Positions 1 to 64,000 of a DNA stretch of 64,000 nt are shown piece by piece. The position numbers and the translations under genes are program-made. Numbering within the stretch: the stretch's first letter is position 1; each line of letters opens with the position of its first letter. The DNA lies in the NCBI RefSeq assembly GCF_964204865.1, contig NC_135254.1:9429001-9493000 (forward strand), in the 5' to 3' direction. This DNA comes from Styela clava. Taxonomy: Eukaryota; Chordata; Ascidiacea; Stolidobranchia; Styelidae. The notes under the pieces are model-generated. The model was not told the DNA's origin, did not search any database, and saw only the letters and a list, made by a program, of their open reading frames with translations.

Positions 1-317
1 GTCACACCATTAGAAAAACTGAGAAATGCTTAAATATATGGACACGAAAATCAAAATGGAGCCTACAAAAGTTTTGGAAAGACGTAAAAGTAATAGCTTT
101 TTAGCGACAACAACAATCTTTCACCAATAAAAATCGAAGTCTGAATAATTTCAAAACAATTTGGACGTGGATATGAATTATATGTTGATGCGAATTCTGC
201 GTGATGACACTATTCTAAAATTTCCTAGTTCGTTGTTGCTCTCTATTGCATAACAAGCAGGAGGCGCACACATTCCACTCATAAACAGCTCTGGTGTGGT
301 ATACTCAGGATTGTTTT
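1..317. other. Intergenic, dispersed repeat copy
   Basis: No gene is seen. Positions about 70-165 are a copy of a dispersed repeat (called R1 here) that recurs near 5830-5930, 9535-9630, 17265-17385 and 25430-25720; shared landmarks are 'taaaagtaatag', 'caatcttt' and 'tttcaaa.caattgg'. Confidence 0.5.
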
Positions 318-421
318 AATGATCAGAATGCATAAAGTGAACAAATAAAATGGCTAAAAATTATAATTTATACTCATATGTTGTCTGAGCATTTTCGAAA
401 AAAGAGATCAATGCTCTAACA

Positions 422-695
422 CAGGGTGTGCAACCTGCGGCCCGCGGGCAAAATGCGGCCTACAAGAAACAATGGCCCGCGGAGAAATGCCAATTTTGAA
501 TGATGTGGGGCCCGCGAAACGCGTTTTTAATTTTTTCAACTTAGGCAAAGCGAACTATGCATGTCATAAGATCAATAAGCATAACTTTTGTGTCTCCAAC
601 TACTAGAAAATCCTATGGTAAATAAAGATGCGGCCCGCGGTTTCACCTAGTTGTTTGTATTTGGTCTTTCTGTATTAAAGGGTTACACCCCCCTG
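422..695. mobile_element. Non-autonomous hAT element (274 bp), TSD ctctaaca
   Basis: The left end reads CAGGGTGTGCAACC and the right end, reversed, CAGGGGGGTGTAACCC. A perfect 8-bp direct repeat ctctaaca flanks it (414-421 and 696-703). Terminal CAGGG and an 8-bp duplication are hAT hallmarks. The interior has 'gcggcccgcgg' blocks and no coding capacity. A second copy with the same flanks lies at 10790-11021. Confidence 0.88.
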
Positions 696-1009
696 CTCTA
701 ACATATGAACAAAAAAGTCAGAGTTATTTATAAATATTCAAATTCTTGTCTTGTAGCGACTTGTTTTTTATTCAAGTACTGAATATTTATGTTTATAAGA
801 ATATTCATAAGATAAATTTATCGTATGAAGCGCTCCTAAAATCAATTTTTTCCTCAAAAATAGACCCTTTGCCCTATGAGTCGTTGCGCCTGATTCAGGG
901 TCGTCCAACCCGTGGGCCATAAGTGGCCCTCGGAAACATTTCGAGTGGCTTGCGCTGAATTTTCAGAATTGAATAAAAAATTGAGTAAAACTATTTTTCG
1001 AGTGATGTA

Positions 1010-1364
1010 CCGTGTTTCCCCGAAAATAACACTAGGGCTTATTTTCGGGCGATGTCTTATATTTTAAGTTATCAAAATCAAAATTACAAAGCAGAGAATT
1101 ACAAGATTTTTCAAATGTACAAAATGTGAAAACCGATATCTATTAACGTATAAATAACACGTTTTTATTCAAAATAACTGCGAAACATGGATTATCAATC
1201 ATTTAAAACATGTAAGAGAGATTTCTTGCTATCGACTGGCACAAAAAAAAAATTCGCGTTATTGTCTAGGTTTTATTTTAAGGGGAGGGCTTATATTAAA
1301 ATCATATTTAAAATTCAGGCTAGGTCTTATTTTCAGGGTAGGTATTATTTTAGGGGAGACACGG
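1010..1364. mobile_element. TA-flanked MITE nested in the hAT
   Basis: The left end CCGTGTTTCCCCGAAAATAA and the right end reversed CCGTGTCTCCCCTAAAATAA form inverted repeats, flanked by TA on each side (1008-1009 and 1365-1366). The interior repeats the 'cttattttcagg' theme. A TA duplication suggests mobilisation by a Tc1/mariner-like transposase; the superfamily is inferred. No coding capacity. Confidence 0.75.
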
Positions 1365-1513
1365 TAGTATACAAAGATGTGATGCAAACGAATTGTTTAT
1401 TTCCCTGAAATGCGCTCTGCACGCCCTTCCAAACAAGCCATGAGTGCCATTTTGAATCGAAACCAACTGAGAGGAGATATCGATATATAAACATCCCATA
1501 GTCGTTTACACGC

Positions 1514-2065
1514 TTGTTCTTTTACTATCTATATGATGTTATCGCAAAACAAACGAAAGCATTCTCAGATAGAAAATTCGTTAAGAATTGTATATTATGT
1601 ATTGTTCGGGTTGCCAATGTTTTACGACGTGGAAATAAAAGAGGTGTTTGCAAAAATAGCCTGTCAGGACAGACCATAACTAGCCGTTTAAAGAGCTTGG
1701 GAACTCTATTGCGGAAACTTCAATTGCAAAAGCGGGAAAATTTTCATTGTATTCCTTGGCGCCTGATGAAAGCACTGACATCAAATTTATTGCTCAGTCG
1801 GCGACTTGGCGATCTTCTTGCGGGGAGTTAATGATGATTTGAAATTACCGTGGAGCTCGCAGCCAGTGTCCCTGTTAAGAGTACGACTAGAGGCATTGAT
1901 TTGTTAAAAACTGTGATAAAAATGATCAAGCGTCTTGGCTTGTCTTTGGCGAAACTTTCAGGAATAACCAATGATGGCGCCCCATCAATGGTTGGGAAAC
2001 AACAGTTTTATTGTTCTAATAATTGTGAAAGTTTGTTGTGGGGGTACTGTTTGTTTTTTCATTAA
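1514..2065 (+). pseudogene. hAT transposase fragment (GTF2IRD2/ZBED-like), frameshifted
   Basis: Translated pieces resemble the transposase-derived part of vertebrate GTF2IRD2 and related hAT proteins. One frame has a segment ending QTITSRLKSLG; near 1705 the match moves to another frame with APDESTDIKFIAQ; near 1830 it shifts again to VELAASVPVKSTTRGIDLL, followed by LGLSLAKLSGITNDGAPSMV. At least two frameshifts are therefore needed. The amino-terminal zinc finger and the carboxy-terminal hAT dimerisation region are absent, so it cannot encode an active enzyme. The family assignment is from memory of these motifs. Confidence 0.82.
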
Positions 2066-2070
2066 CCTGT

Positions 2071-2275
2071 GGTCAGTGTAGCAAAACTAGAACATAACCA
2101 TCATGTTAAGTGGTCAGTGTTGCAAAACTAGAACCTAACTACCATGTTAAGTGGTCAATGTAGCAAAACTAGAACCTAACTACCATGTTAAGTGGTCAGT
2201 GTAGCAAAACTAGAACCTAACTACCATGTTAGGTGGTCAGTGTAGCAAAACTAGAACATAACTACCATGATAAGT
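2071..2275. repeat. 41-bp tandem repeat, five copies
   Basis: Five units start at 2071, 2112, 2153, 2194 and 2235 with the core ggtcagtgtagcaaaactag followed by 'aacctaactaccatgttaagt'. Units differ by a few substitutions. It lies between the transposase remnant and the right end of the hAT, and looks like internal expansion within the element. Confidence 0.92.
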
Positions 2276-2496
2276 GGCCCGCGCAATTATTAGTGAGCCA
2301 CGTGTGGCCCTTCGGCTAAAAGGTTTACCGACCCTGGCCTAATGTATATATTGATCTGATAGTGCTGATATATTGATCTGATAGTGACCCAATTTAAGCA
2401 ATTTATTGAAGGTGCGCCTTATGTTCCATAAAATACGGCATGCGCATTACTTTGCGCTACCGGACTTTGGCTATTTTGAACTTCATAATAACAACT

Positions 2497-2775
2497 TATT
2501 ACTTATCGATCTTAAGATCGGTAAGTATATTGATAGGTATTTGTCTGTATGTATGTATGTCTGTCTGTCTGTGCGTCTGTGTGTGTGTCTGTTAGATGAA
2601 CGCGATATCTCACGAACGCGTGATTGAATCTGCTCCAAATTTTGCATGTGCATGCATCTTACCTCGGACCAGAAGCCTATAGATTTTGGGTTAATTATGT
2701 CGTATAATTAGCGAGTTATTAACTAATTACCGATCTATGATCGATAAGTCTTCGATCTCCGACCGATATTCTCGG
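2497..2775. repeat. Insertion with (CTGT/ATGT)n microsatellite, absent from copy B
   Basis: Copy B reads straight through ('aacaacttagttattg', near 11355-11370), whereas copy A carries about 280 bp here. The insert starts 'ttacttatcgatcttaag', holds a tatgtatgtctgtctgtctg microsatellite at about 2548-2592, and has related 'gatcggtaag'/'gatcgataag' motifs near both ends. It is probably a small mobile repeat; the class is not determined. Confidence 0.55.
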
Positions 2776-3260
2776 TTATTGTTTTGATGACGTTGCGGAA
2801 AATGAACTTATAATGCCATAATACATCCATTTTCCATTACTCATATGTAAATATGACGTCAATATATCGAACACGAGGCCAAAAACACGACAACAAATAT
2901 GATTGTGGTCTAAATATTTCTCGCCAAGTTTTAACATTACAAAAAGGGCAAACCTACGGTAATATAATAAAATTTCACAACCCAACCGGGCAGTATAAAA
3001 ACATCGATAAATGTTGTGGTTGACATTTTTTGACACGATACCAATGGGAATGGGATAGTTCAAATATTTTCAACTTTCTTCCGGTATCTGTATATCTTAA
3101 TTTAAAAATTTGCTAGTTTGTGCGATTGTACGTGTGAAAGCGAGGGTCGCTCAACTTGGACGGTTACATCCGGATCAATAGTTATCGTCAGTGAAAATTA
3201 ATTCCAATTTCGGTGACGTCAGGCGCATTAAAGTTTATTCGGAGTAGAGGTCATTTATTC

Positions 3261-4191
3261 TACAGGCTATTCTTAGGAAAAGTCATAACAAAAGAACGTA
3301 GACAAAGAACTTCAAACTCGGACACCGATAAGATTAATGATTATATATATTAAGAATAAAGATTTTCTACGTGCATTCCACGAATCACGTGCATTCCACG
3401 AACATAAGCCAAAACGCAATGGTTTATTTCGATTACTTTATTTTTTCATACGTTCTTCCTCTTCTGCACTTTTTCTGCGTTTCTGTGCGCCACTGAGAGG
3501 TTTTGCTTTCGACATCATTTTGACAGCCTTCGTAATTTTGCCGGTGCGATCAAACCACAAGCCGCCGAAAATCGACGATTTCCTGGCATTGTTACGTAAC
3601 AAAACGATTTGAGCAGAACTAACATCAACGTTATAAGATGTGCATTACTTGTTTTGCACTGCAGCTTTTAGTTTGTGGCTTAAATTTCTAAATTCTAACC
3701 GCTTGGGCCCCTTTGCGCTGTGCCGGGGGTTGCGGGGGTGGATGCTACGCCACTGGTGGGATATTTACGCGTAGGGTACGGTACCTAATGTCTTCCACTG
3801 CGAATCCAAGTTACAGGGTACCTGGAGACGCGTCCTGTCCCTGGTTCCCCATGTAATGTCTCCAATCTATGCACCAACTGACCAACACTGCAACCTGTAC
3901 ACCAACAATCCCGTAGACTTGTGTTGGAGAAAACTTTATTATCTTGTTCAAACACATCTAATGTTGACGTCAGTGATAACAGTCTATTACAGTATTAGTG
4001 TCAGTGATGAATTGACTGTTTTTGACAGGGACTCAAAGAACAGCCATACGTATGCTAGAATACAAAATAATACAATGATCAATATAAGGACGCAAAAAAT
4101 ACAGCAATCCTCAAAAGCTATTCGGCTAATATATGAATAAACCTAATATTATTCTGAGCATAATTTCCTACCTGATAACAATTATGTAACT
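3261..4191. other. Intergenic; one orphan transposon end
   Basis: No gene recognised. On the minus strand from 3755 the sequence begins CAGTGGCGTAGCATCCACCC, which resembles a DNA-transposon end, but I find no matching partner end or target duplication. The open frames here (3337-3612, 3856-4140) show no recognisable domain. Confidence 0.3.
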
Positions 4192-5015
4192 CAGTGTTTC
4201 TCAAACTGTGTGCCGCGGCACACAAGTGTGCCGTGAGAGATTCTCAAGTGTGCCGCGGAGCTATTTGGAATTTTAGAAAATCAGCTGTTTGTATTACACA
4301 TAGACATGCATGCAACTTATGAGATTTGATAATCCATAATTAATTAGACTGATAATATTATTGCATTTGCCTAGTCGTTGTAGTAAGGGGTATTGTTTCA
4401 GTATACTTGCATTGTGATGTCATAATGTTTTTTGTAAAAATGATATCCACCTTCCACTATGTTCACGTGAGCGTTGAGTTAGGCCAGTGGTCGGCAAAAT
4501 TTGTGTACCTGCGGGCCGAATATACATATTTCTCCCGCTTACGAACAATCGCCACAATTAATATATTATCCAACAATATATTGTTTTTATTTACTTATTC
4601 TCAATATGAAAAATGATGTGGTTATGACAACTTGGTTGCCCGCGGTAAGTCGTTCAAATGACGATCTGTCAAGCGAGTACGAAATTTGCAGACCCCTGAG
4701 TTAGGCTAACAGGAAAGACAGTTTGGTCGAGTTTTGACTATCTGCTTACAAATTCTATTCAATCAGCGGTGCAAAAGCCAAAATAATCTATCCATTTGCA
4801 TCTACATGGCTCTATTAACCCGTATTTTCTGCTCTGGCTGTAATCAAAAGCAAAAATGGGAGCGACGGACCCTCGTTTTTCAAAACAGGCACACACATCG
4901 CATTAACATTTGTAGAATAATTTGCCCAAGTATAGCTCAAATTTTTCAAAGGTGTGCCGCGAGAGTTTTCTTATTTGCTTAGTGTGCCGCGAGCAAAAAA
5001 GTTTGAGAACCACTG
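4192..5015. mobile_element. Non-autonomous hAT element (824 bp) with a nested hAT
   Basis: The left end CAGTGTTTCTCAAACTGTGT and the right end reversed CAGTGGTTCTCAAACTTTTT form inverted repeats, each followed within about 20 bp by 'gtgtgccgcg'-type sequence. Flanks are atgtaact (4184-4191) and atgtaacg (5016-5023), 7 of 8 identical. No transposase is seen; part of the interior is a second hAT insertion. Confidence 0.85.
4485..4698. mobile_element. Nested hAT MITE (214 bp), TSD agttaggc
   Basis: Ends CAGTGGTCGGCAAA and, reversed, CAGGGGTCTGCAAA are flanked by a perfect 8-bp duplication agttaggc (4477-4484 and 4699-4706). It lies wholly inside the 4192-5015 element, so it inserted later. No coding capacity. 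Confidence 0.88.
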
Positions 5016-5023
5016 ATGTAACG

Positions 5024-5489
5024 TATAGCATAAGTTCAACCCCAAATATAGAAAAACCTATCATTAATAAAATATATAATCGCACAGCATCCTCCCTTAC
5101 ACGCAAAGCGCAATGGCCAATGGGCGTCTACCTCGTGGCAAGGAAATCAATCATCATTTATTCGTCAACACAATTTAAACATGGTACGATATATGAAAAA
5201 ATATTACAAATACACGTGGAAACTAACTTAAATTGTGTGACAGGAGTCGCGAGGGACCTCAAGAGGTCTTCAGGCAGCGACACCTACAACGCTTGTTGAT
5301 TTAGGTAAATAGCTTAAATGGAAAAAAGGAAAATTCTGGAAGGCCTTAAAGCGCGGGGAAAGAAGTGACTTATTACGTCACAGTAAAGATGGGCAATGTA
5401 AATCATAAAGCATGACTAACTTAACGGTGCTTAAAGTGAAGGACTTAATTAGGGTTCCATAAAATGCATGCACATTTCTTACAGACATA
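5024..5489. other. Intergenic, nothing recognised
   Basis: No convincing coding, RNA or repeat signal is seen between the hAT element and the start of the ABCG2 duplication block. Confidence 0.4.
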
Positions 5490-5749
5490 TTGTGAGTCTG
5501 AATTCAGAAATAAATTACTAATGTATAACTGTAATCTATTCTTACGCTTGAGAAGACTTCGATAAGAATGCACCATATCATTTCCTCAATGTGTAAATTG
5601 CTTACATTAAGTTGAGTTGCAGAAAGAAAATTAATTGTAGATCGGAGAGGTTGAATAGCCCAAATTATTAGCAAATTGAGGGCTGGAAAAATTCTTTATT
5701 CGCGTATGATCTATTTTATTTAGAAGTAGAAGTTAGTTTTTGTTGTTGG

Positions 5750-5940
5750 ACACGTAGTGGACATAACGATCGTTTCAATAGTATGTTGTTCTTGTTGTTT
5801 GACACGGAATAACACACCTAGTGGAAATATTAAAGAACCGCTTTTCTCTTCGAATACTGGACCAATTGCTTTGAAATTTTCAGTGATTAAAGATAAAAAT
5901 TTCCCCAGAAGGCTATTGCTTTTATTCATTTTAAATATTT
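5750..5940 (-). repeat. Dispersed repeat R1 copy
   Basis: On the minus strand this matches 25430-25620 in order: 'aataaaagcaatagccttct', then 'actgaaaatttcaaagcaat', then the 'gaagagaaaag' segment and a 'gaaac.gatcgttatgt' tail. It lies upstream of the ABCG2-like gene. Confidence 0.6.
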
Positions 5941-6234
5941 CTGTTAGCTCTGTGAGATTTGTTTTTGTTTGCTATGACGTCATTAAACGTTCTGCGGACA
6001 TCGGACGCCATTTTGTGTCCTACTGTACTGCTTCGCTTGGTGTGAATATATGTGTAGACTCTGATCTGACGGTACGGTGAACCGTACTGTACTGCGAACA
6101 TACGTGTCCACATATTTGGGCGTAGCTCTCTTGTTTATTATTAGCTTAGTACTGATCGAGCTTTAAATCAAGTATATCATATTTTCATTTTATAGTTAGC
6201 TAAAATATAGGTAGCTTACTTTTGGGAATTAAGA

Positions 6235-8259
6235 ATGTCTGAAAGAAACGGTACTGATTGCAAATCAGAAAATATGGAGGCAGTGGTGATTGAAAACATA
6301 GCCGTGGTATCGGCAGAAGAAACAGACCAAAAGACATCGGGTTCTGTAATGAGTTTTCACAACGTATCATACACTGTAGAAGTAAACAAACCTTGTGGAT
6401 TTTGCCGTAGGTCGGATAAAATAGTGATTCTGAGCGACATTAGTGGCGTTATGCCCCCCGGTCTTAATGCAATTATGGGACCAACTGGGAGTGGTAAATC
6501 CTCTCTGCTTGATGTATTAGCAAACAGAAAAGACCCCGCTTGCTGCAGTGGCGTTGTGCTTTTAGATGGCCAACCAATACCGAAAAATTTTCGTTATGTG
6601 AGTGGTTATGTTGTTCAAAACGACCTTTTAGTCCCAACAGCATCTGTTAGAGAAACGTTATGGTTTTGCGCAAATCTTAGACTACCAACTTCGATTTCAC
6701 AAGATGACAAACGAAATAGGATTGAAAATATATTGAAAGATTTGGGGTTGCTTGCTTGCGCTGATACCAAAGTAGGAAATGAAATCATTCGTGGTATTTC
6801 TGGAGGAGAAAAGAAAAGAACTTCTATCGGTATAGAGCTTCTATTGGAGCCCAAAATACTTTTCTTGGATGAACCTACAACCGGGTTGGATTCGGCGACA
6901 GCATTGTCAGTCATGATTCTTCTCAAGCGGCTTGGAGAACAAGGACATACAATCGTATGCTCCATTCATCAACCACGTTATAGCATTTATAAACTGTTTG
7001 ATTCTCTGACTCTCCTTTCAGACGGAGAATTAGTTTACCACGACAATGCTACTAACTCCATTCAATTTTTTGAAAATCTTGGATATATTTGCGAGACTCA
7101 TGACAATCCGGCAGATTTCTTTCTTGACATTCTAAACGGTGATCACAAGAGGGCCATTACTTGTTCTTTCGCCGATGGGAAACCAGTGTCAGTAAATAAA
7201 GAGTTAAGAAAAATCCTGAAGACGGCTTATAAAGAGAATGAAAGCGCAGTATCTTTGCAAGAAAAAGCGAATAAAATTGAAGGGGCTGTCTACGAGGCGG
7301 AAAACAGCCACAGTCAAATGTACGCCACAAGTTTTAGACATCAAACAAAAATATTAATTAGACGTACTGCCAAGAACATGGTACGTCATCCGCAATCGCT
7401 ACTAGCGAATGCCGCGAGTAACGTGGTAATAGGACTGGTAATAGGACTAATTTATTATCAATTAGACAAGTCCACAGACATAGGAGTTCAAAATCGCTTG
7501 GGAGCATTCTTATTCATCATTGCAATCTTATTGATGCGATTTATGCTTGTTGTTAAGACATTCTGCAGAGACCAGCCCATATTTCGACATGAGCAGATTT
7601 CAGGGTACTACAGCGTTCCTTCTTATTTTGTTTCAAAAATCATTGCGGATCTCATTCCACTTTGTACAATATCTCCCATAATATTGAGTGCCATATCCTA
7701 TTGGATGGTTGGGTTTAAAGCAGAACCCGGAGCATTTTTCACATTTCTACTGACTGTAATTCTGACCAGCTATGGTGCAGTTGCAACAGGGATATTTTAC
7801 TCAGCGTCTTTGACACCAAATATTGGAAGCATTATGTTAATGTTAACATTCGTATGCAGTATCCTGTTTTCTGGTGCGCTGGTGAACGCTAGGAGCGTGA
7901 TGCCTTGGCTGTCTTGGTTACAGTATTTAAGTTTAGCTCGATATAGTCTTGTTGCATTGGCTGTCAACGAAATGCGAGGGCAAGTATTTTCTTCTTGTAC
8001 CAACTCTACGTCTCAGCCTTCTCCCCCGACAGGCTATTATGGTTCGGTAAACTACACCGGTAATATAAACGAGAACAAGACAATTTGTGTGTCTGTGAAA
8101 GGGGAAGAGTATCTTCACACCAGTCTTAACGTCGGAAAAAGTGCACAAAATATTACGAATTGGGATATGTGGCAAAACCATGTTTCTATGTGCTGTATTA
8201 TTGTCGGTTTACATATTCTAACTTACATTCAACTAGCACGTAGACGAACTTATTCTTAA
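6235..8259 (+). CDS. ABCG2: ABCG2-like half transporter, copy 1 (intact)
   Basis: This 674-residue single-exon gene encodes an ABC half transporter of subfamily G, expected to dimerise in a membrane and export organic substrates. The order is nucleotide-binding domain first, then membrane domain, as in all ABCG proteins. Walker A is GPTGSGKS (82-89), the signature ISGGEKKR is at 188-195, Walker B ILFLDEP at 208-214, and the H-loop SIHQPRYS at 243-250. About six hydrophobic segments follow from residue 395 to 665. A large outer loop near 585-620 has two cysteines and NST, NYT and NKT glycosylation sites, as in ABCG2. Length is close to human ABCG2 (655). The ATG at 6235 gives the full domain and is matched in copy 2. 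A possible AATAAA lies at 8446-8451. Vertebrate ABCG2 has many introns, so the lack of introns may reflect retroposition or intron loss. Closest family member judged from memory; another ABCG2-group paralogue is possible. Confidence 0.95.
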   Translation: MSERNGTDCKSENMEAVVIENIAVVSAEETDQKTSGSVMSFHNVSYTVEVNKPCGFCRRSDKIVILSDISGVMPPGLNAIMGPTGSGKSSLLDVLANRKDPACCSGVVLLDGQPIPKNFRYVSGYVVQNDLLVPTASVRETLWFCANLRLPTSISQDDKRNRIENILKDLGLLACADTKVGNEIIRGISGGEKKRTSIGIELLLEPKILFLDEPTTGLDSATALSVMILLKRLGEQGHTIVCSIHQPRYSIYKLFDSLTLLSDGELVYHDNATNSIQFFENLGYICETHDNPADFFLDILNGDHKRAITCSFADGKPVSVNKELRKILKTAYKENESAVSLQEKANKIEGAVYEAENSHSQMYATSFRHQTKILIRRTAKNMVRHPQSLLANAASNVVIGLVIGLIYYQLDKSTDIGVQNRLGAFLFIIAILLMRFMLVVKTFCRDQPIFRHEQISGYYSVPSYFVSKIIADLIPLCTISPIILSAISYWMVGFKAEPGAFFTFLLTVILTSYGAVATGIFYSASLTPNIGSIMLMLTFVCSILFSGALVNARSVMPWLSWLQYLSLARYSLVALAVNEMRGQVFSSCTNSTSQPSPPTGYYGSVNYTGNINENKTICVSVKGEEYLHTSLNVGKSAQNITNWDMWQNHVSMCCIIVGLHILTYIQLARRRTYS

Positions 8260-8385
8260 AATGTCTGCATATTTTCTATTGTTTACCACAAAGTTATCAG
8301 AATCTTACTATTTCGCCTCACCTGAGTCAAGATTATATTAGTTGATATACATTTATTTTTCGTACTTTCTGCGTCAGTTTTCCCC

Positions 8386-9200
8386 TCGACATTTCAGCCA
8401 GTTCCTCAAACAAAAAACTATATCCCGCGTATCTGCTTAGTAGTCAATAAACTTATGTGAATTTATTTTCAATTTATAACTGAAATATTGTCCCAATGCT
8501 TAAATATATTTATATACGGTACCATGTACTGATACAGGAGGTACCGTAGCCTACGGGTACAGGACTACAGGTAGGCGACAGCTGCCCGTCTATTACCGGT
8601 AATAATCAAATTTTACTATTTTTAATATAAAACCTATTGTCTCGATTCAATTTATTGTACAGCGTAATTTGTGTTCGATTGATTTTTTTACGGATTGGAA
8701 AAAATATAATTGACTTCCGAATACATATATAATATATAAATATATATTGAAAGTAAAATGTCTGAAATTGAAATTATAAATGAAGCCGAGAAGTCGTTTA
8801 TTTCAGCAATCGCTACATTGCAGATTGCAGTATGGTTTTTGCAGTAATCGCCTTCGTCGACATTTACGATTCTGATGATTTGTAAAATTGAAATTTTTTT
8901 ACTCTTGTTATATGCCTTTTTGAATATACCACAGTCCACACCCGAGTTCTTTACGAGTGGAATGTGTGCGCCACCTGCTTGTTGGGCAATACATTATTTT
9001 TTAATAGATAAGACACCCAACTATGAAACGAGGTTTTAGAGTAGTCCCATCACGCAGAATACACATCAATATTGTACATAACATATATTTAATATCCACC
9101 ATCAATAAGCCGAAAGTCAGTATGTGAATCGAATCCAATCGCGTTGCCCATTTTCTATTTGTCTCTATTTGAAATTCGGAAATTTCATAGTTGCTTATTG
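8386..9200. other. 3' flank of ABCG2-like gene, intergenic
   Basis: Beyond the duplication edge the sequence is AT-rich with a candidate polyadenylation signal at 8446-8451. No further gene is recognised. Confidence 0.35.
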
Positions 9201-9220
9201 GACACGAAATGGACCTATGC

Positions 9221-9528
9221 TCGGCGAAGTGGCGCATCGTGCTAAGCGTTAGGAATACGCCACCGCACCTCTGATTACCCTGCGTGGTTTCGCAGGCTAG
9301 AATCCCATGCGGGATGGCTATGTGCGAGAGGATTGCTGGACTCCTCGCCTTCGTGGGGTGGTTCACGTAACCGCTCTTCCTACTCCATCAAATCCTTGCT
9401 TCCAAAAACAAATAACTGGATACCTAATCACATACCCGACATGGACTGGTCATCGGTCGAGAGGGCGTGGTTCGCCATATGATTAAGCCGTCTTATCGGC
9501 TTTCCTCTCCCTGAAAAAAAATTTGTTT
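9221..9528 (+). mobile_element. tRNA-derived SINE, copy 1
   Basis: This matches 45525-45835 in order. The head resembles a tRNA gene ('gtggcgcatcgtgctaagcg' for box A, 'ctagaatcccatgcggg' for a decayed box B). The body has 'gagaggattgctggactcct' and the tail 'gtggttcgccatatgatta'. Related copies are at 45525, 51957 (partial) and 60824. The pattern fits a non-autonomous retroposon transcribed by RNA polymerase III. Confidence 0.82.
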
Positions 9529-9534
9529 TTTTTT

Positions 9535-9630
9535 TAACTACTGGACCAATTATTGCTTTGAAATTTTCAGATTTCGATTTTAAAGAGTCAGAGATTGTTG
9601 TGGTCGCTAAAAGGCTATTTTTCCATATAG
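9535..9630 (-). repeat. Dispersed repeat R1 copy
   Basis: The sequence 'ctggaccaat..ttgctttgaaattttcag..ttgtggtcgctaaaaggcta' is the reverse of the copy at about 17265-17365. Confidence 0.6.
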
Positions 9631-10695
9631 ACGAAATTTATAATGATAACTGATGGTTTATTGTAAACAATTGCGGCAATTTAATGCCACTGTTCATTTT
9701 TTCCTTAGGCGAGGGTATTGTATGTTTGCGTCACAGCCTGTTGTTTTTGGGTGTCTCAAAAATGTCTGTCCCAATCCAGATGATAATAAAATTATATCGG
9801 AATATCGGCATTTTAAAATAGCGGCGTTTCGCCATTCAAATTTTTGAATTTAGAAATATTTTTTATAAATAGCAATTACAACACTTTAATTCAATCAGGT
9901 GTAGTTTATCCATACGCCAGTTTTCACAGCCTTTGAACAAGTAGAGTAAGTGAGACAAGTAGAACGAGTAGGACACCTGGAACAAACGGGGCAAGTATGA
10001 CACGACATTTTCAAGGCACCGGTTGTTTTTCACGTGGACTTGATTTGTAATTATGATAGTTTTCTCGCATAATTGTTCCTTGTTTTTATCTGCCTGCGTG
10101 CTTGTTATCCCTGTGTTTTGGAGAGCCTCGCGTTAATCTATGTTTACTAACGTTCTGCTTTGCTGTGTTATAAACTGTAATGTTTGTGTCTATTGGTGAT
10201 TTCGTAATACTTCAGAGGTCAGAGAAAGACAGTTTTATTGAAATATAAAGAAAAGAAACATAAAAATACTGCTTTGAATTGCTATTTTAAACATTATTCG
10301 AAGGTTCATTTCACTGAAAAAAAACGAAAATATATAGTTGATACAAAATTATAAAAATTTCGTATTTATTCAAGCAAATAATAAACACTGCAAGCTATAT
10401 TTTTGAGCCGAGGATTTGTGAGTTGAGTTTTTTTTTTAAATAACGGTTAGTAATATGATACCCTCTATTGATACGCCAATTAAATTTCAAATAATTTTGT
10501 GTAACAGGATTCGTAACAGATATGAGAAGTGTACATTATTATAACATAATCATGACAAATAAGAATTTCCACTTTCTATAAAACATTTCTGATGCTTATG
10601 TAAATCGAAGTACAAAATTCCTAATACACATTGAACGAAGTGCAATCAATTAGGATTGAGGGATGCTACTTTGAAATGATTTTCAAAATTGCATT
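9631..10695. other. Intergenic, nothing recognised
   Basis: AT-rich sequence without a supportable gene. A short run of related 'gacaagtagaacgagtagga' words near 9945-9995 is degenerate and too short to call a tandem array. Confidence 0.35.
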
Positions 10696-11836
10696 GATCA
10701 GAATGCATGAAGTGAACTAAAAATTATAACCATATGTTGTCTGAACATTTCCGAAAATAAGAGATCGATGCTATAACTCTAATCTAACACAGGGGTGTGC
10801 AACCTGCGGCCTACAAGAAACAATTATGCGGCCCGCGGAGAAGTGCTAATTTTGAATGATGTAGGGCCCGCGAAACGCGTTTTAATTTTTTTTCAATTCG
10901 GTCAAAGCGAACAACGCTTGTCATAAGATCAATAAGCAACATTTTTGTATCTGCAGCTACTAAAAGAACCTATGGTAAATAAAGATGCGGCCTTCCTGTA
11001 TTAGAAGGTTACACACCTCTGCTCTAACATATGGACAAAAATGTCATTTAAAGTTATTTATAAACATTCAAATTCTTGTCTGTAGCGGCTTCTCTTTTAT
11101 TCAAATACTGAATATTTATGTTTATAAGAATATTCATAAGATAATCTTACCGTATGAGGCGCTCTTAAAATCATTTTATTTTTCTTAAAAATCGACCCTT
11201 TGCCTTATAATAAGTCGTTACGACTAATGTATATATTGATCTAATAGTGCTTTATGCTTTAAAACCAATTTATTGAAAGTGTTCCTTATGTTCCATAAAA
11301 TACAGCATTCGCAATACTTTGCGCTACCGGACTTTGGCTATTTTGAACTTCATAACAACAACTTAGTTATTGTTTTGATGACGTTGCCGAAAATGAACAT
11401 GCCATTATACATTAGATATATGTAAATATGACGTCAGCATATCGAACACGAGGCCAAAAACACGATGACAAATATGCTTGTGGTCTAAATATTTCTCGCC
11501 AAGTTTTAACATTACGAAACAGTGCAAACCTACGGTAACATAATAAAGTTTCACAACACAACCGGGCAGTATAAAAACAGGGACAAATGTTGTGGTTCGC
11601 ATTTTTTGACATCATGCAAAATGCAAATGAGATAGTTCAAATATTTCGAACTTCATTTCGGTATCTGTATATCTTAATCAGAAATTTGCCACTTTGTGCG
11701 ATAGTACGTGTAAAATGGGGACGCCGAACTTGAACGGTTACATCCGGATCAATATTTATCGTCAGTGAATACTGATTTCAATTTCAGTGACGTCAGGCGC
11801 ATTGAAGTTCACTCGGAGTAGAGGTCATTGTCATTC
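10696..11836 (+). repeat. Segmental duplication, copy B
   Basis: This is the compact counterpart of 318-3260. It has the shared hAT MITE (10790-11021) but not the 1.44-kb hAT or the microsatellite insert of copy A, so it gives their empty sites. Similarity fades just after 'cggagtagaggtcatt' near 11830. Confidence 0.85.
10790..11021. mobile_element. Non-autonomous hAT element, copy B of 422-695
   Basis: The left end is CAGGGGTGTGCAACCTGCGG and the right end reversed CAGAGGTGTGTAACC. Flanks are atctaaca (10782-10789) and ctctaaca (11022-11029). It occupies the same target as the copy at 422-695, so both derive from one insertion that was later duplicated. Confidence 0.85.
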
Positions 11837-13203
11837 AGGCTTACCATACGTCCCGTTTTAGGCGGGACAGTCTCACTTTTCAACTTCTTGTCCCGGAGTC
11901 CCGACCGGTCTGGCAAAAGTCCCGCTTTGGCTTTAATTCAACATAATACACGAACAGTACCGATTAGCATGTTCTCGTTACTGTTTTGCTGTGCAGCCTA
12001 CCTATGGACCTTTCCCCGACTTTTATTGTTTTGATTTTGCTCGCTATTAGACAAACATTGCAAATATTCAGGCTTGTGTAGGGCGATAGAGTGGTACGTT
12101 GCTCGTTTCAAATGCCTTCGAATAGCATTTCACTGGCGATGGCGGTATATTCGTGCTTCTAAAGTTATAACATATTGTCAAGTGATCTATTATTAACGGT
12201 ATTCCGCCTTCACATTGCCGTTATCGTACCTAACTTAGTTCCAAAAGCCCATTTAACATACAAAAATGGAATCACTCAGAGATGGCTTTTCTATGACTTG
12301 GTTCTTCTTTTCTTTGCCCGAGCTGGAGAGAGATACGAAACTTTGAAAGGTGGTATTTAAACTTATATGGTTGAAGATGACAGAGGACTGGGAGACGTGC
12401 GTGACTAACGGGACCGCATCCCATGGTTCATAGGCTAATAGGTACGGTAGCGTCCAAGTTGGGACTGAATTGGTGGGTTTAGTATAGAAGCAAATGAAAT
12501 GCAGGGGCAGTTTAAAAAGTCTTTTGAATACATTCTTGGAAACATTGCACAAACTACAGCAATCTGTAATTATGAACAGATGAATATTTTTTTCAGATTC
12601 ATTTATGATGGTTCAGTCGTCAATCTTGGTTCAACGCTAGATTTCAAAGCCAAGTGCTATAGATAAGTTCAGGAGTCTCTGCCACCACATCATCTTCAAA
12701 TAGTGGTGTCGCTGGATAGTCACCAAGTCTCTGATGCAATTTGTACATGCTAGGCACTTAAGTTTATGTCGTATCATAGAAACACAGATTTATTAGCTCA
12801 GTAAGATGGGTGCAAATATACTATTGAAAGATTAGATTCAACAGGTTTATTGAGGTATTATGATTGATTACATACCACATAAAATTACAGGACGAATAAT
12901 GTTATAGTGATAAACATGGTTTAAAAATTGTTACATATTCATCAGAACTACTGGTGCTTGTTGCCATATCGTTGGACTAACCAAGACTATCCAACAGATG
13001 AAATTGATGGAAATAAAAGATTTTCTGCTGAGCCAAGCGTGTACAGGCCTTTCCCGACATTGGTAAAAACCTATACGGATGAAACAAAATAGATCCAACA
13101 GTTTTGTCGTCTGTAGTTGGTGCTAAGCCCACAAAGTTAGATCGAGCCAGAGTTCCAATCATACAGGTTTAACCAAAAACAGTCGGGTATCTGATAGGTT
13201 TTT
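11837..13203. other. Intergenic; possible hAT end at 11839
   Basis: From about 11839 the sequence begins 'caggcttaccatacgtcccg', followed by 'gcgggacagtc', reminiscent of a hAT-type end, but no partner end is found. The rest shows no recognisable gene. Confidence 0.35.
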
Positions 13204-16200
13204 AGTGGCGGCGCGTCAATAGGGCCAACCGGGGCAATGCCCCGGTTGTTTTTTCGGTATAATAAAAAATATTCGAAAAATACCTCAATATCGGTTGCAC
13301 AGACTGTCTACACTAGCCATATTCTCCCGACATGGTTCATTTTTCGCTCGCAAAGCCTTCGCCGAACGTCGACGGGGCGACGCCGATTTTGCCCCAGTTG
13401 CTCATTGTATATCGTATTCTCTCTTTTATCTTCCACTCGCCGCGTTTGTCTCGTTTGTTTTCTGTTTCTTTTACTAAATCATCGGGGCTAGCCCCGAAAT
13501 TATGACGACACAATGCCGACGTTTCTTACAACAACGTGTTGACATATTCACGCATTCCTTCTCGTTCGTTGGTTGCTTGAAGAGTTGATAGTTTCCTCGC
13601 CTTCGTTTTTGTCGCTTGTTTCGCTATTTGAATCAGTTAGAGACCTTTAGTCCATTTGCTTTCGATTTTCCACATTCCTTTTGAGCTCCTCACTTCTTTC
13701 CGGCTTCGGCATTTCTTAGCCTTAAACCTCATAATGAATAAGGTTGATGCACTACTTCGCACTCCGTTTTCGCAGCTGCCGCTGGAACAAAAATTAGAGG
13801 TACAACGTCTTGGGCCTTATCAACCAAAAAATTGTTCACTGGAACAATCCCATGACGGAGGAAAGCGTCGGCGTACATTCTGCGCAGAAACTTGGTATAA
13901 AAAACACGAATGGTTGTGTTACAGCGAGGACAAAAATGCACTTTTTTGTTTTTATTGCCTACTTTTTGCTACCGCCCGTGACTCACGTTGGTGTAAATTT
14001 GGTTTTAGAGATCTTAAACATCTTTCCGAGCGTGCCAGGGATCATCAATCTTCTATGGAGCATCTGGACAATGCAGTAAAATACCGAACATTCGGAAATG
14101 TTATTATTGCAGCACAGTTGGATGAAAGACGCGCGGTTTCTATTCGTCGGCACAACCAAAACGTCGAGAAAAACCGCCATGTTCTCGGTCGATTGATAGA
14201 TGTTTTGAAGTTCATTGGTTGTCACGAGCTGTCCCTCCGTGGGTACGGTGAACGGGCTGGCTCTTCTAATAGATGGGTATTTTTGGATATGGTGGAATAC
14301 ACCGCATCCCTAGATACAGTATTGAGAGATCATCTTGATGCCGCAACTGTTTCGTCGAAAGGGACATCTAAGGATATCCAAAATGATTTGCTCGACTCAG
14401 GGTATAAAATTTATTTACAACATTTGGCTCTGGAAATTGAGAATTGCCAGTTCCTTTCGATTCAGTCTGACGAGACAACTGACATCACGTGCGTTTCCCA
14501 ACTGGCTGTGATTTTTCGGTTTGTGAAAGATGGTAAACCTACCGAGAGATTTCACAGTTTTGTACCAATCGTTGATCGCACGGCTTGCGGGATATCGGCT
14601 GTACTGAAAGAAGTGTTACAGCCTTACAACGCGAAGTCAAAACTGATAGCTCAAACTTATGACGGCGCGGCAGTCATGAGTGGGTCGAAACATGGTGTTC
14701 AAGTTTATATAAAATAAGATTTTCCTCATGCGCATTTTTTACATTGTTATGCACACCAATTTAACCTCGTTATTAAAAATATGTGTCTTGATACCCCTCT
14801 CGTCCGTATATTTTTTGCAAATGTTTCGTGGTTTTCTTCATTTTTTTCCGTTTCGCCGAAGCGCTCTGACCTCCTTCGCCAGATATGTAGCCGCCGTCTC
14901 CCAGCTTGTGCACCAACACGTTGGAACTTCCAATCACGCGTGGTGCAGGGCGTGTCCGAAATTAGGTCTGAGCTCATTGAGTGTTTCAATGGCATTCAGA
15001 GCTCTCCGGTTTGGGACGAACGCTCTGTGAGGGAGGCGGCAGGTCTAAAGCGTCTGCTAGAAGATGGTGAGTTTTCATTTTTTCTCGCTTTTTCCTCCAC
15101 AATATTCTATCACGTGGATGTATTATACGGCGCATTGCAGTCAAGGCTAATGGATGGAGCGTCTGTGCAGTCGTGTATTTCAGACTTCTGCTATGCTGTA
15201 TCTCGTATCCGGGAAACAATAAAATACGACGACACATGGAGTGCTTCTTTACGCCGCGGGCAAACAACGCAGCGTTTGATTTTGTCTGCAAAGGAATGCT
15301 GTGACATTCTGGTGAATCAAATAGACGATCGTCTGCGCACTGAACACCTTGCCGCGTTCTCTTTGATGAACCCCAAAAATTTTTCAAAATTTGCACGTCA
15401 ATTTCCCATCCATTTGTTGGCTACTGTCTCCAAATTTTACCCCATGATAAACGTGGGAAAATGAATTGCGATGTATATACACCAATCAAACTTTTTTGAA
15501 CATCACATCAACTTGCGCGCTCTATGGGTTCCTCATAGATAACACTCTAGTAACTACCTTTGAGGCGTCTGCAAAATTTCTGGACATCATTTTGACGACG
15601 CCTATGTCTTCCGCCGACGCAGAGCGAACATTCAGCACGCTGAAGCGTATTAAAACGTATCTCAGAAACACAATGAAGCAAGATAGATTAAATTCTTTGG
15701 CTGTTTTATCCATTTACAGAGACGTTATTTCTGGGATGCAAGACTTTAATCAGCGCGTTATTGAGCATTTTGCTTCCAAGAAACCGCGGCGTGTTGCATA
15801 TATGTTCAAGCAGTAGAAGTCTAGCAGCATATATATCTATGAGTGAGCGACGCATGTCCTTATCTTTGCATTACCTTTCCTTTCTTCATAGTAACGTTTT
15901 AAACCTTATTTTAGGTTTTGTCTGCTTTCCCGAAGTTTCTGTTAATATGTCATTGTATTTATCTGGGTAAATATTGCCTTTCCTTTTGAAAGAGGTTTCA
16001 AAATAAACTATGTCTATATTTATTAATCCCTTGACTTGGACCGGTTTTGAAGACACTTTCTTATCGTTAAAAATTGTCGCTTTTGCCGATTGGTTGTTAC
16101 CGATGGTTTTTATACTCATAAAATGATGGGAGAACTTACAGCGCTCATCCTGTCCCCGTAGATTGGGGTGACTTGGTCCCGCAGTAGCTTGCCCCGGTTG

Positions 16201-16224
16201 TCAAAATGACCACGCGCCGCCACT
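13204..16224 (+). mobile_element. hAT transposon with TTF-zinc-finger/DUF4371-type transposase (3.0 kb)
   Basis: A perfect 13-bp inverted repeat AGTGGCGGCGCGT bounds the element (13204-13216 and, reversed, 16212-16224). Inside both ends lies 'aaccggggcaa'. The flanks aggttttt (13196-13203) and gggtttta (16225-16232) agree at 6 of 8 positions, consistent with a decayed 8-bp duplication. It carries one transposase gene (13734-15816). Confidence 0.88.
13734..15816 (+). pseudogene. hAT transposase (ZMYM1-like: zf-TTF, DUF4371, hATC), one stop and one frameshift
   Basis: The likely start is the ATG at 13734 (MNKVDALLRTPFSQLPLEQK). A TTF-type finger region follows (KHEWLCYSEDKNALFCFYC), then the DUF4371/RNase-H-like core (IQSDETTDIT, QTYDGAAVMSG). 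A TAA at 14715-14717 interrupts the frame; the same frame then resumes with DFPHAHFLHCYAHQFNLV, where the family has a histidine- and cysteine-bearing segment. Near 15464 the frame shifts by one, after which the carboxy-terminal hAT dimerisation motif appears (TTPMSSADAERTFSTLKRIK). So only two lesions separate it from a continuous frame, indicating a fairly recent loss of function. Resemblance to ZMYM1-like proteins in animals is from memory; those are themselves hAT-derived. Confidence 0.9.
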
Positions 16225-16232
16225 GGGTTTTA

Positions 16233-17264
16233 CAATATAGTTTATTCAGTCAGTGTAGAAATAGAATATAACAGATTATAAAAAATATATGATGAAGGAA
16301 CAAGCAAGTAAATCCAAGAAAATTACTACAAAATATACAGTTTTCCAGATATTGTGTTGTATAGGATAAAAATACACACCAGATATATGCTTTTAAGCAC
16401 AACAAATAAAAACCATGAAAGCAATGGAAAGTCAAAATATTAGAATTAAATTCATTTCGCAATTCCATTCCCAGACATAATGTATCACAATAATTTTACT
16501 TCTGAGTTATTTTATTGAGCTGCATGGTTTCATCTCCTGATAATATGGAAGAATTGCGCTCACTGAGCACTACCTCATTGTTATATAGACAGATGGGAAA
16601 ATACCAACCACTTGGTTCGGTTCTAAAGTTATCAGGTGATTATGAACAAGTTGTAATTTATATGACAGTGATTAATGCAAAACAACCTAACAAAATAATG
16701 ATATTTATCACACACCACAGTTACTACCAAGTGCAGGGCCAACAAGTAACATACAGTATTACCGCTTTCTAATTCTCGCAGCCCCGTGAAGAAAACAAAA
16801 GGCGAAAAAAAGCAAAAGGCTGCCCAAGCCCGCCAGCAACCTGTGCGGAACGCGTCCAAAGTTGTCTGAGCGACTTTTCAGCGGAGAATGTTTGTTTACA
16901 TCTGCTCGCTTGTGATTGGTTGAAAATACGGATGTTTTGATGTCGAGAAAAGGTCCATAGCCTACTTACCTTACTACTGAACTTTTGTTAGTGGATAATT
17001 GGTACAATTTGTTACGTGTAAGCCCTGTTACGTGTAAGCACTGCATTCTCTTGCTTAAAATGTATTTCAATATTATATTAGAAAACCGTCTTAAAAGTTT
17101 TCATACTGTCTTTCTCAGTCTTTGATTATTACCAAATCACAAATGGACACAAACATTACTGTCTATTACCCAGCAAAGCAACGCTACAAGTAATTTTTAT
17201 TATGTTGACGTCACCACACAAAACGTCGAAGTGAAAAACGAACCCCGCAGAAACTTTGGAAATA
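16233..17264. other. Intergenic, nothing recognised
   Basis: AT-rich sequence with no supportable gene. A short direct repeat 'gttacgtgtaagc' occurs twice near 17010-17040. Confidence 0.35.
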
Positions 17265-17385
17265 TATAAAAGTAATATCCTTTTAGCGACCAAAACAATC
17301 TTTACCCACAAAAAATCGAAATCTGAAAATTTTAAAGCAATTTGTCCGGTAATTAAAGAGAAAAGCGATTTTTTTCACAGCAAGG
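17265..17385 (+). repeat. Dispersed repeat R1 copy beside the duplication edge
   Basis: It contains 'taaaagtaatatccttttag', then 'gaaatctgaaaattttaaag' and 'gagaaaagcgattttttt', matching the other R1 copies. It ends about 15 bp from the inner edge of arm 2. Confidence 0.6.
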
Positions 17386-17528
17386 ACTAACAACAACTGA
17401 CTGACGCAGAAAGTACAAGGAGAAAAAGTTAGAGTTATTAGTTATGAATGAACAATCTTTACTCAGGTGAATCGGAATAGTGAGATTCTGAAAACTTTAT
17501 GTTACGCAATAAAAAATATGCAGACATT

Positions 17529-19553
17529 TTAAGAATAAGTTCGTCTACGTGCCAGTTGAATGTAAGTTAGAATATGTAAACCGACAATAATACAGCACAT
17601 AGAAACATGGTTTTGCCACATATCCCAATCCGTAATATTTTGGGCACTTTCTCCGACGTTAAGACTGGTGTGAAGATACTCTTCCCCCTCCACAGACACG
17701 CAAATTGTCTTGTTCTCGTTTATATTACCGGTGTAGTTTACCGAACCATAATAGCCTGTCGGGGGAGAAGGCTGAGACGTGAAGTTGGTACAAGAAGAAA
17801 ATATTTGCCCTCGCATTTCGTTGACAGCCAATGCAACAAGACTATATCGAGCTAAACTTAAATACTGTAACCAAGACAGCCAAGGCATCACGCTCCCAAC
17901 ATTTATCATAGCACCAGAAAATAGGATGCTGAATACGAATGTTAACATTAACATAATACTTCCAATATTTGGTGTCAAAGACGCTAAATAAAATATTCCT
18001 GTTGCAACTGCACCATAGCTGGTCAGGATTACAGTCAGTAGAAATGTGAAAAATGCTCCGGGTTCTGCTTTAAATCCAACCATCCAATAGGATATGGCAC
18101 TCAATATTATGGGAGATATTGTACAAAGTGGAATGAGATCCGCAATGATTTTTGAAATGAAATAAGGAGGAACGCTGTAGTACCCTGAAATTTGCTCGTG
18201 TCGAAATATGGCCTGGTCTCTGCTGAATGTGTTAATAACAAGCATAGATCGCATTAATAAGTTGGCACTGATAAAAAATTATGATCCTAAACGATTTTGA
18301 ACTCCTATAACTGGGGACTTGTCCAATTGAAAATAAATTAGTCCTATTACTAGTCCTATTACCACGTTGGTCGCGGTATTTGCTAGTAGCGATTGCGGGT
18401 GACGTACCATGTTCTTGGCGGTACGTCTGATTAATATCTTTGTTTGATGCCTGAAACTTGTAGCGTACATTTGACCGTGGTTGTTTTCCGCCACGTAGAC
18501 AGCCTCTTCTATTTTATTCAGTTTTTCTTGCAAAGACACTGCGCTTTCATTCTCTTTATAAGCCGTCTTCAGGATATTTGTTATATCTTTATTTACTTCT
18601 ACTGATTTTCCATCGGCGGAAGAACAAGTAATGGCCCTCTTGTGATCACCGTTTAGAATGTCAAGAAAGAAATCTGCCGGATTGTCATGAGTCTCACAAA
18701 TATATCCAAGATTTTCAAAAAATTGGATGGAGTTAGTAGCATCGCCGTGATAAACTAATTCTCCGTCAGAAAGGAGAGTTAGAGAATCAAACAGTTTATA
18801 AATGCTATAACGTGGTTGATGAATAGAGCATACGATTGTATGTCCTTCTTCTCCAAGCCGCTTGAGAAGAATCATGACTGACAATGCTGTCGCCGAATCC
18901 AACCCGGTTGTAGGCTCATCCAAGAAAAGTATTTTTGGCTCCAATAGAAGCTCTATACCGATAGAAGTTCTTTTCTTTTCTCCTCCAGAAATACCACGAA
19001 TGATTTCATTTCCTACTTTGGTATCAGCGCAAGCAAGCAACCCCAAATTTTTCAATAAATTATCAATCCTATTTCGTTTGTCATCTTGTGAAATCGAAGT
19101 TGGTAGTCTAAGATTTGCGCAAAACCATAACGTTTCTCTAACAGATGCTGTTGGAACTAAAAGATCATTTTGAACAACATAACCACTCAGATAACGAAAA
19201 TTTTTCGGTATTGGTTGGCCATCTAAAAGCACAACGCCACTGCAGCAAGCGGGGTCTTTTCTGTTTGCTAATACATCAAGCAGAGAGGATTTACCACTCC
19301 CAGTTGGTCCCATAATTGCATTAAGACCGGGGGGCATAACGCCACTAATGTCGCTGAGAATCACTATTTTTTCCGACATACGACAAAATCCACAAGGTTT
19401 CTTCACTTCTACAGTGTACGATACTTTGTGAAAACTCATCACAGAACCCGATGTCTTTGGGTCTGTTTCTTCTTCCGGTACCACTGCTATGTTTTCAATC
19501 ACCACTGCCTCCATATTTTCTGAATTGCAATCAGTAACGTTTTCTTCAGACAT
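17529..19553 (-). pseudogene. ABCG2: ABCG2-like half transporter, copy 2, with one in-frame TAA
   Basis: The reading frame from the ATG at 19553 to the stop at 17529 has exactly the same number of codons as copy 1 (674 plus the terminal stop), with no frameshift. It is cut by a single TAA at codon 425 (18279-18281, minus strand), just inside the second membrane segment where copy 1 has AFLF. Upstream, all nucleotide-binding motifs are intact (GPTGSGKS, ISGGEKKR, ILFLDEP, SIHQPRYS); downstream the membrane domain continues unchanged to the same RRRTYS end. Substitutions against copy 1 are concentrated in the first 60 residues and the linker, while the membrane part is nearly identical, suggesting constraint until recently. 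A truncated product would have the ATPase domain and one membrane segment and could not transport. Readthrough, a polymorphic null allele or an assembly error are alternatives. Confidence 0.88.
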
Positions 19554-19728
19554 TCTTTATTACAGAAAGTACCACAGACGGAAGAGAATGAAATATATTT
19601 TAGCTAAATACAAAATAAAAATATGATAAAAAGCATGTCATGAATTTTGCACAGTAAGGCGCCTAGATATATCCTACTTGATTGGAGCTCAAGCAATACC
19701 AACAAGAACAATATAATAACAATACAAT

Positions 19729-21730
19729 CAGGGATGGCCAATTCGAATAAAGTTTTCGAATATCTCGTTATTCCAATATCGGAATTAGCGTTCATAAGAA
19801 TATCGGATATTTGTGTGACGTCACACATTTTCGACGCCGCTCTCAAGACGTTTCCGTTGAATGAAAACATTCCCGATAGAAACTTGCGCGTGATTGTTTT
19901 CATCACCCATCGGCGTAAGGTGTTATTCAGGCCGTAAATGCCTCTACGTTTGTGTTATTTTGTCTGAAACGGAAATTTTTTACAAATTTGTTCCACGATA
20001 ACGATGACAATTATTTTATTTTTGCACGTGCACGGAATTGTGAATCTGGTAAATACATTCATCGACGGCGAGTTTCAGAAGACAACGCAACTTTTTGATT
20101 GAAAAGCGGCTATTTAAAATACTGAAAATAAAACCTGTAAACAATATAAGTTTTATTGAGTCCCGCGAAAATTTAAAAAACGCTTTTCTAGGCAGTGAAA
20201 ATCGCAGAATTTTGTGTGCCTCTGGCACACCTTATGTTTGGTTGGCGTTTAGAAACATATCGTCACGAACTGAGGGCGGGATATACCTGATTATCCATTA
20301 CTTCAAATTGCCGTCGAATATTTTGAAAGTATATTCAATCAGTTTTATTTTGATGAAATAAATTTCCCTCTAAGATGTTACAGAGGATATATAGACTTTT
20401 TTTCGGGCAATTTACCACACGTTTTTTTTTATGACCGCGGATTGCAATGGTATATGAGGATTTTATTTTGTCGACGCAACCGCAGGTTAAATTGAAAACA
20501 ATTAAATTAATAAAGAAAGACATTTTAAATATGCCCGTATCGGTCACGAATTCATCACTTTGCACAACAGAAAAATATATATTCGTTGTTATATTATTTG
20601 TTGTAAAAGTCGACTCTTTTAACAGGTGGCATAATCGCGGCGAAGAATATGTATTTTTAATTTACTGCTAAACTTGTATATTCATTGTATGAAATGAATT
20701 ATGCTCTACACTTAACAGGATTTTATATCATTATTTGAGATTTTTCTAACGGCGATAACGAGTTGGCAAGATTGCAAAAATACGTATTAAAATTAAATAC
20801 ATCAGGCAGTTTATCTCGTACGTTTAGGTCACAGATCGCCGTGGACCGAATAGCATGTTCTTTTTTTGACGTAAGTAGAAGAAACCGCGAGTTACGTTGG
20901 ACACATTAAATTATTATATAAAGATATTTTAAAATCTCGTAGTTGTCATGGATTGAATATTTTACGTAACAGAATGATCACTATACGCTGAAAAGACGGC
21001 TCTTTTAGCGAGCGCGAAATCGCGGTGGGTGTTACAGGCGGCAATGGGAATTTCCGATTTCGAAAATCCTGGCTGCGCGGCTGGCAGTGGTGGTCATCTA
21101 TCCTCTACTAATTTTTTTTCTAATTTCAAACACAACAATTTGTTACACATAATAACAATATGGTTCACATAAATTAATATACAAATATACTGGTAGGTAG
21201 TAGAATACTCTGTGCTTAAATATTAGAATTTTTAAAGGCATAATGGATTTTCTATTGTTGTTGCTTGTTTCAGTTGCCTGTATTGCCAATAAAGTTTATT
21301 ACTCTCAGAAAATAAACACAATTATCTGAATACAAGTAGTATTTTTGTCAATAGACTTGACTATTATCGTAATATCATGGTATTGGTACCAATGGTAGAA
21401 AGCGTCAGACAACTCTTTGGCTATCATTTCGTATGGTCATTTGTACAAAGTGAATAATTATAATAAACTGACTGTGTCACAAGTTGCTATTATTTTTTAT
21501 TGATTTATTGATAGCTATAAACTATCAATTACATTGTGTACATATATTGTTGGTTTGTGGCTTTATTCTGATATTTTTATTGAAGCTTATTTCCCTAATT
21601 TACTGGGTTTTAGTAAACTAAGCAAAAATGTGTTATTTTCGATTTTAGAATGTATTCGGAATTCCAGATTCGAAAACATTATTTTAGAATGTATTCGGAT
21701 TAGTTTAGTATTCGGAAATGGCCATCCCTG
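19729..21730. mobile_element. Non-autonomous hAT element (2,002 bp), TSD aatacaat
   Basis: Ends are CAGGGATGGCCAATTCGAAT and, reversed, CAGGGATGGCCATTTCCGAA. A perfect 8-bp duplication aatacaat flanks it (19721-19728 and 21731-21738). No frame longer than about 100 codons is present and none resembles a transposase, so it must be moved in trans. A pair of direct repeats 'tagaatgtattcgga' lies just inside the right end (about 21646 and 21686). It splits the upstream region of ABCG2-like copy 2. Confidence 0.9.
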
Positions 21731-22006
21731 AATACAATCCATTGTCCATGTCGTGTCCCAAAATTAACGAAAACGAGCTTCTTCTGACTAAAATAGATCA
21801 AACGCGAAGAATTTTCTCAGTCAATGAATAATTCGATTTGCTAATAATTTGAATTATTCAACCCCTTCGATCTACAATCAATTTTTTTGCAACTAAACTT
21901 AATGTAGCAGTTTATGAAAAAAATTTATAAAAAAAAAATGAAAATATATATACTAAGAAGTCTAGTCTTATGCGTAGAAATAAATTGCAGTTGTGCATTA
22001 GTAATT

Positions 22007-22106
22007 GGCGTTCCAGAAATATGGCGCACAACCTGATAAACCTAACCTGGTGCACATACTATGTTCAGGTTGTGCGCCATCTTGGTACACATACTTCGGG
22101 AGCATC
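22007..22106. mobile_element. 100-bp MITE of the GGCG(C/T)TCCAGAA family
   Basis: The left end is GGCGTTCCAGAAATATGG and the right end contains CATACTTCGGGAGC. Flanks are tagtaatt (21999-22006) and tattaatt (22107-22114), 7 of 8 identical. The interior is nearly palindromic ('gcgcacaacctg' against 'caggttgtgcgc'). Arm 1 lacks it. Confidence 0.78.
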
Positions 22107-22150
22107 TATTAATTTATGTTGAATTCTGACTACACAAATTCTGCTCTTGA

Positions 22151-24820
22151 TAAAAAAAAAGGATTGACATTGAGGTTGTAATCTTGAACATTTCGGCGGA
22201 AAGCTCAAATCTTGATAAATCTCTCTTTTTTTCCTCTAAGTATATATGCTTCTGTTAAGAAAAACACAAATATATATCATAAATTCCATAATTGAGTATT
22301 TCTGATACTTGCCTACTTTTAATTGCTGAGTAATAAACTAGGTCAGGTCTTGATTTTCGGAAGATTCACTGTTAAGCGTACTTTAATGACTGGCGATTTT
22401 ATCATGAAATGACAAGTATAAACAACTTCGCTGTATTTTTGGGCGGCAACGTTTCTGCTAATCGAACGATTATATGAGATTATTCAAGTATTAAAAGAAT
22501 GCGGCCGCAGGCAATGATAATGTTAAAATCCTTTCATATATCAGCGTGTTAAAAAAGTAACACAAAATTTAATCCTAAAAAGTTGAGAAAAACGCAAATT
22601 ATTTTGTCATTGCAACAAATCACGTCACAGATATCGATTCCAACTAAACTCTTAACATAGGAATCTATAGCATCCTATTTGACGTTCAGTACACTCAGTT
22701 TTAAAATCTTCTCTTTCACGCCTGGTTACTATAGTTACCATACGCTTTCACTTTGCAAGCATGATTTCATTTTCACCTCATGCTTCCACAGTCTGTTGCT
22801 GATGTTTATTCCATGCCCTCAATAGAGATAATCCAGACAGACGGAAGCAGAGTTGTGAAATTTTTGAAAAAATGTGCAGAGCACATCCGTCGCGAATCGA
22901 CAAGATCATCTAGTCAACTTCAAACTCGGGTTGATTACAACCTTCAATTTACTTGGAGTGAAGATTCCACTTTTTACACACAACGAAAGATATCTACTTG
23001 TTTCCATACCAGATAAATATATTAAATCACCAAAGTACACGCTAACGATCGCAAAATTTAGTTTTATTTGAAGGCAGTCATGTTTTTCTTTTAAGGCGCC
23101 GTGAGTTGTTTTCCTTCTAATTTGGCGCCGCACGAACAAAAAGTTTGGAAACCGCTTCACTAATATATTGCAATACGCATATCAATTATAAAAGAAAGAG
23201 AGTAAATTGTATAAGAATAATTATTTATTATTAGTGTTAAAAACATAATAATATAATACAGATTTATTATAATGTTTTTACACATTAGTGTTCTGTAACC
23301 GGAACTCCAGAATCCAAATCACATACATGCGGGTAACACACCAATGGTCGATATTAAGAATTTTCTACAGCATTTTATGATATAGGATTTCATATTTAGG
23401 TGTTATATTGTTTCAATGAAAACGAAACTGTTGATTATGATGATTCACGAAGTCACGAGGATAGTCGATGCTGTGAACACGTGAGAAGGTAAAATAGGAA
23501 TGAAATATAAAATGGCGATTTCGATACCCGGACGTTTAGAGATTCTCCTATTTCTGATTCTACTTCAGAATTTTGAAAATCCTTTGAGAAGCACATTGTA
23601 AATTAAGGTCTGGTTTCAGCTTGATTCTAATCCCACTCTGGCAACCAGATTGTCTGAGTTGTCAAAACGTGCGCGTCAAGTTCTTCTATCGTAAATTGTT
23701 TTTAATACAACGACAATTTAACGCACAATTTACCAGTAGTTGTTAAAAAATATAGAAAATGATACTGCAAATTTGATGCCAATTTAAACAAATGTTTGAA
23801 CAAGCTAATCTTACCGTAATGGCAGCGCTTTATAATATGTTGTATATATATACAATTACATTGTCAACAATGTTTAAGGTCAAGCGGTCATATTTTGTAA
23901 TTAAGTTAAGTTCTTGAATTCGAAACTTAGTATTTTATGTTCCGGGCGGATTGGGGATTAAGTGTTTGGGCAAAACATTTTTTCGAAACACTTCTACTTT
24001 GAAAATTGAATTTAATTGAAGGTTAGATACGTGTACAGTCATACGATAAATTTGTTTCAATAAATTCGGAAACAAGATTTCAGTATGGAAATTTATAATC
24101 AAGTAAAGTAATTGAAACTTATAGCATTGTTCTCCCCATTGAATAATATTTGATATATTGCATGTACAGTACGATCTTTGTTTTGGTAACGATCCCTACT
24201 CTATAGAAGCTATTCAATGGTCCGGCAACTTTAGCGCGAAAGCACAGTCCAAGTAAGAAATCGTTGCGCGATGATCGATAAATCTAAAGTCTCTGTCAAG
24301 TGCCAATTTTATGATGTGATTCGTAATGTAACGATGATTACTACGGGAATGATTCCAGTAGCAAAGATGGCGATTGCTATACTTCCCTTCACAATTCGAA
24401 ACACCTCACAATTTATATCCCGGTTGTATCGATGAGTGATATTCATTCATCCGTGTTTATTCGATTTTGGGGTAAAAGCAAACAATGGTAGTAATTTGGA
24501 ATGTCTGGATCTTGATGGCGTTTCTTCTGCTACAAATAGAAACTCAGGCTGCTATAGCCTACTCATATTATTTTTAATCCCAATGTTTATATATAAAAGA
24601 GGTTTGGAACATGCTTCACTACTATCTCTTCCAAAGAAAACTATACCTTTGTTGAACAGATCATTGTCGCTGTTCTATGGATGTAGCATCGGACATCAGT
24701 ACATTCTTGATGTTTTTTATTGTTAGGCAAATAACGATGTATAACTTGAATATTTTAGTCAATAAAAGTTCTGTTCACTTATGCTCTTAGTATTAACAAG
24801 ACAATTTCATGCCATAGAGT
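22151..24820. other. Intergenic; truncated hAT end near 23160
   Basis: No gene recognised. Around 23094-23160 the sequence 'ggcgccgtgagttg', 'tttggcgccgcacg' and 'aagtttggaaaccgcttcac' resembles one terminus of the hAT group with 'gcgccgc' next to 'aaactt'; no opposite end was found. The rest is AT-rich. Confidence 0.35.
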
Positions 24821-25000
24821 CAGTTGTGGGATTCAGCCGGTTCGCATCGGTTCTATAGAACCGTCTCACGGAATTTTATGAGATCAGCGAACCGGTTAGC
24901 ATTACTGCTTATTGTCAATGTTCTGTTTGTAACAGAACCGGCTGAATTATATGACTTTTGTGAAGGAACTGACTGACAAAAAATTTGAATCCCACCACTG
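24821..25000. mobile_element. 180-bp hAT MITE, TSD catagagt
   Basis: Ends CAGTTGTGGGATTCAGCCGG and, reversed, CAGTGGTGGGATTCAAATTT are flanked by a perfect 8-bp duplication catagagt (24813-24820 and 25001-25008). Repeated 'aaccgg' motifs fill the interior. No coding capacity. Confidence 0.9.
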
Positions 25001-25008
25001 CATAGAGT

Positions 25009-27067
25009 GTGCCATGTGGGAGTAAACGGTTACTGGAGCGATTTGATAACAGGAATTGAGCGTATTAGGTAAAAGATGAACCGGACACGAGTAAGAAGTA
25101 CACAACACCAAACCTCCAGTTATTCCTATCCTGCTAATCTGTGCGTTAGTTGCCTGGCATCACCTTCTCAAAAATCTCCCGACTTTCGCGGAGCACGAGT
25201 TCGTATCTTCGTAAAATAAAAATCGAGAACAGCCATGGCGTAGTCTGTCAAGCTGGCGGAATATAAAAACGTGTTCTCGTGAATAAAATGGAACAGCCAA
25301 ACTTTGGATAAGATATCTAATTTTATAGGATTTATAGAACAAGAGAGCTGTGCTCAAATATATGGAAACGTCACAAGGTGTCGCTATTATTTATTCTGAC
25401 ACATAAAAACGAATCTCTTGAAGTCCAAGTCCACAGAAATTTTTGAAATAAGTAAAAGTAATAGCCTTCTGGCAAAAAATCAATCTTTAACTACTGAAAA
25501 TTTCAAAGCAATTGGTCCAGTATTTGAAGAGAAAAGCGATTTCATCATGGCGAAAGAGAATAATAACAACGACAACAACAACATAATATTGAAACGATCG
25601 TTATGTACTCTGACGTGTCCAAAAATCAGGAATGAATAAAGGTAATAGGCTTCTAACAATCTTCAACCACTGTAAATTTTAAAGCGATAGGTTCAGTAAT
25701 TGAGGAGAAAGGCGATTTTTTCCATAACAAGAGAAGAAGAATTCTAACAACACAATACCAAAACGATCCACAGATTTATTTCGTGTCTAACAAGAAGAAG
25801 GAATACCAACTACAAAATATCAGATCGTATCCGAAAAAAAGGCATAGTGGGGTCGAAGGTCGGCGTAGATGTTCGCGGTGCTGTATAGATTTTCAAATTT
25901 ACGTTTTTTAGACTGTTCAGCTTTTGGGTGTCAGGGGGATGGATATATTTGATACAAATGTCTACAAATGATACAAAAAAAAAAAAAAAGTCTATACAAG
26001 TGTATGTAATTATTAGATAAATAATAATTGGAAAAACTTTTTTTACATCCTTCATCTTAAAAATATTTGTAATCTTATACGGTAAATGATGATTATGAAA
26101 AAAGGGAATTATGGAAAAAATGAACGGTGATGAATTCTTCCTTGGAACAACCATGAAAAACATATTTAACATATTAATAATGTACTGTTGGTAATTTTTT
26201 TGATATTATTCTATTTGTTATTTTTTAATATATATTATAGCCTATATTCTGTATATTTGATCAAACGCGGAAATTGCTGTTCGATTATTTGAGTTGCATG
26301 TTGCATGGGTGAACAGGCACATGCATTTCTGCTGTTTTAAACCTTACTAAAGGTTTTGCCTGTTGTCCCGTCCCGATTTTCCCCATTGTTCTGTGTGTTC
26401 ATCCTTATGTTTTGTGTGTTTGTTGTTTGTTTCGTGAATTTTTTTTTCAGGGAAGATCGAAATAAACTTATTATATTATTATAAAAGTTCAGTTTATGTC
26501 AAAATAAATTTGAATTTAATAGCACTAGGTTTATATCAAAATCGTCTGAGAAAAAACAAAATATATCAATAAGTGAGTTAGGCTAGTCTACTGGTACAAT
26601 GTCACAATATAACAGTACGAGTACCGGTAGGCTATTTAGGTGTTATGGCATCACTGCATTAAGCTCCGCACAATCTGTCAACATACAGATTTAATTGAGT
26701 TGATATTTTTCATAGAGAAGTGACAAGTTCGTTCATAAAAATTGCTTTAAAGTCTTTATGCTGGTATGATGCAATTGCTGAATTGAATGGTCACTATGGA
26801 ATTGATTCGGTATCTATGCAACTAGTGACAGAGTGAATTATGTACCGATATATTGAGAAGTGTATTTTTGACTGGTTTATTCGTCATGTATTCATGGAAT
26901 TTTTATTCAGCCTATCCATATATGGTTTGTATGAATACTTTACTGCCTTATACTTTACACATCAATAGTATTATAATATAAAATTGATGAGTTTTTCCAG
27001 TTTCAATTTCATACCGTATAGTCTGATAGTCTAGGTATAATTACTATCTGTACTGTAGTTACAAAAG
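25009..27067. other. Intergenic with two R1 copies
   Basis: R1 copies occur at about 25430-25620 and 25635-25720 (+), the second being a partial tandem copy ('aataggcttctaacaatctt', 'aattgaggagaaaggcgatt'). A 16-base A run lies near 25975. No gene is recognised; the sequence just upstream of POLE4 is AT-rich and no promoter motif is clear. Confidence 0.4.
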
Positions 27068-27403
27068 ATGAGTGAGGAAACTGTTGAAGTCAACGAATCC
27101 AATGATGACATTGAGAACACAAATGATCACACAGATCAAGACGGAGAAAAAAGTGAAAAACTTTGCAGACTTCCTATTGCTCGTATAAAAACTTTGATAA
27201 AAGCAGATCAAGATGTTAACATTGCTAGTCAAGAATCTGTTTTCTTAATAGCCAAAGCAACCGAACTTTTTATCGAACAATTATCGAGAGATGTTTATAG
27301 AGTAACACAAGGAAATAAAAGAAAAACAATTCAGAAGAAAGATTTGGATATGGTGCTGGAAATTAATGACGAACTGGCATTTTTAGAGGGAACATTGGAC
27401 TGA
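27068..27403 (+). CDS. POLE4: DNA polymerase epsilon subunit 4 (histone-fold)
   Basis: This 111-residue single-exon gene encodes the small histone-fold subunit of DNA polymerase epsilon, which pairs with POLE3 and binds DNA and histones at the replication fork. Residues 1-30 are acidic and low complexity, as in the vertebrate protein. The histone fold runs from about 34 to the end: RLPIARIKTLIKAD (34-47), the long central helix with QESVFLIAKATELFIE (55-70), KRKTIQKKDLD (84-94), and the family-typical end DELAFLEGTLD (101-111). Human POLE4 is 117 residues, so this is full length. The ATG at 27068 is the only one giving the whole domain. SPATA24 follows about 690 bp downstream on the same strand. 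No AATAAA is evident in the first 500 bases after the stop. Confidence 0.96.
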   Translation: MSEETVEVNESNDDIENTNDHTDQDGEKSEKLCRLPIARIKTLIKADQDVNIASQESVFLIAKATELFIEQLSRDVYRVTQGNKRKTIQKKDLDMVLEINDELAFLEGTLD

Positions 27404-28092
27404 TATGATTTTAGCAATCATATTGGAATGCAATACTTTATTTTGTACTCTAATAAGAAGTGTTCCTCATTTGGATTTTGCCTAAACTGCTCAATATGTC
27501 ATGAAAGTGTGGAATATGTGATAGGCACATTACATATCTGGTTTTACTGTGTATTTACTGATATAAGCTTGCATTTGTCATCCTTGCTTATAATTTGGGA
27601 AAATTAACTTGGAAATTGTACTACTGCATCTAATTAGACATCCCAAACATTCTAGTTTTTCCTTGAGCTTTTGTTCATTAGATATTTTTTTGATTTGGTA
27701 TTTCTTGTATCTATTTGAAGAAAGTTTAAAGTTACTTCTGTTAAAGCAAAATTGAATTTTTTTGCACAACATAATTGTTATACCATTTATTAGTAAGATT
27801 ATCTTAGTTGTGCATATAATGTATTAGCACCACTTGAACGAAACGAATCTAGTATGTCTAAGGTTGAGTTATTTTTTTATATTCTACCTATTTTGTAATA
27901 TGTTATATATTGTGACACTATCACTCTGAACATCAAAAACCTGAGATGGTGAGGTTTTACATTGAGACATGAGAGATCTCGTAGTATCAAAATATGCAGG
28001 GTCAATGGATATGATTCTGGCTACTGCACAAAATGAACTGCCATTTACACTTTTTTCTCTTTATTTCTATGGTTATATCATGATCTATTAGT
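27404..28092. other. POLE4-SPATA24 intergenic region
   Basis: AT-rich sequence containing the POLE4 3' end and presumably the SPATA24 promoter. No motif is clear enough to name. Confidence 0.4.
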
Positions 28093-30233
28093 ATGGATGA
28101 ATTATCAGATCATACATTAAAATTTTCCGGGAATATAAATACTACTCTTTCATCATCATTCTCATCTTCAATTGGCAAGACTGAATTAACAGATTCATCG
28201 ACAGCAAGTTGTTCATCGACTCATGATCTAGTAAGAGCGACATTGCAAGATGTGATTGGACTTCAACACAATGCAATAGAACAAATGTTAGAAACAAAAG
28301 AGAGACATAAACTTAACTATGTTATGAAAACAACTTATGACGAGGTAAAATTAGTGCGAGTAGCATCAAATAGTAGATTACCTAAATACCACCAAAATTC
28401 AGGTCCCAATCACTAATTATTTATTTTTAATATTCAGTTATTTTTTTTATTTATCGTAGTCTTAATTTGTTCATTTTAACTTGTTTTGTGTTTGGAAAAA
28501 TTTGAGAAGATTTGAATGTTTTAAGCTTTTATTGTGGGAAAACCTGATTTGGCCCAGACCCACCCAGACTCTGCGTCCAGTGGCCCCTAGGTAAATTAGT
28601 TCGAGGCCCCTGATGTACAGTGTAAAATGCATTAGGATATCCTAATATTTCATGATTTTTTTCTGATCCTTCTTGATGGCAAGCATGTAAGCACATAATT
28701 AATTTAATTGCTATAAAAAAGAATGCGTTTTTCAAACTCCTCCACATGGTTATTATGAAGCCCAGTCCTTCGAATTTTATCGTAAGCATGCCATCACATT
28801 GAAACGATTCAAGTAGTACCGTATATGTAATTATGTGGCATTGATTAAAATTTTGGCAATGTGTATGACTTGTTAGTTCCAGCTAATGTTTGATTTCAAA
28901 GTTTTCTTTAGTTATGAAGTCTTTCGTACACAGTTTTTCTAAACTTACAGGCTATCAAGCAATTTGAGGATGAACAACTTGAACATCGGAAAACAAAGTT
29001 ACTACTGGAGAAAGAGCAAGAAAAGTTGAGGTTTGCATTAGGAGAAATTGAAATACTTACAAAACATCTTGAGAGAGAAAAATCAGATCATGAGAATTTA
29101 ATCAAATCTGTCAAACAAAAGTGAGTTGTTGATATTATATGCATGTCATTGAGTGAATGTCTGGGTTAATACTTTTAGCTAGGGCTGGGCATATCGAATT
29201 GAATATTTCTATTGGATATTGATAGGGAAATTATGCGAATCGATTCAGAAAAAAATTTTGAATCACCGACATCTTGTTTTTTTTTGCCGTCAAAGGTTGA
29301 AAAAAATTTTTCAAAATTTTTGTTGAAACCATATTTAAAATTCACTTCTGACATACAACTGTTTTCTTTCTAATGAGATGTTGATGAAACAGATTTCTTT
29401 TATGTGAAACCACTCTGTGATCTGACTGTGTGATGAATTCTATGTTTTCAGTAATTTATGTGTCTGGAGGATCCATCACAATAAAAAAACACACATACAT
29501 TTGTATATTTTTTAAGATTTGGTTTGAAAAAATATCCAATTTGATTCCAAAATTTTGAGGTATTTGGAAATGCCCATCCCTAGCCATAGCTTGATTTGGC
29601 TAAAACTCGGATATACGCTTTATAAATGAGAGTATGTTTAATATATTTGATTTACATTAAAAGGTGGTATTCAATATTTACAACACTTTCATTAATTAGA
29701 TTTATGCTTGATTGTTTTTATTTCAAAATTTGCACATGATTCAAATTTTTACTCTTTTTTGTGAAACCATACTTATATCTGTTGTTATAAAAATGGAGCT
29801 TAATGTCATATGGCCACAATAGCCAATATTTATTGCCCTTCAATGTTTGAATATTTATTCTGGAAGGTGCTTTGAACTCTTGTGGTAATGGACAATTCAT
29901 TGCACTTGTTTTTGAACTTCTTATGTAATTAGCTATTTGTTTGTGGGGATTTAAGCATTGAAATATATTTTTGCTGGCAGAGCCAACAGAGAAACTCAAA
30001 GAAGTGATCTTTTATACGACAAATGTACGAAAAATGAAGAAATCATTCAAAGGCAAAAAGATGATATAACATTGAAAGAAAATGAGATTTCAAATTTGAA
30101 ACAGAGATTGAAGTCACAGTCAGCTTCACATAAACAGTTTATTCATGACATGGAAATTCAGAAAGTACAAGAAGAATATATGGCTCGTTCACTCAGTGAA
30201 AAGGATAAAAGGAAAAGGCGGGGTGTACCTTGA
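28093..30233 (+). CDS. SPATA24: Spermatogenesis-associated protein 24 homologue (3 exons)
   Basis: Exons are 28093-28344, 28951-29120 and 29981-30233, with GT-AG introns whose phases join cleanly, giving 224 residues (human about 205). Residues 1-40 are serine/threonine rich. From about 65 to 215 the protein is one long charged coiled coil. Diagnostic segments are KTKLLLEKEQEKLRFALGEI in exon 2, close to the vertebrate sequence at the same place, and DMEIQKVQEEYMARSLSEK in exon 3. Vertebrate SPATA24 is a coiled-coil protein implicated in spermiogenesis and reported to interact with TBP-like factor; its role here is inferred only. The exon 1 frame would run on to 28416 without splicing, but 28345 is a good donor and the conserved heptads continue only in exon 2. 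Intron 2 carries a MITE-like element. Candidate AATAAA at 30703-30708. Confidence 0.9.
29180..29582. mobile_element. MITE-like element in SPATA24 intron 2
   Basis: Ends TAGGGCTGGGCATATCGAAT and, reversed, TAGGGATGGGCATTTCCAAA are related to the 'agggatggcca' ends of the hAT at 19729-21730. The flanks cttttagc and gccatagc are only weakly alike, so the target duplication is uncertain. No coding capacity. Confidence 0.6.
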
Positions 30234-31732
30234 CAAACTTCTGTTTTTGGGTGAAAGACTCGGTCTGATGTTTAAAAATTGAGCTGTTTGGCATGAATGA
30301 TTTTGTTCCAATTAATATTGAAATCATCATTACAAAGTAGTTGATATTATAAATGAATCAATTCATGCTGGAAATCATAGATATTGACACTCAACATACG
30401 TGACTTGATGGCGTTTGTGCAGATGATTATGTGTCAAGTTACAGCTAGCCTAACATATTTAATTTTCCTTCAGTTTTGGTCATACTCTATTATTTTTAAG
30501 TTTTCCTAACCCCTAATCCTAATCGACGAAATTTACAGACTTCAGTTGGAACACACAACAATATTCTCACAAGTAGAACATTATCATTCGGAATTCTCCA
30601 CATTTTGTGAAAAAATGGTGTATCATGTAGGAATTGTAGATTTGTTTTCTTATACTTTATTTCTTCATATCAACAGAATTATATATGTTGGAAAGTTAAC
30701 TAAATAAAATTACTGTAGAATAATTTACAATTATTGTTGTATATATACTTAATATATCAAGAGTAATAAATTCTATATTTCTTATAAATCTGTGTTGTGT
30801 TTCCTGTTAGTAAGTCGACAATAAAATGGGGTTAACTGAAAATATTTGGTTATACTTCATTTAAGCTTATTCTAACTTACACCTACCTGATCAAGCTAGA
30901 TTATGCTCTAGCAAAATAAAGCTTGACCAGACTTGTGTCTGTGAATCTCGAACCAAAAAGTTTTGAAAAATTATATGTTGGTAATGTTATCATTCTCTGT
31001 GGTAATAATATCATCAAGGTGAAAAAGTCGCTGCAGCAAGCGGACGAGTGAATTGAGTTACGGACGTAAAACAACGAGGCGAATATGTGAAATATACGGA
31101 TGGACAACGCTAATTTTTTTAGTGAAATATGCAAAAGAATAGATAAAAATACGCTTTCTCGCAATTTCTTCCATATTTAGATACTAAAAATGGACATAAG
31201 TTGGTCAGTTAGTTACATCGAAAAGTTTTTTTTTTTAACAAATCATAATAATAAGCAACGAGAATACAAACGACTTGAATTTAACAAAGCGATCCACACG
31301 TTAGGACTGGGTCGTCAGCAAGGGATCACCAGTGAACGAATCTTTTCGTATGAAATGTGCAACTGAAATGAACCGAAGACGAGCGACAACACATGCGGCG
31401 CAGTTCTCGCAACTGATGATTCCAATCCAAGACGAACTTGTGGAACTTTTTTACAATCAATGGCATAAAACTTGAGGTTTATTAGGAATAATTGCATGCT
31501 TTATTGCTGCCGTACTAATCAAATAGTAAGACATACTTCGGTAATATTTTTTACAGTATACCGTACCTGTATTTCTAATCATAATCGAAATGAATTTTGA
31601 TTGATTGAATTTCACTTTCAGACTTTTACGGTACCTGTACCGTACCCTACCCTATAGGCCTACGGTGCCGGTCCTCTAGGAGTTACTTTACTGTAGAAAG
31701 CTATGAATTTAGTTGGCCTATTTGTTTCAGTG
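30234..31732. other. Intergenic, nothing recognised
   Basis: It holds the SPATA24 3' region. Reading frames at 30901-31164 and 31315-31497 on the minus strand show no recognisable domain. Confidence 0.4.
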
Positions 31733-31741
31733 TATATTTAG

Positions 31742-32000
31742 ACCTAGGTAAAGCTAGCGGCCACTTACAGCGGACAGTTACCAATTTTTCCAAATTTGAA
31801 CCCGCCATGTTCAACGACAGTTGTCGCGAATTCACTTAATTGCGCCTACATGGATGCAAAAAATTAGGCGATTCTCCCTTTTAGAAACTGACGACAGACC
31901 TGAAACATAATAAAAAACAAAAATGATTGAAACAACACATTTTTTCCTCGATAAAATGAATTATTGCTCAGAAGCTCATTTATCGACAAAATCTAAAATT
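31742..32000 (+). repeat. Left terminal domain of the giant element
   Basis: It is unique, non-tandem sequence matching the reverse of about 44990-45247 with only scattered differences (for example 'cttacagcgg' against 'cttcgagcgg'). It contains 'gaacccgccatgttc' and 'taggcgcaattaagtg'-type segments in both ends. It probably includes the transposase binding site. Confidence 0.85.
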
Positions 32001-35000
32001 TAACTGAGTTGAAGCGTAATTTATGCAAGAAATAATTTTTTCTCATCCAATTCATTAATACAGTGAATTTGATGAAGATATATAAAACATATATTAAATT
32101 TTAAAACAATTCCACTATGCGGAAAGTTGGGAAATACCCCCCAATTAAAGGAAAATTTTTAAGAAATTGTCAATATAACTCAGTTAAAGCGTAATTTATG
32201 CAGGAAATAATATTTTCTCATCCAATTCATTAATACAGTGTATTTGGTGGACAAATATAAAATACATATTGAAATTTAAAAAAAATCCACCGTGCGGAAA
32301 GTAGAAAAATTCCCCCCTGTTTAAGAAAAAAATATAGGAAATCTCCAATTTAACTCAGTTTAAGCGTAATTTAGGTAAGAAGGAATTTTTTCTCATCCAA
32401 TTCATTAATGCAATGTGTTTGGTGGACAAATATAAAATAGATATCAAAATTTAAAAAAAATCCACCGTGCGGAAAGTAGGGAAAGTCCCCTCAATTTAAT
32501 GAAAATATTTAAGAAATCGTCTATCCAACTCAGTTAAAGCATAATTTATGCAAGAAAGAATATTTTCTCATCCAATTCATTAATACAATGTATTTGGTGG
32601 ACAGATATAAAATACATATTAAAATTTAAAAAAAATCCACCATGCGGAAAGTAGGGAAATTCGGTACTCTCGAAATATGGACACAAAGATGACGCACAAC
32701 CTGAATATAAAAGGTGTACCAGGATAGGTTCAGATTTAGAATCTAGATTGTACGCTTTTGGGAGCGCAGGGAATAACCCATTTATGCAAAAAATAATTTT
32801 TTCTCATCCAATTTATTAATACAGTGTATTTGATGGATATATATAAAATATATATAAAAATTTAAAAAAAATCCACCGTGCGGAAAGTAGGGAAATTTCC
32901 CTCAATTGAAGAAAAAAATATAAGAAATCGTTGATTTGACTCAGTTAAAGCGTAATTTAGGTAAGAAGGAGTTTTTTCTCATCCAATTCATTAATGCAGT
33001 GTTTTTGTTGGACAAATATAAATACATATTAAAATTTAAAAAAAATACACCGTGCGGAAAGTAGGGAAATTCCCCCCAATTGGAGAAAAAAATATAAGAA
33101 ATCGTCAATTTAACTCAGTTAAAGCATAATTTATGCAAGAAAGAATATTTTCTCCTCCAATTCATTGATACAGTGTATTTGGTGGACAAATATAAAATAC
33201 ATATCAAAATTTAAAAAAAATCCACCTTGCGGAAAGTAGGGAAATTCTCCCCAATTTGATGAAAATATTTGAGAAATCGTTTATTTACTTCAGTTAAAGC
33301 GCAATTCATTTAAGAAAGAATATTTTCTCATCCAATTCATTGATACAGTGTATTTGGTGGACAAATATAAAATACATATTAAAATTTAAAAAAAATCCAC
33401 CGTGCGGAAAGTAGGGAAATTCCCCCCAATTGAAGAAAAAAATATAAGAAATCGTTAATTTAACTCAATTAAAGCGTAATTTAGGTAAGAAGGAATTTTT
33501 TTTCATCCAATTCATTAATACAGTGTATTTGGTGGACGGATATAAAATACATATCAAAATATAAAAAAAATCCACGGTGCGGAAAGTAGGGAAATTCCCC
33601 CCAATTTGATGAAAATATTTGAGAAATTGTCTATTTAACTCAGTTAAAGCGTAATTTATCCAAGAAAGAATATTTTCTCATCCAATTCATTAATACGGTG
33701 TATTTGGTGGACAAATATAAAATACATATTAAAATTTAAAAAAAATCCACCGTGCGGAAAGTAGGGAAATTCCCCTCAATTGAAGAAAAAAAATATAAGA
33801 AATTGTCAATTTGACTCAGTTAAAGCGTAATTTAGGTAAGAAGGAATTTTTTCTCATCCAATTCATCAATGCAGTGTGTTTGGTGGACAAATATAAAATA
33901 GATATCAAAATTTTAAAAAAATCCACCGTGCGGAAAGTAGGGAAATTCCCACCAATTTGATGAAAATATTTGAGAAATCGTCTATTCAACTCAGTTAAAG
34001 CGTAATTTATTCAAGAAAGAATATTTTCTCATCCAATTCATCAATACGGTGTATTTGGTGGACAAATATAAAATACATATTAAAATTAAAAAAAAATCCA
34101 CCATGCGGAAAGTAGGGAAATTCCCCTCAATTTAATGAAAATATTTAAGAAATCGTCTATCCAACTCAGTTAAAAAATAATTTATGCAAGAAAGAATATT
34201 TTCTCATCCAGTTCATTAATACAGTGTATTTGGTGAACAAATATAAAATACATATTAATATTTAAAAAAAATCCACCGTGCGGAAAGTAGGGAAATTCCC
34301 CTCAATTGAAGAAAAAAATATAAGAAATCGTCAATTTGACTCAGTTAAAGCGTAATTTAGGTAAGAAGGAGTTTTTTCTCATCCAATTCATTAATGCAGT
34401 GTTTTTGGTGGACAAATATAAAATACCTATTAAAATTTTAAAAAAATCCACCGTGCGGAAAGTAGGGAAATTCCCCCCAATTGAAGAAAAAAATATAAGA
34501 AATCGTCAATTTAACTCAATTAAAGCGTAATTTAGGTGAGAAGGAATTTTTTCTCATCCAATTCATTAATGCAGTGTGTTTGGTGGACAAATATAAAATA
34601 CATATCAAAATTTAAAAAAAATCCACCGTGCGGAAAGTAGGGAATTCCCCCTCAATTAAAAAATATATATAGGAGATATCGTCTATTGGACTCAGTTAAA
34701 GTGTAATTTAGGTAAGAAGGAATTTTTTCTCATCCAATTCATTAATGCAGTGTGTTTGGTGGACAAATATAAAATACATATTAAAAGTTAAAAAAAATCC
34801 ACCATGCGGAAAGTAGGGAAATTCGGTACTCTCGAAATATGGACACAAAGATGACGCACAACCTGAATATAAAAGGTGTACCAGGATAGGTTCAGATTTA
34901 GAATCTAGATTGTACGCTTTGGGGAGCGCAGGGAATAATCCATTTATGCAGAAAATAATTTTTTCTCATCCAATTTATTAATACAGTGTATTTGGTGGAC

Positions 35001-37743
35001 GAATATAAAATACATATTAAAATTTAAAAAAAATCCACCGTGCGGAAAGTAGGGAAATTCCCCCCAATTTGATGAAAATATTTGAGAAATCGTCTATTTA
35101 ACTCAGTTAAAGCGTAATTTATCCAAGAAAGAATATTTTCTCATCCAATTCATTAATACGGTGTATTTGGTAGACAAATATAAAATACATATTAAAATTT
35201 ATAAAAAATCCACCGTGCGGAAAGTAGGGAAATTCCCCTCAATTTAATGAAAATATTTAAGAAATCGTCTATCCAACTCAGTTAAAAAATAATTTATGCA
35301 AGAAAGAATATTTTCTCATCCAGTTCATTAATACAGTGTATTTGGTGGACAAATATAAAATAAATATTAATATTTAAAAAAAATCCACCGTGCGGAAAGT
35401 AGGGAAATTCCCCTCAATTGAAGAAAAAAATATAAGAAATCGTCAATTTGACTCAGTTAAAGCGTAATTTAGGTAAGAAGGAGTTTTTTCTCATCCAATT
35501 CATTAATGCAGTGTTTTTGGTGGACAAATATAAAATACATATTAAAATTTAAAAAAAATCCACCGTGCGGAAAGTAGGGAAATTCCCCCCAATTGAAGAA
35601 AAAAATATAAGAAATCGTCAATTTAACTCAATTAAAGCGTAATTTAGGTAAGAAGGAATTTTTTCTCATCCAATTCATTTATGCAGTGTTTTTGGTGGAC
35701 AAATATAAAATACCTATTAAAATTTTAAAAAAATCCACCGTGCGGAAAGTGGGGAAATTCCCCCCAATTGAAGAAAAAAATATAAGAAATCGTCAATTTA
35801 ACTCAATTAAAGCGTAATTTAGGTGAGAAGGAATTTTTTCTCATCCAATTCATTAATGCAGTGTGTTTGGTGGACAAATATAAAATACATATTAAAATTT
35901 AAAAAAAATCCACCGTGCGGAAAGTAGGGAAATCCCCCTCAATTAAAAAATATATATAAGAAATCGTCAATTTGACTCAGTTAAAGTGTAATTTAGGTAA
36001 GAAGGAATTTTTTCTCATCCAATTCATTAATGCAGTGTGTTTGGTGGACAAATATAAAATACATATTAAAAGTTAAAAAAAATCCACCATGCGGAAAGTA
36101 GGGAAATTCGGTACTCTCGAAATATGGACACAAAGATGACGCACAACCTGAATATAAAAGGTGTACCAGGATAGGTTCAGATTTAGAATCTAGATTGTAC
36201 GCTTTGGGGAGCGCAGGGAATAATCCATTTATGCAGAAAATAATTTTTTCTCATCCAATTTATTAATACAGTGTATTTGGTGGACGAATATAAAATACAT
36301 ATTAAAATTTAAAAAAAATCCACCTTGCGGAAAGTAGGGAAATTCCCCCCAATTTGATGAAAATATTTGAGAAATCGTCTATTTAACTCAGTTAAAGCGT
36401 AATTTATCCAAGAAAGAATATTTTCTCATCCAATTCATTAATACGGTGTATTTGGTGGACAAATATAAAATACATATTAAAATTTAAAAAAAATCCACCG
36501 TGCGGAAAGTAGGGAAATTCCCCTCAATTTAATGAAAATATTTAAGAAATCGTCTATCCAACTCAGTTAAAAAATAATTTATGCAAGAAAGAATATTTTC
36601 TCATCCAGTTCATTAATACAGTGTATTTGGTGGACAAATATAAAATAAATATTAATATTTAAAAAAAATCCACCGTGCGGAAAGTAGGGAAATTCCCCTC
36701 AATTGAAGAAAAAAATATAAGAAATCGTCAATTTGACTCAGTTAAAGCGTAATTTAGGTAAGAAGGAGTTTTTTCTCATCCAATTCATTAATGCAGTGTT
36801 TTTGGTGGACAAATATAAAATACATATTGAAATTTAAAAAAAATCCACCGTGCGGAAAGTAGGGAAATTCCCCCCAATTGAAGAAAAAAATATAAGAAAT
36901 CGTCAATTTAACTCAATTAAAGCGTAATTTAGGTAAGAAGGAATTTTTTCTCATCCAATTTATTTATGCAGTGTTTTTGGTGGACAAATATAAAATACCT
37001 ATTAAAATTTTAAAAAAATCCACCGTGCGGAAAGTGGGGAAATTCCCCCCAATTGAAGAAAAAAATATAAGAAATCGTCAATTTAACTCAATTAAAGCGT
37101 AATTTAGGTGAGAAGGAATTTTTTCTCATCCAATTCATTAATGCAGTGTGTTTGGTGGACAAATATAAAATACATATTAAAATTTAAAAAAAATCCACCG
37201 TGCGGAAAGTAGGGAAATCCCCCTCAATTAAAAAATATATATGAGAAATCGTCAATTTGACTCAGTTAAAGTGTAATTTAGGTAAGAAGGAATTTTTTCT
37301 CATCCAATTCATTAATGCAGTGTGTTTGGTGGACAAATATAAAATACATATTGAAAGTTAAAAAAAATCCACCATGCGGAAAGTAGGGAAATTCGGTACT
37401 CTCGAAATATGGACACAAAGATGACGCACAACCTGAATATAAAAGGTGTACCAGGATAGGTTCAGATTTAGAATCTAGATTGTACGCTTTGGGGAGCGCA
37501 GGGAATAATCCATTTATGCAGAAAATAATTTTTTCTCATCCAATTTATTAATACAGTGTATTTGGTGGTCGAATATAAAATACATATTAAAAGTTAAAAA
37601 AAATCCACCATGCGGAAAGTAGGGAAATTCGGTACTCTCGAAATATGGACACAAAGATGACGCACAACCTGAATATAAAAGGTGTACCAGGATAGGTTCA
37701 GATTTAGAATCTAGATTGTACGCTTTTGGGAGCGCAGGGAATA
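32000..37743 (+). repeat. Left tandem array, ~175-bp monomer with 1,285-bp higher-order repeat
   Basis: The monomer landmark 'gcggaaagtaggg' recurs about every 175 bp (for example 33404, 33579, 33754, 33930). Monomers alternate between types marked 'tgaaaatatt..gaaatcgtc' and 'gaagaaaaaaatataag'. Five units carry an embedded MITE, whose 'ggtactctcg' starts at 32662, 34825, 36110, 37395 and 37631. The spacing 34825-36110-37395 is exactly 1,285 bp twice, equal to six plain monomers plus one MITE-bearing unit of about 236 bp. The last interval (37395 to 37631) is a single such unit. Apparent reading frames here are not genes. Confidence 0.92.
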
Positions 37744-38402
37744 AATGACCGTCTCACTGCTACTGTTCCCGACAGACAACTCAATAACAATTCTACCTCT
37801 ACATGATTCCAAATGGGATATAAAAGTATAATTTATTCAATCACAAGCAATTAAATAGTTTTTATAATTCGTTTGTAACTGTTCTCAAATTTTTTGATCG
37901 GCACATACTTTCAGACTATTATTTACTCCTTTCAACTGATGACAAAGAATCGCCGTGATGTTTACGTTACGGATAGTTATATTGCTGGTTGTATTTTTCA
38001 CCAACATACCAGCATGCATCACCATCTAATGACTGATGTAAGTCAATCTTTCAATCTTTGATGTTTTTAATTTTTCAGGCGGATAGGAAACAACCAATAA
38101 ATATATCCGAGGCTCGAGAACCCCGGTGTAATTGATTTATAATATAATATATTTATATATGTATAAGTTGATTTCATGATTACTTTTGTTACAAAAATAT
38201 GAAAAAAACAATTTGACGCCGAACACCTCGGATTTGAATGTAAAACTGCTGGAATATACTTGCGGAACTATGATCGAAAACCATTGGTATAAACAAAATT
38301 AGGGTTGGAAAAATCGACATTGTTTTTTTATCTAAAAAGTCCATATTCATCTTTCCTACAACACTTTAATATCATACTTATATCATCTCATTTGTTTTAC
38401 AG

Positions 38403-39807
38403 TTAAATTTAGGAAACTATAGCGTGATTGTTTCTGCGTGCAGGATAAATGGAAATCACTGGGTTCTTTTGGTGAGGATGAAGTTTTGTTTTGAAATTTC
38501 AATAATATTCAATAAATAAAAAATTGTTGTGGCATAATTACATATTGCTTTTTTGTATTTGATTCTTCATTTTGATTCGAACAAAATATCTTTGTAATTC
38601 ATTGACACAACGAGAAATAATTTCTACTTTCTGAATCCGTATGGAAGTTCAATTGAAGAGACCGCTCACGCATGTAAAAATTATAAGTGAGTTCAATTCC
38701 TGAAATACATCTTATCGTTAGCCATTTCAACTACAAGCTAAAGTAGAAACTCAATAAACCTTTACTTCACTGTTGCCAGATCGCTTTCAAATCCTGGAGT
38801 GGATTTTTTAAAATTATCTTCTTTACAGTTATCCAGTCCTTTATTTTTAATATTCTATTTCTCTTGTTGAAAGTATTCGGCTGTTTTCGTAAAAACGTGT
38901 CCTGTTCTTACAAATAATATATGAACTACATAATCACATTGTACCAGTAACAAACTGTATTTACAATTGGAATGACATTGACAATTGTGAATGACATTGA
39001 AATTGAATGAAAAGTATTGATTTTTAAAAATGAAGTTACATGAAAAGTATATTAGTAAAACTGAATTTACACACGTTACAACACACAGAAACTGGATGAA
39101 TTTACAAAAAGAATGCGAAAACTGGACACCAATGGTTACTGAACATCCCATTCAGAGGGATGGATCCAGTTGTGGAATTTACGTGATAAAGGTATATAGG
39201 AAGTCATACAAATTTAATTATCCATACATCAGTATATGTTCTTTGTCAATTTATTCACAAGAAATTGTTCCATAAGAATTTATTAATTTATTTTCATATA
39301 CCAAACAACATTCTCATGATTTTCTTCACACTATTTTGCGTTATTTTGAAACAACTTATTTTGTCTATTGGTTCTTTGGCATATATTCGATTGCAGTTCG
39401 CTTGGATGATGCTGGAAACTAAAAGCATCCATGTTGTTTCACCAATCGATGAAAGGGCGAAAATTGCCAGTTGGGTGATTTAGAATTCCGGTATGACGAA
39501 ATGAATATTTGATATTTAGATAATTATCTAAACATTACGCAGTTAAAAAATACATTTTTGACAGACTGCGTGGAGACGTACTACAGTTTTTGTGGGGAGA
39601 CGGGAGAATGAGAATGGGTAAGTAACCTAATAGGTGTTCAATAAACATGCAATATATAATTTTATATTCATGTTATTTTGACTTTTTTTAAAGATTGGCT
39701 GTGATGTGTGTCCACGCTGGTTTTATGCTGGATGCTACAACGGAGATATTGCGGAGATATTGGACGTACTTTGGAAATGTCCAGCATACGAGGCCGGTTG
39801 GCATTAA
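38403..39807 (+). pseudogene. Ulp1 (C48) cysteine peptidase with PHD-type finger, decayed
   Basis: Exon-like blocks join in phase: 38403-38471 (ends GNHWVLL, the catalytic His motif), about 38601-38686 (IDTTRN then YFLNPYGSS, where the catalytic Asp position reads Asn), 39089-39191 (HPIQRDGSSCGIYVIK, with the oxyanion Gln and the nucleophile Cys), and 39397-39483 (FAWMMLETK, ending in TAG). Further blocks 39565-39617 and 39694-39807 give an in-frame TGA and then GCDVCPRWFYAGC with WKCPA, typical of a PHD finger. Decay signs are the missing acceptor before 38601, the Asp to Asn change, an early TAG, the TGA, and loss of one zinc-binding Cys. The 5' part of the gene is absent. Ulp1 peptidases cleave SUMO-like modifiers; in transposons their role is unknown. 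Exon joins are my own reading. Confidence 0.78.
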
Positions 39808-39918
39808 AACGCATTTGATGTAAAAATAAGTTTCAAAGGGTTGCCACTTGACACTAACAAGTAGATCAAATGGCCATTTTCCGTTAACCTGTCCATTGAG
39901 TACAGAGCCATGAATATA

Positions 39919-40576
39919 CAGTAGAAGCGCTACCCACGAAATTAATTCGTTCCGAAGACCCTAGGTATTACATAAGGCGTTTTACCTGTAAATGCCCTAA
40001 TCCGTTTTAGGTCCACGTAAAACTCGGACATCATTTTCGTATAAATTATATTAATGCTTAAAATCCAACAACTACATGTTAGAATCAGATTACAGCATAA
40101 TAAATAAACAAAGAACATACGGAAAGAAGGAAGAACACAGTAATAACGAATAAAAACTAAGAACGGTATGCTTATGTACCTTTGTTTACCATCGTCATAA
40201 TCAAATGATTGATTCCCAAATTACCGTCCGCCACTGATGGAGAATTAAGACCAGAAAACTTGTTTTATTTTTTAAGTCGGTTTTTACTTGATTTGAGTCG
40301 GCGCTAATCTTTCATGTCTGGTGTTATTATTTTAATTTTGCTTATTGATATCGCCAACTTAAAGTGAACGATATTGTCATCAACGACGTCATATTCGGTA
40401 TTCTCAAAAACACCAAAAAACGATATTCGAAGGTCGCAATATTCAAATATTAGGTTTGTATTGAACATCCCTGCATTAAATTAATCTAAAATGAACAAAT
40501 ATCACTATGCAAGTTTTCGGAAAAGAATTGTTGGATTTTTCGTATCCAGAGCCTTTCGTACGTAGAGTTTCTACTG
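39919..40576. mobile_element. TA-flanked MITE inside the giant element (658 bp)
   Basis: Ends CAGTAGAAGCGCTACCCACG and, reversed, CAGTAGAAACTCTACGTACG form inverted repeats flanked by TA (39917-39918 and 40577-40578). The reading frame at 40601-40873 lies outside it and has no recognisable domain. It inserted into the centre of the giant element. Confidence 0.7.
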
Positions 40577-41228
40577 TATACAAGTTTTTCGTGATATTTA
40601 TTGCTTCCATTTTTTTGTGATTGGCGAATAAAAAACGATTTGTTGATTGATTCAAGTGGTATCTTCATTTGGGAATTGAAAGTTTCTTCATACGTTTACA
40701 GTGATCGTAGCGGCTGCTATCGATCGTATCGTCGTTTCTTCCAACGTCTTAGTACGGTGTGCCATACTTCCTTTAGCTCTTTAATACAGTTTCACAGTCT
40801 TCTAAATTCTGAGATATTTTTTAACAACAGCATTAAACGGTTCGGCGACATACATATTCGACATAACAAATGAAGCGCCATAAGTGTCAAATCGTTACTA
40901 ATCTTGATGACGCCACCTCATCTGTTAAGGTTGAAAATACTATTCTGATTTAGGCTGCTGATGTACTGGGTTAAGGCTGCACGTTCACCGAAGGTGACCC
41001 AAAGATACCAGCATAAGTTACTACTGAGGTTTTACGGAAGGTAGTGCTATATGGAGTGAGCGGGGGTGTTACGAGGTTGTAGTGTAAACCAATAAAATGA
41101 AATAAGAACTTGATAAAACTTCAAAAATAATATTTAGTTATGGAGGCAAATGGGAATGATCAATAAATATGACAAGATTTCGCTTTAATTTATATAAATT
41201 TACGATTCCGTTGATTTTAACATAAGTT

Positions 41229-44200
41229 AGGGGAATTTCCCAACTTTCCGCACGGTGGAATATTTTTAAAATTTAATATTCGTTTTATATATCACCATCA
41301 AATACACTGTATTAATGAACTGGATGAGAAAATATTATTTCTTGGATAAATTACGCTTTAACTGAGTTAAATAGACGATTTCTCAAATATTTTCATCAAA
41401 TTGGGGGGAATTTCCCTACTTTCCGCACAGTGGATTTTTTTTTAAATTTTAATATGTATTTTATATTCGTCCACCAAATACACTGTATTAATGAATTGGA
41501 TCAGAAAATATTCTTTCTTGCATAAATTATGCTTTAACTGAGTTGGACAGACGATTTCTTAAATATTTTCATTAAATTGAGGGGAATTTCCCTACTTTCC
41601 GCACGGTGGATTTTTTTTAAATTTTATTATCTATTTTATATTTGTCCACCAAACACACTGCAGTAATGAATTGGATGAGAAAAATTTCCTTCTTACCTAA
41701 ATTACGCTTTAACTGAGTTAAATTGACCGTTTCTTATATTTTTTTCTTCAATTGAGGGGAATTTCCCTACTTTCCGCAGGGTGGATTTTTTTTAAATTTT
41801 AATATGTATTTTATATCTGTCCACAAAATACATTGTATTAATGAATTGGATGATAAAAAATTCTTTCTTGCATAAATTATGCTTTAACTGAGTTGGATAG
41901 ATGATTTCTTAAATATTTCCATTAAATTGGGGGAAATTTCCCTACTTTCCGCACGGTGGATTTTTTTTAAATTTTAATATGTATTTTATATTTGTCCACC
42001 AAACACACTGCATTAATGAATTGGATGAGAAAATACTCTTTCTTGGATAAATTACGCTTTAACTGAGTTAAATAGACGATTTCTCAAATATTTTCATCAA
42101 ATTGGGGGGAATTTCCCTACTTTCCGCACGGTGGATTTTTTTTTAACTCTAATATATATTTTATATATATCCATCAAATACACTGTATTAATAAATTGGA
42201 TGAGAAAAAATTATTTTTTGCAAAAATGGGTTATTCCCTGCGCTCCCAAAAGCGTACAATCTAGATTCTAAATCTGAACCTATCCTGGTACACCTTTTAT
42301 ATTCAGGTTGTGCGTCATCTTTGTGTCCATATTTCGAGAGTACCGAATTTCCACACTTTCAGCATGGTGGATTTTTTTAAATTTTAATATGTATTTTATA
42401 TTCGTCCACCAAACACACTGCATTAATGAATTGGATGAGAAAAAATTCCTTCTTACCTAAATTACGCTTTAACTGAGTCAAATTGACAATTTCTTATATT
42501 TTTTTCTTCAATTGAGGGGAATTTCCCTACTTTCCGCATGGTGAATTTTTTTAAATTTTAATATGTATTTTATATTCGTCCACCAAACACACTGCATTAA
42601 TGAATTGGATGAGAAAAAATTCCTTCTTACCTAAATTACGCTTTAATTGAGTTAAATTGACGATTTCTTATATTTTTTTCTTCAATTGGGGGGAATTTCC
42701 CTTCTTTCCGCACGGTGGATTTATTTTAAATTTTAATATGTATTTTATATTTGTCCACCAAATACACTGTATTAATGAATTGGATGAGAAAATATTCTTT
42801 CTTGCATAAATTATTTTTTAACTGAGTTGGATAAACAATTTCTTAAATATTTTCATTAAATTGAGGGGAATTTCCCTACTTTCCGCACGGTGGATTTTTT
42901 TAAAATTTCAATATGTATTTTATGTTCGTCCACAAATACACTGTATTAATGAATTGGATGAGAAAATATTCTTTCTTGCATAAATTATTTTTTAACTGAG
43001 TTGGATAGACGATTTCTCAAATATTTTCATCAAATTGGGGGGAATTTCCCTACTTTCCGCACGGTGGATTTTTTTTAAATTTCAATATGTATTTTATATT
43101 TGTCCACCAAATACACCGTATCAATGAATTGGATGAGAAAATATTCTTTCTTGCATAAATTATTTTTTAACTGAGTTGGATAGACGATTTCTCAAATATT
43201 TTCATCAAATTGGGGGGAATTTCCCTACTTTCCGCACGGTGGATTTTTTTCAAATTTCAATATGTATTTTATATTCGTCCATCAAATACACTGTATTAAT
43301 GAATTGGATGAGAAAATATTCTTTCTTGCATAAATTATTTTTTAACTGAGTTGGATAGACGATTTCCTAAATATTTCCATTGAATTGGGGGGAATTTCCC
43401 TACTTTCCGCACGGTGGATTTTTTTTAAATTTTAATATGTATTTTATATCTGTCCACCAAATACACCGTATTAATGAATTGGATGAGAAAATATTCTTTC
43501 TTGCATAAATTATGCTTTAACTGAGTTAAATTGACGATTTCCTATATTTTTTTCTCCAATTGGGGGGAATTTCCCTACTTTCCGCACGGTGGATTTTTTT
43601 TAAATTTTAATATGTATTTATATTTGTCCAACAAAAACACTGCATTAATGAATTGGATGAGAAAAAACTCCTTCTTACCTAAATTACGCTTTAACTGAGT
43701 CAAATCAACGATTTCTTATATTTTTTTCTTCAATTGAGGGAAATTTCCCTACTTTCCGCACGGTGGATTTTTTTTAAATTTTAATATATATTTTATATAT
43801 ATCCATCAAATACACTGTATTAATAAATTGGATGAGAAAAAATTATTTTTTGCATAAATGGGTTATTCCCTGCGCTCCCAAAAGCGTACAATCTAGATTC
43901 TAAATCTGAACCTATCCTGGTACACCTTTTATTTTCAGGTTGTGCGTCATCTTTGTGTCCATATTTCGAGAGTACCGAATTTACCTACTTTCCGCATGGT
44001 GGATTTTTATTAACTTTCAATATGTATTTTATATTTGTCCACCAAACACACTGCATTAATGAATTGGATGAGAAAAAATTCCTTCTTACCTAAATTACGC
44101 TTTAACTGAGTCAAATTGACGATTTCTTATATATATTTTTTAATTGAGGGGGAATTCCCTACTTTCCGCATGGTGGATTTTTTTTAAATTTTAATATGTT

Positions 44201-44990
44201 TTTTATATTTGTCCACCAAACACACTGCATTAATGAATTGGATGAGAAAAAATTCCTTCTTACCTAAATTACGCTTTAATTGAGTTAAATTGACGATTTC
44301 TTATATTTTTTTCTTCAATTGGGGGGAATTTCCCTACTTTCCGCACGGTGGATTTTTTTTAAGTTTCAATATGTATTTTATATCTGTCCACCAAATACAT
44401 TGTATTATTGAATTGGATGAGAAAATATTCTTTCTTGCATAAATTATGCTTTAACTGAGTTGGATAGACGATTTCTTAAATATTTTCATTGAATTGAGGG
44501 GAATTTCCCTACTTTCCGCACGGTGGATTTTTTTTTAAATTTTGATATCTATTTTATATTTGTCCACCAAACGCATTGCATTAATGAATTGGATGAGAAA
44601 AAATTCCTTCTTACCTAAATTACGCTTTAACTGAGTTAAATTGGAGATTTTCTATATTTTTTTCTTAAACTGGGGGGAATTTTTCTACTTTCCGCACGGT
44701 GGATTTTTTTAAAATTTCAATATGTATTTAATATTTGTCCACCAAATACACTGTATTAATGAATTGGATGAGAAAATATTATTTCCTGCATAAATTACGC
44801 TTTTTCTGAGTTATATTGACAATTTCTTAAAAATTTTCCTTTAATTGGGGGGTATTTCCCAACTTTCCGCATAGTGGAATTGTTTTAAAATTTAATATAT
44901 GTTTTATATATCTTCATCAAATTCACTGTAATAATGAATTGGATGAGAAAAAATTATTTCCTGCATAAATTACGCTGCAACTCAGTTAAA
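41229..44990 (-). repeat. Right tandem array, inverted relative to the left
   Basis: The landmark reversed ('ccctactttccgcacggtgg') recurs about every 175 bp. Two units carry the embedded MITE (reverse orientation, ending with 'gagagtacc' at 42344 and 43976, about 1,632 bp apart). The array is shorter than the left one and lacks the 1,285-bp higher-order repeat, so the arms have evolved separately after their origin. Confidence 0.92.
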
Positions 44991-45247
44991 TTTTAGATTT
45001 TGTCGATAAATGAGTTTCTGAGCAATAATTCATTTTATCGAGGAAAAAATGTGTTGTTTCAATCATGTTTGTTTTTTATTATGTTTCAGGTCTGTTGTCA
45101 GTTTCTAAAAGGGAGAATCGCCTAATTTTTTGCATCCATGTAGGCGCAATTAAGTGAATTCGCGACAAATGTCGTGGAACATGGCGGGTTCAAATTTGGA
45201 AAAATTGGTAACTGTCCGCTCGAAGTGGCCGCTAGCTTTACCTAGGT
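44990..45247 (-). repeat. Right terminal domain of the giant element
   Basis: Reverse counterpart of 31742-32000. It ends 'ggccgctagctttacctagg' t before the target duplication. Confidence 0.85.
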
Positions 45248-45256
45248 TATATTTAG

Positions 45257-46024
45257 CTATTCGGCAGAATAGAATTATAACAGAGAGAGTACTGGAGTAG
45301 AAGCAGCGGTCAGGCTGTCAGGGAGATTTTATTTTGAGTAAGTCGGTAAAGTTTAATGAAATTTGACCTTCTGACCGGAGTTAAATTTGGGTGTCGAACT
45401 CATATACCGGTACACCCCAAAAAAGCGCTGTTTTCCCTAGTTCCTAGATACAGTAGTAGAATTTCTTAAAGATATAGGGGTGCTGGGGTGTACGGTATCT
45501 ATGGTCGTTTACCATTAAAATTGTCGGCGCAGCGGTGTGGCTCATCGTGCTAAGCCAGTAAGCGCCACAGCCACCGCACCGCTCTAATTACACTGCGTGG
45601 GTTTGCAGGTTCGAATCCAATGCGGGATGGTTATGTGCGAGAGGATCGCTGGACTCCTCGTCGCCGTAGGGTGGTTCACATAACCGGCTTCCTCCATCAT
45701 CAAGTCCATGCTTCCGAAAAACAAGTAACTAACTAATCCCATACACGACATGGAATGATAACCGGACGAGATGCCGTGGTTCGCCATATGGATAAGCGGT
45801 CTTATCTGCTTTTCCCTCCACCAAGATAAATATGTATATCCTATCCTATGTGAATAATATGTGTTTATATGATCGAACCAACAATTACTGAATTATCAAT
45901 ACACAAATGAAAAAGATATTTAACCTTTTTCATCCAACCTACTGCAACGTTTGTTCATCTTTTTTGTTGTTTATATCTGTATATAGGTATTGTAGGTAGT
46001 GAATTGCTTCTTTTCTAACCAGTT
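45257..46024. other. Intergenic with a SINE and a small palindromic MITE
   Basis: A short inverted repeat at about 45406-45495 has CCGGTACACCCC at the left and GGGGTGTACGG at the right, with TA on each side, so may be a tiny TA-flanked MITE. The rest before the SINE shows nothing else. Confidence 0.45.
45525..45835 (+). mobile_element. tRNA-derived SINE, copy 2 (best preserved)
   Basis: Box A-like 'tggctcatcgtgctaag' is followed by box B 'ggttcgaatcc' (about 45608-45618), the spacing of a tRNA-derived promoter. The body has 'gcgagaggatcgctggactc' and the tail 'gtggttcgccatatggataa', ending in 'ataaatatgtatatcctatc'. Related copies at 9221, 51957 and 60824 share this order. Confidence 0.85.
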
Positions 46025-47938
46025 TTGAAAATGTTTCTCAATAAAAGACAAAAGTTACCGCAGCCTGCGGTAGATCCAAAAACTAAAAGTTTACCAAAAT
46101 CATATCAAAAGAAAACTCCTGATGCCAAGTGGCCATCTCAGGCACCTAAGTCGGCAACAGTAAAAGAATCAAAAAAGCCTCTGGACTGGGATGATATATC
46201 TTTATCTAGCGATGATTCGAAATCTTTTCAACGATTTTTAAAGAAAGACTCTGAAGATACTGAACAAGAAGAGGGACATAAACAAGAGAAACCGTCAAAA
46301 AATGCTGTGAAGATCGAGTCGTTTGAACGTCCAAAGACATCTAGAGGTAGTCTGGATAGACAGATATCAGATGTAAAACCTCATATCTCATCATCAAATG
46401 CTTTGAATCGACTTGCCTTGATTGAGGCTCGATTCAAGGATAGGCAAATTGATCATTCGCAAAACATACTTGCTATGTCATCTTCTGATTTTGATCTTGA
46501 TGTCAGCTCGGATTTGGATGTAAAAAGGCAAATAGGAAAATCGAAAATTAAATTGAGAGAAACTGTAAAAAAGTCTCAAAAAAGCAAAAGCGCTACCTTG
46601 TCGAATCGGTTGAATATTTTAACAGTGGGTGAAGAAACTGACACTTCAGAAGAAGATGGAATAGAAAAAATGAGATTTATTAAAGGTAATCCTAATGTGG
46701 AATTTTCCGATGATTCCCAGAAATTAGATCTTGATGCTAGATTAGATTATAATAAAGAAAAACTTCGTGCATCTAGCGAGTTTGATGACAGTGACTCCGC
46801 TCTTGCAGACAAAAATCGTTATTTTGTTAAAAGATCTGGTTCACCTAAGAGGGTAACTTTTGCATCGGATCTTGTTAGATCGAGTGATTTGGAACAATCT
46901 TATGATGAATTTATATCTATGAGTGAAAAAAGTGAAGAACCAGTTAGTCTTGATGAAATACTACCTACCAAACTTCACAATATTATGTCGCTTGACGATC
47001 TTCTTCCTTCGCGTGATTCAATAGACGAGGATGACAATGATCGTCCAACATCAGCTTTGGGTTTTGCTGGTCTGCATTCGGTTGAGGAATTGATACCCTC
47101 CGGAAAAGATAGCGAGGTCAGATCATCTAATGAATTTGCTTCCTCAATGGAAGAAGATATACAAGGAATGTCCGTAAATAGCGATGACATTTCATCCAAT
47201 ATTGAAGGCAATTTGCAGAATTTGAGATCTATTGATGAATTAGAAATTGGACCATTGGAATCTAAAGATGGTAAGATAGAAATAAAATCGAAGCCTGCTA
47301 ATATTTTTAAACCAGAAACGTCTATTCACGATTCAGAATCTGAGGAAATTAAGTCTGAGTCTATAAAATATTCTGAAGATTTTCATTCAAGTGATGATGA
47401 TACTTTAAAAGATACTGAAAGTATAACTCAAGATATTGCGCAATCAGTTTCTTCTATACCTTCATCAGTTCCAGATAAAGATTCATTGCAGGATAAAACA
47501 GCTAGCTATTCATCATCTTTCAACTCAACAAGGACTTCATCCTCATCTACAATTTCTACTCGAACTCCAACTCCTCGTAAAAAGAAACTCAAGCCTAAAA
47601 AATCTCAAACTACTGAAACACAGACTGACATAGCATCAGGTGTGTGGGTACCTGGATCAGTATTTGCTGCTAAACCATTTACTCCGACAAAATTAATAAA
47701 GAATGAAGCTTTGGACGTGTTGTCTTCTTATAATCCAGCAACTCTTGCTCTTCAAGATATTTTGCAACAGCAAGTTACCATAACGAGGGAATTTATAGCT
47801 AGATCCAGGCGACTCCATGAATTGGCAACTTCTGCAATACCATGTGATTATGTTTATGGAAATATTAACGAAGAATCATTAGCAAGGTTGAAAAATATTT
47901 GGTATGCTCAAGAAAATTTAACTGTTTCACCTAAATGA
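46025..47938 (+). CDS. C19orf44: C19orf44 homologue (DUF4614 protein), single exon
   Basis: The protein has 637 residues (human about 657) and is mostly disordered, rich in Ser, Asp, Glu and Lys. Islands match the human protein in order: ALNRLALIEARFKDRQID (126-143), a repeated SLDDLLPS/SVEELIPS-type motif in the middle (about 300-370), YSEDFHSSDDD (about 455), TETQTDIASGVW (about 537), and the carboxy-terminal domain ALDVLSSYNPATLALQDILQ followed by REFIARSRRLHELA. These are the features of DUF4614. Function is unknown in any animal to my knowledge. I start at the ATG 46025; an in-frame ATG two codons later (46031) would serve equally. The human gene has several introns; here none is needed. 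A candidate AATAAA lies at 47945-47950, just after the stop. Homology is from memory of the human sequence. Confidence 0.87.
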   Translation: MKMFLNKRQKLPQPAVDPKTKSLPKSYQKKTPDAKWPSQAPKSATVKESKKPLDWDDISLSSDDSKSFQRFLKKDSEDTEQEEGHKQEKPSKNAVKIESFERPKTSRGSLDRQISDVKPHISSSNALNRLALIEARFKDRQIDHSQNILAMSSSDFDLDVSSDLDVKRQIGKSKIKLRETVKKSQKSKSATLSNRLNILTVGEETDTSEEDGIEKMRFIKGNPNVEFSDDSQKLDLDARLDYNKEKLRASSEFDDSDSALADKNRYFVKRSGSPKRVTFASDLVRSSDLEQSYDEFISMSEKSEEPVSLDEILPTKLHNIMSLDDLLPSRDSIDEDDNDRPTSALGFAGLHSVEELIPSGKDSEVRSSNEFASSMEEDIQGMSVNSDDISSNIEGNLQNLRSIDELEIGPLESKDGKIEIKSKPANIFKPETSIHDSESEEIKSESIKYSEDFHSSDDDTLKDTESITQDIAQSVSSIPSSVPDKDSLQDKTASYSSSFNSTRTSSSSTISTRTPTPRKKKLKPKKSQTTETQTDIASGVWVPGSVFAAKPFTPTKLIKNEALDVLSSYNPATLALQDILQQQVTITREFIARSRRLHELATSAIPCDYVYGNINEESLARLKNIWYAQENLTVSPK

Positions 47939-49073
47939 ATTCAAAATAAATTTTTGTGACCTGTGTATTTGTAACAAAATTTTTGATTATCAGTAACTTT
48001 ATATTAAAATTGCAGAGAACAATTCATTCCCAAGTGTGATTCGATCAAAATATGTTTCAATCATGATTTATAATATATGTTTATAAAAGTTTGATTATCG
48101 CATTGGTTCTACAACTGTGCTTTCAATACTTTTGACTTTGTTGCGATTTGACCATAGATTCCTTCAAAAAGTATTTAAATAAGCTATATCAGATAGTCAG
48201 TCTTGGTATGATGATTACCGTTATTATTAGCCACCAAGATGAGCTTGTATATCACATCGACTAACTATGCATATACTATAAAAATTAGAAATATTATCTA
48301 TAATAAACTGAAATTTAGCTTTATTAATATGGTATAATAGTATTTATATATCATTTATAGGCTATAGCAATGTATTTTAGAACATAATAACAATACTATG
48401 AATGTATGCTTTTTCGGCCGTTAAAATTTATTCGTACTTCCAATAGAGTTGTGTACAATCAAAATAGAATTCGAATAGCCCACTTTATTGTTTTTACGTT
48501 CAGCGCTCCAGAAGTATGTGTACCAATATGGAGGTAACTAATTTTGTTCGCCTACTTCACATCAAGCCGTGTAAAGGTACTGAAACCTATTGTCTATGGG
48601 CAGGGGGATATTCATTTGGCTAACACAGACAGACCCACGAACTCGTAATAAAACTAAAATAGGGAAAATTGGTATAAAGTACCGTAATGGCCTAACCCTA
48701 ACCTGGTACACATACTTCGGGAGTACCTTATGTTCAATATGATATTAATGTGCCTTAGTCTGTTATTGGTTATTATTAGGCCATTTGAGTGCTATTTTTA
48801 TACCAACTGTGAGCTTTAATATTTTTGGATCTGTGCTGCATTTGTGTGCTTTCTATTAGCTTTTGTATGAAATTAACACTTGAAAATATATTTTGGTATT
48901 GTCTACATTTTTTTAGCTTGGTTGTTTTATATAGTAGAATTTAATATTTTGGCATGGTGTAATGCAGTTTTCAAAGAATATTGATTAAAAGGGAAGAAAA
49001 ATTATATGTCATCTGCAAATGTGACATAACAATTGTGGAATACTTTTTGGATTATTAATGTCAAAACACAATA
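47939..49073. other. C19orf44-GAPVD1 intergenic region
   Basis: It contains the C19orf44 polyadenylation candidate (47945-47950) and one MITE (48503-48728). No other gene is recognised. The GAPVD1 promoter or a 5' untranslated exon may lie here. Confidence 0.45.
48503..48728. mobile_element. MITE of the GCGCTCCAGAAGTATG family (226 bp)
   Basis: The left end GCGCTCCAGAAGTATGTGTA and the right end reversed GGTACTCCCGAAGTATGTGT form inverted repeats. Flanks tacgttca (48495-48502) and tatgttca (48729-48736) agree at 7 of 8. Copies also occur at 53951, 61803 and, shorter, 22007. Confidence 0.82.
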
Positions 49074-52000
49074 ATGACAAGTTTATTAGAGCTTGCTAGA
49101 AGACTGAGACAAGAGAGATTGTTCGTTAGATCTGAACAGGTGAGCCATAATAATAAATGATCTTATGGTTTTGTATGTGAACGTTTTATTATGAAACAAA
49201 TTTATTGGAAATCAAATATTGATATATAGGTCAGGTGTTGAGAATATTAGTCCACAAGAATATGGTAATATCAACAGGAAGCGGCCAATTTATAGATACT
49301 AACTTAACAATGAATTTTTTTATTATTAGCTCAAGTTATATTTTTGTGTATTTTCCATTTGAATATCATTTACTTACTTACTTTTCAAATATACATACCG
49401 ACATTATGATCATATGTAATAAATAAACCAACAAATATCAATAAAAGATAGTTGTAGAGTTTCTTTAATCGCAATGAGTATTATCGGCTAACTGTATGCC
49501 AATCATTGTGTTTTACGAACCATGCAGTGCACTTTAATTTCCTCATTTTTCTCTGAAATTGATCGTGTACCTGATGTAAGGATCAATGCTCTATTGCCTA
49601 CACTTAAAGCCAGTACTGATACTATTGTTTTATAAACAAACCGTCGTCTTACACGATGAACTACGGTAATAGCAATTGTTATAGCAATTGACAATGTGCC
49701 TTAGTAAGGTTCCTAAAAAATGATAAGTAAAATACGATATTATGTACTGCAAACTCTGACAATGACAATCTTCTAAACTCAAATTTTTCTATTATATTCC
49801 TAGAATCAAGAATTTTATTAATAATCAAATGGTGATATATCAAAATTTATAATTTGATTTTCGATATGATTCATAATGGTTGTTTATGGTGTTTTTCCTG
49901 ATTAAAAACTAATACCCAGTACTCCTTGTTAATTATGAAAATATGAGAATATTATTTCCTAATATTATTTTTAACAGGAAGCTATTTATCAGCTGAACAA
50001 ACAGATCAGACAAAGATCCGAACAACTGTCCCATGTTTTCTGGACAACAAGACAACATCATCTCAATTTGAATCATTTTATTACAAATAGTTCGCATGGT
50101 ATGAAGTTATTTTGTAGCACTTGTTTGGCCTTTGTTTGAGTGTTCAAAACCATGCACTGTATATAGTTCAACAATTCTGCTTTTGATACCAATTATGTTA
50201 ATTATTTTATCAATGAGAAATAAGGATATTCTGTTATTGTTGTGATTTCTAAAAAATATGATGGATCTTTATTTATGGAGTTCTTATGAAACGATAAAAT
50301 TTTGGACACAAAGTCAACTTGGATCGTATTGTAGATTTGTTGTTCATGCTGTTGTTGTTGTGACCAAAAGTTCTCAATTGTACTATTAGATTATTATTAA
50401 CCTGATTCAGATTATTTGTAGTTTATGCTGGAAGTTGCTATAACAGATGGCAAATGCTTTTACATTTCTTGATGTTTCTTCAGGGCTTCACAGGGCTCGT
50501 TATTTTACCCCATTATTTGCTTGTGATCAAGTTTTGTAGGATAATTCCAAGTATACTGTGTACACTTGCACACATTGGAGGTAGACTTGCCATAAGTTTG
50601 TGCGTTATCACTATCTTTTTTCGTTGAATGAAAACAGTAAACATACTTAGCTGTATATAGATAATAGGAATTTTATTTCATTGGAAGGCATTGTTTTGAT
50701 GAAATTAGTACTTTGTTGTTATTTTTCAAGACCTATTGATCTGTGTACTTCTGACCAAGCGTTTGTATTACCGGTAGTAGTTATTTATTGGAATGAATTT
50801 CCACTTGTTAATGTTAATCATGACTTTGAGTGAGTACTCAGTAATCAAAATTTCATTTCATCAGGCACTCCAGCAAACTGCTCCCAGAGATCAAGTCATC
50901 TTGAAAATGTTCGCTTCGTTGATGGTTACAAAGAACTTGGATATCAGGAATCAATGTATGGAAACTTCTTACAAACATTTCGAAGCAATCCAACCCTCAC
51001 TGCAGCTTGTCTTGCATACGGAGAGAAACTGTCACTCGATTCTACATTACAAGTTGTTCAGACTGTTGTGTTGGGATTATATGGAAATAGTATCATATCA
51101 GGAGACCACAGGCATTTGTTAGAGGTATGTGTTGGACATAAAATGGACCTATGGATCACTTTGTTATTATGTTGTTGTGAAAAAATCACTTTTTTCTTTC
51201 AAACACACACAATTTTCAGCTTTGAAATTTTCAGAGGTAAAAGCTTGTTGTTGTTGCTAGATGGCTATCTATTTTACTATTCAAAAATTTCTGTGGGCTC
51301 GTTTTTACTTCGAAGTTATGTGTGATAATATCATCAGAATTAAAAATTGCCAAAACTACTAGTGGTCAAACTACCAGTATTGTAAAAGATTTGATACTAG
51401 TTCGTTTTGGCTTTCGTGTCCATTTATTTAAGCGTTGCTCACTTGTTTAATAATAATAGTCACTGCAATAGTTTTGTTATTCTTGAAGGATTAAAATTTT
51501 TCTAACAAATCAACTGGAATATTTTTGATCCATACCATTTTTTTCACCAGTTAATGGAAACCCTGCTTTTACTTCAACTTGCAAATGAAGACCAACCAAG
51601 AAGAATACTTCACAAAGGAAATGCTGCTTTCTGCATCGTTTACAAGTGGGATTATTTTTACTTATAACTACAGTTCGCTCCTCATTGTTGGGTAGTCTGA
51701 TGAGCAAGTTTTTTACATATATTACCAATTGGAATGTCTTCGTGTAAATCCAATGGCCACAGATGGAGCATAACATGTTTATCCTAACTCAAGTCTAACT
51801 GTTAAAAAATATCTTAATAATACAACCAAATACCCCAATCAGTTGAATGGAACAAAAGACATAAATGTTTAGAACAGGTATATTTTTTATATTCATAATT
51901 GTATGGTTTTAATACCACTGATATCCTGATGCTCTTTGTAGCATTTGATAGGAATACACTTGCCACCCCACCAGATTACACTGCGTAGTGCGTGGGTTCG

Positions 52001-55000
52001 CAAGTTCATGGTTTGCCATATGATTTAGCCGACTTATCGTCTTGGCTCTCCTTAGGAATGAAAATGCAATTCCTGTACTAATTAGGATTTATATATATCT
52101 TATTTTCAAAAGTTCATACATTTTAGTTGAAATGAATGTTTGACTAGAATCGTGTTATTCTTTTTTCAGACTCTTTACAGAATCACTGTTGTCCGGAAAG
52201 TTATTCTTAACTGCAGCATTGCATAAGCCTATTATGCAGGTGAGCAAATGAATAGGAATGAATAATTCTTGCTAGAACTTCATAGAAATTTGATGTCACT
52301 TCATTTATTTATCTAGTTGTAATAATCAGAGATTGCATTATGTTCATATTTATTTTGAAATATCTTGAACATAGCCAATTCGCATAGTTGTCCCTGCTCT
52401 GGAAAGAAATTTATATTTAATTCATATTTGGCAGATATATATTACAGCATCTTGTATGCAAGTTCCTATTTCATATAGGAAAACAATGACTAATGTAGCA
52501 TTATGATGTCATGATTGATTGACAATTGCAGGAAATATGTCTTTCATTATTGTAGCATAATTCTGCAGTTTTCAGCGCTTGTATATTTCTTTTTTCGGAT
52601 GACTGTACTAATACTATAGTATGAGATCATAGTATTCTTGTATGTTTGGCACACATCAGAACCATGACCAAATGTTTTCTTCCATTATGTATGATTGGCT
52701 TTAAAAATAGCCATGATTCATACAAAAAGTCTGTCTTACTGAGTCCAGAAAAAGAAAATTATTTGCCAAAGCTTTTATTCTGTGGCATCAATATTTTTGA
52801 TTGATCCACTGGCTCATTGTAATCCTACTTCGCCTTTGGATAAGTCAGCGCTAAAAATCAATATTCTAATGCATTGGTTAAATGAAATGTAGATTGATTG
52901 TTTTTGGCAACAAATTTCAATCTTAATTACTAACGGGCTGAGAATAATAAGCATGAAGAAATTGTGAAAACTTTAAAAAAAACCATTGAACCTTATAAAT
53001 AATAATAATCATGCAATTGTGATTATGTTAGACAATTGTGATTTATTAAAGGTTAGTAATAAAGAAAATTACAATTTAAAATTGATATAATAATAATATT
53101 CACACGTTGTTGTGATAAATCTTGTACTTATTGTCAAAAAATAATTTCAACATTGAACAATATAAATTTGATCTATTATGTAGTTGTCACAGTATACCGT
53201 CATGTCGGAATTTACATAGGATGTATTTGAAATATTTTCAAAATCTATTACCTGAATTGTCACATACCATTTTTCATTATTTTTTTTAGGGTCGCCATTT
53301 TCATGATATCTTCACATTTTTAAATAAAATGTGGAGGTAGCGTCATTGCTAATCTTATTTGATTGTGACTATCCTATCTAGAATGCATTTGTTTTCCTTC
53401 TTTCTATTATTTACTTGTCTTGTCATTATCTGACATATTGACCCATGTGACTCAAATGTTGCATTGTATGCATAATATATTTGATTTTACAACCTATTTG
53501 TTTTGAACTTTCAACCTGTGTTTAGATTTTGCTCTATTTGGAGTTTTTAAGCATACATACCTATTCATGATATAAGCATGTAGTTTGGTTTTGACAAAGT
53601 TTAAAATTTCTGCTATTTCAGAACACTCACTTTCCAAGATTATGATTACTGCTTCATGAGCGTTTTGTAAAATTGACTCAAATATATGACTGAAAAAAAC
53701 TAGTCATTTTAAAGTTCACAATATTCACATACAGTTAATGTGATGGACAGGCCATTATTGCATTTTTCTAAATTTTAATAATGATTATGAATCACTTTCG
53801 CTTTTCTATTGTTTTCTGTAATACTTGTTCAGCTTTGATTGATAGAAATTGATTTGAACAATTTTTACTAGGTCAATCACTTTGTATATTTCCATCTTTC
53901 AAATCCTGTATTGTATAGCATAAGATGGTACAACAAATAGTTACAATTTGAGCGCCTCAGAAGTATGTGTACCAATATGGAGGTACCGGTAACTATTTTG
54001 TTCGCCTACTTTACATCAAGTTGTGTAAATGGACTGAAACCTATGGGCAAGGGGTATATTCACTTGGATATCACAGACAGTCTCCGAACTCTTAATAGAA
54101 CTAAAATAAGGAAAATCGGAATGAAAGTATGTCCTAACTCCTAACCCTAACCTGGTATATACACTTCGGGAGTACCCAATTTTGTTCCTTTAAATGTGAA
54201 CCTATCGTTATTACCTGATGATGGAAAAACTAGAAATTCGTAATGCCAAAGTGAAGAGTAATGTACTAAATAGCTTATTAACATTTCGAAAGTATTTTTT
54301 TTGTTTGGAATAAATTTTCATATATAATGCACTCATTCAGTCATATTTATATAAACTTCCAGAGGATGAAAAAATGGTTTGAATGTAGGATTGTTTGGTA
54401 GTGTATTTTATTTGTATATAATAAAAATACATTTTTTATTATAATTTGCAATTAATCATTTTCTATTAGGTAGCCTATGTATTAGGCCTAAAAATAAACA
54501 CTAAAACATCTTCTGGTTATCTGAATCACGGCAAAACTCTCAAATTTCAATATTTTTCAATTGCATTTTATACTCAGTTCTTAGATTTTAATGACATTTT
54601 AAATTTTCCATTTTTTTCATCACTTTTCTATCATTTATTTCCAATGCTTTGAAAATAAATATTTTTGAACTTGTAGGTTCTTATGGATGACGAACTCTAT
54701 CTCGAGCGGGATTCAAACAGAATTTTGGATTGTTTTAGTCAAGTTGAAATTGAGAAAAGATTTGGTAAAAAGGACGACCCCGAGTTTCAGGTAAATTGAA
54801 GTGATATTTGAGGTATACATCATGATCAGGGATGGCCAAAACTAAATAGTCTTCTATTTTTATGATTTCCGAATATTATTGTTGAATAACATTTTGGAAT
54901 ATTGAATATATCGTAAAATCAAATATAATAATTCGGATGTTCAATTCATTTTGAACATTCATGATTATCAATATGTAAAACTTCCCAATTTTTTTTTTCA

Positions 55001-58000
55001 ATTCCTAATTTTTAATATGGCACATTTATATGCCTTTCTCTCTAAACAAGGATGTACACAAGTAGCCATTGAAAAATAAGGAGACACTATGGTTTGATAA
55101 TCCCAGAATTTTCCAAGTTGAGCATTTCTTACCCAATTCATTGCACCCTTGGTTAGGCAGAAGGCATGGGATTTGAACCCAGAATTTTAACCTTCGATGT
55201 GGTTAAATTTAACTCTTTGACCACTACGCCATCAAAATTCATTCTTCTCTCTAATATCTAAAGATATTACTATTTCAGAGTCGAGTAAAGAAACATTTAG
55301 AAGGAACTGAAGGTCACTTGTTCGAGATTTGTCAAAGTTTCATCGACAGCTTACATGCGGCTATGTATTGTTTTCCTCAATCTATGGGTTGGGTGATCGC
55401 AAGAGCTTATCATATTGTGAAGGAAGCAGGTGAGAATGTATTCTGTCATAGGAGTCATACAATCAATATTTGGTTAACTGAATGTATGAGCTAAGACTAA
55501 GAATGTAATTTAAGAAATGAACCTGATTTGATTGGGTTAATTAAGGCAGTGTTTTTAAACATTTTTCATCATGGTTTACGACCCACTCGGAACGGTCAAA
55601 TTAATTTTCGACCCTTCGGGAACTGAAATAAAAAATAAAAAAAATTTGATGATTTTGAAAAAAATAATAAAATTGACAATACCTTTAATGATGAGACTGA
55701 TTTTCTTGCATATTTTTTCACAAAAGATCAGATCTTGGCTCTATTTCAGTGATGGTCTGTCTCAGTACTGGTTCCTAATCTTTCGAATTTAATCTATAAG
55801 TTTGTGTTGGAAAAGATTTAACCCTGATTCCCATTGAGCCCCGGTATAACAGACAGTCATTTTAGAATGTACAATATAAGATATTATACCGAAATTATTT
55901 TTTGTAACTTGAATCAATATTGAGTCACTTATGCTAATTTTTTGTACTTCAACATAATAAAGCCAATATGCTTTCTTATAAGATTTTATAGATTTGAATC
56001 ATGCATTTGACACCAAGCATATTAACTAGCATATTCCAGGATATTTAAATCCACTGGCATTTCTACTTTCAATTTGATAGTTTTGCATTATTTAAGTAGG
56101 CTACCTAATATAATTTATTCTACAAATACAGGTCTATTCATGCGGAAGCGAGAGCTATTTTATTGAAAATAATTTATAAGCTATATTTCGTTAGGTTTTT
56201 CGTTACACATTGTCTTTTCGTTCCAAATTTCATTCGATTATCTTCAAAAACTGCGGAGATACAACTTGTTATTTATTGTTTTTACATTCTTGTGGTCACA
56301 GTTTTTGAGTCAGTGTAATGCTAAGCATCATTAAAATGCCAATATCGACATTATTTTTTGAACATTTTCGCAAACTTGGTATTGTTTTCTTAGTCAGACT
56401 TAGATCTATCCACTGGCGCAGTTTTTATTCAAATTAGATAAACTTTAATCTTTTTGTAACATTTGTATTCTACAAATACAGGTCTAGTTAGTCATGCAGA
56501 AGCGAGAGCTCTTTGTGCTGATTTGATGCTGCAAATGTTCATATGTCCTGCTATTGTTAATCCTGAACTGTATGGTGTATCGGGTGATGCTCCTATCAGT
56601 GATTTCACAAGATTTAATTTGATGCAGATAGCTCAGGTATTTTTATTGTCAATATTTGTTTTCTGCAACATTTGTGAATAAAATCAAATCTTTTTGTATT
56701 GACACAATGGTTTTGTGTTACCATTTACTGATAGTATCATTTGCAGTCCATTAAAGGTCCATTTGGGAACTTTGGACAATTCAATATTCAAAGCAAATCG
56801 ATAATTTGAATACATTTGAAATTCTTTATATTCGATATACATTACTAAGTACTATATCTTTGAATTTAGAACGTTTTTATTTAAATATTAGGGATTTTAA
56901 GCCGTTTGGCAAGTAGATCAAAATGTACAATATCTCAACTGATAAGAAACAACACAGAGAAAACAATGATCTTTTAATATTTATGATGTGATTTAGATGT
57001 GATTCACCTGAAGAAATAGTGATTTATATAATTTTCTACCAATAATTCTAAAGAGAATAGATTTTTTTTCGAATTTATTCTAAACTTGACTTGCCAGTTT
57101 ATTTTTCCAGGTATTGCAAGTGTTAGCTTTACGAGATGAAGATGCTCAACCAGACAATTCATTATATGGAAGATTTGAAAAGGTATTATCTAGCATTTAT
57201 AATATTTAAATTGCCTAAAATATGTGACAGGAGTAACAAATTGCAATGGAGAAATATTAATTTCACTTCAGATTATTTTTTTCATGCTTTTTCTGTCTGA
57301 ACAAGGTTGTGAGTAAGCAGCCTCTGATATAAGCATGAGATTTGAACTTCAACCTACAAATCCACTTGGTATAGCCAAGTTTTTTCGTGACCCTCAGGAA
57401 CTAAAATGAAATTAAAGGAAAATTGAATGATACCGCAAAAATTAATAGAAAAATACTAAAACTGACAATACCTTTAATGTGATTAATGTGCTTGCATATT
57501 CTCGCTTAATATATCAAATCTTGGCTTTATTTCGGTGATGGTCTGTCTCGGTACTGTTTTCAAATTTGAAAAATATTTTGTTTTAACATTAGTTAGTGTC
57601 GAAAAAGATTTCACCGCGGACCCTATTGAGCCTTTTCACGACCAACCATGGGGGGAGACCCCCAGTGTGAACAGCCCTGAAATGGGCTATTCAAAAATCC
57701 AAGTTAATATTATTTCTTCTAGTAGACGCCTAGTTTTTTATAAATTCTTTTTTGATATTATCAATGCTTCATATATATTAGCAGACTTTGCACTTTGCAG
57801 CACAGGCTATGATCAGTCCATCTCACAAAATGTCATTTTTTTCAGAATTGTATGAGTTCCTTATTGGACACTGTGATTAGTACGTGGCACACAGATGGTC
57901 TACCTATGTCTTCATCATCAACATCTACTCCTGGTCATGGGTTCACTGATTCTGCTGTTTTTATAACTTGTTCTCAACTAGCACAGTTAATAAAATTGCT

Positions 58001-61000
58001 TAGAGATATACAGGTAGGCATTGAACTTTTTTTTTTCATTAAAACGTGTTATGTTTTATATGTGAAAATGTGGTACAGAAATACTGTGTCTAAAACAGAG
58101 AAATGGGTTTTCTTTTTTTGATTTTGATAATGCAAAGAAGGAAGCTTATTGTGTCAGGATTTATATCCCCTTATGCAACTACCGGTTCACGACAGAATTT
58201 GAACTGTACAAAGTAATTAGTGTTGTGATGACTAGCACGTCCTAATAGCCAATCAAGGAACCCAATCATTTGATTCATGTATTATTTCATTAGTATATTG
58301 CGTTTTATGTTATGATTCAAACAATTTATTTGCTAGATGCTGGCACAAATATCATTAAAAAAAAGGAGCAGTTCAAAATGCTCAAATATGTATATGCAAT
58401 ATTGAACAATCCCTAAAAAGTAATGAATTTTATTTAAATCTATCATTTCCTTCAGCTCAATGCTGAGAAGAACGCAGATAATTTTTTTACCCAGGTATGA
58501 CAAAGTCAAAGAAAAATTATCAAAAAGTGATTTCAAAATCAATTGTTAATTGCTATCTCAACTGATAACAAAAAAACACAGAAAAAACAATGATCTTTAT
58601 ATTTAGGTCGTTTTAGATGTGATCAACATCAAGATATAGTTATTTGTGTAATTTTTCTTATGCATTAATTTAGTATGTATTCAATATCCCACATTAGAAA
58701 ATATTTTTCCAGAATTTATTCGAAATAGTGGAATATTCGGTTTTGTGACCTCTTCGTTACCTTTTTCAAGGTAGTGCATGCATGGGAATCTTGACTAAGA
58801 ATAATATTCATATGTTGCATTGTCAGCATATTTGCGCCCAGCCGGTCATCCACAAAGCCATATGGCTTAAATGCTTGAAATTTTTTAATCGATGGATTGA
58901 TCAAAAAGACAATTTTAAACTCTTCAGCAACTGCAAAATTTTCATTTTGTTTAATTTTACTCTAAATACTCTTTATGATTCTTATGGAAATGGAACTCGT
59001 GATTCAGAAACAAACTTAATCATGAAGATGTATGAATAAAAAATTTGTACATAATATATCAATGGAATGAGTTAATTTCTGTTTAATAGATTGTTTAATA
59101 ATTCTAAATACTTTATTATATTTCAAAAATGTGGTTGACAGTGATGATTGTGTTAATTTTAGTAAAATTATGTATTTTTTGCTTTTGTTTTTAATATTAT
59201 GGCTGCAAAATGGATATGTTTAAACCACTTGATTTTCAAGCTAATTACGTAAGACAATTGTAAAACACTAAACTATGTAATATGAACATCCCTAACGTCG
59301 ATAAACATGGAATAAAATTCCAATATTCAACAATATTCGGCCGTTTTGTCTTTTGTTAGCTTACACTAACAGGCACCGAATGAGGCACATTTTAAATCCC
59401 CTTTTCCTCAAAGTGTGCCTTTATAAGCGGGTACGCCCAATGTATGGATCAGATAGTGCTTTATGCTTTATTGCCTACACTCGAAAACAGTATCAGTATT
59501 GCTTTAAAAACCGTTTTGTCTTATAGGCCGATGTGTCCTATGTATTAATAAAAACCAAATCTACGTAATTTATTCACAGTGCAGTGCGTCTTATGGTCTG
59601 TAAAATTCGATAAATAAATTGGTAATTTGTTATTGGCCACTGACTGACATTTTTCATTGCGTAATATTTCAAAAAATTCAAAAATTCAGAGTTTACATTT
59701 ATATGGCCTCAATAAACAAAACATGCATTGTATTGTCGGACATGGTGAAAATTCAATAAATCATTAACTTAGTTTGTTTCCATCATACCTGTATGCAATG
59801 TTATTACTTGATCATGCTTGGACCAGTGGAAGTTTGTATCTTAAGCAATATTGCCCAATACAATCAATAAAGTTATGCTGAATAAATGAGCTGAGGTACA
59901 CACTTAAATTAATGAGTTTTCTGTTTAATAATTTGAGAATGCTGGCTTCGATGAAAAAAGCGCTTCTCAAGTTCCTTTCCATCAAGAGATTTTAATTTTC
60001 TCACTCATTATTGATCATTACCTAATAAGAATGAATGGAGATTCATTTAATCTGAGATGAATATTATGTTGATAAAGTCCTTAACATTAGGTTAGTGTGT
60101 TGGTGTTTTCAATCTGGAAATAATAATTTTCCGATTTATTTGTTTGTGATATAATATGTTTATGTTCCTTTATCATATGCTTGAAAAATGGAATCGTAAA
60201 TTTTGAAGACCATTATTACTAGGTAAAAACAGGTATAGATTTTTAATAGCTATGATATTTAGGCACATGAAGTCAGATAATTTAGTATTGTCAAATTATG
60301 TCCCAATTGTAACCACTCTTTTTTTATTTCATTTGCAACTTAACAACAGACTTGTATGGTATCTGAACGTATTTTTCAATAAATTTTTTTTAGTTTTCCC
60401 ATGAATGCATTTCATTCCTTCACATCTTATTCACACTGAAATCAAGAGTTTTGAGTTCAAAACCGCAGTTGTTTATGAATTACAAAATTTCCAACAAAAT
60501 TCATTTATATAAAAATATTTCTAGCATGCCGATGTGAGAGGAGTGGACCAATCATCTTTAGCTGAAGTTTTGTCACATCTTCCAGAGAACCCCCCACCTT
60601 CTCTGGCTCAACTTCTACAGAGAAGAGAGTCTGTACCTGGTGTATTGCTACAGAATGAACACTATTCACCTGATGGTGAAAGTTTCCTTATGCATGGTGA
60701 GAATTTCATAAAAGATATTTTAGCATATTGACTTGCTTTAAAATTTCATTAGTTCCATTTACCCCCGTCTTCACCATTGATTTCAAAACTACTAATCGTT
60801 GAGGATGCACTCGCCATCTTGTTTCTGATTACCCTGCATGGGTTTGCTGGTTTGAATCCCGTAGTAATAATGAATGAGAGGATTGCTGGACTTTTCAGTG
60901 CAACAGTGTGGTGCGCTGGTTGGTTACGGCTTCCTCTATCATTGAGTCTATGTATCTGAAACAAATAACTGGTTAACCAATCCCATATCCAACGTGGACT

Positions 61001-63839
61001 GTTAACCGGACGAGAGGCCGTGGTTCGCCATATGATTAGGCCCTCTTATCAATTTTCTTCTCCCCTGGGATAAATATGTAAATCCTAACTATTCTAAATC
61101 AAATATTAATCTGGTAAATTCGTTTACCATATTGACACTGGCTTTTCCAGCTTCTTCCAGTTTATCCAAGAATTTAGGTTTTGTGAAATCCACTACCTCA
61201 TGGCTGTTTTCCTGATCCTTATAATTCCAAGTGCTTCATATTTTGCACCAACGGACATTTAGTAAGGGTTGTTGCGCCACATTAATTGTTTATGGTTACA
61301 TTAGCTCTTGGCAGTGTTACTTTGCTCAGGGATGAGTCAACTTTACTTCTGAGTCAATGTCTTACTTTACCTTAGTTGAAGCAATTTCTGAAAATTCATT
61401 AAATTGATGGGAAAAATACTAATTCTGGTCAAATGAAATAATTGATTTGTTTAATATTTCGTACTAATTTTCGTAGTTCGTCAACCATCACTTGACGGAT
61501 TTTTATTATTAAATAGATCAAAACCATCGTGGCAGCACTGGATCCGGGTCTGGTTCAGGGGGTCATCCCAGTCCTTTACCATCCAGAGCTGGCGGCTTTT
61601 CCGTTGATGGAGGATCCTCACCTAGTACCGCACCCAACTCGTCAAAAAGAATCTTTTCAAAAAGCATCAAACGTATTTATTTATATATTTATTACTTCAG
61701 TATTAACTTAACTTGAGCGTTTTGATTTTATGAGTTGAAATCATTTGATTGTGATGTTTTGTGGGGTGTGCTGTGCTCATTGTAACATAGGGGACATTTA
61801 GTGGCGCTACAGGAGTACTTATATCAATATGGAGGTAACTAATTTTGTTCGCCTACTTCACATTAAGTTGTGTAAAGGGACTAAAGCCTATGGACAGGGG
61901 GTCTATTCACTTGGCTAACACTGGCAGTCCCGAACTCTCAATAGAACTAAAATAAGGAAAAACGGAATAAAATTATAGCCTAACCCTAACCTGGTACACA
62001 TACTATGGGCGTACCCATTTAGTTTTGAAGCAATTATAGAAAATACATTCAAGCGAGGTATGCTTTCAATGCAGTATGCTTCAAATGTCAATAGACTTTT
62101 AGGTTTGAACTCTTCTATAATCACAAAATTTGGTTCGATAGCTGCTAGCTACACGTTTTTTATTTGAGAGTTAAAAAAATTTTCCTAACATCTTCTTTGT
62201 TATTTTTTTCTATCAGTTGCCTCTATGTCAAGTTCTAAAATTTTAGAATATTTGTCGGTTTATAATCCTAGTTTCTTCATTTTTGATTTATTTGAAAATG
62301 GTAAATTTGATGCTTTTCATTTTATAATGTTTGCAATTTGAAGTGTTTTATTATAGTAAAACTAAAATCTAATTGCATGGTGTGTTTTTGTTCATTGATT
62401 TTTATCATTTTGTCATCCAACATCATTAACTAGCGAAAGGAAAGTCTGGGAAAACGACTGATTCGCATTCGAAACGAGCTGAGTTGAATGGAAGTGGAAA
62501 TCATGCAACAGTATTGCCAAAAAGTGGTTCTGGCTCTGGAGGTAACATTATTTACAATATAATCAGATCATGGTATACTTGAAATCTTAGTAGAAAGATT
62601 GGATCGTTTGTAAATACTGAATTATTTTTGAGTCAATATCTTGATTCCGTGTTTTCAGTAAATTTTTTTTGAACTCTTGTGTGTGTGTGTACTGTGTGTT
62701 ATAATTTTATTTTGTGTGTTGCTTTTTCATGCATTTGGGTTACTTGAAATTAGTTTAATTAATTTACCTAATCAATTTTGTTATTTTGTTAATTTGCGTT
62801 AAAGTTGAAATATACTTAAACAATATTATTATGCCTGTTATGCTGTGATTAATTTATTCAACAAATGTTACAAACACAAAATGGAATATTTTCACAAGAT
62901 AATATAGCAAATAAATCCAATTTTATGTTACATCGTGACTTCCTCTTAATTAGGAAATTCATTATTGTATCATGGATTGTGACATTTTGAACATTTTATA
63001 TGAAATTTTGAGTCCTTACATACCAGGCCTATAGGTAATTTCTTGGCGATCATTTGTCCAGATCAAACTTGAAGTTATGCTTTTCAGATTCACTTTCTGA
63101 TGACGCAAAATCACAGACTGCTAACGATGGACCATCCGTCGTCTTAGTAATATCACTTGGAAGTTCAATGGGATCTGGTCCTGATCAACCAGGACTTTTA
63201 TCAGAAAATGAGGTAGAATGTGATATATATTATTTATATAAAATATATTTTTAATGTATTATAGTTTGATTTTGAAAAAAGATTTACATATGTATCATAC
63301 GGGAGAAGAAATGATCATATGGTAGACCATTTTCTGTTATCATTTACCAGTCAATGTTGGCTATGAAAACAGTTAACAGATTCATTTCAGATGCATGTAC
63401 TATTGTACTTGGTGATGCAGGAAACCGTAACCCTAGTCATAACGTGGTGGGTGCTCAGCGATCCTCTTGTATTTATACACCCCCTCCAAGATTCATACCT
63501 ACAAATCCATGCAGAAAAATTACAGTTGCAATGACAAGCGTTATCCTAACACGAAATACAATATGCCAATGTTAGGGTATACTTGACTCAGGTTCGGTAC
63601 AAATTGAATAAAGAATTTCAGGATTAACTCACGTAATTGTCAAGACAGTTTCTTTAACTAGTTTTTAAAACAAATCAGAATTTCTTATTATCTGGATAAG
63701 GTTCTTGAATTACAAGCATGCAATGAAATGCAGAGTGCTGAACTTAACTCTGAATCAGACGTAGTTGCTGCAGATGCCGGGAATCTCAATGACGCGGAAA
63801 GAATGGATAAAAGACTTCGATTTTCACTTTATTCAACCG
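49074..63839 (+). CDS. GAPVD1: GAPVD1 (Gapex-5/RME-6), 5' part with RasGAP domain; continues past the window
   Basis: GAPVD1 is a RasGAP plus VPS9 protein acting on Rab5 and Ras at endocytic vesicles. Sixteen exons join in phase: 49074-49139, 49978-50098, 50865-51124, 51551-51645, 52170-52239, 54677-54790, 55279-55429, 56482-56636, 57111-57182, 57846-58013, 58456-58494 (less certain), 60525-60696, 61517-61672, 62434-62541, 63088-63212 and 63701-63839, about 670 residues. The order matches the human protein: LRQERLFVRSEQ at the start, FVDGYKELGYQE, the RasGAP region (about 150-425) with LSGKLFLTAALHKPIMQ and MFICPAIVNPELYG, then after a Ser/Gly-rich linker VLVISLGSSMGSGPDQPGLL and DKRLRFSLYS. 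The VPS9 domain lies beyond the window. At the expected arginine-finger position the sequence reads HKGN, so Lys (codon 51614-51616). Exon 4 uses donor GTGGGA. Introns carry MITEs, SINEs and a vestigial copy of the exon 8 start. Confidence 0.94.
51957..52062 (+). mobile_element. tRNA-derived SINE fragment in GAPVD1 intron 4
   Basis: It has 'cagattacactgcgtag', 'gcgtgggttcgcaagttca' and then the tail 'tggtttgccatatgatttag', skipping the SINE middle. Internal deletion of the family at 45525 explains it. Confidence 0.7.
53951..54177. mobile_element. MITE of the GCGCTCCAGAAGTATG family in GAPVD1 intron 5
   Basis: It starts 'agcgcctcagaagtatgtgt' and ends 'acacttcgggagtaccc', collinear with 48503-48728. 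The flanks (acaatttg and caattttg) are only weakly matched. Confidence 0.78.
54827..54965. mobile_element. Truncated hAT end in GAPVD1 intron 6
   Basis: It begins CAGGGATGGCCAAAACTAAA, the same terminal motif as the 2.0-kb hAT at 19729, followed by 'gaatatt'-rich sequence. No opposite 'ggccatccctg' end is found, so the right boundary is a guess. Confidence 0.45.
55035..55235 (-). mobile_element. Second tRNA-derived SINE family in GAPVD1 intron 6
   Basis: On the minus strand the head reads 'gatggcgtagtggtcaaaga' (box A type) and 'ctgggttcaaatcccatgcc' (box B GGTTCAAATCC), like a tRNA gene, but the arms do not pair properly. A related fragment 'acaaggttgtgagtaagcag' and 'gcatgagatttgaacttcaa' lies at about 57301-57350 in intron 9. 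Confidence 0.6.
55546..55850. repeat. Dispersed hAT-like repeat in GAPVD1 intron 7, copy 1
   Basis: It begins 'cagtgtttttaaacattttt' and shares 'attgacaatacctttaatga', 'gatcttggctctatttcagt' and 'gatggtctgtctcagtactg' with 57372-57682. The frame at 55571-55792 lies inside it and is not a gene. Confidence 0.65.
56116..56158 (+). repeat. Vestigial duplicate of the GAPVD1 exon 8 start
   Basis: 'attctacaaatacaggtcta' then 'catgcggaagcgagagct' matches the true acceptor and exon start at 56467-56510 except for a 4-5 base deletion and one substitution, after which similarity stops. The true copy lies about 350 bp downstream. Confidence 0.8.
57372..57682. repeat. Dispersed hAT-like repeat in GAPVD1 intron 9, copy 2
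   Basis: It shares the segments listed for 55546-55850 and extends to a terminal motif that reversed reads CAGGGCTGTTCACACTGGGG, a hAT-like end. The left boundary merges with a SINE-like fragment. Confidence 0.6.
60824..61090 (+). mobile_element. tRNA-derived SINE, copy 4, in GAPVD1 intron 12
   Basis: 'ctgattaccctgcatgggtt', box B-like 'ggtttgaatcccg', 'gagaggattgctggac', 'cgtggttcgccatatgatta' and the tail 'gggataaatatgtaaatcct' follow the order of the copy at 45525. The box A part is lost. Confidence 0.8.
61803..62015. mobile_element. MITE of the GCGCTCCAGAAGTATG family, TSD catttagt
   Basis: The left end is GGCGCTACAGGAGTACTTAT and the right end reversed GGTACGCCCATAGTATGTGT. A perfect 8-bp duplication catttagt flanks it (61795-61802 and 62016-62023). 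It is in GAPVD1 intron 13 and defines the family boundaries. Confidence 0.88.
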
Positions 63840-64000
63840 GTAATCTTTGACAATAATCGACTATCTTTTGATTTTTTTATGGTTGCCATTGTTGCTCAAT
63901 TAACAAGAAAAAAAAATTTTCGATAAATTTTTTTTGGTAATGGTGTAAACATGGCAACTATATAAAATCATGTGTGTGTACAGTGTGACTAATAAACAAT

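Follow-up and report, generated by a model that had tools for sequence, protein, structure and literature searches.

Foldback transposons such as Drosophila Foldback (FB) and the TU elements of sea urchins have long inverted arms built from tandem subrepeats, and target-site duplications of approximately 8-9 bp flank them. The family described here, from the tunicate Styela clava, has the same features, although FB and TU differ from it in having short subrepeats and unrelated middles. The closest described group in overall anatomy appears to be Rehavkus, regarded as a sister of, or a family within, the Mutator superfamily (PMC6446971, PMC10218199). In the accessible parts of its descriptions, Rehavkus combines 9-bp duplications, a PHD finger and a minisatellite lying ahead of the 3' terminal repeat (PMC6446971), and Rehavkus-1_TC of Tribolium, 9.5 kb in length, contains a 164-bp satellite in its inverted termini (PMC10218199). 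Two other systems, as characterized in the portions of the reports consulted, share parts of this organization: (i) Tetris of Drosophila virilis, an apparently non-autonomous foldback element with a unique outer domain, tandem repeats of ~220 bp in variable number and 8-9 bp duplications in three complete copies (PMC4079207), and (ii) Tm1, of the Phantom subclass of Mutator, with composite ends containing tandem units, mostly 9-bp duplications, and both coding and non-coding forms (PMC3169594). Separately, Ulp1 is recorded in animal and plant Mutator transposons, one Ginger1 family bears Ulp1 with a PHD at its C-terminus, and the Ulp1 and PHD sequences of Ginger1 and Mutator transposases are aligned together in a figure of the available section of that report (PMC2836005).

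Within a 64,000-nt stretch of the S. clava genome (the window) we document a real, complete, recently inserted foldback copy. The original prediction matched the combination of these features with an intron-containing Ulp1/PHD gene to no named family; set against the available descriptions, Rehavkus in fact comes close, since both have 9-bp duplications, a PHD finger and satellite DNA in inverted termini. The two differ in several respects, as far as those descriptions extend: Rehavkus encodes a transposase, whereas none was found in the window family; its hosts are given as arthropods/insects and annelids, rather than tunicates; a Ulp1 domain was not found in its descriptions, whereas the window family has Ulp1 exons; and its arrays are mostly of five and eight units, compared with up to 35 units per arm here. 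By the same kind of partial comparison, the middle of Tetris lacks apparent coding capacity, whereas the centre of the window family includes Ulp1/PHD exons, and the Tetris repeat also occurs in large arrays (PMC4079207), whereas none appeared for the 175-bp unit of the window family among the matches listed; Tm1 has units of only 13-15 bp and a known coding form with a Phantom-like transposase (PMC3169594). The Ulp1-bearing Ginger1 and Mutator transposons, as presented in the part of the report available, carry a transposase, in contrast to the window family, and Ginger1 elements end in TGTNR and make duplications of 4 bp (PMC2836005), neither of which was found in a family having 8-9 bp duplications and ACCTA ends. 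No description of the family was found among the open-access papers listed for tunicates or for this combination of features; as judged from those listings, it looks like a new family of a kind already known, the foldback transposons.

The element and its family

The element spans window positions 31742-45247 (13,506 bp) and is organized as follows:

31733..31741 (no strand): left 9-bp target-site duplication, TATATTTAG
31742..31997 (+): left unique terminal domain (256 bp), beginning ACCTAGGTAAAGCTAGC, 97.3% identical to the right end
31998..37744 (+): left arm, 175-bp tandem repeat, 5,747 bp, with five 115-bp inserts
37745..41176 (+): single-copy centre, ~3.4 kb
41177..44991 (-): right arm, 175-bp repeat inverted, 3,815 bp, with two 115-bp inserts
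44992..45247 (-): right unique terminal domain, inverted, 256 bp
45248..45256 (no strand): right 9-bp target-site duplication, TATATTTAG

The TATATTTAG duplication is perfect. ACCTAGGTAAAGCTAGC is present at each end, its inverted copy terminating at 45247, and the ends are ACCTAGGT-like. In inverted orientation, the 97.3% identity of the two sides pertains to their outer 259 bp, and both arms are built in opposite orientation of a single 175-bp tandem unit. These measurements bear out the original prediction on each of its structural points: a perfect 9-bp duplication with inverted ends, near-identical terminal domains, opposed arms of 5.7 and 3.8 kb made of one 175-bp repeat, and a single-copy centre between them.

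We interrogated the S. clava assembly (376.6 Mb; 379 contigs) with the outermost 20 bases of the element. Allowing up to two mismatches, we located this pattern at 60 places, compared with none for the reversed control pattern, so the terminal sequence is not confined to the window. Twenty-two copies were examined at both ends: 13 read whole (the window copy included), seven as ends only, and two further whole copies. Perfect duplications of 9 bp flank 15 of these and duplications of 8 bp another five, the latter also perfect, so that 20/22 insertions show the 8-10 bp duplications associated with foldback elements, and a majority show the 9-bp length usual for Mutator; none of 462 control pairings of mismatched left and right flanks shared 8-10 bp. 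The copies lacking a duplication are C3 and C14, and the flanks of C14 resemble a 9-bp duplication minus one base. Long inverted arms of tandem subrepeats thus surround a middle that varies, being the shared centre, another sequence, or none. Both L069, having a different centre, and L070, having none, are flanked by 9-bp duplications, indicating that the shared centre is unnecessary in cis.

Other open frames lie elsewhere in the window. By eye, three of them, side by side at 13641-15816 (+) and 358, 248 and 121 aa long, resemble a broken hAT-type transposase gene, and two very similar ABCG-like transporter frames occur in opposite orientation at 6211-8259 (+) and 17529-19556 (-), the latter split into two frames.

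Arms of 175-bp units

The 13 whole copies contain 525 units, with lists of unit lengths that vary from copy to copy. Analysis of nearest relatives was applied to 475 of these, 50 units outside the range of 170-180 bp being excluded; mean similarity among the 475, drawn from all 13 copies, was ~85%. For most units (327/475) the nearest relative was present only in another element. For 75 it occurred only in the same arm, and for 42 more the same arm was tied with others (117 total), whereas the opposite arm provided the only nearest relative for 19 and a tied one for 12 more (31 total); random expectations were 4.1% for the same arm and 4.0% for the opposite arm. Nearest relatives in the same arm were mostly 6-12 units apart and, with their excess over expectation, this spacing argues for local duplication of blocks within arms. 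Continuing exchange between the arms of one element receives little support, the 19-31 opposite-arm relatives being hardly above the random level, and the terminal domains give a similar indication: they are barely more alike within an element (98.0%) than between elements (97.5%; C16c excluded from the means), which counts against such exchange. There is accordingly little sign of inter-arm exchange, with the exception of a foreign 115-bp insert that is common to both arms.

This insert occurs five times in the left arm of the window copy (starting at 32663, 34825, 36110, 37395 and 37631) and twice in the right (42230-42344 and 43862-43976), with 99-100% identity across arms among the alignments listed. 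It is partly similar to a short dispersed palindromic repeat. A 64-bp match to the insert (80%) lies elsewhere in the window, at 22039-22102, and part of the insert is matched by a short palindromic repeat near L038:5267-5369.

A genome search using one 175-bp unit retrieved at least 806 matches, from 40 of 88 candidate sequences; among the matches listed, inspection by eye placed all at loci having at least one family end, and free arrays of the unit were not found among them.

The centre and its Ulp1/PHD exons

The centre, whole or partial and in either orientation, is present in 12 of the 13 copies read whole, C16c being the one without it. Eleven centres differ from their consensus by 0.5-1.1% and from one another by 0.56-2.2% (median 1.6%); that of C17, reduced to 734 bp and 3.8% from the consensus, was excluded from subsequent counts. 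The window copy lacks 343 bp near position 40390 that are present in 10/10 other whole-read copies spanning that point, and C18b apparently lacks this segment as well. Within the centre, positions 39916-40579 resemble other dispersed repeats at 70-78%, so the centre may be composite.

The original prediction placed at this centre a Ulp1/PHD gene containing introns. The exons of such a gene are indeed discernible:

38403..38471 (+): Ulp1 exon with HW motif
38601..38687 (+): Ulp1 exon, NPYG compared with DSMG in SENP1
39090..39191 (+): Ulp1 exon with QRDGSSCG; junction to the next exon as in LOC120338846
39397..39480 (+): last Ulp1 exon; the stop at 39481 is private to the window copy
39564..39608 (+): first PHD exon; the stop at 39609 is private to the window copy
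39694..39804 (+): second PHD exon; PHD match 5e-4 in the window copy, 2.2e-7 in the family reading

When joined by hand, the exons match Pfam Peptidase_C48 (3.7e-9), the match spanning profile positions 92-187 of 217 only. The second PHD exon of the window copy, taken alone, gives a weak match below the cut-off, which the family reading passes. Six-frame scanning of the unspliced centre yielded only a sub-threshold PHD match (0.075), so that the Ulp1/PHD gene becomes visible only after splicing. Used as a protein query, the spliced exons retrieved two predicted S. clava proteins, LOC120338846 (96% identity, 68% of the query aligned) and LOC144420842 (94% identity, 51% aligned); the first shares three exon junctions with the element and the second the last two.

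The Ulp1/PHD gene of the original prediction needs correction, for it is in this copy a broken remnant with no detectable purifying selection. The window copy has two in-frame stops within the Ulp1/PHD reading. The one at 39481 is missing from 9/9, and the one at 39609 from 10/10, other copies with sequence there, and some other copies carry stops of their own elsewhere in the exons. Variants in the exons comprise 32 nonsynonymous and two stop changes versus six synonymous changes, on 399.7 and 98.3 sites; purifying selection was therefore not detected in this young burst (Fisher p = 0.54), a comparison of limited power. Variant density is 0.080 in the exons versus 0.051 and 0.061 outside. In the family reading His, Gln and Cys, which we take to be active-site residues of Ulp1, are retained, whereas the position we assign to the catalytic aspartate is Asn in 10/10 copies with sequence and that presumed to be the last PHD cysteine is Tyr in 10/11 copies.

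Superfamily placement and origin

Pfam scanning of six unspliced frames revealed no transposase domain in the centre of the window copy; this type of scan also misses the Ulp1 exons and is thus insensitive to short exons. The genome contains 82 matches to MULE transposase, and by eye none of these, among the matches listed, lies between any of the 60 family end matches. The original prediction had proposed to look for a copy whose arms enclose a MULE transposase; none was found among the matches listed, and the failure to find a transposase in the centre or, among those matches, between the ends indicates that the family is probably non-autonomous. Placement near Mutator consequently relies on the length of the duplications, the anatomy, and published precedents for Ulp1/PHD. 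By duplication length and anatomy, we infer that the family is closest to the Mutator-type Foldback elements, above all Rehavkus; the affinity to a Foldback/Mutator-like group originally suggested is supported by the 8-9 bp duplications and inverted satellite arms.

MULE domains do occur at loci of similar anatomy and other sequence. At L047:3139-6738 (C2:10281500-10291000) a 16-bp repeat forms inverted arrays on either side of a MULE-domain frame of 403 aa, and at L048:2228-5816 (C6:21866000-21875400) a weak PHD match, a weak FLYWCH match and a MULE domain lie between inverted segments, in which a 67-bp repeat has 9.7 copies on the left and about two on the right. Clean ends were not found at either locus. 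A MULE domain at L045 (C14:13916081) is flanked by 1,387-bp inverted halves that are 99.6% identical.

We consider it quite likely that the window element is complete, was inserted recently, and belongs to a probably non-autonomous foldback family working in the manner of Mutator/Rehavkus-type foldback elements. A transposase made elsewhere would bind the terminal domains and move the element, leaving duplications of 8-9 bp; blocks of units would slip or be exchanged unequally, changing arm length; inter-arm exchange, occurring once or more, would have brought the 115-bp insert into both arms; and the Ulp1/PHD exons would be what is left, at the 3' end, of a gene that belonged to the ancestral element, the transposase part having been lost.

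Older relatives bear on the last of these steps. On C3, an older and decayed relative has a PHD exon, and ~130 bp beyond the end of the PHD match lies a terminal domain resembling that of the family (66% match); no 175-bp unit was found in the 9 kb read there. A search with the C3 terminal domain gave a partial inverted match ~9.2 kb upstream (81% over 126/229 bases), which is taken as the putative other end of this relative, and a Pfam scan of three forward frames of part of the upstream region (C3:3914800-3917449) gave no match. Such a layout would follow from an ancestral gene having Ulp1-PHD at its 3' end, and this relative suggests that the exons may be remains of the element's own gene. 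At L037, on C13, lies another decayed relative, in which no ends were recognised, and the search with the C3 terminal domain showed C13:18899500-18906600 to be bounded by matches to this kind of terminal domain.

Alternatively, the exons could be a passenger of the Pack-MULE type, taken up from a host gene and then amplified. The retention of introns is as seen in gene-fragment capture, and the failure to detect either purifying selection on the exons or a transposase in the centre is compatible with a passenger. Set against these points are the adjacency of the same exons to a terminal domain in the C3 relative, the publication of Ulp1 in animal and plant Mutator transposons (in the section of the report available; PMC2836005), and the search for a donor: none of the exon matches listed below 1e-5 revealed an intact gene in which this Ulp1 and PHD are paired, and those outside these elements comprised the decayed relatives at C13 and C3, C6:8510219, and C4:22370691 (56%, one stop). 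Capture is therefore conceivable, yet on balance doubtful. One further candidate for an intact Ulp1-PHD gene, a 1288-aa frame at C6:15749885 (30% match), was discarded, as its first 272 aa have a PHD but no Ulp1 match.

The family might instead belong to another cut-and-paste superfamily with duplications of ~8 bp, such as P/Galileo, hAT or KDZ/Zisupton. The 8-bp duplications of five copies would fit, and Galileo, of the P superfamily, has foldback arms according to the accessible part of its description; the prevalence of 9-bp duplications (15/22), which to our knowledge are not typical of P, hAT or KDZ, makes this assignment unlikely. It is also improbable that some copies carry a working Ulp1/PHD gene that aids transposition or counters host silencing: while the two predicted S. 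clava proteins share junctions with the exons and the putative His, Gln and Cys are kept, nonsynonymous changes are as frequent per site as synonymous ones and variants are denser in the exons than outside, the putative catalytic aspartate and last PHD cysteine are almost uniformly replaced, and less than half of the protease profile is matched. Finally, repeats of this kind are prone to mis-assembly, but an artefact in which a tandem satellite was wrongly folded into an inverted structure is extremely improbable, as the original prediction's own concern on this point is answered by the inverted layout of 13 whole loci with differing repeat lists, 12 of them having perfect 8-9 bp duplications.

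Returning to a Mutator/Rehavkus-type foldback family, a more specific history is possible, and we advance it tentatively: the family may represent a deuterostome Rehavkus-like branch whose autonomous form ended in Ulp1-PHD, whose internally deleted descendants made their ends into element-borne satellites, and in which a foreign insert was copied from arm to arm. Foldback arms of satellite-sized units tie transposons to the way in which satellite DNA is born. Here a single assembly gives both ends of at least 22 copies, and the 11 centres compared are only 0.6-2.2% apart while the arms differ in repeat number; this pairing of near-identical centres with differing arms makes models of arm growth, inter-arm exchange and transposase loss testable. 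The Ulp1/PHD association of Mutator-like elements may extend to tunicates and, if the Rehavkus-like ancestry is correct, the birth and remodelling of arrays would be traceable copy by copy within a young burst.
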